In this document: piece after piece, positions 1-64,000 of the stretch
Numbering within the stretch: the stretch's first letter is position 1
Layout of the letters: every line of letters begins with the position of its first letter
Assembly (NCBI GenBank): GCA_029262375.1
Contig: JAJCZM010000044.1
Location: 186,001-250,000, forward strand
DNA length: 64,000 bases
Origin: Deltaproteobacteria bacterium
Lineage (GTDB): Bacteria; Desulfobacterota; Binatia; UBA1149; SPBQ01
Direction of reading: 5' to 3'
Position numbers and translations under genes: made by a program
Notes under the pieces: model-generated
The model's input: the letters and a program-made list of their open reading frames with translations, nothing else
Told to the model about the DNA's origin: nothing
The model's database searches: none

Positions 1-172
1 CGATTGGGACGCCATGCAATTGCTCGGGGGGACCAGGTAGCTCGTCCCCGCGATTCTGAGCAAGCCGAGCAGCGTTGGCACTTCCTGCGTACCGACCTGC
101 CAGGTCTGACTTCCGTGGACTGGCCCACCCCTCGAAGTCGATCCGGTCATAGGCCTCCGACACTTGGTTCAT
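1..172 (-). CDS. partial hypothetical protein cut by the left edge
   Basis: The frame starts at an ATG (complement of 172..170) and runs off the left edge without a stop, so only about 57 codons are visible. The N-terminus begins MNQVSEAYDRIDFEGW, which I do not recognise. It starts 11 bases after the stop of the zinc-finger gene on the same strand. That gene in turn overlaps the excisionase-like gene, so all three probably form one leftward operon of the integrated element. In elements of this layout the next gene is often a replication protein or integrase, but nothing visible proves either. Confidence 0.5.
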   Translation of the reverse strand, partial: MNQVSEAYDRIDFEGWASPRKSDLAGRYAGSANAARLAQNRGDELPGPPEQLHGVPI

Positions 173-183
173 ATCGTTGCTGT

Positions 184-708
184 TCACAGCTGCACCCCCA
201 ACACACGGAGCACATATCGCCGACGCTTCTGATCCAGAGAGCTCCCGCCGATCTCATCGACCGCACGCTCGAGGCTACGAACTAGATTAAGCAGGGTAGC
301 GCGCTCCCCCATATCGCTCGCGTCAAGAAGCTCGTTGCGCTTTTCTCGTCGGAGAATCGCGAGAAACACCTGCAATTCTGCCATCTCCCGGTCCATCCGA
401 CTGAGCGTCCGGGTAGCGGTCGATGCCTGAGGTCGCTGCCAGCGACTAGGACGTCCGCGTCGAGCTGAATCGAGACCGAGACTCGAAAGAATCTCATGCC
501 AGGCGCACTGTCTTGCGAAACAGTGGAGTAGTGGAACTCCGGAGCTTCCCAGACGCAGAACAAGCGAACTCAGATTGCTCCCGCCATGAGCAGTGCATCG
601 ACCGCGCACCGAGCCATCGGCCCGTCGACTCGCACCGACTCGGAACATTGCTTCCTCAATCTCTGCGAAGGTAGGTGTACCCGCAACCAGATCTCTGTAC
701 GCGGTCAC
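184..708 (-). CDS. CHC2-like primase-type zinc-finger protein of a mobile element
   Basis: A 174-residue protein if read from the GTG at 708..706. That GTG overlaps the TGA of the upstream HTH gene as GTGA, the usual sign of translational coupling, so I prefer it to an ATG further upstream at 771. Residues 38-79 resemble the zinc finger of phage and plasmid primases: C38-x2-H41, then a short beta-rich stretch, then HCFARQC (C63, C68), followed by a helix ending SLGL. The second Cys pair is spaced one residue wider than the usual phage form. The rest is a charged helical tail; no TOPRIM or helicase domain is present, so it cannot be a full primase. It probably binds DNA or assists replication of the element. 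Confidence 0.6.
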   Translation of the reverse strand: MTAYRDLVAGTPTFAEIEEAMFRVGASRRADGSVRGRCTAHGGSNLSSLVLRLGSSGVPLLHCFARQCAWHEILSSLGLDSARRGRPSRWQRPQASTATRTLSRMDREMAELQVFLAILRREKRNELLDASDMGERATLLNLVRSLERAVDEIGGSSLDQKRRRYVLRVLGVQL

Positions 709-923
709 AACTGACCGCCTCGGCCAGGTTCCCGACCATCTTTGGCGGACGCGGCGCGCGTCGCTATCCACTCCACTAGCGCGTGGCGGGGGACTCTCAC
801 CGCTCGACCATCTCGGATTGAGGGCAGTTCGCCGCTCGCTACGAGTTCGTAAACCCTTGCCCGGCTGAGACCAAGACTATCGGCGACCTCCGGGATTCTC
901 AGAAGTAGTTTTTCTGCTGTCAT
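705..923 (-). CDS. excisionase-like helix-turn-helix DNA-binding protein
   Basis: A 72-residue protein with the compact MerR/excisionase-type winged helix (HTH_17). Residues 8-45 read as a helix-turn-helix (IPEVADSLGLSRARVYELV) followed by a wing (GELPSIRDGRAVRVPRHALVEWI). The family includes Xis recombination directionality factors and small element repressors. A strong ribosome site (GGAGGAAG) sits just before the ATG at 923..921. It is the first gene of a leftward operon and its stop overlaps the next gene by four bases. The divergent zinc-ribbon gene starts about 114 bases away, so this protein may regulate that shared promoter region. Excisionase versus repressor cannot be decided from sequence alone. 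Confidence 0.7.
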   Translation of the reverse strand: MTAEKLLLRIPEVADSLGLSRARVYELVASGELPSIRDGRAVRVPRHALVEWIATRAASAKDGREPGRGGQL

Positions 924-1036
924 TGGACTTCCTCCTCTCTCTATTCAGGTCCGTGACCATCGAGTATCGAGTGGTCGTTGTGCGTACCCTAGAGCCGTCA
1001 CTGGTCCGGTCGCCAGGATCAGAATATGACGTCGCT

Positions 1037-1990
1037 ATGACGCGACCACGTGGGCCAGTTCCGTTGTGGGAAATCGAGGGCGAGCTCTGGTCGACGCCCG
1101 GAACGGTCGAGAGGGTCCACGATGCGGGTGGCTGGTTCGTTCCTCACAAAGTGTGGGCCGAAGCGGACACTGTCTATTGGCGCGGAACTGACGATTGGCC
1201 TCCAAGACTTGGTAGCTTCGTGGCTACAGGCAAACCGTCCCTAGAGAGATTCATGGGTCTTGAATCCGCGTCAGCCTCACGCATCGCGAGCTTTGCGCGA
1301 AAGTGGGGCGTCATGCTGATGGGTCAGCAGGGAGTTCCCGTCCGCCGGCGAGGCAATGATTCCGCAGACCCGTTTCTGCAGAGTGCGACAACACGAGTTG
1401 CAATCGCTGATTTTGAGCTTCTGACCGACGATCATCGGCTTTATATGGAGCCGGCGGTCCACTGGCGGACACTTGCGAAAAGAGCTCGTTGTGTACTGAA
1501 CCTCGCCACTCGACTGCGCCAAGAGAGACCCGGAACTCGCGAAGACTGGGAGGGGGCAGTTGTCTATGGCGTGAGCGAGGAGGACGTTGAGCAACTGGGG
1601 TCGACCGCCTGCGCGAGAATCACGTCAAGCCTTCCCTCGATCACCGACTGCCCGATGGATGTTCAGCGCGCATTGCTGATAGGCCTGCTAGAAGACTGGA
1701 TCGACCGCGGCGCTGTACTCCCATCAATGACGTGGGTCAGAAGCGGACCAGAATTTGGTGTGAAGAGTTTCACTTTGTTCGGTGCAATTGGCCTCCAGCT
1801 CTCGCTAGCAGTCGGCAAACTGGACGGGTACGCAACCTGCTGCGGATGCGGTACGGCGTATGCCCCATCCCGCAAACCCCGAGCAGACCAGCGCCGTTAC
1901 TGCGGCGATTGCCGAGAGGAGGGCATCCCACAACGCCACGCCGCCCAACAGTATCGACTACGCCGGAAACGACCCGATGATCGCAGCTAG
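1037..1990 (+). CDS. hypothetical protein with C-terminal zinc ribbon
   Basis: I chose the ATG at 1037 (317 residues). An upstream TTG at 923 would overlap the start codon of the divergent HTH gene. Most of the protein is an unrecognised mixed alpha/beta region rich in Trp and acidic residues. The last 50 residues form a probable zinc ribbon: CCGCG, then YCGDC, ending in a very basic tail (QYRLRRKRPDDRS). Tails of this kind occur in CGNR-type and other actinobacterial or phage DNA-binding proteins. It lies between the excisionase-like operon and the Gabija genes, so it is cargo or a regulator of the element. I cannot name a function. Confidence 0.6.
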   Translation: MTRPRGPVPLWEIEGELWSTPGTVERVHDAGGWFVPHKVWAEADTVYWRGTDDWPPRLGSFVATGKPSLERFMGLESASASRIASFARKWGVMLMGQQGVPVRRRGNDSADPFLQSATTRVAIADFELLTDDHRLYMEPAVHWRTLAKRARCVLNLATRLRQERPGTREDWEGAVVYGVSEEDVEQLGSTACARITSSLPSITDCPMDVQRALLIGLLEDWIDRGAVLPSMTWVRSGPEFGVKSFTLFGAIGLQLSLAVGKLDGYATCCGCGTAYAPSRKPRADQRRYCGDCREEGIPQRHAAQQYRLRRKRPDDRS

Positions 1991-2197
1991 CCAGCCAAGT
2001 GGAGACGTCAGCGCGCCGGGAACTGAGCACGGTCGCGGGTCCTTCCCTGGGGCAGCCCCCATCGCAGGTATTAGAAGCGCAACCAGTCCGCCGATTTGTC
2101 GGCGAAAAGTACCTAAACATCAGCACAATCGCGGGGCGCTCGGACCTTCGCGGAGCTGGCGCAGTTTTCGAAAAGCAGCAAGGGTTAAGGATCGCCA

Positions 2198-4000
2198 ATG
2201 TCCACAGGACTGATGATTGTAGAGGTGAGAATCCGCAACTTTCGCTGTCTGCGGAGTGTTGACCTGCGTCTCGGCCAACAGACGATTCTTGTGGGGGAGA
2301 ACAATGCTGGGAAGACTAGCGCACTTCACGCTCTGAATGTCGCCCTTGGTACCGGAGCGCGCAGGTCATCGGACTCCGACATTTATCTTGCGCCTACCGA
2401 GCAGCGTGCGCCCCGCGATCGCAAGGCCATAATAGACATTCTTCTCAGGCCTACCGACGATGACGGTAAGCTCGTTGACGAGTTTCCCGGCAGCGGACAA
2501 TGGCTCGCTCATTTCGGAAACGCGGTATCGCAGGATTCCGCGGGAGCCGATCAGGTCGTTCTACGAGCCGAGCTCGCATGGAGTTCTCAGCGGAGCGAAT
2601 TTGAGCTGTCGCGATGTTTCTTAACCGAGTGGAAACAGGACGGCGACGAAATCGATAAAGTGACTCCTGTCGTCGGCGCAGCGGTCAGTCGCTCTGTAAT
2701 CGAGGCGATTTCTCTCTCATACATCGATGCCAACCGAGATATCGTCGCAGAGTTCCGCAGCGGTGGTACCTATTGGCGGAGGCTAGTAGCCAATCTTGGG
2801 CTCAGCGACAAACTGATTTCCGACATCGAAGGTCAACTCGATGAACTGAACAAGAAACTGTTGGCAGGCAGCGACGTTCTCACACACCTTGAGACGCATC
2901 TTGCAGATCTTTTTCAAGGCGCGACTGCTGGCTCTCATTCGGTATCCATCGCGCCAGTACAGCCGCACCTGCGTGATCTAAGTCGCGGAGTTGAGGCGCT
3001 GATCTCAACCGAGGGCGGCCCATCGTTCCCACTTGAGGCGCAAGGAATGGGTACGCGTAGCTTGGCCGCCCTGCTCACGTTCCGCGCTTTCATCGATTGG
3101 CGAGTAAAAACGCTCAAAGCTGCCGCACTACATCCGGTGGTAGCGATTGAGGAGCCGGAAGCCCACCTTCAACCACAGTCGCAGCGCGCGGTTTTCGAGC
3201 AGCTCAAGGGACTTCCGGGACAGTGGATAGTTAGCACACATTCGCCGTACATCTGCAGTCAAGGCGATCTGGGTGACTACCGAGTGTTCTTCAAGGAGGG
3301 CGGCGAAACTTCGGTCCGTGAGCTCAACCCTGAACTTGCCGAACTCGATGCTGAGGACGTCAGGAAAATCCGCCGCCAAGTGCTAAATACGAGAGGCGAG
3401 ATGTTGTTCTCGCGGGGACTCGTACTCTTCGAAGGCGAGACTGAGGAACAGGCCATCCCAGAGTTCTGCGCACGACACTTCAAGAAGCACCCTTTCGTAC
3501 TCGGACTAACACTTATAGGAGTCGGCGGATCGGGTGGCTATGGCCCATTTGTCAGACTCGCGAAGACGTTCGGCATCCCATGGTGGATCTTTAGCGACGG
3601 AGAGGACGACGCTGTTAGTAACGTCGATACAGCGCTCGCTAAACTCGACGAAAAGCCAGTCGCCGCTAACCCGAGGGTTGTGAAGCTGCCAGACGGGAAG
3701 GACTTCGAGTCTTATATCTGCGACGAAGGTCGACATGAATCAATTATCGAAGCGCTGCTAATAGAAGAAGCCAGCACTCCCCAACACGAAGCGTCTCTCC
3801 GCAAAAAGTGGCGCGACGATGATGATCCAGTTTCTAGTCTCATAGAGAAACTACAAAACGGGAAGACGAGATACGCCCCGCTGGTCGTGAGCGCTCTCGA
3901 GAAAGAAGAAATGCCAGAAAGGCTTCACTCGCTGTTTACACGTATCGCTAACGAGCTAGGCTATGTCGATAGTGAGCCATCATCCAATGCGCCTATCTAA
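2198..4000 (+). CDS. gajA: GajA-like OLD-family ATPase/TOPRIM endonuclease (Gabija defence)
   Basis: A 600-residue protein with the two-part layout of class 2 OLD nucleases. The N-terminal ABC-type ATPase has a Walker A at 33-40 (GENNAGKT), a Walker B near 314-320 (VAIEEPEAH) and a switch His near 345 (IVSTHSPYI). The C-terminal TOPRIM domain shows LFEGETEEQ near 410, the acidic SDGEDD near 465 and a Lys in LPDGKDFE near 497. GajA of Bacillus cereus VD045 has this architecture and a similar length. GajA nicks DNA and is held off by nucleotide in uninfected cells. The next gene is a UvrD-like helicase overlapping its 3' end, which is the Gabija arrangement. Its codons use more A/T at third positions than the surrounding chromosome, consistent with transfer. 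A start at 2213 (MIVEVRIRNF) is also possible. Confidence 0.87.
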   Translation: MSTGLMIVEVRIRNFRCLRSVDLRLGQQTILVGENNAGKTSALHALNVALGTGARRSSDSDIYLAPTEQRAPRDRKAIIDILLRPTDDDGKLVDEFPGSGQWLAHFGNAVSQDSAGADQVVLRAELAWSSQRSEFELSRCFLTEWKQDGDEIDKVTPVVGAAVSRSVIEAISLSYIDANRDIVAEFRSGGTYWRRLVANLGLSDKLISDIEGQLDELNKKLLAGSDVLTHLETHLADLFQGATAGSHSVSIAPVQPHLRDLSRGVEALISTEGGPSFPLEAQGMGTRSLAALLTFRAFIDWRVKTLKAAALHPVVAIEEPEAHLQPQSQRAVFEQLKGLPGQWIVSTHSPYICSQGDLGDYRVFFKEGGETSVRELNPELAELDAEDVRKIRRQVLNTRGEMLFSRGLVLFEGETEEQAIPEFCARHFKKHPFVLGLTLIGVGGSGGYGPFVRLAKTFGIPWWIFSDGEDDAVSNVDTALAKLDEKPVAANPRVVKLPDGKDFESYICDEGRHESIIEALLIEEASTPQHEASLRKKWRDDDDPVSSLIEKLQNGKTRYAPLVVSALEKEEMPERLHSLFTRIANELGYVDSEPSSNAPI

Positions 4001-5864
4001 TAAACAGCGTCGAATTGTCGAGCACGACGAGGGCGCACTGCTTGTAGTCGCCGGCCCCGGGGCTGGAAAGACTCGCGTCCTAACCGAGCGAGTTAGAAGA
4101 CTTCTGAGCAAGAAGGACGCCAACTATCGCGTACTCGCGTTGACGTTCACTAATAAGGCCGCAAGCGAGATGAAGGACCGCTTGAAGAACAACGAAAGCG
4201 TATCGCAGCGCTCCTTTATTGGAACGCTCCATGCGTTTTGCATGGAAGTGCTAGCGAACCGTGGGCGACCCGTCGGCATCGAGGGGCTGCCGAACATATT
4301 CGAGTCATTCCAAGACCGGAGAGCACTCCTACGTGAGGCCATCGATCTAGACGCAGAGCTGAGATTCGCGCTTGCAGAGCGAGGCGACCATCGAGCGCAA
4401 GAGAGCACACTATACCGCTGGATGCAGGATATCTCAGAGTGGAAGCGCAATCTCACTCTCCCCTCGATGCTCACAAAAGACTTTGATCGGCGCATCTACG
4501 AAGCCTACAACGCGCAGCTGGCGGCATCCGGCGGGGTAGACTTCGACGACCTCCTTCTATTGACCTACAGGCTCTTTGAAGAGAATCCGCAGGCGGCCCG
4601 ATTCTACCGCCGACAGTATCGGTATATCTGTATTGACGAAGCGCAAGATCTAAACGAGGCACAGTATCGTGTACTCTGTGCACTCTGCACGGATCAACAT
4701 CGGAACGTCATGCTAGTCGGTGACCCCAAACAAGCGATCTACACGTGGAACGGGGCAGACCCGAAATACCTCGACCTTTTCGTAGAGGACTTTGAGGCTG
4801 AGACGACGGAACTGAATGAGAACTTTCGTAGCTCTCGGGCCGTAGTTCATGCCGCGCAAGTGCTGGAAAGCAACTACGAGGTCGCGGGTCAGCTACCGAT
4901 ACAAGGGGACGTACTTCTTCAGCCTTGTGATGATGAGGAGGCCGAAGCCGAGTTCGTAATTGAGACGATCGAAGAGCTTCAAGAAAACGGGCATCAAGAC
5001 ATCGAAGGCCCCATAGACCTCGGCCGAATAGCCGTGCTGGGCCGCAATCGCTTCGTGTTCGACGCCTTGTTGCGGGAGCTCGAGCGAGTCGGGATTCCAT
5101 ACTACCAAAAGATGTCTGCTGCTTCGCACGAGTTCGTGTCTGACGTCGTGCAAGAGTTCCAGCTAGCCCTTCGGATCGTAGCGAACCCGCATGATCGTCT
5201 TCACCTAGGCATGCTTTGTTCGCGGTGGAAGCTACCATCTGAGGTCGAAGGCCTAAGAGCGCGCTTTCGCGATGAAGAGCCGCGCACGGTTCTACACGAG
5301 GCCGCGAAGACCGCCCGCGGCGGCAATGCGGCAGTAGTGGCAGAGGCAATCATTGCGGCCGTTGACGACGACTCGAACGTTATTCTACCGAACGGCCTAG
5401 CGGTGTTGGTGGGAGACTCGACCTCTCGTCCGATAGAGGAACGCGAGTTTATTGCGCGCGACATCCAGGAGTGGGAAGACGCGTGGAAGAACTACCTTCG
5501 CTCCACAACTGGCGGGTCGCAACAACTGGCGAGTTTTCTCAGTCACGTGGCGCTGGGAACAACCGAGCAGGCCTCTAGAGAGGGACTCGCTCTGATAACC
5601 GTGCACTCCTCAAAGGGAATGGAGTTCGACGTAGTATTCGTTATTGGCATGTCGCGGGGTACGTTCCCAGACTATCGTGCGAAAAGTCCAAAGGAGTTGG
5701 CGGAGGAGCGGCGAAACGCGTTTGTGGCCTGTACTCGCTCTCAGCGATTGCTCTACGTCTCGTATCCACGCGTAAAGCTGATGCCGTGGGGCGATAGCAG
5801 ATCCGTCTCGCCATCGCCGTTCTTCACCGAGCTTGCCGATGCGTTTGGCAACACCGCAGAATAG
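3987..5864 (+). CDS. gajB: GajB-like UvrD/Rep superfamily 1 helicase (Gabija defence)
   Basis: The start at 3987 (MRLSNKQRRIV) gives 625 residues and a 14-base overlap with gajA. An ATG at 3963 would add eight residues. SF1A helicase motifs are complete: Q-motif near Q7, Walker A at 22-29 (AGPGAGKT), TFTNKAASEM, DEAQD at 217-221, VGDPKQAIYTWNGA, ENFRSS, VHSSKGMEFD near 539-548 and FVACTRSQRLLYV near 580. In Gabija the helicase partner works with GajA in one complex and responds to DNA ends or nucleotide depletion. This copy is longer than the 494-residue GajB of B. cereus VD045 and carries the 2A/2B-type regions of a full UvrD. A housekeeping UvrD/PcrA is less likely because those run well over 650 residues and do not overlap an OLD gene. 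Confidence 0.85.
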   Translation: MRLSNKQRRIVEHDEGALLVVAGPGAGKTRVLTERVRRLLSKKDANYRVLALTFTNKAASEMKDRLKNNESVSQRSFIGTLHAFCMEVLANRGRPVGIEGLPNIFESFQDRRALLREAIDLDAELRFALAERGDHRAQESTLYRWMQDISEWKRNLTLPSMLTKDFDRRIYEAYNAQLAASGGVDFDDLLLLTYRLFEENPQAARFYRRQYRYICIDEAQDLNEAQYRVLCALCTDQHRNVMLVGDPKQAIYTWNGADPKYLDLFVEDFEAETTELNENFRSSRAVVHAAQVLESNYEVAGQLPIQGDVLLQPCDDEEAEAEFVIETIEELQENGHQDIEGPIDLGRIAVLGRNRFVFDALLRELERVGIPYYQKMSAASHEFVSDVVQEFQLALRIVANPHDRLHLGMLCSRWKLPSEVEGLRARFRDEEPRTVLHEAAKTARGGNAAVVAEAIIAAVDDDSNVILPNGLAVLVGDSTSRPIEEREFIARDIQEWEDAWKNYLRSTTGGSQQLASFLSHVALGTTEQASREGLALITVHSSKGMEFDVVFVIGMSRGTFPDYRAKSPKELAEERRNAFVACTRSQRLLYVSYPRVKLMPWGDSRSVSPSPFFTELADAFGNTAE

Positions 5865-6226
5865 CCACCTAGCTCTATCCGCACGATATCCCGCGAACCA
5901 ACCTAGAATCTCGCGTGGCTACCTGCTGCCACGCGCAAATAGCTGACTGGCATCAAGAGTCGATACCCTGCGTGTTGCTGGCGACAGTGGATCGTAGGCT
6001 GCTTGCTCAAGAGAATAATCGACGCCCTGCTATTCAGCCACGCGGCTCTTCAACTGCTGCAGTATCGCTTCAGTCCGTCTGCGGACAGGCGCGTCTCCCG
6101 TTGGAACGCGAGGACTTGGCCACCGTGCCGAGAGGACTGAAAATCCACGTGTCGGTGGTTCGATTCCGCCCCTGGGCACCACCTTCAACGCGCGCAAACT
6201 CGCCCCAGCTTGCCTCTCGCCGACTG
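5865..6226. other. gene-free right end of the integrated element
   Basis: No coding frame here looks real. The small rightward frame at 5915-6343 reads through the tRNA fragment and has no domain or codon pattern. The stretch holds the gajB 3' flank, the tRNA-Phe 3' fragment at 6134-6181 and 45 bases of chromosome before the stop of the next gene. No clear terminator hairpin was seen. Confidence 0.6.
6134..6181 (+). repeat. 3' fragment of tRNA-Phe, probable att site of the element
   Basis: These 48 bases match the 3' part of a bacterial tRNA-Phe. The anticodon loop CTGAAAA has anticodon GAA at 6139-6141. A variable loop follows, then a T-arm with stem GGTGG/CCGCC around TTCGATT, then the acceptor strand CCTGGGC, discriminator A and encoded CCA at 6179-6181. 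The partner 5' acceptor strand (GCCCAGG) and a D-arm are absent upstream, so this is not a whole gene. Integrases that target tRNA genes leave this scar at one end of the element. Its orientation predicts an intact tRNA-Phe and integrase gene to the left of the window. Confidence 0.85.
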
Positions 6227-8482
6227 TCATTGGAGACGTGCCTTAAGAAGCGTGTCGGTCTGCTTGATCACGGATTGAGGAGGGAACACCGCTTCCCACG
6301 ATCCGCCGCTAGTGACGTCCACGCGGACTGTCATCGGTGCTAGGAGGGACTGGAGTTGGGGGAGCGGAATGTTCGCGCCCTTGGCTTTGATGATGATCTT
6401 AGCCTTCCCGTCTGCGCCGGCCTTGAGAGTCATCTTCGACAGGAAAGAGTTCGGCTGAGTCTGGTTTCGGTCTTTGTACACGAAGCCGTTCTTCGTCGCC
6501 TTCCAACATGGATCGTTGCCGCAGACGGCACCGCCGGCGGCACTGGTGCACATGAAAGGAAGCTGCTGCCCGGATGATTGGTCGGACAGACATACGATGT
6601 ACGTGTCCTGCGTCTCGGGGTTTCCGAAGTCCGGCAAGGCGGTCATCTCTCCCAGCCACTTAAATGAGAGCCTACGCTTGTCCAGATCGTCGAGCCGCTC
6701 CTTGAGTAGTAACAGTGGGCGAAGGCCCTCGAGCGGACCGTGACAGCCGGGCTCGGGACTCGGCGCGCAGCCGACCGAGGCTTGGCATGAACGACACGCA
6801 GTGCAGACCGGTGCGGACTCGGTCGTCTCGCACACTCCCGCGATGCAACTCTCGTCGCCGTTGCACAACGTGCTGTCGCTACAGCTCGTCCCGTCGGGAG
6901 CGTCGCCGCCGCCCGCGCACACTGTTGCCAGACAGGTCTCCCCCACGGTACACGGGTCCGCGTCGTCGCAGGCGCCGCCATCGTCCGCCGTGCACACGGA
7001 AGGCTCACCGGCACAGGCGAAACACTGTTCGACGACACATGCTCCGGCGCAGCCGTCGCCATCGGCACGGTTGCCGTCATCGCATTCTTCGATGCCATTG
7101 AGGACCGCGTTGCCACACTCGAGCGAGCAATCCGCCGCACAGCCATCCTCGCCGACAACGTTCCCGTCGTCGCACTCCTCGGGACCCTCCATCAAGAAGT
7201 CGCCACAGAAGCCGTCGGCGATCGCGTGAACGATGTCGAAGTCGCCACCCGGCGGTGCGCTAGCCCAAGCCAGCACCCAGCGCCCCAGTCCGTTGGTAGC
7301 CAACAACGGCCCGAAACCAGCTGCGGCGATATCCTGTGTCGCAGTCCAGGAGACGCCGTCATCGAGCGAGCGAGCCGTGGAGATTCCGGTCGGAGTGTCC
7401 CAGGCGGCCAGCCAACGGTCGGATCCGTCGTACGCCAGTTGCGGTACTCGATCGCTGGCACCGGTAGGCCCATCGGTGGTTGCCGTTGCGTTGATCACGA
7501 GCGGCGCGGACCAGGTCACGCCATCGTCCGTCGAGCGGGAAACAAAGATATCGCTATCGCAGCCGGTCGTGCCGCCGGCCGATTCGGTATCCGACCAGAT
7601 AGCCAGCAGCGTATCGTCGCCTCGCACGAGTTCGGGCGCGCTCGCTATTCCGGAGGAACAGACGTCCGGTGAGCTGCTCGTATTGATCGTTACCGCGCTG
7701 CTCCAGGTGTCGCCGTCGTCGGTGGAGCGTGAGACTAGTATCTCGCCGTCCGACGACGAGGCACCGTATCTCACCCAAACGAGAACCCAGTCATCACCGA
7801 CTACAACGAGTTGAGGTGCACTGTCGCGGGTCCCCGCGGGGCGCGTCACGCCATCGATGAAGATGTGGTCGGTCCAGTGCAGGCCGGAATCCGTCGAGCG
7901 TGCGACGACAACGTACGGGTCGGTACTCGTGTCGGTTACGTAGTGTTCCCAGGTAACGAGCCAAGTGCCTTCGGAGTCCGTGGCGACATCGGGACGCTTC
8001 GCAATGCCGGAGCCGTAGACGAGAGTGGAGTCCACAGGAAGCGGCAACGACCAAATCGCGCCGTCGTTGCTCGAGTAGGAAGCGAGCAAACGGGACCCGG
8101 GTGTGAAGAAGTAAGAATGCCATATGGCCATCCATCCACCGGCACCATCGGTGGCAATGGATGTGAATTCATCGGGAGTTTGACCGTCGGCAATCGCCGA
8201 TACATGGATGAGAAAGGGAGCACCCCAAGTCAGACCGCCATCCATAGATCGCGAGATCAGGATGTCCTGATCGGGGCCGGCCGGCCCGCCGAACTCTTCG
8301 GTGCTCTCCCATGCAGCGACCCAGACTGCACCGTCCGTCGCGAGAGTTACTCCCGTGTCGTTTCCGCTGTCGGTCGTTGCGTTGGTGTTGAGGAAGCTCG
8401 CCGCCCCGAACTGCTGCGCGTTGGCGGCGCCCGAAAGACAAGCGAAGAGAATGACAAAGACGAGTGCGAAGTAAGATCCCAT
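6227..8482 (-). CDS. secreted sialidase-fold (Asp-box) protein with Cys-rich repeats
   Basis: A 751-residue exported protein. I start it at the ATG 8482..8480, five bases after GGAGGGG; the longer frame to 8509 has no ribosome site. Residues 1-22 are a signal peptide ending AANAQ. Residues about 25-420 carry at least six Asp-box motifs of the form S-x-D-x-G-x-T-W (SMDGGLTW, STDSGLHW, STDDGDTW, STDDGVTW, SLDDGVSW), the signature of a BNR/sialidase beta-propeller. Two ECDDGN Cys-rich repeats (DUF4215 type) and further Cys-rich modules follow. The last ~150 residues (TYIVCLSD, PCWKATKNGFVYKD, KAKGANIPLPQL) match the tail of two other secreted proteins in this window. Catalytic sialidase residues are not evident, so binding or a structural role is more likely. 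Confidence 0.8.
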   Translation of the reverse strand: MGSYFALVFVILFACLSGAANAQQFGAASFLNTNATTDSGNDTGVTLATDGAVWVAAWESTEEFGGPAGPDQDILISRSMDGGLTWGAPFLIHVSAIADGQTPDEFTSIATDGAGGWMAIWHSYFFTPGSRLLASYSSNDGAIWSLPLPVDSTLVYGSGIAKRPDVATDSEGTWLVTWEHYVTDTSTDPYVVVARSTDSGLHWTDHIFIDGVTRPAGTRDSAPQLVVVGDDWVLVWVRYGASSSDGEILVSRSTDDGDTWSSAVTINTSSSPDVCSSGIASAPELVRGDDTLLAIWSDTESAGGTTGCDSDIFVSRSTDDGVTWSAPLVINATATTDGPTGASDRVPQLAYDGSDRWLAAWDTPTGISTARSLDDGVSWTATQDIAAAGFGPLLATNGLGRWVLAWASAPPGGDFDIVHAIADGFCGDFLMEGPEECDDGNVVGEDGCAADCSLECGNAVLNGIEECDDGNRADGDGCAGACVVEQCFACAGEPSVCTADDGGACDDADPCTVGETCLATVCAGGGDAPDGTSCSDSTLCNGDESCIAGVCETTESAPVCTACRSCQASVGCAPSPEPGCHGPLEGLRPLLLLKERLDDLDKRRLSFKWLGEMTALPDFGNPETQDTYIVCLSDQSSGQQLPFMCTSAAGGAVCGNDPCWKATKNGFVYKDRNQTQPNSFLSKMTLKAGADGKAKIIIKAKGANIPLPQLQSLLAPMTVRVDVTSGGSWEAVFPPQSVIKQTDTLLKARLQ

Positions 8483-8732
8483 TGCGCCCCTCCGACACAC
8501 GATGATCACCTAGAGCGCCACCTATACCAAGCCGTCACGGTCAATAGTACGCGTTGCCGTGCTGTAGCGTAGCCGGCGCCTGCCCCCGTATGGGCCGACG
8601 TACGACACCGAATCGCAGTTTCCGTCCCCACTGGCCTCGGCCATGCCGCCCCGAAATACTGCGGGGCAACAACAGCGACTTCGTCTGCAGCAGACATTCT
8701 CGAGACGGGGCGATGTCGCGTGAGGGAACACC

Positions 8733-11471
8733 ATGGCCAGACCTGGTATTGTCGTCTTCCTCTCCCACCTATTGATGGGAACTGCGGTTGCTCCCGCATT
8801 CGCTCAGCAACACGCAACTGCAATCTTTACAACCGGCCTGGCCGACGCACATGTCGGTAGCGAACTGGTTACGAGTTCACCGCCTGGGCTATCTGGCAAA
8901 ACTTTCTTCTTCTTCCACACGCCGAGAGTGAGCCCGGACGGATCCGCGTTCGGCTTTCTATCGTTCGTCACACCGGGCGATGGCGATGAAGACGAGGTCC
9001 TGGTGATCGTCAAATCTCCAGAGGCGGCGCTACGCGTCGGCGCCGCGCTGACCGCCGGCGATTCCATCAGTGCGGTCGTCGAGGGCACGACCGGATTCTC
9101 CGACGCGTCTGGAGACGTCGTGCGCTCGATGGATACTAAATTCGGATTGAACGACAACGGCTGCTACGCGGTGAGCGCCCGAGGCAATCCGTCGAACGAC
9201 GACGTCATTGCGAAAGGCTGCGAAGGCGACCCGCTCGCCGTGATGGCGCGCGAGGGCGAGGAGGTTCCCAATCTCGGCGGCCCTACTTACTTGAGTTCAG
9301 CGCGCGAACCTCAACTAGACAACAACGGCGTCGTGTACTTTGGGCAGGACACGAGCGAGTCTCCCGGCAACCGCTCCGTATTCCAGACAACGAACGGCGC
9401 CGACACCGTGCGGCTCGTACAAGAAACGGTGACCGAGTTCGGCGGGGCGAGCGGCGGCGGAACGAGAATTTTCGAGAGCCTCGACAACGAGTTCAGCCAA
9501 TCCCGCGGCGGACTGCAGGTCTCCGGCGATGGGCAACAGATTCTGCTTCGCGGCGACCTCACTGAGGATTTCGCCAGCGACGACTTCGCGGGTGTACTGG
9601 CACCGACGCCAACCATCGTTCACCAAGAAGCCACAGTCGTCGATCCGGTCTTTGCCGCAACGAGTGTCGCCAACAGCCCGACGGCGAGCTACCTGTCGGG
9701 CGACGGTCGCTGGTTCTTGCGTGGGACCAATACGGACGCCGCCCATTGGATCGTCGGCGAGAACGGCGTCGTTGCGAAAACGGGAGACGAGATCATCGCG
9801 GGCACCAACGAACACTGGACGACCTTCTTCGCCTTTCACGCGGGCGCCGACGGCGACTTCGTGATCGGCGGCACCAGCGACAGCACCGACGAGCCTCTAC
9901 TTGTCTACTATCCGCCGGCGTCGCCCCCGAACGTTCGATCCGGACGGCGGGCCTCGCTCCCGATCGAGACCGCCATCGTCGTCGCACGCAAGGATGACGA
10001 CATCGATCTCGACGGTGACGGACAGATCACGGCGCAGGATGCCCGCATCGACGCGTTCGGCAGCGACGACGCCGTCATCGTCAAGCGCAACGTTGTCAAC
10101 GACCCGCTCGCGGAGGTGATTGCGTTCATCGTATTCCAAGCGACCACCTGCACGGGCACTTGCGAGGGCAGCATGAGCACGACCGGTACCGTAATCGCAG
10201 AGTACCCGGCAACCATGGAAGTCGAATGTAGCGAAGACACCGACTGCGAAGCGCAGGAGACCTGCGAAAAAGGAACCTGTGTACCGATCTGCGGCAACGG
10301 CAGATTCGACACCGGCGAAGGCTGCGATGACGGCAATCTGACACCCGGCGATGGGTGTGACGGCGCGTGCAGCGTGGAATCCTGCTTCTTCTGCAACGTA
10401 GTGGTCGAGCCGTCGCAGTGCTCGGTCAACGTCGACGACGATTGCAGCACCGACGACGATCGCTGTACGTCACTCGGCACGTGCAACGCCAACGCAGATT
10501 GCGTGGGCGAGGCCCCTATCGATTGCTCGGATCTCGACGACGGCCAATGCCTCGTCGGCCAGTGTGATCCAGCCGACGGCCAATGCCGGCCCGTGTTCAA
10601 TGAGGGCGCCGAATGCGACGACGGCGACGACTGCACGCTGGGCGACGTGTGTAGCGACGCCGCCTGCAACGGGGTCCCGAAAGACTGCAGCCAATTCGAC
10701 GATGCCGACAACTGCACGGTCGGAGTATGCCACCACGAGTTTACCGACGGCGACTGCGAACCCGGCAACGTCGCCGAAGGCACCCCGTGCGACGACGGCG
10801 ACGCCTGCACGGTGGACGATCGTTGCGACGACGAAATCGTGAGCGAGTGCCTCGGGCTTCCGCGTGACTGTTCACAGCTGGATAGCCAGTGCGCGCGCGG
10901 GGTCTGTCAAGCGTCGAACGGCGAATGTATCGCAGAAAACGTCGTCGTTTCGTGCGACGACGGACTACCCTGCACGCTCGAGGATGTCTGCGTCAACGGC
11001 GTTTGTAGCGGTCTCTCGGTGTGCGAAGGCGAGTGTGAGATTTGCACGGTTGACGGTTGCGTACGCCACTGCGGCGATCCCGTGAATCCGGGCGGCTTCA
11101 GCTTCCCCGGTCAAACGGTGGGCGCCCCGAGTGGTGCGCGTATCATCACGGCCGCCGATGCACTGCACTCGTTGCAGGCCGCGGTCGGACTCGTACCGTG
11201 CCCGCTGTGCGTGTGTGACGTGAACGACGACGAGACCGTGACGGCCTCCGATGCGTTGGCGATTCTTCGCCGAGCGGTCGGCCTACCGAGTGAGAACTTT
11301 TGCCCGATGGATAGCCCGACGCCGAGCACGACGACGACGTTGGCGAGCCCGCCTACCACAATGCCTGCCGGACCTGCCTGCATCGACGCCGTGCCGCCAA
11401 CCTGTGACGGCACCTGCGAGCAGGGGCAGTGTGTCGGGATCGACGCGGTCTGTTTCTGCCAGGGCCTCTGA
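8733..11471 (+). CDS. large secreted Cys-rich protein with dockerin-like repeats
   Basis: A 912-residue exported protein. The signal peptide spans about residues 1-25 (ending PAFAQQ). The N-terminal ~450 residues contain repeated elements of the type LNDNGCYAV and LDNNGVVYF, as in beta-propeller-like surface proteins. Then come an ECDDGN-like repeat (GCDDGNLTPGDGCDGACS) and a run of Cys-rich modules of the form CDDGDxCTxxDxC. Near residues 805-850 is a dockerin-like double repeat (ITAADALHSLQAAVGL and TASDALAILRRAVGL) separated by CPLCVCD. Unlike its relatives here, it continues past this into a Thr-rich linker and one more Cys cluster. It is transcribed divergently from the Asp-box protein across a 250-base gap. 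Confidence 0.78.
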   Translation: MARPGIVVFLSHLLMGTAVAPAFAQQHATAIFTTGLADAHVGSELVTSSPPGLSGKTFFFFHTPRVSPDGSAFGFLSFVTPGDGDEDEVLVIVKSPEAALRVGAALTAGDSISAVVEGTTGFSDASGDVVRSMDTKFGLNDNGCYAVSARGNPSNDDVIAKGCEGDPLAVMAREGEEVPNLGGPTYLSSAREPQLDNNGVVYFGQDTSESPGNRSVFQTTNGADTVRLVQETVTEFGGASGGGTRIFESLDNEFSQSRGGLQVSGDGQQILLRGDLTEDFASDDFAGVLAPTPTIVHQEATVVDPVFAATSVANSPTASYLSGDGRWFLRGTNTDAAHWIVGENGVVAKTGDEIIAGTNEHWTTFFAFHAGADGDFVIGGTSDSTDEPLLVYYPPASPPNVRSGRRASLPIETAIVVARKDDDIDLDGDGQITAQDARIDAFGSDDAVIVKRNVVNDPLAEVIAFIVFQATTCTGTCEGSMSTTGTVIAEYPATMEVECSEDTDCEAQETCEKGTCVPICGNGRFDTGEGCDDGNLTPGDGCDGACSVESCFFCNVVVEPSQCSVNVDDDCSTDDDRCTSLGTCNANADCVGEAPIDCSDLDDGQCLVGQCDPADGQCRPVFNEGAECDDGDDCTLGDVCSDAACNGVPKDCSQFDDADNCTVGVCHHEFTDGDCEPGNVAEGTPCDDGDACTVDDRCDDEIVSECLGLPRDCSQLDSQCARGVCQASNGECIAENVVVSCDDGLPCTLEDVCVNGVCSGLSVCEGECEICTVDGCVRHCGDPVNPGGFSFPGQTVGAPSGARIITAADALHSLQAAVGLVPCPLCVCDVNDDETVTASDALAILRRAVGLPSENFCPMDSPTPSTTTTLASPPTTMPAGPACIDAVPPTCDGTCEQGQCVGIDAVCFCQGL

Positions 11472-11597
11472 TACACGCAGGCCTTCGCGGCACGACTCGT
11501 CGCATGTTGGCAGGTTGGCATGCCGGGCTGTTGTCGGTTTCGATGCTTACTCCAGCTTCTGTTCCGTAGTTCGTCGCACTCGTGTAAAACGACGCCC

Positions 11598-12809
11598 ATG
11601 TCAGACCAGCTACACGTAGACCTACTGCCACAGTCCATTTGGGAAGAAGCTGTACCATATGAGGCGCTCGCACAATTGCGCCGCGAAGCGCCAGTGTACT
11701 GGCACGAGGAACCCGACGGTCCGGGTTTTTGGGCGATCACTCGTCACGCAGACATCAAGCAGATCTCGAAGGATCCGGGCCGGTTTTCCAGCCACGAGGC
11801 CGGCGTGTCGCGGCTCGACCTCACGGAGCCGATGGAGCTTGCCGCCTATCGCCAGGTCGTGATTGCGATGGATCCGCCCGAGCACGGCCAACTGCGCGGA
11901 CTCATCAGCAAGGCGTTCACGCCACGAGCAATCAATGGACTCGAGCCGGCAATCCGGGAGATCGCACAAAAAGCGATTCGCGCTGCCGTGGAGCGACGCG
12001 AGGTGGACTTCGTGCAGGAGTACGCTGCGGCCATTCCGATGCACGTCATCAGCGAGATGATGGGCGTCCCCGAAGACAAGAGTCTGCGCTTGGCGGAAAT
12101 GAGTTCCGCCCTCATCGATGACCAGGACCCGGAAATCGCGCCGACCGCAGACTCGCGCCAGAACGCCCAGATCGAGACACTGACGATTGCCATGGAACTC
12201 GCGCAACGCGAGTTGGCCGACCCGGGCGACAACCTGACTGCTCGGCTGCTGCAAGCGGAGTTCGAAGGTCGACGTCTTACCGAAGGCGAGTTTGGAATGT
12301 TCTTTCTGTTCCTGATCGTCGCCGGCAACGAGACCACACGCACGGCGATGACCGGCGGACTGATTACGCTACTCGATCACCCCGATCAGCTTGCCGCGAT
12401 TCACAACGACCCCTCGCTCATTCCGCGCGCTGTCGAAGAGACGCTGCGCTACTGGCCGCCGATCCACCATTTTCGCCGAACGGCGATGTGCGATGTCGAG
12501 TTGCGAGGCCGGCAGATTCGAAAGGGCGACAAGGCCCTCATGTGGTATCCCGCCGCCAATCGCGACGAGTCGGTATTCGACGATCCCGACCGATTCGACA
12601 TTCGGCGCACGCCGAACGACCACCTGAGTTTCGGTTTCGGCGAGCACTTCTGCCTCGGCGCCAGCCTGGCGCGACTAGAATTGCGTGTGATGTACGAAGA
12701 GCTCTTGAGGCACGTCAGCGAGATCGTGCCGCTCGCGAAGCCGCGTCGGCTGCGTTCCAATCTCATCAACGGCATCAAGGAAATGCGCGTTGAGTTGCGC
12801 CCGAAGTAG
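11598..12809 (+). CDS. cytochrome P450
   Basis: A soluble bacterial P450 of 403 residues from the ATG at 11598; a start at 11520 would add an untypical tail. I-helix motif AGNETT at 242-247, with the oxygen-activating acid and Thr. ExxR at 281-284 (ETLR). Heme loop FGFGEHFCLG with the thiolate Cys at 352. The PEHGQLRGLISKAFTPRAI region is typical of the CYP125/CYP142-like and related groups that hydroxylate sterols, terpenes or fatty acids. The substrate cannot be read from sequence. No ferredoxin or reductase gene is adjacent, so electron partners must lie elsewhere. It is followed by short tandem repeats and converges on the calcium ATPase gene. Confidence 0.92.
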   Translation: MSDQLHVDLLPQSIWEEAVPYEALAQLRREAPVYWHEEPDGPGFWAITRHADIKQISKDPGRFSSHEAGVSRLDLTEPMELAAYRQVVIAMDPPEHGQLRGLISKAFTPRAINGLEPAIREIAQKAIRAAVERREVDFVQEYAAAIPMHVISEMMGVPEDKSLRLAEMSSALIDDQDPEIAPTADSRQNAQIETLTIAMELAQRELADPGDNLTARLLQAEFEGRRLTEGEFGMFFLFLIVAGNETTRTAMTGGLITLLDHPDQLAAIHNDPSLIPRAVEETLRYWPPIHHFRRTAMCDVELRGRQIRKGDKALMWYPAANRDESVFDDPDRFDIRRTPNDHLSFGFGEHFCLGASLARLELRVMYEELLRHVSEIVPLAKPRRLRSNLINGIKEMRVELRPK

Positions 12810-12844
12810 ACTCCCCAAGACGCCCCAAGACTCCCCAAGACGCG
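12809..12844. repeat. 10-bp tandem repeat after the P450 gene
   Basis: Three and a half copies of GACKCCCCAA (K is T or G) begin at the last base of the P450 stop codon. The alternating GACT/GACG start suggests a 20-bp higher unit. No stem-loop is formed. Confidence 0.7.
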
Positions 12845-12995
12845 CTGTCCGACGAAGTGTAGCCGTGATTGATCTCGGTCGGGACGGCGACATCCACGGC
12901 GCCGCAGGCCTCATGCTGACCAGCGGCGGGTTTTCGGCTCACTCCGTGTCGTCTTGCGATCCCAGCATCGCCGCGACGGGCTCGCCCGACCAGCG

Positions 12996-15752
12996 TCAGC
13001 CGATGACGCCTTGACGGGGGTCGGCCCTGCGCAACCGAACGGACCAGAGCCATTTGTGAAACTCCATGACGGGCAAGATCGTCAGTGCGAGTGCAAACAG
13101 TACCGCCCAGGTACCGGCTTCGAGCGGTTCGGTTCCAAGCACCGACCAGCCGAGCGGAACATGCATCGCGACGAAATGGATCGAGAACGCGACGAGAGTG
13201 CCTCCCAGCAGAATGGGACTTCGAAGCGGCGACAGACGCAGGGCGGACTTCGTCTCCGAACGGCAATTTCCGATATGCACGATTTCGAAGAGCACCATCA
13301 GAAGAAGCAGCGCGTTTCGGGCCGCGCCCTCCGACCATCCCAACTGCAGCATCGACGAGAAGGAAGCGAACCCGACCGAACCCATCACGACGGCGCCGAT
13401 GAGGGTTCGCTCGATCATCAATCGGTTAAAGATACGCTCACTTGGCGGCCGAGGTTTCCTCAGTAGCGTATCTTCTTCTCCCGGCTCGAACGCGAGTGCC
13501 ACGTCCTGGATGCCGTTCGTCACCAGATTCAACCAAAGCAGCTGGACCGGAAGCAGCGGCAGCGGCAGGCCTGCCAGGATCGAAAGCGTGACGAGAACCA
13601 GTTCGCCCGCACCTGTCGAAATCAGCAGGTAAATGACCTTCCTCACGTTATCGAACGCGACCCTGCCCTCATCAATACCGGCAACGATGGTCGCGAAATT
13701 ATCGTCGCTGATGACCAACTCCGCGGCTTCACGCGCGATATCGGTTCCGGACCGCCCCATGGCCACACCGATGTTCGCCGCACGCAGGGCAGGCGCATCG
13801 TTGACGCCGTCACCCGTAACCGCAACGAAATGACCGGCATCTTGCGCGGCACGAACGATCTGAAGCTTCTGATGAGGACCGACGCGCGCAAAGACCCGCG
13901 CGTGCCGTACGGTTTCTCGAAGTTCTTCCGGCGATTGCCCCGCAATTTCGTCGCCCGTCACGACGTGCCGCGGATCGTCGGCCAGGTCTAGTTCGCGCGC
14001 GATGGCGAGGGCGGTGATGCGGTGGTCGCCCGTCACCATCATCACTTTCACGCCGGCGTCCCGGCAAGTCCGGACCGCGTCGCGTACGCCCGCGCGCAAG
14101 GGGTCGATCATGCCGACGAGCCCCAGGAAGGTGAGTTGCGACGGCTCAGGGGGAATCTGACTCGCATCGAGGGAACCCTCAACACGACCGGCCGCGAGCG
14201 CCAGAACGCGAAGGCCGGAGGCCGCCATTTCTTCCACGCTATCGAGCGCGCCTTGAGCGACGCCCACACACATGCCAAGAACACGTTCCGGCGCACCCTT
14301 CACGAAAACCGCCGTGCTCCCATCGACTTCGTTATATGACGCTGCGAACTGGTGGACCGGCTCGAACGGAATTTGATTGATCTGCGGATGCAGGTCGAGC
14401 ATCGGCGCGCGCTTGCAACCGAGTTTGTGCCCCATCGACAGCAGGGCGACATCAACCGTGTCTCCCCTCCAGACCCATGCGCCATCTCTTTGATCGAGGT
14501 CGGCTTCGTTGCACAGCACCGCGGCCCGCAGCAGGCGATCCAGCAACGCCTCGGATCCAGGTTCCACGGTCTTGCCGTCGCGGAGAATCGAACCGAGAGG
14601 GGCAAATCCGCCGCCGGTAACTTCGAACCGCACGCCCGAGCCGAGTCGGATTTCCTGAACCGTAAGTTCATTGCAGGTCAGCGTGCCGGTTTTGTCGGTC
14701 GCCACGAGAGTGCAGCTTCCCAGGCCCTCGACCGCGGTGAGTCGGCGAACGATCACGCCACGTCGCGCCATACGGGTTGTCGCGATCGCAAGCGCAACCG
14801 TCATGGCGACGGGTAGCCCTTCGGGTATGGCTGAAACAGCCAGAGCGACCGCGAACAGGAAGGTCTCGGGAACGTCGTACGAACCGGAAGCGATCGCGAG
14901 AATCGCGATAACGGTCGTGAACGAAAGAACGGAGACGGCAATAACGCGCGTAAACCGCTCCATCCGTGCCAGCAGTGGAGTCTTCCCCGCATCGCCCGTC
15001 AGCACATCGATGGCAAGCTGACCAACCGACGTATTGAGCCCGGTCGTGACGACCATGGCCCGTGCCCGTCCGTGGGTTACGGTGGAGCCTGCGAACACGG
15101 AATTCAGCCGATCCCCCAGACCGACGTTGGCGTCACCACACCAGAGATGTTCCTTGGATACCGGCAGCGACTCCCCGGTCAGAAGTGATTCGTCGACGTG
15201 CAGGCTGTTTGCCGCCAGCAGTCGCATGTCCGCGGGAACGCGGTTCCCCGATTCAATCCAGACGACATCGCCGGGCACGACATCCTCCGCACTGATCTCT
15301 TTCAATACGCCATCGCGCTCCACCGTCGCCCGGATTTGCAAAAGCTGCCTGAGCGCCGACGCACTCCGCTCCGCGCGCCATTCTTGATAGGCGCCAATAA
15401 TGGCGTTGAGGCACAGGACGGCGGCGATGAACGCTGCGTCAGTAACTTCGCCGATTGCGAACGAAACTAGGGCGGCGAGCCCAAGTACGTAAATCAGAGG
15501 ACTCCGGAACTGGCGCAGGGCGATGTGCCATAGCGGAGGCGCAGGCTTCTCAGGCAACCGGTTCGCCCCGTAGGCCGACAAACGCGCCGCAGCCTCCGTT
15601 TCACTCAACCCCGTGAGGGAGGATTCCAGATTCTCGAAGAGCGCCTCGAGATCGATGGCATGCCAGTCCGAAACTTGCCGCACTCTATCCCCCAATCTCA
15701 ATCGCCAGATCGGTTCCACAGGCGGACACGCGCCTGGCGCCGCACTCAACAC
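12996..15752 (-). CDS. P2A-type calcium-transporting P-type ATPase
   Basis: A 918-residue P-type ATPase of the SERCA/PMR1 branch. It has an N-terminal cation-ATPase domain (SETEAAARLSAYGANRL), the actuator loop TGES, PEGLP in the fourth membrane segment near 309 (the calcium-site signature), the phosphorylation motif DKTGTLT with Asp353, MVTGDH near 570 and the hinge GDGVNDAPAL near 645. About ten membrane segments fit this family. It should export Ca2+ (or Mn2+) from the cytoplasm. The GTG start at 15752 lies six bases after the SulP stop, so the two are probably co-transcribed. A shorter start near VSDWHAIDLEAL, about 27 residues in, is also plausible. Confidence 0.9.
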   Translation of the reverse strand: MLSAAPGACPPVEPIWRLRLGDRVRQVSDWHAIDLEALFENLESSLTGLSETEAAARLSAYGANRLPEKPAPPLWHIALRQFRSPLIYVLGLAALVSFAIGEVTDAAFIAAVLCLNAIIGAYQEWRAERSASALRQLLQIRATVERDGVLKEISAEDVVPGDVVWIESGNRVPADMRLLAANSLHVDESLLTGESLPVSKEHLWCGDANVGLGDRLNSVFAGSTVTHGRARAMVVTTGLNTSVGQLAIDVLTGDAGKTPLLARMERFTRVIAVSVLSFTTVIAILAIASGSYDVPETFLFAVALAVSAIPEGLPVAMTVALAIATTRMARRGVIVRRLTAVEGLGSCTLVATDKTGTLTCNELTVQEIRLGSGVRFEVTGGGFAPLGSILRDGKTVEPGSEALLDRLLRAAVLCNEADLDQRDGAWVWRGDTVDVALLSMGHKLGCKRAPMLDLHPQINQIPFEPVHQFAASYNEVDGSTAVFVKGAPERVLGMCVGVAQGALDSVEEMAASGLRVLALAAGRVEGSLDASQIPPEPSQLTFLGLVGMIDPLRAGVRDAVRTCRDAGVKVMMVTGDHRITALAIARELDLADDPRHVVTGDEIAGQSPEELRETVRHARVFARVGPHQKLQIVRAAQDAGHFVAVTGDGVNDAPALRAANIGVAMGRSGTDIAREAAELVISDDNFATIVAGIDEGRVAFDNVRKVIYLLISTGAGELVLVTLSILAGLPLPLLPVQLLWLNLVTNGIQDVALAFEPGEEDTLLRKPRPPSERIFNRLMIERTLIGAVVMGSVGFASFSSMLQLGWSEGAARNALLLLMVLFEIVHIGNCRSETKSALRLSPLRSPILLGGTLVAFSIHFVAMHVPLGWSVLGTEPLEAGTWAVLFALALTILPVMEFHKWLWSVRLRRADPRQGVIG

Positions 15753-15758
15753 GGATCT

Positions 15759-17477
15759 TCACGACGGCCCGCCGCGCGCGTCATCATCGACGATAGACCG
15801 CGCGCGAGACAAGGCTTCGCCGAAGGTTCTTACTACGGCGTCGCGTCCGATCAGATCCAGCGTGCCGCTGCGTTGCATAGCGGCCAGCGCCTGGGCTCGG
15901 ACACCCGAGAGCAGCAAAACCGCACCGCGCGACTGGAGTCTCGCGGCTACCCCCTCGAGAGCGTGAAGGCCCGTTGCATCGATCGCAAGAACGTTGCGCA
16001 TTTTCAGAATGACCACTCGCGGCGCGGTCCGACTGGCTAGCAGCGTCTCGGTGAATTTGCGCGCCGCGCCGAAACAAAAGGAACCGTTGATCTCGAATAC
16101 GTCAACGTCGGCGGGCAATTCGTCCGTGAACATTGGCGGCTCGCCTTCGCCTGCGCCTGCGTCTTCGCCTCCGCCTTCGTAGTTCATCATGTCGCGTGCG
16201 ACATTGACCTCGGTGACCTCAGCCATGCGACGCATGAACAGTAGTGCGGCGAGAACGACCCCGACTTGAATCGCGACCGCCAGATCGACGAGTACGGTGA
16301 GGGCGAACGTCGCGACGAGTACGAGAACGTCGCTGCGCGGCCCGCGCAGGAGGCGCGCGAACGCACGCCACTCGCTCATGTTGTAGGCGACGATCAGAAG
16401 AATGCCCGCCAACGTTGCCATCGGAATGAGCGATGCCCAGCTCCCGGCGACAACCAGGATGATCACCAACGTGAGCGAATGCACGATGCCCGCCACCGGC
16501 GTACGACCACCATTTTTCACATTGGTCGCCGTCCGCGCGATCGCACCGGTGGCTGGAATCCCTCCGAACAGCGGCGACACGATGTTGGCCACCCCCTGCC
16601 CTAACAGTTCGGCGTTCGAACGATGGCGTCCGCCGATCAGCCCATCGGCAACGACCGCGCTGAGAAGAGATTCGATCGCACCGAGCAACGCGATGCTAAT
16701 CGCCGGCGACACCAGTTCCGGTACTAGAGTCCAGTCGATGTGCAACGGCCGAAACGACGGCAGGTCGGTCGGAACACTGCCGAAGCGACTGCCGATCGTT
16801 TCAACGCCGATCCCTGCGAACTGCACGAGGGCTGTCGTCGCCAAGAGGGCCACGAGCGGCCCTGGCACTTTCGTCGATACGCGCGGCCAAACCTGGATCG
16901 TCGCAATCGTCATGGCCGCCACCGCGACCGCCCAACCGTTGGTCGAAGCCAGATGTTGCCCGTACACGAGCAGCTCTTGCGCGAACTCTGCCGGCACGGT
17001 CTCTATGTCCAGCCCGAGCGCATCGCGCCCTTGGCCGGCGGCGATGATCAGCGCAATGCCCGACGTGAACCCGACAGTAACCGGGTACGGAATGAAGCGA
17101 ATCACGTCACCCAAGCGGGCCAGCGCCATGACGATCAACAAACAGCCGGCCATGAATGTAGCGACAGCCAAGCCTTCGTAGCCGAACTCGCCGACGATTC
17201 CGGCGACAATGACCACGAAGGCACCCGTCGGCCCGCCGATCTGCACGCGGCTGCCGCCGAGCGCGGAGATCAGGAAGCCGGCGATGATGGCCGTATACAG
17301 TCCCTGCTCCGGGCGCACGCCCGACGCGACGGCGAACGCGATCGCGAGCGGCAGTGCGACGATGCCGACGACGATGCCGGCCAGCACGTCACGGCCTAGC
17401 GCCGCGGCGGAGTAGCCCTCACGCAGGGTAGTGACGAGCTTCGGATATAGATCGGGTGAAAGGAAGCGCACGCTCAT
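15759..17477 (-). CDS. SulP-family anion transporter with STAS domain
   Basis: A 572-residue SulP/SLC26-type permease from the ATG at 17477 (MSVRFLSPDL). The longer frame runs into the upstream lipoprotein gene. The membrane part (about residues 25-420) shows the family core AGIVVGIVALPLAIAFAVAS and GPTGAFVV. A C-terminal STAS domain follows (about 455-560: DVFEINGSFCFGAARKF, NVLAIDATGLHALEG). Members carry sulfate, bicarbonate or dicarboxylates; the sequence does not settle which. It lies 17 bases downstream of the lipoprotein gene and six bases upstream of the calcium ATPase. If bicarbonate is the substrate, the pair could affect carbonate and calcium together, but that is only a suggestion. 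Confidence 0.9.
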   Translation of the reverse strand: MSVRFLSPDLYPKLVTTLREGYSAAALGRDVLAGIVVGIVALPLAIAFAVASGVRPEQGLYTAIIAGFLISALGGSRVQIGGPTGAFVVIVAGIVGEFGYEGLAVATFMAGCLLIVMALARLGDVIRFIPYPVTVGFTSGIALIIAAGQGRDALGLDIETVPAEFAQELLVYGQHLASTNGWAVAVAAMTIATIQVWPRVSTKVPGPLVALLATTALVQFAGIGVETIGSRFGSVPTDLPSFRPLHIDWTLVPELVSPAISIALLGAIESLLSAVVADGLIGGRHRSNAELLGQGVANIVSPLFGGIPATGAIARTATNVKNGGRTPVAGIVHSLTLVIILVVAGSWASLIPMATLAGILLIVAYNMSEWRAFARLLRGPRSDVLVLVATFALTVLVDLAVAIQVGVVLAALLFMRRMAEVTEVNVARDMMNYEGGGEDAGAGEGEPPMFTDELPADVDVFEINGSFCFGAARKFTETLLASRTAPRVVILKMRNVLAIDATGLHALEGVAARLQSRGAVLLLSGVRAQALAAMQRSGTLDLIGRDAVVRTFGEALSRARSIVDDDARGGPS

Positions 17478-17494
17478 CGTTGTAACTAGATCAG

Positions 17495-18577
17495 TTACCG
17501 AAGCACACCGCACGATGCCGCCGCCGCCGTCTTCGCGTTCGTAGCGGCGACAGCGATCGTGGAATCCCACAGCGCGATGGCGATACGCGACGCATCGGGC
17601 GAGAGCGACACCGCGTTCACGACCTGATCCATGCGCCCTTCGAAAACGAGCGTCGAATCCGACACCTGCCACACATTGACGTGACCACTCTCGTCGCCGG
17701 TCGCGACATGGCCGGCGTCTCCCGACAGCGAAACCCCGCGCACCCAGTAGGTATCGAGACCGCTGACCTCAATCGCCGGGCTACCGGACGGCAACTGCCA
17801 AACCGTCACACCGCCCGAACCGGCCGTCTGGGTATCGGCCGCGAGTGCACCGCCGTCGTCGGAAAGTACCACGCGCCACACGCCGTGAAGCGTCCTGCCG
17901 CCGATACGAGTCGCGAACACGCGCCCGCCCGTCTTCGTGTCCCAGACTTCGATTTGTGTGCGGTGACCGAGTTCGTCCGAGTAACTTCCGGAAGCGGCGG
18001 CGACGCGCGAGCCATCGCCCGAGAGCGCCACGGAGCGGATATCGAAGCGTTCCGACGTAATGGAAAGTTCCGGCACTTGTGAGCCGTCGCGTCGAATCTC
18101 CAGTGGATTCCCGTCTGACGCGACGAGAGCGATGACCGATCCGTCCAAGGAAATCGCACCGGCGCGGTAGCGACCGTCCGCCACGACGATGTCGTCGCCG
18201 GTCAGAGAAGTTCGGCGATACACGCGATCGTCGCGCGAGAACAACAGCGTGCCTGCCGAGTTCGTGGCCGCGAATGTGACGTCGGCGTTCCGGATTACTT
18301 CTCGCGGACCGCCCTTTTCCCACAAAGCCGAAGTGCCGTCGTTGCGCACGGCAAATACCGCACCGTCGGAGAACATGGTGAGCGCATCGACGACGTGCGC
18401 AGGAACGGCATTCACAGGTACGGCCGTACTCCGATTCACAACCGGGGTCCCGAGGACGCGCACTGCGGAACTATCAGATTCGGGTTTGCTGCAGGCGGCC
18501 GCGCTCAACGCCGCCGCTAGGACACAGAGTGCGGCGCTGATGCTTCGAAGTGGTCTCGTGCTCATGACGATCGACAT
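17495..18577 (-). CDS. lipoprotein with WD40-like beta-propeller
   Basis: A 360-residue lipoprotein. The signal peptide ends in the lipobox LSAAAC near residue 29, so it is tethered to a membrane, most likely facing the periplasm. The body contains repeated blades of the WD40 type (ALSGDGSRVAAASG, VLSDDGGALAADTQ, SLSGDAGHVATGDESGHVNVW, SLSPDASRIAIALWDST). It is probably a seven-bladed scaffold with no enzymatic site. It heads the run of genes leading to the SulP transporter, only 17 bases away. Either ATG (18577 or 18565) could be the start. Confidence 0.75.
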   Translation of the reverse strand: MSIVMSTRPLRSISAALCVLAAALSAAACSKPESDSSAVRVLGTPVVNRSTAVPVNAVPAHVVDALTMFSDGAVFAVRNDGTSALWEKGGPREVIRNADVTFAATNSAGTLLFSRDDRVYRRTSLTGDDIVVADGRYRAGAISLDGSVIALVASDGNPLEIRRDGSQVPELSITSERFDIRSVALSGDGSRVAAASGSYSDELGHRTQIEVWDTKTGGRVFATRIGGRTLHGVWRVVLSDDGGALAADTQTAGSGGVTVWQLPSGSPAIEVSGLDTYWVRGVSLSGDAGHVATGDESGHVNVWQVSDSTLVFEGRMDQVVNAVSLSPDASRIAIALWDSTIAVAATNAKTAAAASCGVLR

Positions 18578-18667
18578 ACGTACGTTTCGCTAGGCCCGAC
18601 GATCATACGCGTCGTAGGGATGCGACGCGACGTTGGCTCTCCAGCCGCATCGCGGTAGTCTCGCGCC

Positions 18668-19246
18668 ATGTCGAACCCGAAGGCTGCGTCCCAAGTCTCC
18701 CTGCTACCCCTCGTCGCAACTGGTCTTGTGACATTTTTCGCACTGTCTCTCGCGATCTCTCTCACACTGACGCTCGCAGGATGCAGCCGTGATCCTGCCA
18801 ATCGTGTGCACGCGCCACGCTGCAGCCGCGCCGCCGCGAAAGCACTCGACGTGTCGGAAGACTCCACACGCGATCACGTCGGTGAACGTTGCAACGTCAT
18901 TTTGACGAACACGGACACGCGCGAGATCCTCGTTGAACGCGGGCGACTGCTGCATCACCCCGTGGCAGGTGCGGTCGGCACGGACGATTCATGGCAGGGT
19001 TTCCTACGCGTGACGCTGGCACCCGGCAAGACGCATCGCCTCGGACAAGCGTGCTCCGAGGGAAAGTATCTCGTGATCGCCGGGTTCAAACACGACTTGT
19101 TCGACCCTGATACGGGCGACGAAACCCAATGCCACGCGGACTTCGAAGAACTGTCGTTCAAACTGCGCGAACAACTTTGCGTCGGCGAACAGAAACTCAA
19201 GCGCGCGCGCAGCGATGAAGGGCAAGACTACAATTGCACGAAGTAG
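18668..19246 (+). CDS. putative lipoprotein of unknown function
   Basis: A 192-residue protein with an N-terminal hydrophobic segment (residues 11-37) ending in a possible lipobox (LTLAGC). The mature part has six cysteines and the motifs CNVILTNTDTREILVERG and VTLAPGKTHRLGQAC, suggesting a small beta-sandwich with disulfides. I do not recognise the family. It is divergent from the WD40 lipoprotein (90 bases apart) and converges on the sulfatase gene seven bases away. Confidence 0.6.
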   Translation: MSNPKAASQVSLLPLVATGLVTFFALSLAISLTLTLAGCSRDPANRVHAPRCSRAAAKALDVSEDSTRDHVGERCNVILTNTDTREILVERGRLLHHPVAGAVGTDDSWQGFLRVTLAPGKTHRLGQACSEGKYLVIAGFKHDLFDPDTGDETQCHADFEELSFKLREQLCVGEQKLKRARSDEGQDYNCTK

Positions 19247-19253
19247 GCAGCGG

Positions 19254-21128
19254 CTAGTCCAGATAACCCAACGCTTTCAGACGTTCGCGCGTGGCCGGAT
19301 CCATCTCGGCTTCGCTCGTGGCATCAATCTCGGCATCGATCGCCGGCAGTTGCAGATCGTTTACCCATCCATCTAACTCGCCCTGTAATCGGGCGACCAG
19401 TTGAGGGCGTGTTGTCGAAAGGTCGTTGCGTTCTTGCGGATCGGCGTCGAGATCGAACAGATAGGTCGCTTCGGTATCGGTGTTCACGAGCTTCAAACGA
19501 CCCGATCGATAAACACGATAGCGGACGTTCTGCTCGAGTCCCTGCCCCGCCCCGCGCGGCGCCGCACCGCGCACGAAACGCTCGGCGATCACCGGCAGCC
19601 CGCCCGGTTCCCCTTCCATGGTCGGGAGTAACGACGTCACCTGCGGACGACCCGGCGGTTCAATATCCAACAAATCCAGAATCGTGGCGAAGACACCCGC
19701 CGTCGATACCGGCGCTTTGACTGTCGCTCCGGAGCGCACCGAAGGCGGATAACGGATGAGCAGCGGAACGTGCAAATCGAGCTCGTGCAGAGAACGCCCG
19801 TGGCCGAACGCTTCGTGTTCACCTAGCATTTCTCCGTGGTCGGCCAGCACGACCAGAATCGTTCGGTCGAGTCGACCGGTCGCTTCGACCGAATCGACGA
19901 TCCGGCGCAGCAGATGGTCGGAGTACAGAACTCCCGCGTCATACATATCGGTCGTGGGCCCGATGGCCCGTTCACGCTGTTCATCGGACAGCGTACGCCC
20001 GAACTGTGCTCCAAATGTCTCCAGGCTGAATTTTCGCAGTGCGCCGGGCGACATGTCGGTGAACTCAGCCAAGAACGCTCTCGGCGTTTGATGGTACGGA
20101 AAGTGCGCTTCCAGAAAATTGATGAACGCGAACGTCGGACGATCGTCTGCGGCGCGCGCGGCTTGCCAATTCTCAAAATTCTCGGCGACCTGCGCCCCGC
20201 CCTTGTCTTGTGAGCTGACGCCGAGAAGGTCGAGGAGCCGATAGATGAAGAGAAAGCTACGCCCGCTGGCGCCGGCGAGATAGGCCTTGTCGGACCACGC
20301 AAAGCCGCGCGTCAATCCGAAGCTATCGCTGATGTGTGGATTCGCCGTAAAACAGAACGTGTCGTAGCCGTTGCGTAACAGTACGTCGCCGAGCGTAGGC
20401 GGCTGTTTCCCCAACATTCGGTGTTCAGCGTGAACCTTGTGCGCCGACGGAAACCACCCGGTGAACAACGAGCCGTGCGACGGCAGCGACCAGGTTGACG
20501 GCGCAACCGCGTCAAGAAAGAGAACGCCCTCTTTCGCCAATCGCGTCACGGTCGGCGTGGTCTCGCGCGCGTATCCATACGTAGACATGTTGGCCGCACG
20601 CACGGTGTCCAACACGACCATGACGACATCCGGCGCGTCGGCGCGGGCTTCACCTTGTTCGATATTCGTATGCGTTGCCAAGATCTCGGCGGCCTGGCTG
20701 CGATTGATGACGACGGGCGTCGCCAGCGCGACAGCGAGCGCAAGGAAAGCTAAGGACCACGCCGCGCGCGGGAATCGACGAGAGACGGCGTAACCGATGC
20801 CCGCAAGTATCAGTCCCGCGGCGGGCGCGGTTAACCACATCGCTACGAATCCGGGGTCCGGCGCGACCATGCGGGCGAGCGCTATCCAGGCAACACCCAT
20901 GGCAATGGCCGGCACAAACGGTCGCGCGAAGAAGAACGACAGCGGCGTGGCCAACACGCCCAACGCGACGCCGACCCCGACTTCCAGCGCCGCCGCTCGT
21001 GCCAGGTTGCCCGCTCCGAGCGGCATGCGCATTTCGGCGATGCGTACGCCTCCGACCCCGAAATCGACGATGGCGACGGCCAGGCCGTACGCGAGACCGA
21101 TCAGTAGGCTACGTTTGAAGGCTGTCAT
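19254..21128 (-). CDS. membrane-anchored sulfatase-like hydrolase
   Basis: A 624-residue protein with five or so N-terminal membrane helices (1-150) and a large alkaline-phosphatase-superfamily domain. The metal motif VVLDTVRAANMSTYGY opens the domain. The nucleophile region reads TWSLPSHGSLFTG with W213. The C-terminal half has LVVLADHGEMLGEHEAFGHG and ends with a DLDADPQERNDL motif common in sulfatases. Classical sulfatases use C/S-x-P-x-R to make formylglycine; here it is S-L-P-S-H with no Arg, so a phosphotransferase or a Ser-type sulfatase-like activity is possible. It acts outside the cytoplasmic membrane. Confidence 0.85.
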   Translation of the reverse strand: MTAFKRSLLIGLAYGLAVAIVDFGVGGVRIAEMRMPLGAGNLARAAALEVGVGVALGVLATPLSFFFARPFVPAIAMGVAWIALARMVAPDPGFVAMWLTAPAAGLILAGIGYAVSRRFPRAAWSLAFLALAVALATPVVINRSQAAEILATHTNIEQGEARADAPDVVMVVLDTVRAANMSTYGYARETTPTVTRLAKEGVLFLDAVAPSTWSLPSHGSLFTGWFPSAHKVHAEHRMLGKQPPTLGDVLLRNGYDTFCFTANPHISDSFGLTRGFAWSDKAYLAGASGRSFLFIYRLLDLLGVSSQDKGGAQVAENFENWQAARAADDRPTFAFINFLEAHFPYHQTPRAFLAEFTDMSPGALRKFSLETFGAQFGRTLSDEQRERAIGPTTDMYDAGVLYSDHLLRRIVDSVEATGRLDRTILVVLADHGEMLGEHEAFGHGRSLHELDLHVPLLIRYPPSVRSGATVKAPVSTAGVFATILDLLDIEPPGRPQVTSLLPTMEGEPGGLPVIAERFVRGAAPRGAGQGLEQNVRYRVYRSGRLKLVNTDTEATYLFDLDADPQERNDLSTTRPQLVARLQGELDGWVNDLQLPAIDAEIDATSEAEMDPATRERLKALGYLD

Positions 21129-21298
21129 ATTCGCTCCCGAGTTCTAACGTAACGCGCTGCAGGCATAACGGCGCGTACGTTCGATCGATTGCTTCTACGT
21201 GAACTTGAGAGCTGATGTGAACGATCCCAAGTTCCCTTGCGATCTTGGGTAGGGAGCGTACGCCAACGCAGCGGGCTAACAGGCGGCGCACGAGTGGT

Positions 21299-21330
21299 GC
21301 CCACTCGGATGTAGTGCCATCCGAGTGGGC
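21299..21330. terminator. perfect 13-bp hairpin without T tract
   Basis: GCCCACTCGGATG and its exact complement flank a six-base loop (TAGTGC). It lies 10 bases after the stop of the 42-residue membrane protein gene on the minus strand. No run of T follows on either side, so it may stabilise the transcript end rather than act as a classical intrinsic terminator. Confidence 0.55.
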
Positions 21331-21340
21331 TGTACGATGG

Positions 21341-21469
21341 TCAGTAAGCCGGAACTCCGAACGCGAACAGAACCATCGCAGCAAGTGCGGAGAGTATCAG
21401 AACGTGTACGACCCAGGTTCCAACACCCAAACCGAGAAGCTCTTTTTGCCATTCTTGCAGAGTAGTCAT
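21341..21469 (-). CDS. 42-residue single-span membrane protein
   Basis: A short gene with a strong ribosome site (GGAGGAGGTG) spaced correctly before the ATG at 21469. The peptide starts MTTLQEWQKELLGLGVG, has a hydrophobic helix from about residue 19 to 38 and ends GVPAY. The amphipathic N-terminal stretch and single span are typical of small membrane regulators. It lies about 65 bases downstream of the histone-H1-like gene on the same strand, separated by 13-bp tandem repeats, so the two may be expressed together. I do not recognise a family. The strong ribosome site and clean hydrophobic pattern are the main support. Confidence 0.6.
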   Translation of the reverse strand: MTTLQEWQKELLGLGVGTWVVHVLILSALAAMVLFAFGVPAY

Positions 21470-21492
21470 GTCACACCTCCTCCTCGCACCAG

Positions 21493-21540
21493 AATGCTAA
21501 GCCGGGACGCTAACCCGGAATGCTAAGCCGGCATGCTAGG
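21493..21540. repeat. 13-bp tandem repeat, about four units
   Basis: Imperfect copies of TAGCATTCCGGCT (read on the minus strand) run from the stop codon of the H1-like gene toward the small membrane-protein gene. Each unit contains TAG, and the first supplies the stop of the upstream gene. Confidence 0.65.
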
Positions 21541-21889
21541 CTGCGAGGCTCTTCTCGACTGAAGCGGCAGCTCGCTTCACAGACTTCGCGGCGGCCGCGG
21601 CGGTCTTCTTCGGCTGCTTCGTCTGCTTCGTCTGCTTGCCAACTTTGGTTGCCGGAGTCGGCGCTACCATTTTCTCCAAACGCCTGAGCTGTTTGCCGGC
21701 ATCGCGCAGTGTTCGTGCAAGCAGTCTTCGTACCGATCGCTCGACCGAAGCCGCTCGGCTCTCCACCGTATCGAGTGCGTCCGCCACCATTTTCTCGACA
21801 CCGCCGACCGCGCCAGCGAGCGAGCCGCGGAGCTGCTCAACGAGGCCGACGCGACGAGCCGATTTTCGTTTCTTCGCTGTGGTCGTCAT
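21536..21889 (-). CDS. histone-H1-like Lys/Ala-rich protein
   Basis: A 117-residue basic protein. I use the ATG at 21889, nine bases from GGAGGTGA; a GTG three codons earlier is too close to that site. The N-terminal ~75 residues are predicted helical (VEQLRGSLAGAVGGVEKMV, VERSVRRLLARTLRDAGKQL) and resemble a phasin-like coiled coil. The C-terminal tail is rich in Lys, Ala, Pro and Thr (QTKQTKQPKKTAAAAAKSV), as in bacterial histone-H1-like DNA-binding proteins and PhaF-type phasins. It could compact the chromosome or bind polyester granules; no PHA genes are in view. Confidence 0.65.
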   Translation of the reverse strand: MTTTAKKRKSARRVGLVEQLRGSLAGAVGGVEKMVADALDTVESRAASVERSVRRLLARTLRDAGKQLRRLEKMVAPTPATKVGKQTKQTKQPKKTAAAAAKSVKRAAASVEKSLAA

Positions 21890-22042
21890 CTTCGTCACCT
21901 CCTACTGACGATGCTGCATACGCCATGCCGAAATACGCGGTGAAGTACCGGCAAAAATGCGGGAAATTCGAGCCCGCGAAACGCGCGTCTCTCAGTTTCC
22001 GGAATTGACTGAACCGGCGCGTCGCAAACCTCGGAACCGAGG

Positions 22043-22867
22043 TCAGGATCGGGCGCCGAGCACGTAGGTGGCAACGACGAGAATCGCCGCCGCAAACACT
22101 TTCTGTAGCGTAGGCCCGGCGATACGTGAGGCGGCGGTGCGGCCAAGCAACATGCCGATAATTCCACCGGCCGCGAACCAGGCCGTCAGGACCCACGGTA
22201 CGCTGCCGCCTATACGAACCACCGATACGACGCCGGAAAGCGCCACGAGCGTGATCACGAAGAGCGACGTCGCGACGGCGCGGTGAATGCTCAGCTGGGA
22301 AACAATCGTAAGCGCCGGCACGATGATGAATCCGCCCCCCACGCCGAATACTCCGGATAGCAGACCCGTAGCGACGCCGGCGACACCGAGCGCCGCACTA
22401 CACGGTGCCGTCAGCCGCAACTTGGAGTCGGGACTGAATCGGCACAGTGGGCCGCCCGACGCGTCCATTCCAGGCACGAAGTCTGCGCGCACGATGGCAG
22501 CGTCGTCTGGGGCGCGCCCCGCTTTTCGCCACATCAACACTGCAACTAGGACCATCAGACTTGCGAAGGTGATGAGGATCGTTTGTTCGTCAATCCGACG
22601 TCCGAACTGAACCCCAACAGGCGCCGCGACAACACCCGCGGACGCAAAGATCAGTCCCGCGCGATACTCGACCAACTGCGCGCGCGCCGCTCCCACTGCG
22701 CCGAAAGCCGACGTCACCATCACTGCGGCAAGAGAGACGGTCACGGCATCATGCACGCCGACACCGAGACCATGAATCAGCAGCGGCACTGCGAAGATCG
22801 AACCTCCACCGCCGGTCAGACCGAGCGCAAGACCGATCAGGATCCCAAACAGTGTTGCGATCCACAC
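22043..22867 (-). CDS. TauE/SafE-family sulfite exporter-like permease
   Basis: A 274-residue membrane protein with eight or so hydrophobic spans in two homologous halves, each opening with the family motif (GLALGLTGGGGSIFAVPLL and GVATGLLSGVFGVGGGFIIV). The family exports sulfite or sulfonate-derived organosulfur anions. It starts with GTG three bases after the stop of the persulfide dioxygenase gene, so it is translationally close-coupled. The combination fits removal of the sulfite made by that enzyme. Confidence 0.88.
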   Translation of the reverse strand: MWIATLFGILIGLALGLTGGGGSIFAVPLLIHGLGVGVHDAVTVSLAAVMVTSAFGAVGAARAQLVEYRAGLIFASAGVVAAPVGVQFGRRIDEQTILITFASLMVLVAVLMWRKAGRAPDDAAIVRADFVPGMDASGGPLCRFSPDSKLRLTAPCSAALGVAGVATGLLSGVFGVGGGFIIVPALTIVSQLSIHRAVATSLFVITLVALSGVVSVVRIGGSVPWVLTAWFAAGGIIGMLLGRTAASRIAGPTLQKVFAAAILVVATYVLGARS

Positions 22868-22870
22868 GCT

Positions 22871-23620
22871 TCAGCCCTGGGGACTTGCCGTCATTTGATT
22901 ACAGTACGCCTCGAGTTGCTCGGGCAAGTCGCGCGGGCAGACGCCGCACTCGCGGTTTCCCGGCACCGCATGGTCGATGAACTTCGGATACGCCAGATCG
23001 AGGTCGTTCATCAAAGCGATGAAATCTTCTCGATCTCGATTGCCGCCCAACCGAACGTTCCGCGTCTTCTCTTGTGCAACGGTCGAAACGCGTCGATCGT
23101 TGTAGTCGTGCGCCGGGTAGACGAGCGTATCGTCGGGCAACGAGAACAATTTTTGATGGATGCTTTCGTACAACGTCGCCGCATCGCCGTTTTGAAAGTC
23201 GGTGCGCCCACATCCGTCGATGAGGAGCGCGTCGCCTGTGAGAACGAAATCGCCGATCGAGTACGAAAAATGGTCGTCGGTATGCCCCGGTGTATACAAC
23301 GGGTCGATGCGCACCCCGCCAATTTCGAGCGGTTTGGATTCCTCGATGCCAACGTCCGCGCAAGCGCAGTTGTCAACGGCAGGGTAAGCGATCCGGCTAC
23401 CAGCCTCTCTCTTCAGTTGCAGCGCCGACGTGATGTGATCGGCGTGAATATGGGTCTCGACGGTGTACACCAACCGCAGCCCGAGCGATGCGATCGCGCC
23501 GAGATCTCGTTCCCATGTCGGATAGACCGGATCGACCAAGACAGCCTCACGGGTATCCTCGCACGCAATGAGGTATGTGTAAGTACTCGATAGCGGCTCG
23601 AACAGTTGACGAAATATCAT
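22871..23620 (-). CDS. ETHE1-like persulfide dioxygenase (MBL fold)
   Basis: A 249-residue metallo-beta-lactamase-fold protein. Metal ligands HIHADH at 57-62 (H57, H59, D61, H62), PGHTDDH near 115 and TGDALLIDGCGRTDF near 150 match ETHE1/SdoA sulfur dioxygenases, which hold one iron and oxidise glutathione persulfide to sulfite. The downstream TauE/SafE permease would export the product. A promoter probably lies in the 100-base gap to the divergent 176-residue gene. It could be mistaken for a glyoxalase II, but the GCGRTDFQ motif favours the persulfide group. Confidence 0.9.
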   Translation of the reverse strand: MIFRQLFEPLSSTYTYLIACEDTREAVLVDPVYPTWERDLGAIASLGLRLVYTVETHIHADHITSALQLKREAGSRIAYPAVDNCACADVGIEESKPLEIGGVRIDPLYTPGHTDDHFSYSIGDFVLTGDALLIDGCGRTDFQNGDAATLYESIHQKLFSLPDDTLVYPAHDYNDRRVSTVAQEKTRNVRLGGNRDREDFIALMNDLDLAYPKFIDHAVPGNRECGVCPRDLPEQLEAYCNQMTASPQG

Positions 23621-23722
23621 TGATGCACCTCGGTCGACTCGTTCACTCGACTATGAGACCACCCACCTATTGTCGCAACTCCGATTGCGCCTTAGCGTAG
23701 AATCACGCGCCTCGAATTCGCC

Positions 23723-24253
23723 ATGAAAGTCATCGACTCACTACTCGCCGAGAGCGTTCGTGCAGCCTCTCACCACGGCATGGAAGTATCGCATGGTGTC
23801 TTGTGTCTGCCGGCTGGACTGACCCCCGAGCGCGTCCGATTGCTCACCAGCGCCCTGCGCGGCAAGCCGTTCGAGAAGTCAGATCCTGCAATGATGTGGT
23901 TCATGGAACTGGCGGGCGTGAAGCGCGAGCTTTGCAACTTCATCGACTGCTTCATCGACGATGGCTCGCTCGATTTCGTGAAAGGGTTCGAGCGCCTCAG
24001 CTGGCGTCAAAAACTGATGATCGGCATCCTCGGCTTCCAAGCACTCCGAGTGTTCGACCAGATGCGCGACTACCTGATCTCGCAACTGCCGCCGCTACCG
24101 AATAGGATCGAAACACTCGAGGACGCCGTCGTCGCGCTACGCGGCCAAGTCGCGGGGCGCATGAACTGCAACGACGACTGGAACGATATTTTGGCCCCGG
24201 ACCGAGCGGCGCTTCTGCGCGATCTCGGTCGCGAGTGGTCGGTGCCCGACTAA
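23723..24253 (+). CDS. hypothetical protein
   Basis: A 176-residue soluble, mostly helical, acidic protein. Notable features are Trp/Met-rich helices (DPAMMWFMELAGVKRELCNF), two Asp-rich turns and DDWNDILAPDRAALLRDLG near the end. No signal peptide, membrane span or known motif was seen. It starts at the ATG at 23723 and lies about 70 bases before the acyl-CoA dehydrogenase gene on the same strand, so the two may be co-transcribed. I cannot assign a function. Confidence 0.6.
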   Translation: MKVIDSLLAESVRAASHHGMEVSHGVLCLPAGLTPERVRLLTSALRGKPFEKSDPAMMWFMELAGVKRELCNFIDCFIDDGSLDFVKGFERLSWRQKLMIGILGFQALRVFDQMRDYLISQLPPLPNRIETLEDAVVALRGQVAGRMNCNDDWNDILAPDRAALLRDLGREWSVPD

Positions 24254-24322
24254 TCGGCGGCACGCCAATTCGCCAACGGGCGGGCAAGCGGGCGAGCGGG
24301 CGATAGACAGGAGAGACTCTTC

Positions 24323-25531
24323 ATGGACTTCGAACATTCAGAACGCGCGCGCACCTACATCGATCAGGTCGAACGTTTCATCGCCGAGCGAGTGGTTCCG
24401 AACGAACAGACCTACTTCGATCAACTCGTTCGCAGCAACGACTACACAGAATGGCGAATTCCGCCGATCCTGGAAGAACTCAAGTCCGAAGCGAAGGCGC
24501 TCGGGCTTTGGAACCTATTTTTGCCGGACGAAGAGTACGGCGCCGGTCTCGACAACCGCGACTACGCAGCAATCGCCGAGCTGACCGGGCGCAGCGGAAT
24601 CGCACCTGAAATTTTCAACTGCGCGGCGCCCGATACCGGCAACGCCGAAGTGCTGGTGAAGTACGGTTCGGACGAACAGAAGCAGCAGTGGCTCGCTCCG
24701 TTGCTCGCCGGCGACATTCGCTCAGGCTTTGCCATGACGGAGCCCGCGGTGGCTTCCAGCGATGCCACCAACATGAAGGCGACCTGCGAGGTCGTCGGCG
24801 ATGAAGTCGTCATCAACGGCGTCAAGTGGTGGACCAGCGGCGCGGGCGATCCGCGGTGCAAGTTTCTCATCTTCATGGGCGTGACGGACCCCGACGCGGG
24901 CCGGCACGAACGCCATTCGATGGTCTTGGTACCCATGGACGCGCCCGGTTTGAAAATTCTACGCATGCTCCCCGTATTCGGCCATCTCGACGAACCGCAC
25001 GGTCATGCAGAGATCCTCTTCGACAATGTAAGAGTTCCTGTGAGCAATTTCATCGCGGGCCCCGGCCGCGGCTTCGAAGTCGCGCAAGGTAGACTCGGCC
25101 CCGGGCGAATCCATCACTGCATGCGTGCCATCGGTGCGAGTGAGCGCGCCCTGCAGCGGTTGTGCGAACGCTCACTGCACCGCATTGCGTTCGGCAAGCC
25201 GTTGTCGAACTTGGGCGGTAACCGCGACATCATCGCGGACAGCCGCATGGCGATCGATCAGGCCCGCCTGCTCACGTTGAAAGCCGCGTGGGCACTCGAC
25301 ACGCACGGGACCTTCGGTGCGTTGGTCGATATCTCGGCCATCAAAGTCGTTGCTCCGAACGTCTTACAGCAGGTCGTCGATGCGGCCATTCAAGTACACG
25401 GCGGAGAAGGAATGGCCGACATGGAGCTGACACGCTTGATGACGATGGCGCGCGCACTGCGCATTGCCGACGGCCCCGATGAAGTGCACCGCGGAATGGT
25501 CGCAAGGCTGGAGCTCAAGAAGTACTCGTAG
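24323..25531 (+). CDS. acyl-CoA dehydrogenase (ACAD10/11-like)
   Basis: A 402-residue FAD flavoprotein of the acyl-CoA dehydrogenase superfamily with an excellent ribosome site (AGGAGAG). It has the N-terminal helical domain, the middle beta-domain (FAMTEPAVASSDATNM, then INGVKWWTSGAGD) and the C-terminal helical domain (GRIHHCMRAIGASERAL, IQVHGGEGM). The motif RIHHCMR and the length are typical of the ACAD10/11-like group, which acts on long-chain or hydroxylated acyl-CoAs. A fatty-acid degradation role fits an organism with P450 and GST genes nearby. Confidence 0.92.
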   Translation: MDFEHSERARTYIDQVERFIAERVVPNEQTYFDQLVRSNDYTEWRIPPILEELKSEAKALGLWNLFLPDEEYGAGLDNRDYAAIAELTGRSGIAPEIFNCAAPDTGNAEVLVKYGSDEQKQQWLAPLLAGDIRSGFAMTEPAVASSDATNMKATCEVVGDEVVINGVKWWTSGAGDPRCKFLIFMGVTDPDAGRHERHSMVLVPMDAPGLKILRMLPVFGHLDEPHGHAEILFDNVRVPVSNFIAGPGRGFEVAQGRLGPGRIHHCMRAIGASERALQRLCERSLHRIAFGKPLSNLGGNRDIIADSRMAIDQARLLTLKAAWALDTHGTFGALVDISAIKVVAPNVLQQVVDAAIQVHGGEGMADMELTRLMTMARALRIADGPDEVHRGMVARLELKKYS

Positions 25532-25598
25532 TGTTCATCGGCGTTGCCGACCGGCACGCGACATCGCCACAATCGTCCCTCCACGCTAATCTACTCGC

Positions 25599-26153
25599 AT
25601 GACAAGAAGTCCCCGAGAATTGGAGAGTGCTCGCTCCCACTGGGAGCATCGGGGCGCAACGCGACCTTCATGGGCCGTCGAACCGGCCGCGGGCCAAGAA
25701 TCAGTGTGGGACTACCCGCGACCGCCGCGACTTGCGCCCGACTCGAGGTCGGTGCGCGTCCTATGCGATGGGACACTCATCGCTGACTCTACGCAGTCGG
25801 TTCGTGTGCTCGAAACGGCGAGCCCACCGACGTTCTACATCCCGCACTCAGACATCGACACCGAGTATCTCTTGCGGGCCGGCGAAAATTCGCATTGCGA
25901 GTGGAAGGGCGCCGCTACCTACTGGACGCTTCGCGTACGAGATCGCGAGATCGCAGACGCTGCCTGGAGCTACGAACAGCCCTACCCCGAGTTTGAGACC
26001 ATCGCCGGCCACCTGAGCTTCTACCCGAGTAAGCTCGAGTGCTACGTAGGCGATCACCGCGTCGAACCGCAGCCAGGCGGATTCTACGGCGGCTGGGTAA
26101 CACCGGAAATTGTCGGACCGTTCAAGGGGGAGCCCGGTACGGGCGGCTGGTAG
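25599..26153 (+). CDS. DUF427 domain-containing protein
   Basis: A 184-residue soluble protein with the DUF427 fold. The core (residues about 50-145) contains VRVLCDGTLIADST, the conserved FYIPHSDI, the Cys/Trp pair HCEWKGAATYW and AWSYEQPYPEFETIAGHLSFY. These fit the small barrel of the family, whose biochemical role is unknown. The 45-residue N-terminal extension and the Gly/Pro-rich C-terminus are variable. It is followed at 26181 by a strong hairpin separating it from the convergent secreted-protein gene. Confidence 0.82.
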   Translation: MTRSPRELESARSHWEHRGATRPSWAVEPAAGQESVWDYPRPPRLAPDSRSVRVLCDGTLIADSTQSVRVLETASPPTFYIPHSDIDTEYLLRAGENSHCEWKGAATYWTLRVRDREIADAAWSYEQPYPEFETIAGHLSFYPSKLECYVGDHRVEPQPGGFYGGWVTPEIVGPFKGEPGTGGW

Positions 26154-26180
26154 AGAGATTGAGAACGCCGGCGCGCGGAG

Positions 26181-26215
26181 TGCGCGGGACGGCATGTTAT
26201 TCACCGTCCCGCGCA
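26181..26215. terminator. 12-bp hairpin between convergent genes
   Basis: TGCGCGGGACGG pairs exactly with CCGTCCCGCGCA around an 11-base loop. It lies between the stops of the DUF427 gene and the large secreted-protein gene, where a bidirectional terminator is expected. There is no clear T run on either strand. Confidence 0.65.
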
Positions 26216-26239
26216 GCAGCGCCGTAGAAAAGCGTACGA

Positions 26240-29200
26240 CTAGTCCAGAGTGCTCGTCGTCGTACTGGTCGTCGTGGTCGTCGTCGTTGTAGTCGTCGGC
26301 GGTGGGATCTCGCAGAACTCGCCTGAAAACTCGTTGAAACAGACACACGAGAACTCACCGGGAAGATCCGCGTCCGCGCCGAACATCATGTTGGCACGAA
26401 GGTTCTCACTCGGATCCAGGCAGATGCCTCCATTCAGACACGGATTCGGGTCGCATGGACTCAGCGGCATCGTGGTCGATGTCGTAGGCGGCGGCATCGA
26501 TGTCGTGGTCGATGTGGACGTCGATGTGGTGGTCGTCGGAATGACGTGGTTTCCGAAGAACACGTTGCGCAATCCCGCCACCAAGGTGACGTCGATGCAG
26601 GGACGCCCCATTGCCAGCGGATCGTTCGTGCCGGGCCCGGGGTCGCTGTTCATCCAGCCGTCTTGCGGCGTCTCACAGACGGTGTAGTCGCCGGCCGGTG
26701 CCTCACCGACGAGGGCACGATTGTCCGTCGCCCCCGTGTTGCCGGTCAGTCCGCTGGAAACGAACGCTCCGCCGCTGTCGTACAAAGAGAACTCCCAGTC
26801 GACGAGATACGGCTCGGTGCCGGCGTCTCGCACGCCGTTTCTATTGACGTCGTCGTACTTGAACGCGAACACACTGACCAGCGGAATCGTGGTCGTCGTC
26901 GTGCTGGTAGTCGTTGTCGTCGTCGATGTCGTTGGCGGCGCCATCGTCGTTGACGTTGTCGGAGGCGCCATCGTCGTCGTGGTCGTAGAGGTCGACGTTG
27001 TCGTCGTAGATGTGGTTGACGTGGTCGTCGACGTAGTAGTCGTCGTACCGTCGACGCAGTCGTTGATCGCGAACGCGACGTTATCGACCGCGGCCGAGCC
27101 ACGCAGCGTGATACGCATCGAATAGGCACCGGCGTTGACCGGCAGCACCAGCGTGTCCACACTGTTCCCGCCGAGCCCCTCGGCAAGCGTTGCCGTGAGA
27201 ATCTCGGAGCCGCCCATGTCGTAGAGTGTAACGCTCGGCAGCAACTCATCTTCGTCGACGTCGATGAAGTCCACGGACTTGATCGTTACCGGCGCAATCG
27301 CTGCGAAATCGAAGTCCGCCATGGTGGTCTTGTCGTTGCCCTGCGCGCGCGGGTTGTCGATCAATCCGTCGGCCGGATTCGTGTCGGTCATCATGCGCGT
27401 GACGATCAGAATATTGCCGAGCGAGGCGGAGTTCTCACCGGGAGCGCCGGATGCACCGCCGGCACCCTCGCCCGGGCCACCGAAGTCTTCGTTCGGCGTA
27501 CCGATGCTTTCCTGGCTCGCTGCACAGGTACCGTCAGAACAGCTCGAATCGACAATCGCCGCAGCATTGGTGCTGGCCGGGAACTTCACGAGATTGGTCC
27601 CGTGCACGTCGATCGGGCCGTTACCGAGAGAACCGAATACGGTCATTACGGTCGCGCCTTCGTCGAAGCCGTCGAACGTGATCACGTCCATGCAGCCGGC
27701 GTTCACGCACTCCATCGTGTCTTCGATGCAGATGTCGGGGTCTTTGCAGGGAGAGTTGGTCGAGACGCACTCAGCCGGGACACTGACCTCGCCATTGGCG
27801 CGGGTATCGGTGCCGATCGTCTGGAGCTCTACAGGCAAGCAAATTTCCGGGCCGTTGCAGAAGATGCCGTCGTCGCAATCGCTACTATCGGCGCACTCGG
27901 TGCAGAACGGCTTGTCGGCAAACTCGGCGCACAACACTGGGCAGGGGGGTGTCCCGGGTTCGCAAGTGCCTGCGTTACACGTTTCGTCTCCGTTGCAGAA
28001 CAAGTCGTCGCTGCAGTCTTCGTCGACTTCGCAGTCAGGAGCCAGGCAGACGTCGCCGGCCTCGTTGCAGCTTTCGCCGTCGGCACAGGGCGGCATGCCC
28101 GGATTGCACTGATGGTTAGGAACCATCAATCCGGCGGGATCGCCGAAGTACATCGGCGTAGCCCAAAGATCTTCACCACACGTCTCCATGCCGTTGCAGA
28201 ACAGCCCGTCGTCGCAATCCGCGTCGATATTGCAGTTGCCGCAGAACTGACCGTCTTCGAAGCAAAGCGGGGTATCACCGCCGCAGGGCTCGTCGCCCGG
28301 TGCGCAGGTGCCGTTGTCACAGATCTCCGTGCCAGTGCAGAACAGTCCGTCGCTGCAGTCCAGGTTCGTCTCGCACTCGGGCTCGACACACATGTCGGTG
28401 CTTTCGTCACAAGCCCCCTCGCAGGGTGCCATTCCGGGAATGCAGAGGTCGTCTACGATGATCCCGGCGCCGTCGCCGAACTTCATATCGACGCCGCCGC
28501 AGCGCTCCTGGCCGTTGCAGAAGAGACCGTCATCGCAGTCGTCGTCGGTCATGCAGATAGGAGGGGCGCAATCTTCGAGCGCGAAGTGCACGTCGTCGAT
28601 CGCGGCCGATCCGAACAGGCTGATCCGCGCGCGCAGTACACCGGAGTTCGGCGGCAGTGCGAAGGCCATGTCGCTGTTCGGACCGCCGGCCACCGGCTGC
28701 GCGAACACGACGATCGAGGTGTCGGTTTCATCGAAGAGTTCGACGGTCGGCAAGTCCTCGTCTTCTTCGCCATCGATCACGTGGAAACCGAACAGCGAGA
28801 CTGGGCCCACCGCACTGAAGTCGAGGTCGATGGTTACGGTCTTATTGTTGCCCTGCGGGCGCGGGTTGGTAATGAAGCCGTTCTCGGCAAGGCCATGCAG
28901 GTTTCGGGCAACGATCAGAACGTTGTTCTGTGCATCGTTGTTCTCGCCAGGCATACCGACCTCGCCGCCGGTGCCTTCACCCGGTCCGGCGAAGTCTTCG
29001 TTCGGCGTACCAAGATTCGTGAGACCGCTCGAGCAACCGCCGGGGCAACTGGAATCGTAGATCGCTGCCGCGTTCGTGCTGGCCGGGAACTGCGTGAGGT
29101 TGGTACCCTTAACGCCGATCGGGCCGATACCGTTCACGCCAAACGTCTCGGACACGACCTCGCCCATGCCGAAATCTTCGAAATCCAGAACGTCTTCGCA

Positions 29201-29806
29201 CTCAGCGCGTGCGACGCACATGTCGGTTTCTTCGTCACAAACCAGGTCGCCGCCGATGATGATCTCGGTGCAGGGCCGAAGACCGGCTGCGTTCGCGTCG
29301 CTACCGACGGTCAGATTGTCTCTGCAGGGGTCGATCTCGCAGGGATTAACACCTTCGCGGCAGCGCCCGTCGATGCACCGTTCCATGCCGTTGCAGTACA
29401 GCTCATCGGAACAGTGTTCGTCAGTCTCACATTCCGGTGCGATACAGCTGTCTATCTCTTCGTCGCAGACGATGTCCATTCCGATTCCCAGCGCCGGGCA
29501 GACGATCTCTGCGGCAGCGGCGTCGAGACCAATCGTCAAGAACTGACAGTCATTTCGGCACGGAAGAGAACCCGGAATACATTGGTTCCCGTTGCAGAGT
29601 TCCTCTCCGTTACAGAAGAGTCCGTCGGAACAGTCGGCATGCTCGACGCACTCCGGCGGGAGCGTCGTCGTAGACGTGGTAGTCGTAGTAGTCGGAATAG
29701 GCAGCAGTATGGTACTCGTCGTTACAGCGGCACCCGCAGGCGCGCTGAGAACGGCCGAGCAAAGCAAGGCGACAAGCAGAATAGAGGTACGGGCGGCTAG
29801 GTTCAT
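26240..29806 (-). CDS. 1188-residue secreted Cys-rich multidomain protein with internal duplication
   Basis: Starts at the ATG 29806 after AGGAGGGG; the longer frame above it overlaps the cyclase gene and is not real. The signal peptide is residues 1-26 (ending PAGA). Repeated modules of the form CxDGLFCNGxExC alternate with two related domains of about 220 residues. One begins DVLDFEDFGMGEVV and the other DVITFDGFDEGATV; both contain PASTNAAAI, GTPNEDF and a closing SAAxDxVxFAxxDC. Thr/Ser/Pro-rich linkers separate a SdrD-type B domain (DDVNRNGVRDAG) and an EGF-like module (CDPNPCLNGGICL) near the C-terminus, which ends in a Thr-rich tail. It is probably cell-surface or matrix associated. 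No dockerin-like tail is present. Confidence 0.8.
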   Translation of the reverse strand: MNLAARTSILLVALLCSAVLSAPAGAAVTTSTILLPIPTTTTTTSTTTLPPECVEHADCSDGLFCNGEELCNGNQCIPGSLPCRNDCQFLTIGLDAAAAEIVCPALGIGMDIVCDEEIDSCIAPECETDEHCSDELYCNGMERCIDGRCREGVNPCEIDPCRDNLTVGSDANAAGLRPCTEIIIGGDLVCDEETDMCVARAECEDVLDFEDFGMGEVVSETFGVNGIGPIGVKGTNLTQFPASTNAAAIYDSSCPGGCSSGLTNLGTPNEDFAGPGEGTGGEVGMPGENNDAQNNVLIVARNLHGLAENGFITNPRPQGNNKTVTIDLDFSAVGPVSLFGFHVIDGEEDEDLPTVELFDETDTSIVVFAQPVAGGPNSDMAFALPPNSGVLRARISLFGSAAIDDVHFALEDCAPPICMTDDDCDDGLFCNGQERCGGVDMKFGDGAGIIVDDLCIPGMAPCEGACDESTDMCVEPECETNLDCSDGLFCTGTEICDNGTCAPGDEPCGGDTPLCFEDGQFCGNCNIDADCDDGLFCNGMETCGEDLWATPMYFGDPAGLMVPNHQCNPGMPPCADGESCNEAGDVCLAPDCEVDEDCSDDLFCNGDETCNAGTCEPGTPPCPVLCAEFADKPFCTECADSSDCDDGIFCNGPEICLPVELQTIGTDTRANGEVSVPAECVSTNSPCKDPDICIEDTMECVNAGCMDVITFDGFDEGATVMTVFGSLGNGPIDVHGTNLVKFPASTNAAAIVDSSCSDGTCAASQESIGTPNEDFGGPGEGAGGASGAPGENSASLGNILIVTRMMTDTNPADGLIDNPRAQGNDKTTMADFDFAAIAPVTIKSVDFIDVDEDELLPSVTLYDMGGSEILTATLAEGLGGNSVDTLVLPVNAGAYSMRITLRGSAAVDNVAFAINDCVDGTTTTTSTTTSTTSTTTTSTSTTTTTMAPPTTSTTMAPPTTSTTTTTTSTTTTTIPLVSVFAFKYDDVNRNGVRDAGTEPYLVDWEFSLYDSGGAFVSSGLTGNTGATDNRALVGEAPAGDYTVCETPQDGWMNSDPGPGTNDPLAMGRPCIDVTLVAGLRNVFFGNHVIPTTTTSTSTSTTTSMPPPTTSTTMPLSPCDPNPCLNGGICLDPSENLRANMMFGADADLPGEFSCVCFNEFSGEFCEIPPPTTTTTTTTTTSTTTSTLD

Positions 29807-30046
29807 GACAATCCCCTCCTCAGGGAGTCTCGTAGTGGGCGGCGGGCCTGTACGGTACTGCCTATCGAGCAAGCAGTCCGAATTGTCGGATAAAGGTGTT
29901 GTACTGCACCGCAGTGTGCAACCGATCGCAGTACGGCGCAACGAGTTAGGCGCGCCGGCTGTTCCCATGGACAATAAACGCTTGGCTGCAACCCGGAACG
30001 CCTGCGAATGCGCCCGCGCGGCGTCGCCTCGAATGGGGGAGACAAA

Positions 30047-31036
30047 ATGACCACACGCTACGCCAAAGTTTCTCATGCTCTCGTAGAGACGATCATCGGC
30101 AGTCCGAAACTCACCGCTGCCGAGGTTGCCAGAGAAGCCGGCACCAGTATTGACGACGCGCACCAGTTCTGGCGCGCGCTCGGCTTTTCTCGCACCCCCG
30201 ATGACATGCGCGCGTTCACCCGCCGCGACGCTGAGATGCTGCGCTCGAGTCGAGCCATCCTCGAGCGCGACGATGCAGACGTGGAAGTGCTTCTGCAGAT
30301 CTCCCGCGCAACCGGCCAGGCGTTCGCCAGGATGACGGCCGTTCAGATCGTGCCCATCGCGCAAGACATTCTGTCTGCGATGCGCGCACGCGAGCTGAGC
30401 GACACCGAAGCGGTAGACGAAGTCGTCGGTGCGAGCGACGCACTCCTGACGCTCGTCGAGCCCTTCATCAGCTACGCGTGGCGGCGCCATCTCGTAGCCG
30501 CCGTCCTACAATTGGCGGCCTCAGGTGCCGAGGATGTCGCCGACGAACATCAACTCACGGTCGGCTTCGCCGATCTCGTCGGATTCACAGCAGTGAGCCA
30601 AGAGCTCGGGAATCGTGACATCGCACGCAGAGTCGCGCGCTTCGAACGCCTCGCTTACGAACAGGTTTCGGGGCACGGCGGCAAGGTCATCAAGATGATC
30701 GGCGACGAAGTCATGTTCACTACCGATACGCCGGTGGCCGCTGCCGAGATCTCATTGGCACTGCTCGAAGCGTGTATAGCAGACGAAATCCTTCCGGAGG
30801 TCCGCATCGGACTCGCAACCGGACCGGCACTACTGTGGGAAGGCGACGTGTACGGCCCGACGGTGAATCTGGCGAGCCGCCTGGTGAACGTCGCTCGTCG
30901 CGGAACGATACTCGTTTCGGAAGCGCTGGCCGACCGACTGGGCGAGGTGGAAAAGATCTCTTTGCACCAGATTCCACGCGTGAATCTCAAAGGCATCGGC
31001 CGCACACGCCCGCGCGTACTTAGGCGCGCCGACTGA
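30047..31036 (+). CDS. class III adenylate cyclase with Rv1264-like N-terminal domain
   Basis: A 329-residue cytosolic protein from the ATG at 30047 (ribosome site GGGGGAGA). The N-terminal ~150 residues (LTAAEVAREAGTSIDDA) resemble the helical autoinhibitory domain of mycobacterial Rv1264, which makes that cyclase respond to pH. The C-terminal cyclase domain has the two metal-binding aspartates D176 (FADLVGFT) and D220 (GDEVMF) and the transition-state region VNLASRLVNVA. It makes cAMP from ATP. It is divergent from the large secreted-protein gene, with 240 bases between the starts. Confidence 0.88.
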   Translation: MTTRYAKVSHALVETIIGSPKLTAAEVAREAGTSIDDAHQFWRALGFSRTPDDMRAFTRRDAEMLRSSRAILERDDADVEVLLQISRATGQAFARMTAVQIVPIAQDILSAMRARELSDTEAVDEVVGASDALLTLVEPFISYAWRRHLVAAVLQLAASGAEDVADEHQLTVGFADLVGFTAVSQELGNRDIARRVARFERLAYEQVSGHGGKVIKMIGDEVMFTTDTPVAAAEISLALLEACIADEILPEVRIGLATGPALLWEGDVYGPTVNLASRLVNVARRGTILVSEALADRLGEVEKISLHQIPRVNLKGIGRTRPRVLRRAD

Positions 31037-31113
31037 AGACATGCGTAGGAAACTCGCGTCGTATGCTTCGCTCCGATCTATCTCCGCTCTGGTCGTGTGA
31101 CTCCACCACCTAC

Positions 31114-32883
31114 CTAGTCGCACGCAGGGCAATCCAGGTTCCCGGGCAGATTGACGGCGATGCGCAGGATGCGCAGCGCATCGCTCGCGGTAACGCCCCC
31201 GCTGTTATCGACATCGCATCGGCAAAGATCGCACTGAATCAACCCGATTGATGCTTGTAGCGCTGCCAGCGCGGTCGACGCCGTAATCGGCTGCCCCGGC
31301 AGCGCCTTACCGCACGGTTCCTCGTCGGGCATCGTCGTCGTAGTCGAGGTCGACGACGTTGGCGCCATCGTAGTCGTCGATGCGGTACTCATCATCGTGG
31401 TGGTGGTTGAGGCCCCCGGCAGGGTCGTCGTCGTCGCCAACGGAATGCATTCCGAGCGATACCGGCGCAGCTTTAAATCACTATCCGTAACGGCGATGGC
31501 AGGACGAACCCGGCCTTCGGCGGCATCAGTCTCGGCCTTGAGCGGGGGATCAACGGGCGACGCATAGCCTACCATGAAGACTCTCTCGTCGTCCTCACGC
31601 AGCATCGCGTAAGCACTCATCATGCTGAAGTCGTTGTCACCTCCGGCGGAGAGCGGAATGTCTACCCCGTCGTCAACGCGCTCGTACCGATCGTTCCAAC
31701 AGCTGCCGCGCAGGAACTCACTGCCTTCGATGCTGAATCTTCCGATCGCCATCGCAAAGTCGCGCCCCGACGTGACATCGAATTCAACGATCCCGGTGGA
31801 GTCATCGAACAAGGGCTGTTCGACATGGGAATTCCACTCGTGGTCCATGACAAGACCGCGCGGCTGCGGTGCACCGCCGCCTTCTGGAATGAACGCGAAC
31901 GCCGACCAAGCGTATCGATTCGCGTTTGCCGTCAACGCAACGGGATAGCGATCGCCTGCATCGGACGGCGTGTGGTTGAGCTCATCGCTCGTCGTGATCC
32001 CAGTGAGGCTCAGGTTATCCCAGCGACGGTGGTGATATTGCAGACTCAAGCCGATTCCGGTGTCGACGCCAACCTGCGTGAACGCGTCGTTCGGGCCGGC
32101 GGGCGCGAGTGCCGCCCTGAGAGCGTTGTACGCCTGATCAATCGGGCCGATCTCTCGCTCGAAAGTATCGATGAGCATCTGCAAGTCCGGCGCAATGGTC
32201 GCGGTTCGGCTCCAGGCCAGCGCGACGGGCGACGACTCCGGTTGCTCAGCGTCGAGAGGCGGGCCATCGCCCGTATAGAGAAATTGCACAGCCCAAGAAG
32301 CGTCCGCCTGGTTTCCGTCGGCCCGCAGCGCCGGCGCAACCGTCGGGCGTTGTGCGATGACCGCGGGCGAACCTTGTCCGCCGGTCGTGTAGGTGTTGAC
32401 CTGGAACTCATCGCCTGCGGGATTGCCGTCGGCGTCGAACACGCGCGCAAACACACCGCCGAGGTCGCCGTCTTGGTGCGCGCCGCCGCCGAAGTCCGTA
32501 CTGGACCACACGACGACGAAGCCGGTGCCGGCGGGATCCATGGCAACGTCGGGGATGGTCTGGCCACCAGTGGTATAGGTATTTACCTGAAACTCACCCG
32601 ACGTCGGCAAACCGTCGGAGTCAAAAAGGCGCGCGAAGATCCCGAAGTCGTCACCGTCTTGATCCTCGCTCTCCCAAACGACGACGAAAGCACCGGAGTC
32701 GCTGCCGGCTATCACCGAGCGGCGCTGGACACCGGTCGTGTATTCATTAACCACGATGGCGCTGCCGATCTCTTCAATGGTTGCTTGCGCGCGTGCGGGG
32801 TGGCTGGAGGCAGCTACGATCGCCGCACCGACGGCGACCGCGACGACAATTCGCATGGCGGGCATGATGGGCATGATGGGCAT
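31114..32883 (-). CDS. secreted protein with VNTYTTG repeats and dockerin-like tail
   Basis: A 589-residue protein from the first of several in-frame ATGs (32883); the last, at 32856, directly precedes the signal peptide MRIVVAVAVG. The short repeat MPIMPIMPAM between them comes from a 9-bp tandem. Residues 60-190 have repeated blades (FVVVWESEDQDGDDFG, FQVNTYTTGGQ) shared with the 521-residue protein at 38317. A unique central region, a Thr-rich linker and a dockerin-like double repeat (ITASTALAALQASIGL, TASDALRILRIAVNL) follow. It ends CPACD. Export and surface attachment are likely; no enzymatic motif was seen. Confidence 0.75.
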   Translation of the reverse strand: MPIMPIMPAMRIVVAVAVGAAIVAASSHPARAQATIEEIGSAIVVNEYTTGVQRRSVIAGSDSGAFVVVWESEDQDGDDFGIFARLFDSDGLPTSGEFQVNTYTTGGQTIPDVAMDPAGTGFVVVWSSTDFGGGAHQDGDLGGVFARVFDADGNPAGDEFQVNTYTTGGQGSPAVIAQRPTVAPALRADGNQADASWAVQFLYTGDGPPLDAEQPESSPVALAWSRTATIAPDLQMLIDTFEREIGPIDQAYNALRAALAPAGPNDAFTQVGVDTGIGLSLQYHHRRWDNLSLTGITTSDELNHTPSDAGDRYPVALTANANRYAWSAFAFIPEGGGAPQPRGLVMDHEWNSHVEQPLFDDSTGIVEFDVTSGRDFAMAIGRFSIEGSEFLRGSCWNDRYERVDDGVDIPLSAGGDNDFSMMSAYAMLREDDERVFMVGYASPVDPPLKAETDAAEGRVRPAIAVTDSDLKLRRYRSECIPLATTTTLPGASTTTTMMSTASTTTMAPTSSTSTTTTMPDEEPCGKALPGQPITASTALAALQASIGLIQCDLCRCDVDNSGGVTASDALRILRIAVNLPGNLDCPACD

Positions 32884-33007
32884 GACGTCCAGAGTTTGCC
32901 CCCGCGAACCGAGGTCATGCAAATTAATGCCGGCCGGCCTGTCGTCCGTGATTCGCCTGCAGCGCGCAAGAAACCGCCCCGCTATCACGCACCTGGGGAA
33001 ACCCCTA

Positions 33008-33568
33008 TCAACACGGCTCACACGCTAGTGGCGCTTCCTGCCCGACGGCCAGGCGTAGGTTCGAAAGCGCGTCGGTGGCGGATATCGAACCGCCACCGTC
33101 CATATCGCAAACACAGAGTGCGCAGGTACCGACACCGACAGCCGCGCGCAGGATGAACAACGCATCGGTCGCGGTGATCACACGGTCGGCGTTGGTGTCG
33201 CCGCACGACTCGAAACTCAACAGGCTCGTCGAGGTTACCGAGACGCTGGTCATCGTAGTGGTCGATACACGCGCCTCGACAGTAGTACTTGGGAAATTAT
33301 CGATCGTGATAGTCGTAGTCGTACCGCCGCTCGGCATCGTCGTCGTAGAGCCGAGCCCAACAGCCGGTCGCGCGACCTGACCGACCTGGCCGACCTGGCC
33401 GACCTGGCCGACTTGTCCAGCACGGCTCCGCGTCGAGGGCCCATCCGCGATCGCCGTGGGGTCCAGTGCCAGCCAGGCACCGAACGCGAGTACGAGCGCA
33501 ACGATGCCGGCTACGATCCATCGCACCGACCGGTTCGGGGAAGCAACGCCTGCACTCGAGAGACTCAC
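33008..33568 (-). CDS. small anchored protein with GQV repeat and dockerin-like tail
   Basis: I start this 186-residue protein at GTG 33568 (VSLSSAGVASPNRSVRW). The frame is open much further, but that part is antisense to the RTX gene. Residues 15-32 are a signal or anchor helix. A tandem GQVGQVGQVGQVGQV run is encoded by a 9-bp repeat. A Thr-rich linker leads to the dockerin-like pair (ITATDALFILRAAVGV, ISATDALSNLRLAVGQ) and the protein ends LACEPC. It is little more than anchor, linker and tail, which makes it useful for judging what the tail does. It is divergent from the RTX gene, 81 bases away. Confidence 0.6.
   Translation of the reverse strand: MSLSSAGVASPNRSVRWIVAGIVALVLAFGAWLALDPTAIADGPSTRSRAGQVGQVGQVGQVGQVARPAVGLGSTTTMPSGGTTTTITIDNFPSTTVEARVSTTTMTSVSVTSTSLLSFESCGDTNADRVITATDALFILRAAVGVGTCALCVCDMDGGGSISATDALSNLRLAVGQEAPLACEPC
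33373..33417. repeat. 9-bp in-frame tandem repeat, five units
   Basis: Units CGACCTGAC, CGACCTGGC three times and CGACTTGTC encode GQV five times in the small dockerin-tailed protein. Unit number can change without frameshift, so length variation between strains is expected. Confidence 0.85.
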
Positions 33569-33649
33569 GAGCCCCGAACTACACGAGCGGCCACTTTCAG
33601 GGAACCCTACGTGAATTGACGGAACCCGGCGCGGGCGAAATAGTGAGAT

Positions 33650-35173
33650 ATGCGCTGGCTCTGTCTGACAATCGCTGCGACCGGGCTGATTTGCGCGACT
33701 ACACCGACACTCGCGCCCGCCGCCGAGTGCAACAAGCCGAACATGATCCAGTGTCCGACGTCGATCGACGGCCAAGCTGCGCTGCGCTGCAACGGGCTTT
33801 CCGTCACCTGCGTCGGAACGAACGGTGACGATTGTATCTTCGGAACGGCCGGCGACGACGTGATCCTCGCACTCAAGGGCAACGACGAGATCGATGCGGA
33901 TCCGTTCGACCTCGCGCAAGGTGGCAACGACACCGTCTGCGGTGAAGGTGGGCGCGATATCATCAAGGGACGCGCCGGTTCCGATACGCTCTTCGGCGGC
34001 CCGGGCCCCGACAAGATCAAAGGCGGCAGGGGCGTCGACTTCATCCACGGCGGCCCGGACAAGGACGACCTTTTCGGCGGACCTGACGGCGATGAGATCC
34101 ACGGCGACGGCGGCCCCGACACGATCGACGGCGGGTTTGGCATGGACGAAATTTGGGGCGGCCAGGGCGTCGACACGATCGACGGTGGACCGGCCGACGA
34201 CACCATCCACGGCGGCCTCGACGACGACACCCTCAACGGCAGCACAGGATCCGACACGATCTGGGGCGGGCGCGGCGACGACAATATCGACGGCGGACCG
34301 AACTTCGACAATCTCAACGGAGGTCCCGATCGCGACACCATCCACGGCGGACCGGGTCCGGACGTCATCAGCGGCAATTCGGGCGCAGACACGATATTCG
34401 GCGACGAAGACGGCGACCGTCTCAACGGCAACGGCGGTGACGACACGATCTTTGGGAACGCGGGGGAGGATGCACTCCGAGGCGGCGACGGCAACGACCG
34501 ACTCTTTGGCGGGCCGGACGTCGATCGCTTGAAAGGCGGAGAAGGGCTCGACGAATTGTACGGCGGCAACGGCGACGACTCGCTCAACGGTCAAGGCGGC
34601 AACGACATGCTCTTCGGCGAAGACGGTGACGATACGCTGTTAGGCAATGACGGCGACGCGGATGCCTGCGATGGCGGCGAAGGTTTCGACTTTCCGATCC
34701 TCTGCGAAACGGAAGTGAATACGGCACAGTCCATCGGCGCTCTTGGATCGCTTGAGGTCAGCTCCACGTTCGGGTCGTTCAACAAGTCGCTGCTAGTAGA
34801 TAGGGACCGCAGCACATCGTGGTTTTCGCGGGGATCCGACGGCGGAGATCCGTTCCCCATGCTGACGTGGACCGGCCCACCGGCGCGTGTCGGCCTGATC
34901 AGCCTCTCCAGCAACAGGCAGCACGAGAATCCATCGTTCCGACGCGGGTTCCACTTCCGGCGCGTCTCCATTTTTGCATTCTCGGCGGGTCAGCTAGTGC
35001 TCGAACGAGATGACGTTGCTCTCGGCGACAACCGATACACGATCAATCTGCTCAACGACTTCGGCGATCCGCTAGAAATAGACCACATCCAACTATTCTT
35101 CGCTGCGTCGGAATCGAGCGAATGCGGCGGGTTCAGTGAACTCTATATCGGAGCGGAACTAGTCGAGCCTTAG
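33650..35173 (+). CDS. secreted RTX-type calcium-binding protein with discoidin-like C-terminus
   Basis: A 507-residue protein. The signal peptide is residues 1-25 (TLAPAAEC). From about residue 65 to 335 there are more than 25 nonapeptide repeats of GGxGxDxIx type (GGPGPDKI, GGQGVDTI, GGNGDDSL), which form a calcium-binding parallel beta-roll. The last ~150 residues (VDRDRSTSWFSRG, FRRVSIFAFSAGQLVL, IDHIQLFFAAS) look like an F5/8 type C or discoidin-like binding module. RTX proteins are usually exported by type I secretion, but a Sec signal here suggests a different route. It is probably surface-bound or shed. Confidence 0.85.
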   Translation: MRWLCLTIAATGLICATTPTLAPAAECNKPNMIQCPTSIDGQAALRCNGLSVTCVGTNGDDCIFGTAGDDVILALKGNDEIDADPFDLAQGGNDTVCGEGGRDIIKGRAGSDTLFGGPGPDKIKGGRGVDFIHGGPDKDDLFGGPDGDEIHGDGGPDTIDGGFGMDEIWGGQGVDTIDGGPADDTIHGGLDDDTLNGSTGSDTIWGGRGDDNIDGGPNFDNLNGGPDRDTIHGGPGPDVISGNSGADTIFGDEDGDRLNGNGGDDTIFGNAGEDALRGGDGNDRLFGGPDVDRLKGGEGLDELYGGNGDDSLNGQGGNDMLFGEDGDDTLLGNDGDADACDGGEGFDFPILCETEVNTAQSIGALGSLEVSSTFGSFNKSLLVDRDRSTSWFSRGSDGGDPFPMLTWTGPPARVGLISLSSNRQHENPSFRRGFHFRRVSIFAFSAGQLVLERDDVALGDNRYTINLLNDFGDPLEIDHIQLFFAASESSECGGFSELYIGAELVEP

Positions 35174-35223
35174 GTTGCTGCTCGGCGGTACCGTCTCGAC
35201 TTTCCCCACCCTGGAGTAGACCG

Positions 35224-35682
35224 ATGGCACCGCATTCGAACGACACACACGACACGAAGGACGCCGGCCGACCTACGGGTCCTTTCGACCTGAGCAACAC
35301 TCCCATTCATCTGGGATCGGTCGTGAACGCCGACAACCCAGCGGTGCCGCTTCCCGGTTTCGGATTCGATGGTCCCGCCTTCGAACGCTACATGGCCGAG
35401 CACTGTAGCGACGGAGCGCCCGGTCGATTGGTCATGATCGAAACGACACCGACCGACTGGCCAAGCTGGGAATGTCACACGGAAGGGGACGAGATCGTCA
35501 TCGTCCTCGAGGGCGCGGCCGAGTTCATTCAAGAAATCGGCGGCGGCGAGCGGCGCACTGCGGTCGGCCCCGGCTCTACGATCATCAATCCTGCGGGCGT
35601 GTGGCACACGGCCGACGTAACGCAGTCGCTCAAGGCGATCTACATCACGCCTTGCCCCGGCACGACGCACCGAACACGCTAA
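35224..35682 (+). CDS. cupin-domain protein
   Basis: A 152-residue small beta-barrel. The cupin region (about 75-145) has WECHTEGDEIVIVLEGAAEFIQ, the first cupin motif in a reduced form with one clear His, and TIINPAGVWHTADV, the second motif with a His. The remaining ligands are unusual, so metal binding is uncertain. It may be a sugar isomerase, dioxygenase or sensor-type cupin. It lies 50 bases before the methyltransferase gene on the same strand and may share its transcript. Confidence 0.8.
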   Translation: MAPHSNDTHDTKDAGRPTGPFDLSNTPIHLGSVVNADNPAVPLPGFGFDGPAFERYMAEHCSDGAPGRLVMIETTPTDWPSWECHTEGDEIVIVLEGAAEFIQEIGGGERRTAVGPGSTIINPAGVWHTADVTQSLKAIYITPCPGTTHRTR

Positions 35683-35731
35683 CGACGAGACTTCAGCAGC
35701 GCAGCCGCTTGTACTGCCGGGCCCAATAGAC

Positions 35732-36754
35732 ATGACCGGATCCGGCACTCTAGAATCGTCGCTACGTAGCGCACTCGCACGCCGAGCGCCGCTCATCGCC
35801 GAGTGCGCAGCGCTCGAGACGGATTGCTATCGACTGTTTCACGGCACGCAAGAAGGGGCCCCAGGTCTCACACTGGATCGCTACGGCAGCGTCGCCTTGA
35901 TCCAGACTTTTCACCAAAACCTGCCCGAAGGAGCGGCCGATACGATCGCGCGCCTTCTCGAAGACGCACTGCCCGGCCTGACGGTTTGGTACAACGACCG
36001 CAGCAGCGCGGGCTCACGCGTCAGCAACGACCTGGCGGATGCGCAGCAGACTGCCGCCGAAGCCGAGATCGTGATCATGGAACACGGAGTCCGTTTCCTG
36101 TTCAGGGCGCGCCATCGCGGTAGCGACCCATGGCTCTTTCTCGACCTGCGGCCATCGCGGCGGGCGATTGCCGCCGAGGCATCGGGAAAGTCGCTTCTCA
36201 ATCTGTTTGCGTACACCTGCGGTGTCGGTGTCGTCGCAGCCGTCGCCGGTGCCACGCGCGTCGTGAACGTGGATTTTTCGCAGTCCGGGCTCGCGGTCGG
36301 CAGCGCCAACGCCGCGCTGAACGATGTCGGCGAGCGCTGCGCTGAGTTAGAGAGCGATGTATTCCCAGCGGTGCGGCAGTTCGCCGGTATCCGCCAGCCG
36401 CAAGCCGAACGTGGTCGCGGGCTTCCTGTCTTTCCGCAGGTCAAACGAGAGCAATTCGATTTGGTATTTCTAGATCCACCGGCACGTTCGAAGAGTCGCT
36501 TCGGTGTCGTCGATCTCGCGCGCGACTACCAAAGCGTGCTCAAGCCTTCTCTCGGCGCGGTCGCGCCGGGCGGCGCGCTCTACTGCACGAACAACGTAGC
36601 GCATGCGGATGAGAAAGAATGGCACGCTTTACTGCACCGTTGCGCCGACAAGTGCGGCCGACCGATCCGATCGCTCGACGTGCTGCGCCCCGGCGCCGAC
36701 TTCCCCAGCAATGACGATCGCCCGCCATTGAAGGTTGCGCGACTCGGTCTATAG
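35732..36754 (+). CDS. class I SAM-dependent methyltransferase, RlmI/RlmK-like
   Basis: A 340-residue protein like the bacterial 23S rRNA methyltransferases of the RlmI group. An RNA-binding fold opens the protein (CYRLFHGTQEGAPGLTLDRYG), with no PUA domain before it. The SAM-binding domain (about 160-300) has LLNLFAYTCGVGVVAAVAGA (motif I), VVNVDFSQSG and the catalytic FLDPPARSKSRFG around Asp248-Pro249-Pro250. Related enzymes methylate C1962 or G2069 of 23S rRNA; the exact base is not clear here. It is convergent with the MmcQ/YjbR gene. Confidence 0.85.
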   Translation: MTGSGTLESSLRSALARRAPLIAECAALETDCYRLFHGTQEGAPGLTLDRYGSVALIQTFHQNLPEGAADTIARLLEDALPGLTVWYNDRSSAGSRVSNDLADAQQTAAEAEIVIMEHGVRFLFRARHRGSDPWLFLDLRPSRRAIAAEASGKSLLNLFAYTCGVGVVAAVAGATRVVNVDFSQSGLAVGSANAALNDVGERCAELESDVFPAVRQFAGIRQPQAERGRGLPVFPQVKREQFDLVFLDPPARSKSRFGVVDLARDYQSVLKPSLGAVAPGGALYCTNNVAHADEKEWHALLHRCADKCGRPIRSLDVLRPGADFPSNDDRPPLKVARLGL

Positions 36755-36759
36755 AACCT

Positions 36760-37110
36760 CTACAAATTTTCCCGGACTTTCTTCGACAAACTCGCCACCA
36801 CCAAGCGATACGACTCTCCGATGAGTTCGGTGACGAGATGCGCCGGCAGAGTTCCGTCGAACACGAGTGTGTTCCAATGCCGCTTGTTCATGTGGTAGCC
36901 GGGAAGGATCGCCTCGTAGTGCTCGCGAAGCTCGACTGCATGCTCGGGCGCGCATTTGAGATTCATGCGCCCTATCTCATCGTCGTTCATTGATGCTGTC
37001 GCGAACATCTTGCCGCCGACCTTGTAGACCAGCACATCGGGGCCGAAGGGCGTCGTCTCTTGCGCCCCGGCCAGTCCCATGCAAGCTTCGATTGCTTCAC
37101 CCAAATCCAT
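36760..37110 (-). CDS. MmcQ/YjbR-family protein
   Basis: A 116-residue protein of the MmcQ/YjbR (DUF419) family with the CyaY-like fold. Landmarks are PFGPDVLVYKVGGKMFA, MNLKCAPEHAVELREHY and HMNKRHWNTLVFDG. Members bind DNA weakly and have no settled role. It is divergent from the ferrochelatase gene and its stop is five bases from the convergent methyltransferase stop, so it is probably transcribed alone. Confidence 0.88.
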   Translation of the reverse strand: MDLGEAIEACMGLAGAQETTPFGPDVLVYKVGGKMFATASMNDDEIGRMNLKCAPEHAVELREHYEAILPGYHMNKRHWNTLVFDGTLPAHLVTELIGESYRLVVASLSKKVRENL

Positions 37111-37222
37111 CGTAGGTTCCCTCGAACTCGCGAGTTCGCGGCGTGCCGCGTCGTCGGATTCATTTCATCGGCACGCCGACCAACATACAATGCTGCGCAG
37201 AGTACGCAGCCACGGAGTGAAA

Positions 37223-38263
37223 GTGAACCAACCCGACTATGACGCACTACTGTTCGTTTCGTTCGGCGGCCCGGAAGGCCCCGATGAGGTGCTGCCGTTT
37301 CTCGAGAATGTCACGCGGGGCCGCGGCGTCCCGCGCGAGCGTCTCGAAGTGGTCGCCCAGCAGTATGCGCTGTTCGGGGGCGTCAGCCCGATCAACGCGC
37401 AGAACCGCGCTCTGATCGCCGCGCTTGAGAAGGAACTGGCAGCGCACGACGTGCAACTGCCGATCTACTTCGGCAATCGCAATTGGCCGCCGATGCTAGA
37501 CGATACGATTGCGAAGATGGCCGACGACGGCATCACGAACGCACTCGCCTTCATGACATCCGCATACAGTTCCTATTCGGGCTGTCGGCAATATCGCGAA
37601 GACATAGAGCGGGCCCGTGCGAAGGTCGGAGCGGCGGCACCTGCCGTTCAGAAATTGCGCGCCTACTGGAATCACCCGGGATTCATCGAACCGATGATCG
37701 CCCACCTCAGGTCGGCGCTCTCCGAGGTACCCGAAGTCGAACGTGCGTCTACGCGCGTGTTGTTCTCGGCACACAGCCTTCCGGAGTCCATGGCGTCGAG
37801 TTCGGATTACGTGGCGCAATTGACGGACGCAGCGCAACTGATCGCAGACGCAAGCGGGCTCACCGAATGGGAGCAAGTCTATCAAAGCCGCAGCGGCGCT
37901 CCCTCGCAGCCTTGGTTGGAACCCGATATCGGCGACCGTATCGACGAGCTCGCCGCGCAAGGGATCCGCCGCGTCATCGTCGTCCCCGCCGGCTTCATCT
38001 CAGATCACATGGAAGTCCTCTACGATCTCGACACGCTGGCCCGCCAACGGGCCGACGCCGCCGGGATCGAGCTGGTGCGCGTTCGGACGGTCGGCACGAC
38101 GCCCGAGTTCGTCGCGATGATCCGCGAACTAATCGACGAAAGGACTAAACCGGGTACGCCCCAGCGCGCGCTCGGTAAGCTCGGGCCACGCTCGAGCACT
38201 TGCGCGCCGGATTGTTGTCCGGCACCGGTACGCCCCGCTGCCGCACGGCGACGCCCCGCGTAG
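37223..38263 (+). CDS. hemH: ferrochelatase
   Basis: A ferrochelatase of about 346 residues. I prefer the GTG at 37223 (VNQPDYDALLFVSFGGPEGP) with CGGAG five bases before it; an ATG at 37190 adds 11 residues. The catalytic His is in SAHSLPE (His184) and the metal-path acidic residue is in GFISDHMEVLYDLD. It inserts Fe2+ into a porphyrin at the last step of heme synthesis. Heme is needed by the P450 and the C-family oxidase in this window. The C-terminal ~50 residues carry a CAPDCCPAPV cluster that could bind metal or an iron-sulfur cluster. Confidence 0.93.
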   Translation: MNQPDYDALLFVSFGGPEGPDEVLPFLENVTRGRGVPRERLEVVAQQYALFGGVSPINAQNRALIAALEKELAAHDVQLPIYFGNRNWPPMLDDTIAKMADDGITNALAFMTSAYSSYSGCRQYREDIERARAKVGAAAPAVQKLRAYWNHPGFIEPMIAHLRSALSEVPEVERASTRVLFSAHSLPESMASSSDYVAQLTDAAQLIADASGLTEWEQVYQSRSGAPSQPWLEPDIGDRIDELAAQGIRRVIVVPAGFISDHMEVLYDLDTLARQRADAAGIELVRVRTVGTTPEFVAMIRELIDERTKPGTPQRALGKLGPRSSTCAPDCCPAPVRPAAARRRPA

Positions 38264-38316
38264 TGGAGCGCATCTGCTCTGGGCGTGACGGCTAGGCGCG
38301 CACTCTCAATCCCGCA

Positions 38317-39882
38317 TCAAACACACGGACAGCTGAGCACGACCCCTGGGGTACCGACCGCAACGTTCAAGCACACCAATGCGTCGGTGGCAGTCGTCGG
38401 AAGACTCCCCTTGGGCGCGCAGATGCACTCGGGCGAACAGGTCGCCAGACCAACCGCCGCCCGAAGAATGAACAAGCAATCGGTCGCCAGAGGATTCGGC
38501 CCGGTGCTGACGGGCTGCGCGCACATCGTACCGCCCGGCAATGTCGTCGTCGTACTCGACGTCGTCGTCACTGAGGTAGTGGTCGTCGTGGTCGTGGGGC
38601 CGCCGAGGGTCGTCGTCGTCGTGGAGCCTTCGGGAATGCGGCGCATGCGCTGCGCGAACACGTCGGAGTAGTAGCCGTTCTGAAAGTAGCTCGTCCAGGT
38701 GACGACGAAACTTCCGTCGGGCGCACTCGCAACCGCCGAGCGCCCCTGAGTGTTCGACGTGTACGTGTTGACGACCATCTCGTCACCGAGCGCCACCGCA
38801 TCGCCGCCGAACTCACGAACCACCACCGTGCCAATGTCGCCATCTACGTTCTGACTATCCCAGACGACGACAAAGCGATCGCCTGGAAGCGAAGCGATGG
38901 AAGGATACTCTTGATTGTCGGAGGTATAGGCGTTCACGACGAACTCGGTACCTACCGGCAGCCCGTCGGTTCCGAATCGACGTCCACCGATACCGAACAG
39001 ATCACCGTCGATATTCTCACTGGTCCATACGAACACCGCACTGCCGTCGTCACGGAGTAAGGCCGCGCCGTCACGTTGTTCGCCGGCATTGGTAGTGTGC
39101 ACGATGAACTGCGTGCCAATGGGTGTCCCCGTGACGTCGTAACGTCGTGCTGCAACCCCCGAGCTACCGTTAGCAACACCATCCCCGTTGTAAAGCACGA
39201 TGAACTCACCCGACGCGTTGCTCGCTACGAACGGTTTACGATCGGCGTCCAAGTCGGTTCCAACGGGAATCTGTGCGCCGACCGGAGCACCGGCGGAACT
39301 CACGATTCGCGCGAATACATCAGGCAAGAGTCCCGACTGAATACCGTCCCATGCCACGACAAAACCGCCGCCGGGAAGCGGCGCCGCCGACGGGTAGGCG
39401 GGAAACAGCTGCATCGACGTATCGATCTGGAACTCAGCGCCTGTCGCGCCACCGGAGCTGTCGTAGCGCTGCGCTTCTACCGATCCCGAACTATAGTCGT
39501 CGTTCGTCCAGACCACCGCGAAGCTTCCGTCGGGCTGCATGGCCAGGCTCGACTGTTCTTGCAGATACAGCGTCGTCGTATTGACGACGAAGTCATCGGC
39601 TTTCGGCGTTCCGTCTGCGGAAAAGCGCCGTGCCGCCACCGACGTGGCGGAGCCGTCTTGATAGTAACTCTGCCAGGTAACAACGAAGTCACCGTCGTCA
39701 GCAACGCCTACCTGCGCCTTCCCGCGCGTACGCTGGTAGTTGCTGGTGTAGGTGTTGACCTGCATCTCTCCGCCGAGCTTTTCTAGTTCGGCGGCCGAAT
39801 CCGACACGAGTAACGCGACAGCGAAACAGGCGCACAGCAATGGAAAGAGACGAAGTGAGTGATATGCCGCTCGAACTTTCAT
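38317..39882 (-). CDS. secreted protein with VNTYTSN beta-propeller repeats and dockerin-like tail
   Basis: A 521-residue exported protein with signal peptide at 1-31 (ending DSAAE) and AGGAAG before the start. Residues 35-420 consist of repeated blades about 55 residues long: FVVTWQSYYQDGSATSV, FAVVWTNDDYSSGSV, FVVVWDSQNVDGDIGTV and FVVTWTSYFQNGYYSDV, each followed by a VNTYT-type strand. The same blade occurs in the 589-residue protein at 31114. A Thr-rich linker and a dockerin-like pair (LATDCLFILRAAVGL, TATDALVCLNVAVGT) close the protein, which ends LSCPCV. It is probably a surface propeller. Confidence 0.78.
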   Translation of the reverse strand: MKVRAAYHSLRLFPLLCACFAVALLVSDSAAELEKLGGEMQVNTYTSNYQRTRGKAQVGVADDGDFVVTWQSYYQDGSATSVAARRFSADGTPKADDFVVNTTTLYLQEQSSLAMQPDGSFAVVWTNDDYSSGSVEAQRYDSSGGATGAEFQIDTSMQLFPAYPSAAPLPGGGFVVAWDGIQSGLLPDVFARIVSSAGAPVGAQIPVGTDLDADRKPFVASNASGEFIVLYNGDGVANGSSGVAARRYDVTGTPIGTQFIVHTTNAGEQRDGAALLRDDGSAVFVWTSENIDGDLFGIGGRRFGTDGLPVGTEFVVNAYTSDNQEYPSIASLPGDRFVVVWDSQNVDGDIGTVVVREFGGDAVALGDEMVVNTYTSNTQGRSAVASAPDGSFVVTWTSYFQNGYYSDVFAQRMRRIPEGSTTTTTLGGPTTTTTTTSVTTTSSTTTTLPGGTMCAQPVSTGPNPLATDCLFILRAAVGLATCSPECICAPKGSLPTTATDALVCLNVAVGTPGVVLSCPCV

Positions 39883-40021
39883 TGGACTTCCTCGGGGCTA
39901 TTCGTGGTGGCGAAATGAGCGAATAAACACATCGCTCGGCTCCAACGAAAAACCAATATCAGATGAAATCCCGTCTGCGAAGCAAAAGAGTAACGAAAGC
40001 AACGCAGGTCTCAGACCGGCG

Positions 40022-40687
40022 TCACGTACTCGGCCGCGCCATGAAGATCTTCTGATCGGCGAGTTGCTCCTCACGCACTTGTCGTACGCACGAGCGCTCG
40101 TCCATCAGCTCTCGATGCCGAGCGATCGCAGGGATCTCGGCCAGCAGGTCTACTCCGTAGATCGCCTTGCACGCTATCGACACGGGTTCGAAATGGAAGG
40201 TCGCCGAGAAGTCGGCGAGAGTGAGCTGAGATCCGAGAATGTACGGATCGAATTGCGCAAGCTGCTTCAGTCCGTCGATGCCTCGCTGGATCAACGGACG
40301 TGCGTGTAGCTTCACCTCTTCACTCACCTTGCCGTGCGAAGAGAAGACCTGCGGGTAGAGACGTCGTGCCGACATCTCGAGATAGAGGTCGATGATCTCC
40401 ATGAGTTCCCGAACCCGTGCGCGCCCGAGCGGATCGGCAGGCCACAAGGGCAGCGCTGGATCGGGATACACCTCTTCGAGATAGTTGAGGATCACCTTGG
40501 TCTCGCCGAGGAACACACCGTCCTCGATTTCCAGGCACGGGTACTTCCCCGTCGGATTGCGCGCCCGATACGCGTCGTCGGGAGGCGGATACGCGATCAC
40601 TTCCTCGAACTCGATGCCCTTTTCCATCGCGACGACCTTGACCACGTTGTGGTAGTTGCTGAATGGGAACCCGTGAAGTTTGAGCAT
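40022..40687 (-). CDS. glutathione S-transferase
   Basis: A 221-residue GST. The start at 40687 (MLKLHGFPFSNYHNVVKV) sits six bases after AAAGGAG; the ATG two codons earlier is too close. The N-terminal thioredoxin fold has PFSNYHNV, where Ser/Asn stand at the catalytic position, and KYPCLEIEDGVFLGETKVIL (the glutathione-binding E[ST] site). The all-helical C-terminal domain follows. It probably detoxifies electrophiles. It is divergent from an HxlR regulator, with an 11-bp inverted repeat between them, so expression is likely controlled by that regulator. Confidence 0.9.
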   Translation of the reverse strand: MLKLHGFPFSNYHNVVKVVAMEKGIEFEEVIAYPPPDDAYRARNPTGKYPCLEIEDGVFLGETKVILNYLEEVYPDPALPLWPADPLGRARVRELMEIIDLYLEMSARRLYPQVFSSHGKVSEEVKLHARPLIQRGIDGLKQLAQFDPYILGSQLTLADFSATFHFEPVSIACKAIYGVDLLAEIPAIARHRELMDERSCVRQVREEQLADQKIFMARPST

Positions 40688-40740
40688 GGCCATCTCCTTT
40701 CCCGGAAGTCGCTGGCACTGGGACTTTCCGGGCGAAATCA

Positions 40741-40800
40741 ATCACTTGCACTTTGCAATTGATTGCAGAATACGCCGATTACTGGCATTGTGCAAGTGAT
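40741..40800. promoter_or_regulatory. inverted repeat operator between GST and HxlR genes
   Basis: ATCACTTGCAC at 40741-40751 is the exact inverted complement of GTGCAAGTGAT at 40790-40800, centred between two divergent genes. A third half-like TTGCAATTGATTGCA lies inside. HxlR-family dimers bind such two-arm sites and often autoregulate. Confidence 0.7.
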
Positions 40801-41212
40801 GACTTTCGATCCCGACCAACGCCGCTCCGGATGCCCGGTGAGCTGCTCACTCGATCTACTCGGCGACAAGTGGAGCCTGTTGATCGTGCGCGACATGGTC
40901 TTCGTCCATAAGCGCTACTTCAAAGAATTCCTGACTTCCGATGAAGGGATTGCCACCAACATTCTCACGGACCGCCTTGGCAAGCTCGAAGCCGCAGGCA
41001 TCATCAGCAAACGCCCCGACCCCGATAACGGTCGGCAGGTGATCTACACCCTCACCGACAAGGGCGTCGCGCTGGTCCCGCTACTGGTGGAGTTGGTCTG
41101 TTGGGGAGCGCTGTACGACAACGCTCCCGATGCCGACGCCGACATCGTGCGCAGCATCAGCAAAGACAAACAGCGTTTCGTCAACAAGCTGACGAACGCA
41201 ATTCAACGCTAG
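40799..41212 (+). CDS. HxlR-family winged-helix transcriptional regulator
   Basis: A 137-residue regulator from the ATG at 40799, which overlaps the right arm of the inverted repeat; the TTG at 40763 is less likely. The typical HxlR opening is CPVSCSLDLLGDKWSLLIVRDM, with a Cys that can act as a redox or electrophile sensor. Then come the recognition helix (FLTSDEGIATNILTDRLGKLE) and wing (DPDNGRQVIYTLTDKG). The usual targets are adjacent divergent genes, here GST. No Shine-Dalgarno sequence precedes the ATG, so the mRNA may be leaderless. It converges on the next gene with a four-base overlap. Confidence 0.9.
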   Translation: MTFDPDQRRSGCPVSCSLDLLGDKWSLLIVRDMVFVHKRYFKEFLTSDEGIATNILTDRLGKLEAAGIISKRPDPDNGRQVIYTLTDKGVALVPLLVELVCWGALYDNAPDADADIVRSISKDKQRFVNKLTNAIQR

Positions 41213-41901
41213 CGCGTCAGTTCCGCCTTTAGCGCCAAGACCGGATCCATGTCTCGCCACGCAACGTTTCCGTACGGTACTGCCGCAAGAAAGAACAAGC
41301 CGCTGACCGCGTTCCATAGCGCGATCGCACCGCCATGGTGCAGCGACGCCGGATCGAGCGCGTTTGAGATCGCAATCCCCAAATGAATCGCGAAGAAGAG
41401 CGCGGCGGTACCCTGTACGAAGCGAATCCCGATGCGGCCGAACAGGATCACCGCCGGAGCAAGTACGAGCGTCAGTACCAGGTGCCAACCGGCCATGTGG
41501 TAGGCCATCTTGAGCGACCACACGCTGTCCGTCGCGTACGCGCGTTCGAGATAGAGATAGCTCGCGATGAAACCCGCCAGCGAGGCAGCCGCGACCAGCA
41601 GGGCGTGACGCCACGCCGTTCGCGATGCGCGCGGACTCAACGAAGACTCGTCTACGGCGGGGATACCGTCGATCTCGACATGTAGTGCGCCGCCTGCGCC
41701 GTCCTCGTCGAGCTTCATTCGCAATGTGCGTCCGTCGAGATCCGCGCTCACGCCGCGACGCAGGTCATCGCGATCCTGTGCGCACAGCACGTCGCGCCCC
41801 TCGATGCGTAACATCGTCTCACCGCCACCGTACGCACTCTCGACGGTGACGGCCGGCCAATCCGGCAACGGGAGGCGCAAATTCCAGACGCGCCCGCTCA
41901 C
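41209..41901 (-). CDS. membrane protein of unknown function
   Basis: A 230-residue protein starting with GTG. An N-terminal ~90-residue soluble region (DWPAVTVESAYGGGETM, VDESSLSPRAS) is followed by four hydrophobic segments (HALLVAAASLAGFIASYLYL, GWHLVLTLVLAPAVILF, FVQGTAALFFAIHLGIAI, ALWNAVSGLFFLAAVPYG). I do not recognise the family. Its stop overlaps the HxlR stop by four bases on the opposite strand. Confidence 0.6.
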   Translation of the reverse strand: MSGRVWNLRLPLPDWPAVTVESAYGGGETMLRIEGRDVLCAQDRDDLRRGVSADLDGRTLRMKLDEDGAGGALHVEIDGIPAVDESSLSPRASRTAWRHALLVAAASLAGFIASYLYLERAYATDSVWSLKMAYHMAGWHLVLTLVLAPAVILFGRIGIRFVQGTAALFFAIHLGIAISNALDPASLHHGGAIALWNAVSGLFFLAAVPYGNVAWRDMDPVLALKAELTR

Positions 41902-41958
41902 GCAACCGCCCCCGGGGCCTGTAACTGTCCGGCGCGTGCCGGTAACATCGTTGTCAGC

Positions 41959-42366
41959 ATGGAGCGAAACGAATCACCGCGCCCCGACTGGGCCCGCGAT
42001 GCCGAGCAAGATCTCGGCGCGACGGTCCCGCACGCGTATCTTCCCATTTGGATCAGCGCACCGGCTTGGCTGGTACTCGCGTGGGGCTCGACGGCACTCC
42101 AGCCGCCGGTTGCAGGTCCGATGACTGCCGGTACAGTCGCAGTCGTCGCGATCGCCACTGGAATGCTCGCACGTCGCCGCCCTTGCCCCACGCTGCTGCG
42201 CTTCTGGGCGGCTTTGGTCGCCGCGCTGTTCGGATTTATCTTCGCACTGCTGCTCACACTGAACACCGATTCGCTGCTACGCACGACGTGGGCGACCGCG
42301 TTCGGAATGCTGCTCGGGTACTCGCTGGTGATGACGGTACGACGCGACATCACGGCTCCTCGCTAG
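41959..42366 (+). CDS. small membrane protein of unknown function
   Basis: A 135-residue protein with four predicted membrane segments (LPIWISAPAWLVLAWGS, MTAGTVAVVAIATGML, LLRFWAALVAALFGFIFALL, WATAFGMLLGYSLVMTV). An acidic N-terminus (residues 1-22) precedes them. Family unknown. Its stop overlaps the stop of the convergent oxidase-operon gene by 17 bases. Confidence 0.5.
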   Translation: MERNESPRPDWARDAEQDLGATVPHAYLPIWISAPAWLVLAWGSTALQPPVAGPMTAGTVAVVAIATGMLARRRPCPTLLRFWAALVAALFGFIFALLLTLNTDSLLRTTWATAFGMLLGYSLVMTVRRDITAPR

Positions 42367-43279
42367 CCGTCGATCCGAGAACCACCGTTACGTGATCTCG
42401 GCCTGCGACCGCGGCGCGCGCGCGGACCAGTACTTCGTCTATGACCGCATAGGCCAGGAGCTCGAGACTTCCGTCGGGAACCTGCGCCAGCGCGAACTCT
42501 CCCGCCGCGTCCGTCCACGTGAAGTACGGATTGTCTGCGACATAGATCCATGCGCGAGCGCCGATCCCACCGGCACTCGGCTCGAGATGAACGAGCCCTG
42601 CGTGCTGTTGTTTCGCCGTCGCAACGGGAACGCCCGGTAGCGCCGCTACATTGAAGGCGCTACGGCCATCAATCGTGCCACGCACGGTCGCAGTCGTGGA
42701 ACCGGAGTTACGAAACACGATGCGTTCGCCGACGGCGATCACGCCGAGCACCGGACGGATATCGTCGCTGGTGATCTCTACATCGGGGGCTGCCGTTGCG
42801 CCGGCCGACGCGCGCGCACGGCGATCGAACGGCTTGCCCACGAGCTGCTCGGGCAACATCACCAAGGCATGCGCGATCGCTTCGCCGTCCGTGTCTACTA
42901 CGCGGCCCTTCAGTAACGCCCCCTCGAAGTTCGCTGCCGCCTCATAGTGCGTCGTCGCGGCGCTCGGCTCGTTGAGATTCGGTTGCAGATGAGGAGCCGT
43001 GCCCGCGACCATGAAGTGATAGAGCCCGACGGTGATCAGCATCTTGATCGACCAAACGATGAGGACGGCGACTGTGATTTCGCTCAGCGTCATGGCGCGA
43101 TGCCGAAACCAGAAGAAAATCAGCGTCAGCGGAACGACCGCGAGGTATGAGACGACGAAACGTCCTACATGTGAGGCTCCCGGCGCCGTGTTCCACAACA
43201 GAGTCGGGTAGGTGAGAAACAGCAGCGTCGACAGCGTGATCAGACCGAACAGGTCGGATGCGTACAGTGCCCTTCTCAT
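42350..43279 (-). CDS. membrane-anchored cupredoxin/carboxypeptidase-regulatory-like protein
   Basis: A 309-residue protein, last gene of the oxidase operon. It starts with ATG overlapping the previous stop as ATGA. Three N-terminal membrane segments (LFGLITLSTLLFLTYPTLLW, RFVVSYLAVVPLTLIFFWF, ITVAVLIVWSIKMLITVGLY) carry a periplasmic domain of about 200 residues. That domain has a carboxypeptidase-regulatory-like beta-sandwich (LKGRVVDTDGEAIAHALVML) and a plastocyanin-like part (ERIVFRNSGSTTATV, VADNPYFTWTDAAGEFALAQV) in which the usual copper Cys is missing. It may help copper handling or electron input, but function is unproven. Confidence 0.55.
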   Translation of the reverse strand: MRRALYASDLFGLITLSTLLFLTYPTLLWNTAPGASHVGRFVVSYLAVVPLTLIFFWFRHRAMTLSEITVAVLIVWSIKMLITVGLYHFMVAGTAPHLQPNLNEPSAATTHYEAAANFEGALLKGRVVDTDGEAIAHALVMLPEQLVGKPFDRRARASAGATAAPDVEITSDDIRPVLGVIAVGERIVFRNSGSTTATVRGTIDGRSAFNVAALPGVPVATAKQQHAGLVHLEPSAGGIGARAWIYVADNPYFTWTDAAGEFALAQVPDGSLELLAYAVIDEVLVRARAAVAGRDHVTVVLGSTASEEP

Positions 43280-43992
43280 CGAACCACCAGTTGCGAACTC
43301 GGCGGATCGCAGTGCCCGCCACTTCCGGCCTGCGCCCCACCGATGAACGGTCGCACGGCAACGGCAACCGCGAATACGATCAACGCCGCACCGGCCGCAC
43401 GAGACAGACTATCCGGCAAGCGCATCGCGACCGCACCGGATCTCGTCATCAGAAGTACGGGAACCACGAGCACCGGAGTACCCGCCATCGCGAACAGCGC
43501 CATTCCGGTAAGACCGAGCAACGGATCTCCGGTTGCTACGGCCAGGGCGACCGCAGTTGCCAAGGCTCCACAGGGAAGAAAGGCCGTAGCCATGCCCAAC
43601 GAGAGCCCGCCGGTCGGCAGGAACCTTGCGGCGCGATCGATGATTTGGCCGCGAGAACGAAATCGCTCGGTCAGGCGCAGTTCGGGCAGCAATCTGTGAA
43701 TCCCCTGCACGAACACGACGAGCGCGGCGATCTCGATCAGGACGATCGAAATCCGCCGGCCTGCTTCCGTCATCACGACCGCACCGAACGTTCCTGCGAG
43801 CACACCGATGAACGCGTAACCGGCGGCACGTCCAAAGACGTAGCCTAGCGTCTCTCGCTTACTGACACCGTGCCGGCCAACGCAGGCGCGGGCCGCGAGC
43901 GGTCCGCACATGAGCATACAATGCGGAATCGAGAGCACGCCGAGCGACACGAACGCGAACAGAGTCGCGACGTCGGTAACAATCTCGGTCAC
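43276..43992 (-). CDS. TauE/SafE-like (CcoS-neighbour type) membrane protein
   Basis: A 238-residue membrane protein from GTG 43992, whose GTGA overlaps the stop of the copper ATPase; the longer frame is antisense-like. It carries a conserved Cys-rich first span (SIPHCMLMCGPLAARAC), a TauE/SafE pattern and FLPCGALATAVALAVATGDP in a later span. Such six- to eight-span proteins (often annotated sulfite exporter TauE/SafE or CcoS-associated) occur in cbb3-type oxidase clusters, where they may move copper or thiol compounds. Operon position supports an assembly role. Confidence 0.72.
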   Translation of the reverse strand: MTEIVTDVATLFAFVSLGVLSIPHCMLMCGPLAARACVGRHGVSKRETLGYVFGRAAGYAFIGVLAGTFGAVVMTEAGRRISIVLIEIAALVVFVQGIHRLLPELRLTERFRSRGQIIDRAARFLPTGGLSLGMATAFLPCGALATAVALAVATGDPLLGLTGMALFAMAGTPVLVVPVLLMTRSGAVAMRLPDSLSRAAGAALIVFAVAVAVRPFIGGAQAGSGGHCDPPSSQLVVR

Positions 43993-46214
43993 GGGCGTGT
44001 CCCCGAAAACGCGAGCTGCGTAGTCGGCAGCGGCGATCGAGTTTCGTCGACGGACGCCACGTTGCGATCGAGCGGATAACGCAACAACCACCCCGACCCA
44101 ACAGCGACACCGACCGAGGACAGCGCCATCGCAATCGCGGCCAACAGCGGCGGTAGGTATCCCATCGATGCGGCCGCAATACAGGCGACATTGTATGCGA
44201 TGGCCCATGCCAAGTTGCGACGTACCGTACGCATAGCAGCACGTGCGAGATCGATGGCCCACGGCAGCGCCGCGAGATCCTCGGCACTAACGATGATGGG
44301 CGACACGATGCGCGCGAGGTCGGTACCAGTGGCAATCCCGACACCAAGGCCGGCACCTGCCAACGCCGGTGCGTCGTTCACCCCGTCGCCGACCATCAGC
44401 GTGGTGCCACTGCCCGCGTCCGCCTGCAGCCGGCGTAACGACTCGCGTTTCGTCTCCGGCGTAAGGCCGGCTTCGAACGGCACTGCGAGTGCGTCGGCCA
44501 CACGCCTCACGGCCACCGCGGAGTCACCGGACAACACACGCACCGACAAGCCACGACGAATGAGCCCCTTGATCGCCGCATGCGCGTCCGGTCGCAGGTG
44601 CTCCGCCGTGGCCAGCGATCCGATGATGTGATCGCCTTCGACGACGCATAGCCGGTCGATGTTGGCACTGTCGTCGTTGTCGCCCGAGTGCGCGCACGCG
44701 GCTGCGCTGCCGTCGGCGCCGCTGACATTGCAGTCCGCTTCGAATGCAACGAGCTCGCAATCGCGTACCCCAAGCGCCCGAGCAAGACCGACGTTTCCAA
44801 TTCCGACGGGCTGCCCGTCGAGGGTTCCCACGACTCCGCACCCCGGCTCGAGTCGAATGGCGGATACATCGAGCCGCTCGACATCGATCGCTCGTAATCC
44901 ATCGGCCAAGGGATGTTCGACGCCTCGTTCGAGCGCAGCCGCTATCGCCAACGTGCGCGCGGGCCGGTCGCCGTCGACATCATGCGCAACGATCGTCTTG
45001 CTGGTCAGCGTGCCTGTTTTGTCGAGCGCAACTGCACTCGCGCGGGCAAGGCGCTCGACATCGGCGCTCGAACGAACGCGGACCCCACGCGCGCCCGCCC
45101 GTGCAATCCCGGCGCGTAGTGCGAGCGGCGTCGCGATTCCGAATGCACAGGGGCAGGCACAAAGAAGCACGGCCAGCGACACGTAGATGGCTGCGTCGAT
45201 TCCCGCGTGTGCGTACCAATAGCCGAACGCGAGCACGGCCGTCACAACCGCCGATGGAATGAGAACCGCCGCCAACCGCTCCGAGATGCGTTCGAAATGT
45301 CCGCGCTCCGCCAGAGCCGTGCGCGTAGCGTTCTCGAGTCGAGCCATACGCGAGGCATCCGCCGGCCGCGTCGCACGCACGACGAGTGCTCCCGCCAATG
45401 CGATATCACCCGCATTCACCGGATCTCCATCTGCAAGAGATATCGCTCGTGCTTCACCGGTCGTACCCGAACGGTCTACCAACTGCGATCCCTCCGCGCG
45501 CCCATCGATCGGTACGGCCGATCCCGCAGGCACGCGCACGACGTCCATCGGTTCGATTTGATGGCGCGCGATGTCGTGCCAGCTTCCATCGGCGTCACGT
45601 CGCTGGAAACGCACCGAGACCGGCGAGATCGACTCCGCAATGCGAGCGGCCGTCTTCGCCTTCGTCACCGCTTCGATCGAACGGCCGACGTAGATGAGCA
45701 ACAGCGTCATCGCCGCCACTTCGAAATAGATGGGACCGTCACCGCGCAGAAGCGAGATCAGCGATGCGGAGTACGCCGCACCGGTCGATAACAGTACGAG
45801 CGCATCGACGAAGCGCGTTGCGCTCGCACCGCGCAGCGCCGAACGAGCCATCGGGACGGCAAGAATCGCCATCACCGGAGTCGCGAACACCGCGGCAGCC
45901 CAACGAAAGATCAGACGCAAGGGTTCCATGTCGCGCGAGATCGCGCCCGGGTACACGTCGTCCACGTAGAGAACCATCGTCACCGCCATGAGGTTCATGA
46001 CGAAGAACGCGCAGAGCACAGCGCGAGCCCGCATCGTCGCATCGTGCTCACCGGCACGCGACACGAGGCCCGCGACCAATTCGCAGCCGAAACAGCAAAA
46101 CTTCGCGCTTGGCGCGCACGGCAGATCGCAGTGCTCGCAGCGCGCGGCGGCCGACTCCGACGACCCGTGGTTTTCGTCCGACGCAGTCGAGCCGAGTGTT
46201 ACCAAGCTCGCCAT
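43989..46214 (-). CDS. ccoI: CcoI/FixI-like copper-transporting P1B-type ATPase
   Basis: A 741-residue heavy-metal P-type ATPase. The N-terminus has a CxxC-type metal site with a second cluster (CEHCDLPC and FCCFGCELV), as in CcoI/FixI. Eight membrane spans carry the transport motif CPC at 354-356 (LLCACPCAFGIATPLAL). The phosphorylation motif is DKTGTLT at Asp398 and the hinge is GDGVNDAPALAGAGL. It delivers Cu+ for CuB of the oxidase encoded upstream in the same operon. The start at 46214 gives a 16-base overlap with the 68-residue gene. Confidence 0.88.
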   Translation of the reverse strand: MASLVTLGSTASDENHGSSESAAARCEHCDLPCAPSAKFCCFGCELVAGLVSRAGEHDATMRARAVLCAFFVMNLMAVTMVLYVDDVYPGAISRDMEPLRLIFRWAAAVFATPVMAILAVPMARSALRGASATRFVDALVLLSTGAAYSASLISLLRGDGPIYFEVAAMTLLLIYVGRSIEAVTKAKTAARIAESISPVSVRFQRRDADGSWHDIARHQIEPMDVVRVPAGSAVPIDGRAEGSQLVDRSGTTGEARAISLADGDPVNAGDIALAGALVVRATRPADASRMARLENATRTALAERGHFERISERLAAVLIPSAVVTAVLAFGYWYAHAGIDAAIYVSLAVLLCACPCAFGIATPLALRAGIARAGARGVRVRSSADVERLARASAVALDKTGTLTSKTIVAHDVDGDRPARTLAIAAALERGVEHPLADGLRAIDVERLDVSAIRLEPGCGVVGTLDGQPVGIGNVGLARALGVRDCELVAFEADCNVSGADGSAAACAHSGDNDDSANIDRLCVVEGDHIIGSLATAEHLRPDAHAAIKGLIRRGLSVRVLSGDSAVAVRRVADALAVPFEAGLTPETKRESLRRLQADAGSGTTLMVGDGVNDAPALAGAGLGVGIATGTDLARIVSPIIVSAEDLAALPWAIDLARAAMRTVRRNLAWAIAYNVACIAAASMGYLPPLLAAIAMALSSVGVAVGSGWLLRYPLDRNVASVDETRSPLPTTQLAFSGTRP

Positions 46215-46405
46215 TCGGCCAGGTCCGGGAAGTAGTAGAGATAGAGATAGGTCGCCGCGCCTATCGCGAATCCGATCCAAGCCAGGCGCACGAACAGCAA
46301 GGCAACCGGCCCCTTACCGTCGCCGTAGGTGAATTGCGTCTCGCGCGAATCGTCCTCGACGAATGCGTCGTCAGGCGCCGGGTGGGGGGGGGTCGTCTCG
46401 GTCAT
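46199..46405 (-). CDS. 68-residue single-span membrane protein of the oxidase operon
   Basis: Starts at ATG 46405 with AGGAG seven bases before it. An acidic, Pro-rich N-terminus (MTETTPPHPAPDDAFVEDD) is followed by one membrane segment (VALLFVRLAWIGFAIGAATYLYLYYF) near the C-terminus. It occupies the place of small subunits such as CcoQ or CcoH but shows no sequence match that I recognise. Overlaps with both neighbours argue that it is co-translated with the oxidase genes. Confidence 0.6.
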   Translation of the reverse strand: MTETTPPHPAPDDAFVEDDSRETQFTYGDGKGPVALLFVRLAWIGFAIGAATYLYLYYFPDLAEWRAW

Positions 46406-46700
46406 ACTCGAACTCCTGTTCCAACATTCGATACTTCGGTTCTTCGATGTGTATGAAGTGGCCCTGCAACCAGGCCCACAAGAACAAAAACGCAAAGCCC
46501 GCCGCAACGGCGAAATACACCGTGACGGGAACGATCACGAAGCCGGCGATCTCAGGATCATCGAGCGTACGGACGAACTCCACGATCTTGTAGACGAAGG
46601 CCGCGCCGCCGAACGCGATCCCCGCGAGCATGACACGCACGTAGGCGGTTCGGGCTGTCATTGAAGAATTGGTCGAACTGGTCGAATTGGCCGGGTTCAC
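46371..46700 (-). CDS. 109-residue two-span membrane protein of the oxidase operon
   Basis: The GTG at 46700 overlaps the ccoO stop as GTGA. Two membrane segments (RVMLAGIAFGGAAFVYKIVEF, IVPVTVYFAVAAGFAFLFLW) are followed by a cytoplasmic acidic and Pro-rich tail (HIEEPKYRMLEQEFEYDRDD). The tail overlaps the next gene in another frame. It lies where ccoQ or ccoP would be expected; it carries no CxxCH heme site, so it is not CcoP. A structural subunit or assembly factor is the best guess. Confidence 0.62.
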   Translation of the reverse strand: MNPANSTSSTNSSMTARTAYVRVMLAGIAFGGAAFVYKIVEFVRTLDDPEIAGFVIVPVTVYFAVAAGFAFLFLWAWLQGHFIHIEEPKYRMLEQEFEYDRDDPPPPGA

Positions 46701-47329
46701 GAGTCGTTCTCTCCGGCTTCGTCTATTTCGTCGCCCCAGTCTTCAGTCCAACTCCCGAGCCACATCACGTACGTGACCATGGCAATGCCGGTGCGATTCG
46801 GTTCGTCATTCTCGTCGAAGAACCAGCGGTAGTTCGGCATCACTGTCGTGGGCACAACCCAGCTCGGTTCGAAGAAATGGGCCACATGCCAGTCCGTCGA
46901 GTGTTTGTTCCAAGAACGTGAGAGGTCAGGGCCGACTCGGCGAGTACCGAGTAGCTGCGGCAACTGCATTTCGTTTTGGTACTCAGCGGCAGTAGAGACC
47001 GCGCCGAAGCGAATGTCTTCGTTGGAAACCGGCCGCACGAACTGTGAATGACAATGCCAGCAACCTTCGGCGATGTAGGTGTCGCGCGCATGGCGCAGGC
47101 TGTCGTGAAACGCGTCGGCCGTCGGTTCGCCGTACGCCCGCTTGAAGCTCTTTGGGTAGAGCTCGGCGAGTTCGAGAAACGTTTCGGTCGGCTCCGGTGC
47201 GAGCTCCTCGAGCGTTTTCACCGGTATCCTCCCGATGTGCGTGAGCGGCAGCCATGCTTCCAAGCACCAAGCCAGGGCAAAGCAGCCGACACCTGCAACG
47301 AGCGCAACAGTAGTAAATCTTTCGTGCAT
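46697..47329 (-). CDS. ccoO: CcoO-like monoheme cytochrome c subunit of C-family oxidase
   Basis: A 210-residue protein. A signal-anchor spans residues 8-26. One c-type heme site is CWHCH at 90-94 in the context YIAEGCWHCHSQFVRP, and the distal Met is in TVMPNYRWFF. This matches CcoO/FixO, which passes electrons to the catalytic subunit. It starts nine bases after the ccoN stop. Confidence 0.9.
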   Translation of the reverse strand: MHERFTTVALVAGVGCFALAWCLEAWLPLTHIGRIPVKTLEELAPEPTETFLELAELYPKSFKRAYGEPTADAFHDSLRHARDTYIAEGCWHCHSQFVRPVSNEDIRFGAVSTAAEYQNEMQLPQLLGTRRVGPDLSRSWNKHSTDWHVAHFFEPSWVVPTTVMPNYRWFFDENDEPNRTGIAMVTYVMWLGSWTEDWGDEIDEAGENDS

Positions 47330-47338
47330 TCTCGTCTC

Positions 47339-48745
47339 CTACACCGGCGCCGGTGCCGCATCGTCAACCAGCACCGCGTGCGGCTCCTCAACCAATGTCG
47401 GACGACGGGTGGTCATCCACATGTTGTAGAAGAGCAAGAACTGCGAGCCGATGATCATCACTCCCGAGACGGTCCGCGCCGTCCAAAACGGTGTCGACCC
47501 GATGAGGGATTGTTCCCAAGGCGCGAGCGCCGCCCAAAGATTGCCCTGCACGAGGCCCGCAATGGTCAGGCTGCCGAACATCAGCACGAGGCCGAGGACG
47601 GTCCCCCAGAAGTGCCATGCGCGCAGCCGCCAGCTGTACCAGGCATTGCCGGCAAGTCGCGGCCACAAATAGTCCACCGCGCCCAGCAGCCAGAATCCGA
47701 ACACACCGAACATGACCAGATGCGCATGTGCGACGACCCAGTCGGTGAAATGGATGACCTTCTGGAACGTAAGCGTCGTGTGGAACGCACACTGAAAGCA
47801 GGTCGTGAAGTACATGACCATTCCCGCGTAGAACCAACGCAGAGACATGTTGGTGCGAAGCATGTCGGCACTACCACGTAACGTCATGAAGAAATTGACG
47901 ATCACGGTGAACACCACGATCTCGATCGCTATCGTCGAGATGATCGCACCGTACTGCGCGTACATCGGAATGGGGCTGAACAAGAAGTGATGAATTCCCT
48001 GCAACGGGTAGAAGAAGGCCAAGCCCCAGAAACCCACCAGTGAAAGCGTGTGGCTCCAGATCGGCTTCTTCAAGATGACCGGCACCATATAGTACATGAG
48101 GCCCCAACCCATCGGCGTGACGAACAAACCGACCAGGTCGTGAATGTACAAGCCGACGACGGCAGCTCCCCCGACACCGGGCAGAACATACTGCGGCAGG
48201 AAGTTGCCCATGGCGTAGACTAGGGCGAGCCATACGAAACCGGCCGAGTAGTACCAAAGCGTGACGTACATGTTGCGGTCACGCCTTCGTGCGATCGGCA
48301 CCGTGAGATTAATGATCAGGAGCGCGGCGCCGAACAACGCTACCGGATCGATCCAAGTCGGGGTCTCGCCCCACTCCACCGCTTGCGCCTCGCCGAGGAG
48401 AATCCCCACCGCTGCCGACAGCACGATCAGCTGCCATGCCCAGAAGATCACGCGCCCGAACGTAACGCTCAGCGTGGGCGATCCGGTCAGGCGAGGAATG
48501 ATCCAATACAGACAAGCAGCGAACAGGTTCACGAGGAACCCGTAGGCGGCAGCGTTCGTGTGCACCATACGCAACCGCCCCGGACTCAGTATTTCGATAC
48601 CCGGAAACGGGTATAGCTGCTGTAGCTGTAGTCCGTAGAGCAACCCGGTGAACAACACGACGACAAAGAAAAACAGCCCCGCCGTCAGATGGGCACGAAC
48701 GACGGTGTAGTCGACAATCTTTTGACTGGCTCCGACAGTGGACAC
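47339..48745 (-). CDS. ccoN: CcoN-like catalytic subunit of C-family (cbb3-type) oxidase
   Basis: A 468-residue membrane protein with about 12 spans. Heme-copper ligands are visible: His in RMVHTNAAAYGF (low-spin heme), His in GLYIHDLVGLFVT (CuB), FFYPLQGIHH (the adjacent CuB histidines with the cross-linking Tyr in the C-family place) and VAHAH (heme ligands). It reduces O2 to water and contributes to proton motive force, with high oxygen affinity in known members. The loop after CuB has IHD rather than the usual GHN, so it is a somewhat divergent member. Starts with GTG one base after the cytochrome gene stop. Confidence 0.9.
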   Translation of the reverse strand: MSTVGASQKIVDYTVVRAHLTAGLFFFVVVLFTGLLYGLQLQQLYPFPGIEILSPGRLRMVHTNAAAYGFLVNLFAACLYWIIPRLTGSPTLSVTFGRVIFWAWQLIVLSAAVGILLGEAQAVEWGETPTWIDPVALFGAALLIINLTVPIARRRDRNMYVTLWYYSAGFVWLALVYAMGNFLPQYVLPGVGGAAVVGLYIHDLVGLFVTPMGWGLMYYMVPVILKKPIWSHTLSLVGFWGLAFFYPLQGIHHFLFSPIPMYAQYGAIISTIAIEIVVFTVIVNFFMTLRGSADMLRTNMSLRWFYAGMVMYFTTCFQCAFHTTLTFQKVIHFTDWVVAHAHLVMFGVFGFWLLGAVDYLWPRLAGNAWYSWRLRAWHFWGTVLGLVLMFGSLTIAGLVQGNLWAALAPWEQSLIGSTPFWTARTVSGVMIIGSQFLLFYNMWMTTRRPTLVEEPHAVLVDDAAPAPV

Positions 48746-48746
48746 T

Positions 48747-49691
48747 TCAGCTCTCCCCTTCCAGTGCGGCCTTGGCTTTCACAGGATCGAACGGCGCTTG
48801 GCTCGCAAGCTTCGCCGCCAGCTCTTTCGCTTCGGTGGTACCCCGTAGGAGTGCGATCGACTGTACGTAGTACGCCAGCGCCCACAGTTGCTCTTCGGGA
48901 AGCGCACCGCGCCATGTCGGCATGGCTGTGCCGCCGATCCCACTGACGATCACACGGTAGACGTCCTCGATACCCGTTCCGTTCTTGAGAACTGCGGTAA
49001 GGAAATCAGGCGCGGCGAGTTCGTCGCCCCAGTCCGTACTCGTCACGACACCAGCGTACGGATCCTCGCGAAACGACGTCGTTCCGCTTCCGTACTCAGC
49101 CTTCGAGAGATCGAAGACTTCCTGTTTGGTGAGATAGGAAGGGTGACAATTGCTACACAGCGCCAAGGCGTGGTAGATCGCGGCCCCCTTGCGCACGGCC
49201 TTCTTCTCTCCCCAGCCGGCCCACGGATCTTCCGCAGCTACTATCCGTGCGTGCGGTTCGTCATTGGCGAACTCGTCGGCGGCAAAACTCTTGACGTACG
49301 CCACGAGCCCGCCGAGCGTTTCCTCTGGGAGAAACCTCCAGGCCGGCATCGAGGTCCCGTGAAGACCGCGGCGAATGACGCGTTCGAGATCTTCATTGTG
49401 AGGAAGCTGCCCCGCTTCGACCGCCGCAAACTTGATCACCCCCGAGGTGAAATCGCGCGGTTTCGGCTCGAGAAATCGTGCCGCGGGCCCCGTGCCATCG
49501 CCCGCCTCGCCGTGACACCCAACGCAGTAGGTCTTGTAGGCTTGGCGACCATGCTTGATCGTCGCGTCCTCGGTCGAATAGGAACGATACGCCAGGCGAT
49601 CGGGCTTCCAGTCTTCTCGCTCACATCCGGTAGCGACCCACATCAACAACGACACGGCGACAAGCCAGGACATCCATTGCATCCGGTGCAT
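48747..49691 (-). CDS. diheme cytochrome c lipoprotein, first gene of the oxidase operon
   Basis: A 314-residue lipoprotein from the ATG at 49691 (MHRMQWMSWLVAVS) with lipobox VATGC; the longer frame has no support. Two c-type heme sites, CVGCH at 56-60 and CSNCH at 179-183, sit in two cytochrome-c-like domains with distal Met in SMPAWRF and AMPTWRG. It is encoded directly before ccoN with one base between, so it is the likely electron donor and takes the role of CcoP, which is absent. It is tethered to a membrane by its lipid. Start codon uncertain: two ATGs lie within four codons. Confidence 0.85.
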   Translation of the reverse strand: MHRMQWMSWLVAVSLLMWVATGCEREDWKPDRLAYRSYSTEDATIKHGRQAYKTYCVGCHGEAGDGTGPAARFLEPKPRDFTSGVIKFAAVEAGQLPHNEDLERVIRRGLHGTSMPAWRFLPEETLGGLVAYVKSFAADEFANDEPHARIVAAEDPWAGWGEKKAVRKGAAIYHALALCSNCHPSYLTKQEVFDLSKAEYGSGTTSFREDPYAGVVTSTDWGDELAAPDFLTAVLKNGTGIEDVYRVIVSGIGGTAMPTWRGALPEEQLWALAYYVQSIALLRGTTEAKELAAKLASQAPFDPVKAKAALEGES

Positions 49692-50092
49692 TGGATGCAC
49701 CAGGCGCCCATACGATCGCTGCCGTACGTCTCGCCGGCGCTCAGATCCGATGGCTTCTACCTCGCGGCTGCTCGTGCTCCTCACGTCTTCTCCTCACTTC
49801 GGCGTTGCGCGCATTGCCGCCGGCACCGGGATTGCGCGCGTTGAGTACGAGTAGCCCTCACAGACCACGACCCCGCCCGCACCTGTAGGACGCCATGCTT
49901 TCTGCAGAAGACATGCCAGCCGCTAGGCCGCGATATTCCGAAGAATATGAATTCCTCTTTCGCAGACCTGCGAACCCAAAGATCGGTCATTCCGAATATC
50001 GGGAATGCCTACGTGTAAGATGATGCAATTGCCCAACAATGCGCCGCCGTGGTGTGGCATGCGCGTTGCTGAACTCTGCGCAGGAGTACGCG
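49692..50092. promoter_or_regulatory. divergent promoter region of oxidase operon and DHOD-like gene
   Basis: About 400 bases without a convincing gene. Two palindromic sites share ATTCCGAA: ATATTCCGAAGAATAT at 49933-49948, a perfect six-base stem with a CGAA loop, and CATTCCGAATATCGGGAATG at 49988-50007, palindromic at 16 of 20 positions. The shared ATTCCGAA cores are 54 bases apart, close to five helical turns. They may be operators controlling the oxidase operon, the DHOD-like gene or both. No FNR-type box was seen. Confidence 0.5.
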
Positions 50093-51073
50093 ATGGCAGA
50101 TCTGACTAGTGAATACTTGGGCCTGAGTCTGAACAGCCCTCTCGTTGCTTCAGCGTCGCCGCTATCGCGCGATCTCGACAACATCAAGCAGCTCGAGCAA
50201 TGCGGTGCGGGCGCGGTGGTGATGTTCTCGCTGTTCGAAGAGCAGTGCGTGCCGTCGCGCCCCAATAACGGTCGCGGCCCTTGGTCGGCGCTGGACGATC
50301 ACAGCTACACTTTGTCGCCGAGTGAGTTCTACATGACGCCCGACCGCTACGTGGACCACGTACACGCCGCGTCGCACGTGGTCAGCATCCCCATCATCGC
50401 CAGTCTGAACGGCGCCCGTACCGATCGCTGGATTCAGCGTGCCGGGCTCCTTGAACGCGCCGGCGCAGCGGCCATTGAGTTGGATTTGTACTCGATCGTC
50501 ATCGATCCGAACGTCAGCGCGGCCGAAGTCGAAGACCGATACATTGAACTCGTCGAAGCCGTCCGCGAGGTCACGACACTGCCGCTGACCATCAAGCTCT
50601 GCCCCTACTTCACCGCGCTACCGGCGTTCGTGCGCCGCCTGGAGGCCGCAGGCGCCGAAGGATTGGTGCTGTTCAACCGGCTCCATCAGCCGCAACTCGA
50701 CGCGGTCGCTCAGAAGATGGTCATGTTTCCGACCCTGTCGAACTCCAACGATAGCCGCCTCGCGGTGCAATGGATTGGAATTTTGCACGGTACGTCGCAA
50801 AGCTCGCTTGCAGCCAACGGCGGCTTTCACACTCTCGAGGACGTGCTGGCCGGCCTGATGGCCGGCGCCAGCGTGATCGAACTTTGCTCAGCACTCATCG
50901 CCCACGGCGTTGAGTACACCTCCACCCTTCACTCACAACTGGACGCGTGGCTCGACGCCAATTCGTACGCCGGCGTATCCGACATCGTAGGTCTCATGAG
51001 CTTGGAACGTCGCGGAGACGAAGACGAGTTCCTGCGAAGCGGCTACGCACGCGTGCTGACGCGCCACTGGTAA
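50093..51073 (+). CDS. dihydroorotate dehydrogenase-like flavoprotein
   Basis: A 326-residue TIM-barrel FMN protein from ATG 50093 (CAGGAG ribosome site). The opening MADLTSEYLGLSLNSPLVASASPLS and the barrel core LPLTIKLCPYFTALPAF match class 1-like DHOD homologues often found near respiratory or pyruvate-oxidoreductase genes. The catalytic Cys/Ser loop of true PyrD is not obvious, so it may not make orotate. It is divergent from the oxidase operon. Confidence 0.85.
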   Translation: MADLTSEYLGLSLNSPLVASASPLSRDLDNIKQLEQCGAGAVVMFSLFEEQCVPSRPNNGRGPWSALDDHSYTLSPSEFYMTPDRYVDHVHAASHVVSIPIIASLNGARTDRWIQRAGLLERAGAAAIELDLYSIVIDPNVSAAEVEDRYIELVEAVREVTTLPLTIKLCPYFTALPAFVRRLEAAGAEGLVLFNRLHQPQLDAVAQKMVMFPTLSNSNDSRLAVQWIGILHGTSQSSLAANGGFHTLEDVLAGLMAGASVIELCSALIAHGVEYTSTLHSQLDAWLDANSYAGVSDIVGLMSLERRGDEDEFLRSGYARVLTRHW

Positions 51074-51112
51074 ACGCGGAGCCCACAGCGGTTCCGACGA
51101 AAGGAATACGAA

Positions 51113-52012
51113 ATGAAGCCCGTTTCTCTCGCTACCACCCTCGCCCCCGCTTTGCTCCTACTGTCCGTGTTTCTGCCCTGCATATCGTTCATCGACGATG
51201 CCGCGGCCGGTGAGCGCCGCTACGTAGCACCGATCACCGCGTCGGTCGTCAACGAAACGCCGCAGATCACCACCGAGATTCGTCCTATCTACATGTACAA
51301 CTGGATCCCCGGTGATTTTGTCACCGGGGGCGGCTACATCAGCATGGTTGCGGTGCAGCTACGCGCAGCCGTGACCGAGAGACTCGGCTTCATTGCCACG
51401 AAGGACGGCTACGCCGACATCCACTTCGACGGCGTGCTTCCCGATGAGAGCGGCTGGGCCAACATCGCAGCCGGCTTGAAGTACGCACTCATCAACGACA
51501 CCAACGAACATCGCTATCTCACACTCGGCGGACGCTACGAGGCACCCACAGGCGATCTGGAGACCGCGGGTATCGACCTACAAGGATCGGGCGACGGGCT
51601 CGTCGATCTGTTCGTCAGCGGATCGCGCATGCTTGGCGATCGTACCGGCGTGCAAGGCAGTGCAGGACTGAACCTTGCGCTCGACGCCGACCACGACTCG
51701 TCGTTCTTCCACGGCTCGTTGCATCTCGATCACGAGGTGGTGAAAGGACTGTACGGCGTCATCGAGACCAACGTCATCACCACGGTAGATGAAGGCTCGC
51801 GCACCGACTCCTCCGCAGTGGGAAGCTTCGAAGGCTTCGATTTGGTCAACTTCGGAAGCACACGCTCCAGCACGGTAGCCACGCTCGGCGTCGGCGCGCG
51901 ACTGACGCTTTTCGACCGTTTGCACCTAGGCGCGGCCTACGAGTTTCCCATCACCGCTCGTGACGACATCATCGACCAGCGCGTGACGGTGGATGTCATC
52001 ATCGAACTGTAG
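51113..52012 (+). CDS. putative outer-membrane beta-barrel protein
   Basis: A 299-residue protein with signal peptide at 1-32 (ending AAAGE) and a good ribosome site (GAAAGGAATACG). The mature part alternates hydrophobic and polar residues in amphipathic strands (YISMVAVQLRAAVTERLGF, YLTLGGRYEAPTGDLE, STVATLGVGARLTLFDRLHL) and ends with a strand of DVIIEL type. This is typical of small outer-membrane barrels, although the last residue is Leu rather than Phe. It lies 39 bases after the DHOD-like gene and may share its transcript. Confidence 0.72.
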   Translation: MKPVSLATTLAPALLLLSVFLPCISFIDDAAAGERRYVAPITASVVNETPQITTEIRPIYMYNWIPGDFVTGGGYISMVAVQLRAAVTERLGFIATKDGYADIHFDGVLPDESGWANIAAGLKYALINDTNEHRYLTLGGRYEAPTGDLETAGIDLQGSGDGLVDLFVSGSRMLGDRTGVQGSAGLNLALDADHDSSFFHGSLHLDHEVVKGLYGVIETNVITTVDEGSRTDSSAVGSFEGFDLVNFGSTRSSTVATLGVGARLTLFDRLHLGAAYEFPITARDDIIDQRVTVDVIIEL

Positions 52013-52027
52013 CCCATTCGCACGGGA

Positions 52028-52052
52028 GCCTGGGGCCTGGGGCCTGGGCCCC
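52028..52052. repeat. 7-bp tandem repeat with short hairpin
   Basis: GCCTGGG three times, then CCCC, so GGGGCC can pair with GGCCCC around a two-base turn. It lies between the convergent stops of the barrel gene and the next secreted-protein gene and may act in transcript termination. Confidence 0.6.
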
Positions 52053-52066
52053 GCGCTCTCGTCGAA

Positions 52067-54418
52067 CTAGGGCGCGGGCTCGATCCTGGCGTGGAAGCGC
52101 CGGCCGTTGTTCACCAACACCGTGCTCGGCTCGAAATCGGTCTTCCAACAGCGGCCTTCGCTGTTCATGAGACGCGCAGTGACCAAACCGTCGACGTTGA
52201 AGTAGTGCAGCGGCGAGATCGGTCCGCGTGCCACGAGCCCGCCGCCGCGCGCGAGCAGTTTGGCATGCGAGCGATCGCCGGTGCGTGCACGTAGTCTCAT
52301 GCGTCTCGCCGTTCCCGTCGGATCGTCATAGCGGTACGTTCTCGGCGTTACGGCGGTCCACTGCTCACCGGCATCGATGTCGACCCGCAGTACGGACTGA
52401 CTCTGATCCCCTGTGAAATCGTAGACACACAACGTGTAGTCGGTGTTCGTGTCGGGCGTTCCCAGATCGACCGCCGTAGTCGGCGCGCCCATGCCCCAAC
52501 GCCAACGCAGTACGTCCAAGCTATCGTCGGCGCGGTCGCGTAGATCGAGACGGGCCGCCGCTGAAGAAAAGCAATCGATCGGAGGAGCAGCGACACTTGC
52601 GCATTGCCCACCGGACAGACACTGATCCGTCGTGCATGGGTTGTCGTCGCAGTCGATCACGTCGCTGATCGGTTGGCAGACCCTCGATGCGTCGCACTGC
52701 CCCGCCTGAGAGCAGAGAGCACTACAGGCGGTTCCGGGTGCGTCGGTCGTGCAAGACGACGAACAGCAGTCACCGTCTACGTTGTTTCCGTCGTCACAGG
52801 TCTCGTCGCCTTCGGTAACACCGTTTCCGCAGACCGCGTTGACCGGCCCCGTGCAGTCGTTGCGACAGCCGTCGTCACCGACGTCATTCCCATCGTCGCA
52901 CTGCTCGCCCGCGTTGACGGTACCGTCGCCACAGACGCCGCTCGTGCTCATAGTCCCCTGGAAAAGCATCGCAATAGGTCCCGGCGAACCGGTCGAGACG
53001 TTGATCGCCGTCGAGGCGGTACCGCCGACGCATCCAACGGCTGCGAGAACCGGCGCCGGGCAAACCGTTGCACAGTTTCCTGCGCCGCAATCGGCGTTGG
53101 TTGCACACGGCGGCTGCCCGACTTCATCCATACAACGACCGGACGCGGCAGACGGTGCACCGGATCGGGTGATGGTGTTCTCGAAGCAGGCACGATTCTC
53201 GTACACACAGGTCGTACCGCGCCCGCTGCCGACGCAATCTGAGTCGTTGACGCAACTGCTGGGGATCTCATTGCAGGTTCCCCTGAGCGGCGTCGGACTC
53301 GCGCACCCGGGCTCGCCGAACGAGCAGCACTGCTCCGGCGCGACCTCGCCACAGACAAGACTGTCGCAGAAATTGGACCGACGCTGACTTTCCGAAACGT
53401 CGCCCGGATCCGACACGCACACACCGCCACCACAATCGGCGTCGCCGCTACATGGGAGATCGGGGTTCAGGCCACTGCCTTGATCGCAGAAGCCACAGTG
53501 GCAGTACACGCCGCAGGTGGACGAGGGGCAGTCGCTATTGGAGTTGCAGGCGCTGAAATCGTCGAGGCACACGGCCGCTCCGCCACTGGGATGGAACTGA
53601 TTGTACGGAGCACCGCAGACGAGCGTTGCAGTGCGCTCGGTCGAATCCGTTGTAGGCCCCGAGAGCCTCATGGGCGTGCCGAGACCCGACACATTCGCGC
53701 TAGGACTAGGCGGGCAATCAGACGACACCCCGCCGAAGAACTCGCTCAACGCTTCGACCACACAGGCAGCACCGCTGTTCGGGCCGCCTTCGCAGGTTGC
53801 GAGGTCGCCGATTAGAACGCCGGGACCATTTCCGCAACGCGGGCACGGTTGGTCCTCGGCGATACCGAGATGCAACCGCCAGCGCATCGACACCGAAACG
53901 GCGGCCTCGCCGCTGCCGAGCGAGAGGGTGCCCGTGGCATCATCTTCCAGGTACGCGCCGACGCAGATCGGCAGCCCGCTTACTAGGAAAGGCGCAGCCG
54001 GCGACACGAAACGAACACACCGGTCACCGCCCAACGCACAGTCTACGTTCGTCGTGCAATCCACCGAGGAATCTCGCAGGCACGCTCGCGCACCGCCACT
54101 CGATGTGAACTCGCAGAGATCGGCGTCACCCGGTTCGGTTCCGCAGGTGGGCTCACAGACGGAGCCGTCGCAGTCGCTATTGCTTGCGCACAACGAGCCG
54201 TCGCCGCTGCAACGTGACGCCGTCGCCAGTGCCAAGGACGCGCCGACCCAGTCTTGATCGTGAGCAGTGCCGCTAGAGCCCCAATCGACATCGATCGGCA
54301 CCAACTCAAGAACCTCACATTCAGAAGCCAGGCTCGACGCAAAGGATGTAGCGACCAATACGATCGCAGTCACAGAGACGATGAGTGTGTTTGCACGGAC
54401 TGTGGGGTACTTCGACAC
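52067..54418 (-). CDS. secreted Cys-rich protein with DUF4215 repeats
   Basis: A 783-residue exported protein. I use the GTG at 54418, five bases from GGAG; a TTG one codon earlier is less likely. The signal peptide ends about residue 33 (SSLASEC). Many short modules of the form CxSNSDCxGGxC (CASNSDCDGSVC, CSGDADCGGGVC) are followed by two ECDDGN repeats (EQCDDGNDVGDDGCRNDC and ETCDDGNNVDGDCCSSSC). The last ~150 residues (TDYTLCVYD, EQWTAVTPRTYRYDDP, RCWKTDFEPSTVLV) match the shared tail seen in the 751- and 1020-residue proteins. Many disulfides and extracellular location are likely. Confidence 0.75.
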   Translation of the reverse strand: MSKYPTVRANTLIVSVTAIVLVATSFASSLASECEVLELVPIDVDWGSSGTAHDQDWVGASLALATASRCSGDGSLCASNSDCDGSVCEPTCGTEPGDADLCEFTSSGGARACLRDSSVDCTTNVDCALGGDRCVRFVSPAAPFLVSGLPICVGAYLEDDATGTLSLGSGEAAVSVSMRWRLHLGIAEDQPCPRCGNGPGVLIGDLATCEGGPNSGAACVVEALSEFFGGVSSDCPPSPSANVSGLGTPMRLSGPTTDSTERTATLVCGAPYNQFHPSGGAAVCLDDFSACNSNSDCPSSTCGVYCHCGFCDQGSGLNPDLPCSGDADCGGGVCVSDPGDVSESQRRSNFCDSLVCGEVAPEQCCSFGEPGCASPTPLRGTCNEIPSSCVNDSDCVGSGRGTTCVYENRACFENTITRSGAPSAASGRCMDEVGQPPCATNADCGAGNCATVCPAPVLAAVGCVGGTASTAINVSTGSPGPIAMLFQGTMSTSGVCGDGTVNAGEQCDDGNDVGDDGCRNDCTGPVNAVCGNGVTEGDETCDDGNNVDGDCCSSSCTTDAPGTACSALCSQAGQCDASRVCQPISDVIDCDDNPCTTDQCLSGGQCASVAAPPIDCFSSAAARLDLRDRADDSLDVLRWRWGMGAPTTAVDLGTPDTNTDYTLCVYDFTGDQSQSVLRVDIDAGEQWTAVTPRTYRYDDPTGTARRMRLRARTGDRSHAKLLARGGGLVARGPISPLHYFNVDGLVTARLMNSEGRCWKTDFEPSTVLVNNGRRFHARIEPAP

Positions 54419-54629
54419 CAAGACTCCTTGGCCGGCGCCGCGGCAGAGCTGCGATTGCCCGACTACCGCGTTCTATTCGCCAATCGCATTCGACCGTAGT
54501 CGAGTGACGACCGTCAGCGAAGGGGGGCCGTGAACACTGTTCCGTGTGCAGCGCTCAAACCGGTGTCCGACCGGGCGCGCAGTCTTCGAATGTTGCCACG
54601 GCAACACCTCCGTACTGCGCGCCCACGTG

Positions 54630-57600
54630 TCAGCGCGCGAAGCCTTCGTACCAGAACGGCCAGTTGAGAGAATGCTCGCCGAATTTCGATGTGAAGCATT
54701 CGCCGACGTCGTTCTGCAACTGCGCCACCACACTCGGGTCGTTCGCGAACATCCGCCTTTTGCTAAACGGCTCGGGGATCGGAACGTTCTTGCCGAGCGC
54801 GAACACGGCGATTCGGGAGCCGCGGCGGCCACCGGTCGCCATCTTCGTCCACAACACGCCGTCGGAACTCCCGTGGCGGTCATAGTAGAACAGCAGGTCG
54901 CCGTGACGATCATGGCTTCGCAGGTGCCACCGATCACCGGCCGGAACTTCAAAGCTCGTTGCCAATCGGTGCGTACCGTCTTTGCTGTCGTAGACACACA
55001 GACGCTGAGCCGTTTCGAGCATCGGCTCGCCGAAGGCGTCCGGAGACAATTCCTCTCTGGTGCGCCACTTCCAGCGCGCGTGCTGCAACGAGGGGAAACC
55101 GGGATCGATGAACGTCAGTCTCGCCCAACGCGGCTTGTGACAACCGTCGAGCGGATGCGGTGAGCACTCGCCGCTCGGGGGTAACGTCGTCGTGGTCGAA
55201 ATCGTCGTCGTGCTCGTGCTGGTAGTAGTAGTCGTCGTGGTCGCAGGCTCACAGCTCGGATCGTTCGACGGATCCTTCTCGTACGTACACTCGCCGCTCT
55301 CCAAGCAAATGTCGTCGGTGCAGATCTCACCGTCGTCGCAGGCAGCGTCATCGAGGACCTTCCTACAACCCACCTCGTGATCGCAGATCACAGAAACGCA
55401 CCCGGCACCGCCATCGCAGACGAGCGGCTTGGCTGCGCAGGTGCCGCCGTCGCAGACGTCAATGGTGCAGGCATCGCCGTCTTCGCAGTCTGCGTCGCCG
55501 GCGCACTGCGGCGGCAGCGTGGTCGTGGTCGTCGTTGACGTCGTAGTTGTAGTCGTCGTTGTCGAGGTGGTGGTGGTCGTCGTCGTAGTGGTAGTCGTCG
55601 CTCCGCCCGGCACTCTCAGAACTTCGATCGCCTTGATCGCAGGATTCTCTTCCACTTTGACGAGCTGAACGCTGAGCCCGTCGCCGTCGGCGACCGACGT
55701 GAGCGCGGACCGGACGACCGCGCGACCGCTGTCGCGCGCCTCGAGAACCTGATCGAAATCATCGTAGGCGAGTGCGCCCTCGACGAGGATGTCGAACACT
55801 CGCCCGCCCGGCATCGGCGTGCCGGAGAACGAATTCGCGAAAAATAGATTGACGACGTAGTCGCCGTTGGGAACGTCAAAGGTGTAAATCAGGTCCGGCT
55901 GCGGGCTGTTGTCGGAATGCTCGCACTGAAACAGATCTTCCGTCGACTCGTCGTCGCAACCGAATATTTCTACGATGCCTTCGATGACGCAGCCTTCGCC
56001 ACCGCCGCCGAGATCGCAGCTGCCCGCGCGCGGTTCTTGGTTGTAGCCGAAGTCGGCAAACCACAGGTCTCCGTTGCAGTCCGTTTTGTCGCCGGAGCAT
56101 TCTTCCGTCGAGACGTTCGCATTCACGCGGATCTCGTTGCCCGTCGCGCGATCAATCGCCGGTGTACCGGCACACGCGTTGCGCGCATCGAGCGGGCAAG
56201 GATCAACGTCCGAGTCGAGGCCGTCGTTGTCGGGATCGGGGCATTCAGCCGTCGGTGCATCGAGTTGCGCGTGCGCGCACTGCGCGGTCACGTCGTCGCA
56301 GCTATCGACGGTGCAGGGATCGAGATCGTCGCAGCCGCTGTCGGACAAGCAACGGTCGTATTGGAAGATTTCGTTGACGGTCGTGCTACCGCCGCCGCCG
56401 CGCGGCGAACCACCGATCAAGTAGAGGCGCGGATGCACACCGTCGCGCCCTTTCGAAAGCGGCGCACCGAATCCCTGACGCGGAGTCGGCAGGTCGGGCA
56501 ACAGGCGCCAACTATCGGTAGCCGGGTCGTACTCGTCTGCGTTGTTGTAGGCTCCGTCGAACGGCCCCACGCCCTCACCGCCGAAGATCAAGATGCGATC
56601 CTGCACGACGGCAGAGGCGTAGCCGCCGCGCGGCTCGGGGAGTGCAGCGCCGGAACTCCAGCTGTCCGTCGCGATATCGTAGATGTCGGTGAACTCGAGC
56701 GTGTTCTCGAGGCCGGAGTCCAGGCCGCCGATCACGTAGAGCTTGCCGTCGATGATGTGACCGAAGGCATGGTCGCGGTTACGAGGCATCGGGCTCAGCG
56801 TCGTCCACGAGTCGCTCACCGTGTTGTAGACTTCGAGTACGCTCACGGCCATGTCGCCGTTGGTGATCGAAAGACCGCCGGCGCAATAGATCTTGATGCC
56901 GTCGGCCGCGCACGCAGCCGCACCGCGCGACGTCGGCATGGCCGCGCGCACCTGCCAGCCGAGTTCGGGTGTGGCCGGATCGAACATCAGCACTTCGTCG
57001 GTCGAGGGGCCCGGCACTCCAAGCAAGCCGCCGAGAATATGGATGCGCCCTGCGACGACGACGGGCTGCAGGTGATTGCGATCGCCGGGAAGGGCAATGC
57101 CGTCGCTCCAGGCGTCCGTTGCAGGGTCGTAGATTTCAACGCTCGCGGATTGCTGCCCGCTGATCACGTAAATGAGGCCGTCTACTTCGGCGAGACCGGC
57201 GTTGCTGCGCGCGGTCGGCATCGCTTGGCCGCGCAGCCACTTGCCGGCGCCCAGACAGGCGAGTTCCGCAGCGCCTGCATCGGCGGCGCAGAGATCGCAT
57301 GCGTCGCCAAGTCCGTCGCCATCGCCGTTGCTCTGATCGCCGTTCGCATCGCTCGCGCAATTGTCGGCGCCGCCGGTCGCGGGCGGGTTCGAACTCGCGC
57401 CGACACAGATGAGATCGCCGTCGGCGTCGTTCAGTCCGTCATTGGGACAAACGTCGTCGTCGTCACATAAGAGATCGCCGTCGGCGTCGGAGCAGAGTAC
57501 CCCGCCGACCGTCAGTCTGGCGCCGCTACCCAGCGCCTTGATCTTGATGCGACGCGTGTTGGGATCGCCGTGCGCAGCGTCGTGTAGTTCGGAAGTGCCG

Positions 57601-57692
57601 AAGAACTCCGAGTGTCCATGCGAGGGCGCTACGGGCGTGAATACGAAAAATAGAAATATGAAGACGAAGAAGGACGGTAGTTGGCGGGCCAC
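54630..57692 (-). CDS. 1020-residue secreted protein with Kelch propeller, malectin-like domain and Cys-rich tail
   Basis: Begins with GTG 57692 after AGGAG. The signal peptide is followed by a thrombospondin type 3-like calcium-binding stretch (SDADGDLLCDDDDVCPND). Residues ~150-440 hold six Kelch blades (GLIYVISGQQ, RIHILGGLLG, KIYCAGGLSI, KLYVIGGLDS, RILIFGGEGV, RLYLIGGSPR). A malectin-like domain follows (~500-670: RVNANVSTEE, WFADFGYNQE, VNLFFANSFSG, ENPAIKAIEVLRV). After Thr-rich linkers and Cys-rich modules comes the shared tail (LCVYDSKDGTH, DGVLWTKMATGGRR, ECFTSKFGEH). It is likely to bind carbohydrate outside the cell. Confidence 0.82.
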   Translation of the reverse strand: MARQLPSFFVFIFLFFVFTPVAPSHGHSEFFGTSELHDAAHGDPNTRRIKIKALGSGARLTVGGVLCSDADGDLLCDDDDVCPNDGLNDADGDLICVGASSNPPATGGADNCASDANGDQSNGDGDGLGDACDLCAADAGAAELACLGAGKWLRGQAMPTARSNAGLAEVDGLIYVISGQQSASVEIYDPATDAWSDGIALPGDRNHLQPVVVAGRIHILGGLLGVPGPSTDEVLMFDPATPELGWQVRAAMPTSRGAAACAADGIKIYCAGGLSITNGDMAVSVLEVYNTVSDSWTTLSPMPRNRDHAFGHIIDGKLYVIGGLDSGLENTLEFTDIYDIATDSWSSGAALPEPRGGYASAVVQDRILIFGGEGVGPFDGAYNNADEYDPATDSWRLLPDLPTPRQGFGAPLSKGRDGVHPRLYLIGGSPRGGGGSTTVNEIFQYDRCLSDSGCDDLDPCTVDSCDDVTAQCAHAQLDAPTAECPDPDNDGLDSDVDPCPLDARNACAGTPAIDRATGNEIRVNANVSTEECSGDKTDCNGDLWFADFGYNQEPRAGSCDLGGGGEGCVIEGIVEIFGCDDESTEDLFQCEHSDNSPQPDLIYTFDVPNGDYVVNLFFANSFSGTPMPGGRVFDILVEGALAYDDFDQVLEARDSGRAVVRSALTSVADGDGLSVQLVKVEENPAIKAIEVLRVPGGATTTTTTTTTTTSTTTTTTTTSTTTTTTLPPQCAGDADCEDGDACTIDVCDGGTCAAKPLVCDGGAGCVSVICDHEVGCRKVLDDAACDDGEICTDDICLESGECTYEKDPSNDPSCEPATTTTTTTSTSTTTISTTTTLPPSGECSPHPLDGCHKPRWARLTFIDPGFPSLQHARWKWRTREELSPDAFGEPMLETAQRLCVYDSKDGTHRLATSFEVPAGDRWHLRSHDRHGDLLFYYDRHGSSDGVLWTKMATGGRRGSRIAVFALGKNVPIPEPFSKRRMFANDPSVVAQLQNDVGECFTSKFGEHSLNWPFWYEGFAR

Positions 57693-57792
57693 TGAGTACT
57701 CCTGACGGCGAGAATGGTTCGATATTGTACGGCTGGCCCCGAGTGTACAGGCGGCCTTATCGAGGTGTCAATGAAAGTCGGACCAGCAGCGG

Positions 57793-58770
57793 TCAGATCG
57801 TCACGTCGATGACGACCTTGCCGGTCGTGCGCCGATCGGCAACGGCACGGATGGCCTCGGCAGCGCGCTCGAGCGGGTAGCGCGCCGACACGTGCGGACG
57901 CAGTTTTCCGTCGGCCAGCAGCGATTCGAGTCGCGCATTGTTGCGCTTCCACTCATCGGGGGCCTGGCCAGGGAACTGCATGATGTCGAGGCCCGTCATC
58001 ACCACCCCTTTGAGCAAGAAGAGGTTGAGTGGCACTCGGGGGATGTCCCCCGACGCGAAGCCCAACACGACATAGCGGCCGCGGTAGTTCGTCGCCCGCA
58101 GTGCCTGTTCGGCATAAGCGCCGCCGACCGGATCGAGCACGGCATCGGCACCGCCATCGGTGAGTTCTTTGATCCGGTTCTTCAGATCTTCGCTGTCGTA
58201 GTCGATCGTTTCGGCCGCACCGAGTTCGCGCGCGATATCGAGCTTCGCTCGCGACGACGCGCACGCGATCACGCGCGCTCCGAGCAGCGCAGCGAGTTCG
58301 ACGCAGGCCGTGCCTACACCGCCCGACGCGCCCAACACGACCACGTCATCACCGGGCTGGACCTCGGCCGCGCTCATCAGTGAATGGATGGCGGTTTCGT
58401 AAGCGATGGAAATTGCCGCGCCGATTGACCATGCGACGTTGTCGGGAAGCTTGCGCAGCGCTTTCGGATTCACACAGACGTACTCGGCGAAGGCGCCGAC
58501 CGATGCGCCGCCGCGCACGCGATCTCCCGGCGACCAGTCGTTAACGCCCTCGCCTACCGCCGAAACGATACCGGCGAAATCGTTGCCCGGAGTGAACGGC
58601 ACCTCAACGGATCGCTGATACCTGTTGTTGATGACGAGGTTGTCCGCCCAGTTGACGGCGGCGGCTTTGACATCGATCAGCACTTCGCCGGCGCCGGGTG
58701 TCGGCACGGGGATATCTTCGAGCGACAGATTCTCGGGTGGTCCGTATTCGTTACAACGAAGCGCGCGCAT
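57793..58770 (-). CDS. NADPH:quinone reductase-like MDR oxidoreductase
   Basis: A 325-residue zinc-independent medium-chain dehydrogenase/reductase. GroES-like N-terminal domain (PPENLSLEDIPVPTPGAGEV), then a Rossmann domain with LGASGGVGTACVELAALLGA near 148-167 (the AxxGxxG NADPH site) and LGAAETIDYDSEDL. No zinc ligands are present. It should reduce quinones or enones with NADPH. Probably a single-gene transcript; no partner seen nearby. Confidence 0.9.
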   Translation of the reverse strand: MRALRCNEYGPPENLSLEDIPVPTPGAGEVLIDVKAAAVNWADNLVINNRYQRSVEVPFTPGNDFAGIVSAVGEGVNDWSPGDRVRGGASVGAFAEYVCVNPKALRKLPDNVAWSIGAAISIAYETAIHSLMSAAEVQPGDDVVVLGASGGVGTACVELAALLGARVIACASSRAKLDIARELGAAETIDYDSEDLKNRIKELTDGGADAVLDPVGGAYAEQALRATNYRGRYVVLGFASGDIPRVPLNLFLLKGVVMTGLDIMQFPGQAPDEWKRNNARLESLLADGKLRPHVSARYPLERAAEAIRAVADRRTTGKVVIDVTI

Positions 58771-58876
58771 GGGACTCGATGTTGTAGCGAGAGGGTTCGC
58801 GCGTTGCGAGAAGCGGGTGCGAGAGCCGGTTCTCGCCAGGTTCTTGTAACGCGCGAACAGATTGCGACGAATCGCG

Positions 58877-59347
58877 CTAGCGGGGAATCTCGCGGAAAGT
58901 CGTCGGGCAAATTTGCGGCACGGCCAGACTGGCGCGGCGGATTTCCGCCAGCGTCTCGGCCGGTAGACGATCCTGGGTTTGTTCGAAGACGACGCGTTCC
59001 TCGTAGCGGATGTGATCGTCGAGCAACTGCCCGAACGATCGCAGCTCGGGGTCCGCGGGCGTTTGCTCCACGATCATGGCGCGTAGCTGTACGTGCTCCC
59101 GCGCGATGCGGTAGGCCATCTCTTGCTCGCCGAGCGCTCTCAGCGCCGGCAACAGCAGACGCTCTTCGACCTCGAAGTGCGGATCGACCTGTAGTCGAAC
59201 GAACTCGAGCACCGACGCCCAGAACTCATCGCGATCAGCATCGAAGACACCGTCGGCGAGACGACGGCAGCGCAGCGCGATGACCAGGCCGTTGTGATGA
59301 TCTTCGGAGAGAGCTTGGAGGGCTTCTATGCGTTTTAGGGGAGCCAT
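58877..59347 (-). CDS. hemerythrin-like di-iron protein
   Basis: A 156-residue four-helix protein from ATG 59347 (MAPLKRIEALQALSEDHHNG); the longer frame has no support. Ligand motifs: EDHH near residue 17, HFEVEERLLLP near 64, REHVQLRAMI near 90 and DDHIRYEERVVFE near 120. These fit the HHE-type bacterial hemerythrin domain that binds two irons. Functions in bacteria include O2 or NO handling and iron-sulfur repair. Confidence 0.88.
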   Translation of the reverse strand: MAPLKRIEALQALSEDHHNGLVIALRCRRLADGVFDADRDEFWASVLEFVRLQVDPHFEVEERLLLPALRALGEQEMAYRIAREHVQLRAMIVEQTPADPELRSFGQLLDDHIRYEERVVFEQTQDRLPAETLAEIRRASLAVPQICPTTFREIPR

Positions 59348-59548
59348 GTCGCGGAGCCTGCAGGGGAATTCGAAGAATGGCAATGTCTGGCGCGCGTGCG
59401 CGCGTCCGCTACGTCCCCACAGCGATACGTAACCTTCACCGTCACGCCGCCACCAGGTCGAGTACGGTCGTCTGCGTCTCACGCCTTCTTGAATGGCGGG
59501 CCGTAAGGACGTCGAAGGTACTTCGGGTCAAACGACGGTTCTGTTGTG

Positions 59549-59755
59549 TCAGAAGCTGGCCATGTACTTGCCTGTCAGCTTCCAGCCTTTCAGAGGTACG
59601 GCCGGGTTTGTCGGGACACGTTCCAAGGAGGCAGAGATCGAAAAAGTATCATCGCCGACGGTCACCTGGACTGTCATGTCCTTCAAAGCATCTTTGGGTT
59701 TGAAAATGGATTCTATCTCGCCCGTGTACCGATTCGGTTTCTGGACTACGCGCAC
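59549..59755 (-). CDS. possible small or remnant protein
   Basis: A 68-residue frame (GTG at 59755) with alternating beta-type residues: GEIESIFKPKDALKDMTVQV, VGDDTFSISASLERV and KGWKLTGKYMASF. The composition is protein-like rather than shadow-like, yet there is no clear ribosome site, so it may be the end of a decayed gene. Function unknown. Confidence 0.35.
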   Translation of the reverse strand: MRVVQKPNRYTGEIESIFKPKDALKDMTVQVTVGDDTFSISASLERVPTNPAVPLKGWKLTGKYMASF

Positions 59756-59776
59756 GTTGCACGTTGTAAGTAGGGT

Positions 59777-59832
59777 GGCGCTACGCCTCTTCGAGAAATT
59801 CCAACGGGCGACTTCTCGGTTCTCGTAGCGCC
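59777..59832. other. nested inverted repeat, possible structured RNA
   Basis: GGCGCTACG (59777-59785) pairs with CGTAGCGCC (59824-59832). Inside them CGAGAA (59792-59797) pairs with TTCTCG (59813-59818). The nine- and six-pair stems are joined by a small internal loop and closed by a 15-base apical loop. On the minus strand it precedes the small frame at 59755, so it could be a leader element or a terminator. Confidence 0.5.
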
Positions 59833-60113
59833 GATGGGTTACAAGCTGTGCGAGTCGCGTCCGTTACGTCGCATCCGTTTCTCTCTCTCGCGCGCCGTCT
59901 CGAACAACGCAGTCACGTCGGCGTTCGCTTTCGCTACGTCGAGACCGTTGACCCAACACGGCATCATCTCGCGACGCTCCGACAAGTGCTTCTGCCACGT
60001 GAGGCTTACTGCTCGACGTGCCTATGCAGATGACGCCGACCGTCGTGCGATCTCTCAATTTTTTGCTTGACGCGAGCCCTACTTTCGTACTATCTTCGCC
60101 TCTCCTTACGTCG

Positions 60114-62264
60114 ATGCTTGAACCACTACACATCGAGAAAACCAGTCCCATTCGCGCCACCGGCCTGAGCGTTCCTCACGTTCCTGAAAACTATCTCGAA
60201 CCGCCGGCGCGCGAAGACGTCCCCCACATCGACAAGGACGCTGCGGCCATCGTTCTCGACGAGCTGCTCGTGCGGGTTGCTCGTCATGAGTCGCTTTGTC
60301 GTCTGAGAATCGGTCGTCTGGCCGCGCGGTTACTCGAGTCACGCGCGTATCACGTGCTCGGCTTCGCACGCGTCGGTGACTACACGCTCGAGCGTCTCGG
60401 GCTGTCAGCGAGAGAGATTCAATCGGCCGCACACGTTTGGCGAGCGGTCGCTGCGTTGCCGGCGCTCGCGCAAGCGTTTCGTGCGGGGCAGCTCAACTGG
60501 ACGAAACTGCGAATGGTTTGCGATGTTGCAGAGGCGACCACTGCCGACCACTGGATCGCGCTCGCGCAGCGCATGACGAGTCGTGAGTTGGGCGTCCATA
60601 TAAAGGAGTGGCAGCGGGCCGGTGCGATGAGCAGCGAAGTCGGTGCACCGTCAGTCACGGCTTCTGATGAGCATCAGCATCAGCGTGCGAACGCGACTGA
60701 GCATGCGAATGCGAATGAAACTGCGAACGGGAACAGCAGCGGCAACGACGACATCGACGACGACCCCGATCTCATCGACGGCGAACCGCGCGCCGAAGTG
60801 CAGATCCGCTGTCCCGCACATCTGCGACCGCTGTGGCATGACGTTTCGGAACTCGCGTCCCGAAGCGCCGGGAGTGTGCTCTCGCAGTGGCAAGCACTCG
60901 AACTGGTCTGCGCGGAAGCGTCGAGCGGTGTGGCACTCGCGCCGCCCATGTCGTTTGGCCCAGTCTCCGGCGACCGGGCAGCCGGCGGTCCACGTAGCGG
61001 CAGCGACATTGGCGGCCACCTCCGAGACGCCGGCGAGCGAGGCGATGGCGGCATCGCAAGCGACAACGGGGACGGCGACGACGATGACCATCGCGAGCGC
61101 CGCTGTAACGACGCGATCATCCGTGTCGCGGGGCGCGACCCACAGTTCGAGCGCCGGCAGCGGCTATCGGGCTGGGACGGAGAACTCGAAGTTCTACGTT
61201 CTCTGGTCAGCGAAAACGTATGCCTGGATTTCCACGAATATCTAGATGACGAGCTCAAAGACGAGCTAGATGGCAATCCGGACGCCGCCGCGATCGGTCT
61301 CGATGCCACCGAACTCGACGACGCTCTGCGCGCCGTACTCGACTCCATGCGAAGCATCGATTGGCAACTCGGGCGCCTTCTCGCCACGTTCGCGCGCCTT
61401 AGCCTGCATCGCCACATCGGCTATCCCTCGTTCGCCGTGTACGTGTGCGACCGGCTCGGTCTTTCGTCGCGCAAGGCCAGTTCGCTCGTGCGCGTCGAAG
61501 GCAATCCCGATGCCGGTCGCGGTGAGTTGGCGAGTGCTTACCGCAGCGGGCGCATCTCGTGGATACGCGCGATCGCCCTGTTGCCTGTCCTATCGGAGCG
61601 CCACGCCGACGTGTGGATCGAGAGAGCCGAGCAAGTCACCGTGCGCCGTCTGCTGGACGAAGTCCGGTGGGCACTCGACATGCGCGATCGCGGCTGGCTG
61701 TTCATGGAGCTGGTCCCACCGACACTCGGCGCGACGCTCGAACACAGCGACGCTGCCGCCGACCGGCAAATGCGTGCGCTCTATGACGCCGACATGGTCG
61801 AGCGCATCCAGCAACGGCCTCGCCTCGACAGTACGCACCTGCGTTTGAGCGGTCCGGTGTCGGTCATCGCGTTCTTCCATGACGTCCTGCGGTCATACAG
61901 CGACGCCGACGGCCCCTGGGAACCCGCCTGGAAGCCGCTCGAACGCATGCTCCTGCACGTGAAGGCGCATTGGTCGGGCGTGCCGTCACACCGAAACCCC
62001 ATCCACGAACGCGACGGCTGGCGCTGTCGTGTGCCGGCCTGTAGCTCGCGGCGCAACCTGCAAGAACATCACGTGCTGTTCCGTTCACGCGGCGGCGGCA
62101 ACGAACGCGGAAACCGGATTTCGATTTGCGCCTGGCACCATCTGCGCGGCATTCACGCGGGCCGCGTCCGCGCGCATGGCGATGCCGAGACAGGAATACA
62201 CTGGCAGCTCGGGCCGACACCCAGCCTAGTTACGCTGGTCGACGACACCTACACGCAGCACTGA
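60114..62264 (+). CDS. DUF222-HNH endonuclease family protein with internal duplication
   Basis: A 716-residue protein from ATG 60114; 60018 is an alternative. Residues ~79-170 and ~432-523 are related to each other (DYTLERLGLSAREI versus VYVCDRLGLSSRKA; FRAGQLNWTKLRMV versus YRSGRISWIRAIAL), so the DUF222-like helical unit occurs twice. Between them lies a low-complexity Asn/Asp/His-rich stretch (residues ~180-225). The C-terminal HNH domain (~633-683) has RDGWRCRVPAC, NLQEHHVLFRSRGG and ICAWHHLRGIH, with the Cys pair and catalytic His. Such proteins are very common in actinobacteria and some uncultured phyla, often in many copies. The natural role is unknown. Confidence 0.82.
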   Translation: MLEPLHIEKTSPIRATGLSVPHVPENYLEPPAREDVPHIDKDAAAIVLDELLVRVARHESLCRLRIGRLAARLLESRAYHVLGFARVGDYTLERLGLSAREIQSAAHVWRAVAALPALAQAFRAGQLNWTKLRMVCDVAEATTADHWIALAQRMTSRELGVHIKEWQRAGAMSSEVGAPSVTASDEHQHQRANATEHANANETANGNSSGNDDIDDDPDLIDGEPRAEVQIRCPAHLRPLWHDVSELASRSAGSVLSQWQALELVCAEASSGVALAPPMSFGPVSGDRAAGGPRSGSDIGGHLRDAGERGDGGIASDNGDGDDDDHRERRCNDAIIRVAGRDPQFERRQRLSGWDGELEVLRSLVSENVCLDFHEYLDDELKDELDGNPDAAAIGLDATELDDALRAVLDSMRSIDWQLGRLLATFARLSLHRHIGYPSFAVYVCDRLGLSSRKASSLVRVEGNPDAGRGELASAYRSGRISWIRAIALLPVLSERHADVWIERAEQVTVRRLLDEVRWALDMRDRGWLFMELVPPTLGATLEHSDAAADRQMRALYDADMVERIQQRPRLDSTHLRLSGPVSVIAFFHDVLRSYSDADGPWEPAWKPLERMLLHVKAHWSGVPSHRNPIHERDGWRCRVPACSSRRNLQEHHVLFRSRGGGNERGNRISICAWHHLRGIHAGRVRAHGDAETGIHWQLGPTPSLVTLVDDTYTQH

Positions 62265-62272
62265 CCACGACA

Positions 62273-63256
62273 TTACAGAACAACGCCGATCCCGACGATC
62301 AGACACGCCGCCATCACCAGATGAATCACCGCGAAGAAGTTCGCCCACAGCGGATTTGTCACACTGTACACATTCACCCAGACCGGCAGCGGCAGCGTCG
62401 TCGAGACCATCCCGCGCGGGTACAGCACCTGATTGAAGAACGTCGCGAAGCACAGACAGCTCCCGATCCAGATCAGAAACGACATCACCAACACAGGGGC
62501 CTCGCCGCGCGAGTACACCACCGGCGCCCCGATGAGCACGGTCAAAAATCCGAGTAACACACCGTGATTGCGCCACTGCTCGAAGATCTGAACGTAGTAG
62601 CGTGAAGCCCGCTCCACTCGCTCGGGTGTCGTAAAGCCGGGGTACACGTCTTCAAAGAGGTCTACAAGAATCACGCCGAGCGATACGTAGAACCCCGCGA
62701 GCAGCAGACACTGAGGCGCACTGCCGACGACGCCCGAGGTAGTCGCCACAACGAAGACTGCCGTCGCCGCCAGCGCGGCGGTGAGATAGATCTTCACGCC
62801 GAGATCTGCCGAGACGAACTGCATCTCGCCGTCGTACTCTCGGCGCTCGGCGATGCAGATGCCGTCGTCATCGATTGTCGTCAGCGGACCGTCGGCGACT
62901 TCCTCAACGGCGGCCTCGGCCAACTCGGTGGCCAGAACCGATTGAAACCACAGATGCGCAGCGGCCAAACACACTGCGATCACTAGAACTGCGCCGGTAA
63001 GAAGAACGGGATCGGCATCGCCTTCGACTTCCGAAAGCCGAGCAACCGCAATCGCCGTCCAGCCGAACAGCCCCAGCAGCCAGAGACGATCCAGCCACAG
63101 GGTGAGGCCGACGTATTCACTGACCGAGACAATCGAGAACGGACTCGGGTCGCTACGTAGGCAAAGGCTGGTCGAGAGTCCCATGATGATCGGGAAAAAC
63201 ATCATGGCGCAGGCGTGAAGTAGCGCCGACATGACGCCGACGAGTGCGGCGTCCAT
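62273..63256 (-). CDS. multi-span membrane protein of unknown function
   Basis: A 327-residue integral membrane protein from ATG 63256 (CAGGAAAG ribosome site). Seven or so hydrophobic segments (LLHACAMMFFPIIMGLS, LLGLFGWTAIAVARL, AVLVIAVCLAAAHLWF, LGVKIYLTAALAATAVFVVA, HGVLLGFLTVLIGAPVV, VLVMSFLIWIGSCLCFATFF, FFAVIHLVMAACLIVGIGV). A soluble loop around residues 120-165 is acidic (LTTIDDDGICIAERREYDGE). I do not recognise the family. Its stop is nine bases from the convergent HNH gene stop. Confidence 0.6.
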   Translation of the reverse strand: MDAALVGVMSALLHACAMMFFPIIMGLSTSLCLRSDPSPFSIVSVSEYVGLTLWLDRLWLLGLFGWTAIAVARLSEVEGDADPVLLTGAVLVIAVCLAAAHLWFQSVLATELAEAAVEEVADGPLTTIDDDGICIAERREYDGEMQFVSADLGVKIYLTAALAATAVFVVATTSGVVGSAPQCLLLAGFYVSLGVILVDLFEDVYPGFTTPERVERASRYYVQIFEQWRNHGVLLGFLTVLIGAPVVYSRGEAPVLVMSFLIWIGSCLCFATFFNQVLYPRGMVSTTLPLPVWVNVYSVTNPLWANFFAVIHLVMAACLIVGIGVVL

Positions 63257-63366
63257 CACGCGCTTTCCTGTTTCACCGTAGCTGGCGTCATTGCGACCAT
63301 CCGCGCAAAATAGCCCCGCGTTTCTCGGCAAGTCAACGCCGCCGCGCCGCTTCGGAGCACGTCCCC

Positions 63367-64000
63367 ATGATCGACTACACCAATACTGACTACACGGTAC
63401 GCGACGACATCGTCGCGTCGCAGATCAGAGCGTGGGATTCGCTCGCTCGGCCGGGAACCTGGTGGACGGCTGCCGAGCGTATAGCCATTGCGCAGCAAGT
63501 GCGTGCATCGCGCCATTGCTCACTGTGCCGCGAACGCAAACAGGCTCTGTCGCCCAACGCCGTCGAAGGCCGTCACAACGGTTCCGACGACGCCACTGCC
63601 CCGCTCTCGATAGCCACGATCGACGCCGTACACCGCATCGTGACGGATCCGGGTCGACTCGTGCGCGGGCTTGTGGACGCGATGATTGCCGACGGACTGA
63701 GCGACGCACACTACATCGAGTTGGTCGGTATCGTGTGCGTGGTCACGGCAATCGACGGCTTCGCGCGCACGATCGGCGCCGAGCAAGCACCGTTTCCATC
63801 TCCGCGTCCCGGAGATCCTGCGCGCTTGCGACCGAAGCATCTCGTAGACGACGGCTACTGGACGCCGACGATTCCCTTCATCGATGGCCAAAGCACCGGC
63901 CTCTATGAACATGCCAATTTCATGCCGAACGTCGGCCGCGGTCTCAGCCTGGTTCCGCAAGCGACGCGGACCGCGCAGGATCTCATGCTCGCGCACTACA
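63367..64000 (+). CDS. alkylhydroperoxidase-related protein, cut by the right edge
   Basis: An open frame from ATG 63367, nine bases after GGAG, to the right edge (211 codons and no stop). It begins MIDYTNTDYTVRDDIVASQI. Residues ~51-54 are CSLC, followed by helices of the carboxymuconolactone-decarboxylase/AhpD type (LSDAHYIELVGIVCVVTAID). The sequence resembles the alkylhydroperoxidase-related (seleno)protein group, in which the redox Cys pair can be Cys-Sec. Here both codons are Cys and no in-frame TGA occurs in the visible part. It probably has a peroxidase-like role. Confidence 0.7.
   Translation, partial: MIDYTNTDYTVRDDIVASQIRAWDSLARPGTWWTAAERIAIAQQVRASRHCSLCRERKQALSPNAVEGRHNGSDDATAPLSIATIDAVHRIVTDPGRLVRGLVDAMIADGLSDAHYIELVGIVCVVTAIDGFARTIGAEQAPFPSPRPGDPARLRPKHLVDDGYWTPTIPFIDGQSTGLYEHANFMPNVGRGLSLVPQATRTAQDLMLAHY

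Follow-up and report, generated by a model that had tools for sequence, protein, structure and literature searches.

Bacteria trade immunity by means of mobile elements that carry anti-phage systems. The window, that is, the whole 64,000-nucleotide stretch analysed here (C44:186001-250000), begins with genes that include a Gabija pair and stand next to a piece of tRNA-Phe, which raises the question of whether these genes form such an element and where it starts. A sequence-only reading had proposed a small defence-carrying element with its right boundary at a 48-base tRNA-Phe 3′ fragment. The window lies in a 402-kb contig (C44) of a 4.8-Mb assembly, which comprises 59 contigs and is 87% complete.

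Sequence comparison showed that window 6134-6182 was identical over 49 bp to C44:183581-183629. This exact repeat consists of the 48 bases of the tRNA-Phe(GAA) 3′ end, including CCA, plus one base, and extends to 52 bp if one mismatch is allowed; an exact 49-mer pair within 10 kb is expected by chance at about 1e-21. The left copy stands at the end of an intact tRNA-Phe(GAA) (C44:183553-183628; Rfam tRNA, 72 bits) and lies 8,553 bp upstream of the right copy, attR. At window 6134-6182, no tRNA was called by ARAGORN (whole window) or Rfam (window 1-12000), and this copy was therefore regarded as a tRNA fragment. A leftward check set beforehand, namely a search for an intact tRNA-Phe followed by a tyrosine integrase, found both, the latter at C44:183564-184889 on the minus strand. 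The island is thus bounded by an intact tRNA and, on the opposite side, by the 3′ fragment of that tRNA, and it encodes a site-specific integrase that adjoins the intact copy. With both repeats, the integrase and Gabija found, the proposed element and its right boundary were upheld. The whole element (C44:183581-192182, approximately 8.6 kb) starts 2.4 kb to the left of the window and is larger than had been stated. As also noted from sequence alone, its genes use more A/T at third positions than the chromosome to the right: GC3 was 0.56-0.63 in the island ORFs, versus 0.67-0.76 in seven left-flank genes and 0.727 ± 0.030 on the right side (n = 24, minimum 0.650). Coordinates are summarised in Table 1.

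Table 1. Features of the element at tRNA-Phe. C44 = L009 + 174000; window = L009 - 12000.
Feature	Window	C44 or L009	Strand	Evidence or remark
attL = intact tRNA-Phe		C44:183553-183629 (tRNA: L009 9553-9628)	+	sequence
Tyrosine integrase		C44:183564-184889 (L009 9564-10889)	-	PF00589 1.8e-14; PHROG integrase 1.2e-40
Small HTH ORF		L009 10592-10957	-	overlaps integrase; perhaps real in first half only
RepA-like AAA_25 helicase, 407 aa	1..187	on left to C44:184964 (L009 10964-12187)	-	PF13481 1e-29 (full protein)
Candidate primase-type zinc-finger protein, 195 aa	184..771	L009 12184-12771	-	motif CTAH...HCFARQC read in sequence
AlpA/excisionase-like HTH, 72 aa	705..923	L009 12705-12923	-	TIGR01764 8.3e-13; HTH_17 3.7e-14; Phage_AlpA 2.9e-4
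Protein X, C-terminal zinc ribbon	923..1990	L009 12923-13990	+	likely start ATG at window 1037
gajA, AAA_15 ATPase + OLD-like TOPRIM	2198..4000	L009 14198-16000	+	PADLOC GajA 6.6e-175; PF13175, PF20469
gajB, UvrD/PcrA-like helicase	3963..5864	L009 15963-17864	+	PADLOC GajB 3.3e-223; PF00580 2.8e-62; overlaps gajA end
attR	6134..6182	L009 18134-18182	+	exact 49-bp copy of tRNA-Phe 3′ end
In-window part of element	1..6182			49-bp direct repeats and gene content
Left part of element, outside window		2.4 kb		tRNA-Phe, integrase, small HTH ORF, most of helicase

The genes form a leftward set (integrase, small HTH ORF, RepA-like helicase, zinc finger and AlpA/Xis) and a rightward set (X, gajA and gajB). 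The integrase gene, encoding a SAM-like core-binding domain and a catalytic domain, lies antisense directly behind tRNA-Phe. Relatives of the helicase were observed near tyrosine integrases in two other genomes, with 41% identity at L076 (G012:C1617), which also encodes a SocA/Panacea-domain protein, and 33% at L077 (G009:C16). Most of the gene calls made earlier from sequence held. The excisionase-like HTH matched the TIGR01764, HTH_17 and AlpA models, both Gabija genes were recovered by PADLOC, and the zinc-ribbon protein is a real ORF, here named X, to which Pfam, PHROGs, NCBIfam and PADLOC gave no match under the thresholds applied. The primase-type zinc finger is plausible from its motif, but the spacing is one residue above the usual and no match was found in the family libraries searched.

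GajA contains an ABC-type ATPase and a TOPRIM domain, its PADLOC match covering residues 5-588 of 600, and the UvrD-like helicase GajB adjoins and overlaps it, both models being matched over almost their full length. As in known Gabija systems, both genes are present, in order, overlapping and near full-length, and nothing notable differs in sequence. In Gabija, GajA cleaves DNA and GajB helps to sense infection; judged by family membership, the present pair would have anti-phage activity. GajA was present in only 3/148 genomes of the class, the host included, a rarity that fits horizontal gain of Gabija. A second gajA-gajB pair in the order was observed in G006 at a contig edge (L180, G006:C291), with a GajA 45% identical; this pair was not seen at tRNA-Phe and stands on another contig.

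The integrase ORF runs antisense through the att core and has its stop inside tRNA-Phe. In the integrated state it has 441 aa and ends in ...FSVHCSTN; at the computed junction of the joined circle, the same frame has 470 aa and ends in ...EAILQQLKSRVAE, which places attP inside the integrase reading frame. Because the ORF crosses the att core, integration should swap the C-terminal tail of the protein; the stretch concerned is short and sits far beyond the catalytic domain. In phage Mx8, attP lies within int, and integration creates a new int 3′ end with changed specificity (PMC6070905). The integrase gene described here would likewise gain a new 3′ end on integration. Unlike in Mx8, the tail is a short one beyond the catalytic domain, the ORF enters its target, the 3′ end of a tRNA, in antisense, and the exchange is predicted from the sequence. 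G030 offers a parallel, with an integrase ORF that stops inside tRNA-Glu.

The site was compared for left-hand synteny across 13 genomes of the order, with no other member of the host's family among them. All 13 have tRNA-Phe, and most show the gene row M16 peptidase - GDPD - PrmA - RsmE - GshB-like before it, some contigs ending too near the tRNA to show it. In the host, an Lnb_N-domain gene and an alpha/beta hydrolase gene lie between the GshB-like gene and tRNA-Phe. The right-hand neighbours vary among the order genomes, which leaves ancestral contiguity of both flanks unsupported. An alignment scan of the genome contigs with the GshB-like protein detected no same-family locus and was swamped by proteobacterial glutathione synthetases.

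A second tRNA-Phe fragment was found in only two other genomes of the order, G009 and G010, where 3′ copies with 45 and 46 bases identical to their own tRNA lie 6.1 and 7.5 kb downstream, respectively. The islands between tRNA-Phe and these copies (L079 6583-12722 in G009; on L080 in G010) differ in genes from the Gabija element. Beside the tRNA and in the same orientation, G009 has an integrase C-terminal remnant (PF00589, 1.5e-18) and G010 an 85-aa integrase C-terminal piece (2e-7, custom integrase profile). The G010 island encodes a KAP NTPase matching the candidate defence family PDC-S20 (2.3e-86) and an HNH protein. These islands with other cargo indicate that the tRNA-Phe site is used repeatedly. 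Together with the few occurrences of GajA, they also show that the host's genes do not stand at this place in all relatives. A class-wide search revealed one further isolated tRNA-Phe 3′ fragment, in G147. Also observed was a 21-base copy of the tRNA-Phe 3′ end approximately 60 bp downstream of tRNA-Phe in G003 (L081), possibly the scar of a lost insertion.

Taken together, the locus is very probably an integrative element of 8.55 kb that carries Gabija and used its own tyrosine integrase to enter the 3′ end of the host tRNA-Phe. This identification is based on the 49-bp repeat with the intact tRNA-Phe, the adjoining integrase, the Gabija pair and the lower GC3 inside, as well as on the rarity of GajA, the left flank kept order-wide at tRNA-Phe, and the G009 and G010 islands. 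Among the eight element proteins, no relaxase, type IV secretion, capsid, portal or terminase protein was recognised (Pfam, PHROGs, NCBIfam and PADLOC); the sole terminase-family match fell on the HTH of the AlpA-like protein, a segment matched better by excisionase models. The element proteins include no relaxase or type IV secretion genes of the kind that define an integrative conjugative or mobilisable element, and its gene content suggests that it is most likely integrase-dependent and non-self-transmissible. After excision, the circle may replicate transiently via the helicase/zinc-finger module, and AlpA, possibly with X, may control the expression or direction of the integrase. Transfer would proceed via a helper phage or conjugative element, a helper being needed because no transfer or virion gene was recognised. 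A resident element would protect the host through Gabija, and the tRNA would remain functional, its 3′ end being replaced by the identical one that the element brings.

Small size, an integrase, an AlpA-like regulator, a helicase with a candidate primase zinc finger and defence cargo would also suit a P4- or PICI-like phage satellite or a prophage remnant, packaged by a helper through hijacking genes and carrying Gabija as cargo against competitors; an integrase and an AlpA-like regulator are part of the P4 gene content. This reading is considered unlikely, since no capsid, terminase, packaging or capsid-size gene was found among the proteins, and no helper-packaging gene among them by Pfam, PHROGs or NCBIfam, although a satellite packaged without a gene of its own would still be compatible with that. 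Moreover, X and the helicase had no relative in viral contigs, integrase relatives there reached 21-24% identity only, and neither the zinc-finger protein nor GajA had relatives in phages.

It is very improbable that the locus is a fixed chromosomal defence locus lying by chance between tRNA-Phe and a stray tRNA fragment. The comparison, made at order level, revealed neither an excised form nor an empty site, as would be expected of a fixed locus, but the integrase at the predicted end, the perfect 49-bp repeat, the lower GC3, the rare genes and the parallel islands in G009 and G010 argue against it. Just as improbable is an assembly or binning artefact, by which the element would derive from another organism or the repeats would have been misjoined. 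The assembly is fragmented and incomplete, and one of its contigs, C55, looks like a foreign contaminant and also has a tRNA-Phe; against this, C44 is continuous through both repeats, and its left flank matches the order-wide tRNA-Phe neighbourhood. The integrative element carrying Gabija is accordingly the reading followed below.

Contig C55 (L010, G000:C55, 3159 bases) encodes RNase E/G, YacG, a slightly different tRNA-Phe and an integrase of another type, and presumably came from a proteobacterium. These genes speak against its being a second copy or a circular form of the element, a possibility that was weighed and dropped.

The closest system found in the literature is I23 of Pseudomonas fluorescens SBW25, which carries Gabija and belongs with I44 and I55 to a set of tmRNA-targeting elements (PMC12595487). 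Shared with these elements are the tyrosine integrase near one end, the AlpA-type regulator, direct repeats at an RNA gene, defence cargo and the lack of genes for autonomous transfer (PMC12595487). The present element differs in its target (tRNA-Phe instead of tmRNA), repeat length (49 instead of 14 bp), size (8.6 kb) and unrelated host group, and its transfer is a prediction. It also resembles P4-like satellites with defence hotspots (PMC9122126) in being a small integrase element with an AlpA-like regulator and variable defence cargo, but differs from them in that no capsid-size or packaging genes were recognised. It thus belongs to a known kind, the small elements that use a tyrosine integrase to occupy a tRNA and carry defence genes; what goes beyond the ordinary is that its tRNA-Phe site is used repeatedly, together with the predicted exchange of the integrase tail and protein X. 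For a poorly studied bacterial group, these results indicate that small integrase elements at tRNA genes serve as vehicles for anti-phage systems, and that a single tRNA-Phe site is occupied repeatedly with different cargo.

Homologues of X were collected by a single-sequence search of the class, which gave distant matches, extended by a three-sequence profile. A phylum-wide sample searched with the X profile added at least one further locus (G025) among the best six candidates per genome; loci known from the class search did not appear in its list, which makes it no measure of how rare X is outside the class. Nine loci were readable: the host (G000), G098 (two), G092, G074, G017, G030, G104 and G025. 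A tyrosine integrase was found near X in 9/9, as a raw count. At seven loci the two genes share a strand, with X immediately upstream and in most cases overlapping the longest integrase ORF; at the G000 and G030 loci, X is encoded approximately 2 kb away, on the opposite strand. At eight of the nine loci the 3′ end of a tRNA faces the integrase (Phe, Arg-CCT, Val-CAC, Glu-TTC (two), Ser-TGA, Glu-CTC and SeC), integrases beside tRNAs being common anyway, apart from X. G104 was absent from both X profiles, and its X-integrase arrangement therefore serves as an independent check, albeit with a weak X match in the class search (9.8e-6). An in-frame stop interrupts the X gene on G098 contig C370, and in G025 the C-terminal part alone is present. 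A tenth, weak match, in G032, is a broken gene that has a transposase as its neighbour and no integrase.

The cargo near X varies. Besides Gabija in the host, it includes an XhoI-type restriction enzyme, an Eco57I-type methylase and a Schlafen/AlbA_2 protein at tRNA-Glu in G030 (L200, G030:C34:2000-14000), an AriA/OLD-like ATPase near tRNA-Ser in G017 (L198) and an HsdR-like ORF, read in translation, near tRNA-SeC in G104 (L201), X being directly upstream of the integrase in the latter two. No flanking repeats were found at the other X loci, whose limits are undefined; only the Gabija element has them. X was also considered as a part of Gabija, an idea dropped on finding homologues that adjoin integrases without Gabija. 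No relative of X was found in plasmids; its G017 relative gave one weak plasmid match and no phage match. An AlphaFold2 model of X built from six sequences had a pLDDT of 50, and Foldseek returned no meaningful match with it, so the model was set aside. One relative matched zf-CGNR weakly (0.003), and by eye several members run on past the zinc ribbon into a possible helix-turn-helix.

On the simplest reading, position and motif point to X as a DNA-binding partner or regulator of the integrase. A wider proposal is put forward tentatively, as one that may well prove wrong: that X marks an undescribed, class-level set of tRNA-targeting, defence-carrying elements and also acts as a zinc-ribbon, in some members possibly HTH, DNA-binding integrase partner, i.e., a directionality factor or regulator of a new kind. 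X would then be a handle for recognising such elements whatever their cargo, and, lying upstream of integrases, it is a candidate partner or regulator of integration that can be tested.

Directly to the right of attR, window 6227-11471 encodes two large cysteine-rich proteins of secreted type with repeated ECDDGN-like motifs, the second of which also has a dockerin-like stretch.

Follow-up and report, generated by a model that had tools for sequence, protein, structure and literature searches.

The partial tRNA-Phe sequence at 6134-6182 of the window (the whole stretch of 64,000 nucleotides analysed here, C44:186001-250000, from a draft genome of 4.8 Mb that is 87% complete) is almost certainly the attR of an 8.55 kb integrative element, which carries a Gabija cargo and was inserted in a tRNA-Phe gene by a tyrosine integrase. 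Taken alone the fragment is ordinary, since attR sites of tRNA-targeted islands are well known; it fixes the borders of a compact Gabija-carrying element to the base and leads to its integrase. Less ordinary than the attR itself are the membership of this integrase in a clade devoid of Arg-I and the supply of its stop codon by the host tRNA D-arm. The right end of the element is organised as follows.

6033-6133, minus strand: P arm, flanking the attR core on the element side; the integrase frame is predicted to extend into it for 34 codons in the circular form, to a stop at 6030-6032
6134-6182, plus strand: attR core, repeating tRNA-Phe positions 29-76 and one further base exactly (49 bp), putatively the displaced host tRNA 3' end
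6183-6226, no strand: beginning of the host sequence to the right of attR, 6182 being the last base of the repeat

Direct reading of window 6134-6182 gives GGACTGAAAATCCACGTGTCGGTGGTTCGATTCCGCCCCTGGGCACCAC, in which GGACTGAAAATCC is the anticodon arm (GAA) and is followed by the variable loop, the T-arm and CCTGGGC-A-CCA. The fragment thus begins in the anticodon arm, at position 29, and runs through variable loop, T-arm and 3' acceptor strand to the discriminator base and CCA, with one extra base; the first-pass annotation, which had seen an orphan tRNA-Phe 3' half with CCA at 6134-6181, was correct to one base. ARAGORN built no tRNA at the fragment or elsewhere in the window, and against Rfam RF00005 the fragment scored 17.5 bits (gathering cut-off, 29), lacking the D-arm and having a mispaired acceptor. 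A matching intact tRNA-Phe(GAA) is present in the same genome at C44:183553-183628, 2.4 kb left of the window. Orphan and intact copies are exactly identical over 49 bp and form direct repeats on the same strand, 8,553 bp apart, the chance expectation for such a repeat being about 1e-21 or less. This exact copy of the 3' part of the intact gene supports the att duplication that had been proposed from the fragment alone. The GAGGA/TCCAC mismatch suspected of marking the core edge is also real, as alignment to the intact tRNA-Phe gives A at the fragment and T in the intact gene at tRNA position 28, immediately beyond the core towards the element.

A partial tRNA without D-arm would likewise be left if a tRNA gene had decayed into a pseudogene or part of one had been duplicated at random, with no involvement of integration. 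Such an origin is very improbable, however, since the 49 bp are identical and display no decay, the break falls in the anticodon arm, where other integrations at tRNA-Phe have it too, and the intact tRNA copy is abutted by an integrase. A second tRNA-Phe, located on the 3.2 kb contig C55, was ruled out as the source of the fragment by its different anticodon stem. On this contig (G000:C55:1-3159, L043), which is probably a foreign contaminant of the draft genome, the tRNA precedes a different tyrosine integrase gene of the same orientation, with RNase E/G-like and YacG-like neighbours recognised by eye.

The integration reading had allowed the place of the integrase to be foretold from the orientation of the fragment, and the gene was indeed found where expected, directly adjoining the intact tRNA at the other end of the element, outside the window. 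From the intact tRNA rightwards, the gene order of the element is as follows.

C44:183564-184766, minus strand: tyrosine integrase (PF00589, 1.8e-14; PHROG integrase, 1.2e-40)
C44:184592-184957: small HTH-like gene, overlapping the integrase start and conserved in relatives
1-187, minus strand: start of an AAA_25 (RepA/DnaB-like) helicase gene, continuing left of the window to C44:184964
184-771, minus strand: 195-aa protein in which a primase-like zinc motif (C..HGG...LHC...C) was seen by eye, without HMM support
705-923, minus strand: excisionase-family HTH, HTH_17/AlpA-like (NCBIfam excise, 8.3e-13; PF12728, 3.7e-14; PHROG 66)
923-1990, plus strand: 355-aa protein bearing CxxC pairs in its C-terminal part, without family match
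2198-4000, plus strand: gajA, OLD-family ATPase with TOPRIM domain (PADLOC GajA, 6.6e-175; Pfam AAA_15 and OLD-like_TOPRIM)
3963-5864, plus strand: gajB, UvrD-like helicase (PADLOC GajB, 3.3e-223; Pfam UvrD)

About 94% of the interval between the two tRNA copies is coding, and the GC3 of the element genes (0.56-0.63) differs from that of the flanking host genes (0.68-0.76). The genes predicted in the 8.5 kb element include none for a relaxase or secretion, and no capsid or terminase genes were identified in it with Pfam and PHROG. The adjacent gajA and gajB overlap by 38 bp and, like described Gabija systems (PMC8136825, PMC10781630), associate an OLD nuclease carrying a TOPRIM domain with a UvrD-like helicase, both with strong profile matches, although the putative GajA and GajB are distant in sequence from the solved proteins. 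The cargo is assigned by sequence to the Gabija nuclease-helicase anti-phage systems, and would act in defence. As for the 355-aa protein encoded upstream of gajA, which had no match in Pfam, PHROG, PADLOC or NCBIfam and one weak partial match among 395 genomes, it is possibly a Gabija accessory or else a gene of the element.

In its tRNA site, integrase, defence cargo and lack of capsid and conjugation genes, the element resembles the tRNA-integrated defence islands at hotspots of the E. coli pan-genome (PMC10121019), which have an integrase and no known transfer genes, but it resides in another host phylum, also carries an AAA_25 helicase, and has an integrase of a different clade whose gene ends inside the tRNA. 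The combination of an integrase at a tRNA, an AlpA-like regulator, a replication-type ATPase and defence cargo also recalls P4-like satellites, but no P4-specific genes were identified in the present element. As regards phage satellites of the PICI/P4-like kind, packaging genes were looked for and neither a capsid nor a terminase gene was seen, the 355-aa protein being one product without assigned function.

Regarding the integration itself, the tyrosine integrase would have recombined the attP of the element with the anticodon-arm part of the tRNA gene, an identical 3' half supplied by the element keeping the tRNA whole at attL and the original 3' half of the host being displaced to the far end, where it would now be the orphan in the window. 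Excision would rejoin the two copies, probably with the aid of one of the two small HTH proteins. As in tRNA-targeted islands, a direct repeat flanks the element, an integrase lies near one end and an empty site exists in relatives. The genes left of the tRNA (prmA, rsmE and a gshB-like gene) are syntenic before tRNA-Phe in other genomes of the order, and in two of these, G003 and G006, which are distant relatives only, tRNA-Phe stands beside the same left-hand genes with no repeat, representing the empty site. The right flank of attR is lineage-specific, and the exact attB could therefore be taken from no close relative. In this flank, window 6227-11471 encodes two large neighbouring proteins whose repeats are of the DUF4215/BNR type, and similar repeat proteins are encoded close to tRNA-Phe in both G009 and G010.

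These last two genomes, of the same order, have their own independent insertions at tRNA-Phe, with the displaced 3' piece 6.1 and 7.5 kb away, respectively. In G009 the displaced copy keeps CCA and the in-place tRNA reads CACCTTC. Because CCA is found only in the displaced copy, the in-place 3' end in G009 comes from the element and the orphan is the original of the host; by analogy, the window element would have the same polarity, its orphan being the host 3' end. The insertion units are L116 (G009:C15, 8586-14725, about 6.1 kb), in which the integrase is shortened, and L117 (G010:C18, 6229-13779, about 7.5 kb). In another genome (L153), a related integrase adjoins tRNA-Phe, and an exact 48-bp repeat lies 10,755 bp away.

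The 3' end of the integrase gene lies inside the intact tRNA, its frame running antisense through the T-arm and the anticodon arm to a TGA formed by the host D-arm. Only the residues after about position 380 of 400 are encoded in the tRNA, the catalytic Tyr being at 327. The integrase gene itself crosses attP, so that the integrated form ends on the TGA of the host tRNA and the circular form would read on into the P arm. The same overlap was encountered by genome scan in L050 (tRNA-Phe) and L049 (tRNA-Asn), and a search of 195 genomes from the phylum of L050 added further cases. Wherever a tRNA adjoins an integrase gene with an open 3' end, in 11 relatives in all (12 with the present integrase), both the overlap and the frame are the same; these 11 are eight Phe, two Asn and one Lys cases that include L050 and L049 as L133 and L134 and comprise some partial genes. 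Such conservation of frame despite the changed target probably results from descent with the same crossover register, not from independent invention. L148, a decayed member, has stops ahead of the tRNA, and L140-L142 have neither a tRNA nor such a tail. At the corresponding loci (L169, L168 and L167, respectively), the integrases have Asn at Arg-I and a short C-terminus, and a tRNA is absent nearby. A control for the overlap with strong integrase matches in 39 relatives was uninformative, as most were XerC/D-like by eye with no tRNA nearby, and in the L050 assembly only one intact tRNA copy was found, without a second one.

Alteration of a reading-frame end by integration is shared with the pleolipovirus attP located in a coding sequence (PMC7911831) and with archaeal suicidal integrases (PMC8371274). 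Here, on the other hand, only the tail past the catalytic Tyr would be exchanged and the integrase remains unsplit, which places it outside the archaeal suicidal type, where att lies within the gene and integration splits the enzyme.

The P arm contains at 6115-6122 CTTGGCCA, a motif common to the P arms of related elements. Its shared form TGGCCAAG is found at window 6115-6122 and in the P arms of L153 (where TGGCCGAA is present), L159 and L160, about 20 bp outside the att core, and is a candidate arm site for the integrase or an accessory protein. Integration could also be imagined to act as a switch, in which a functional C-terminal tail encoded by the P arm of the circular form is swapped for the short host-tRNA tail. 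In three elements with full-length integrases, the predicted circular tails indeed stay open over 22-47 codons, and W-P-x-P-like residues are common to those of the window element, G435 and G468. Such a switch is nevertheless quite unlikely: the likeness of the tails follows from the shared DNA motif, the tail was modelled with low confidence, and in G527 TGGCCAAG is present although a stop codon precedes it in the integrase frame, as expected of a DNA site and not of a selected peptide. Because the motif occurs outside an open frame in another element, no tail switch is claimed, and a conserved alternative integrase tail was rejected, the DNA motif explaining the likeness.

Among solved structures, the best match to the integrase profile was PDB 5c6k (entry titled Integrase), which we take to be the P2 phage integrase. 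The box I region aligns without gaps (TGARWGEAAR in 5c6k, TSACWGETER in the profile) and differs by a Cys at Arg-I; the box II His is also replaced by Asn in the present integrase. Twelve relatives at 48-58% identity to the present integrase form a clade with it (n = 13), which a maximum-likelihood tree places on one side of a branch with 99/98 support. At the Arg-I position these 13 proteins have C in eight, N in three (the closely related L140-L142), E in L136 and S in L139. Their sisters L145 and L150 (36-40% identity) retain Arg-I (GARRSE and GARLGE). The catalytic Tyr, Arg-II, Lys and His-III (ERVY, LRR, GTK, GH) are kept in 13/13, and His-I is Asn in the clade and also in the sisters. 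The absence of Arg-I is read from the alignment, and its meaning we infer: by homology, the integrase would be a variant tyrosine recombinase missing a residue described as nearly invariant in this family, changes of which leave Cre or Flp inactive or strongly impaired on natural DNA (PMC4499138).

Ratios of dN/dS of 0.08-0.40 in five pairs indicate purifying selection on the clade integrases. Together with the exact att repeats of the two elements with full-length integrases (49 bp in the window element, 48 bp in G435), these values of at most 0.40 suggest that the enzymes are working ones. The clade may recombine site-specifically at tRNA genes in the absence of Arg-I, with the phosphate contact taken over by another residue, a proposal we consider evenly balanced. 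Arg236, which follows the catalytic Lys by four positions, is a candidate for this compensation, since the residue is Arg in 13/13 clade members and Ala in both Arg-I-bearing sisters, a correlation only; some outgroups also have Arg or Lys at this position, and arginines 126 and 325 are specific to the clade as well. The predicted structure of the integrase (mean pLDDT of 51.9) was too poor for active-site placement.

The element could instead be fixed, its integrase being dead or dependent on help and the insertion having been done in trans by another integrase, as the near invariance of Arg-I, the crippled Arg-I mutants of Cre and Flp on natural DNA (PMC4499138) and the Asn at His-I would allow. 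This is rather unlikely in view of the four catalytic residues retained throughout the clade and the low dN/dS; moreover, most clade frames are full length and the tRNA-adjacent members adjoin their own att site. No report of a natural integrase lacking Arg-I was found in the literature searched, although such reports may still exist. If the clade is active without this residue, the catalytic set thought to define tyrosine recombinases would be more flexible than believed, and a natural series with known att sites is at hand, with Arg in the sisters and Cys, Glu, Ser and Asn in the clade.

The integrase family was detected in 17/195 genomes of the phylum of L050 (E <= 1e-25) and, among 395 genomes drawn from the window's phylum, in the window's own genome only (E <= 1e-30), a comparison in which the cut-offs differ, the window's phylum is only sampled and the two phyla are taken as different. 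Because the relatives are mostly in another phylum, the simplest reading suggests that the element came to this lineage by cross-phylum transfer. No close relatives of the integrase were found in viral contigs and none in plasmids; four distant ones occur in phages. None of the other elements examined yielded GajA, and cargo varies among related elements: in G435 a DUF3987 protein accompanies a serine resolvase and a RuvC-like gene lies close to the element end, and G453 combines a resolvase with a DUF5906 protein and an IS66 transposase.
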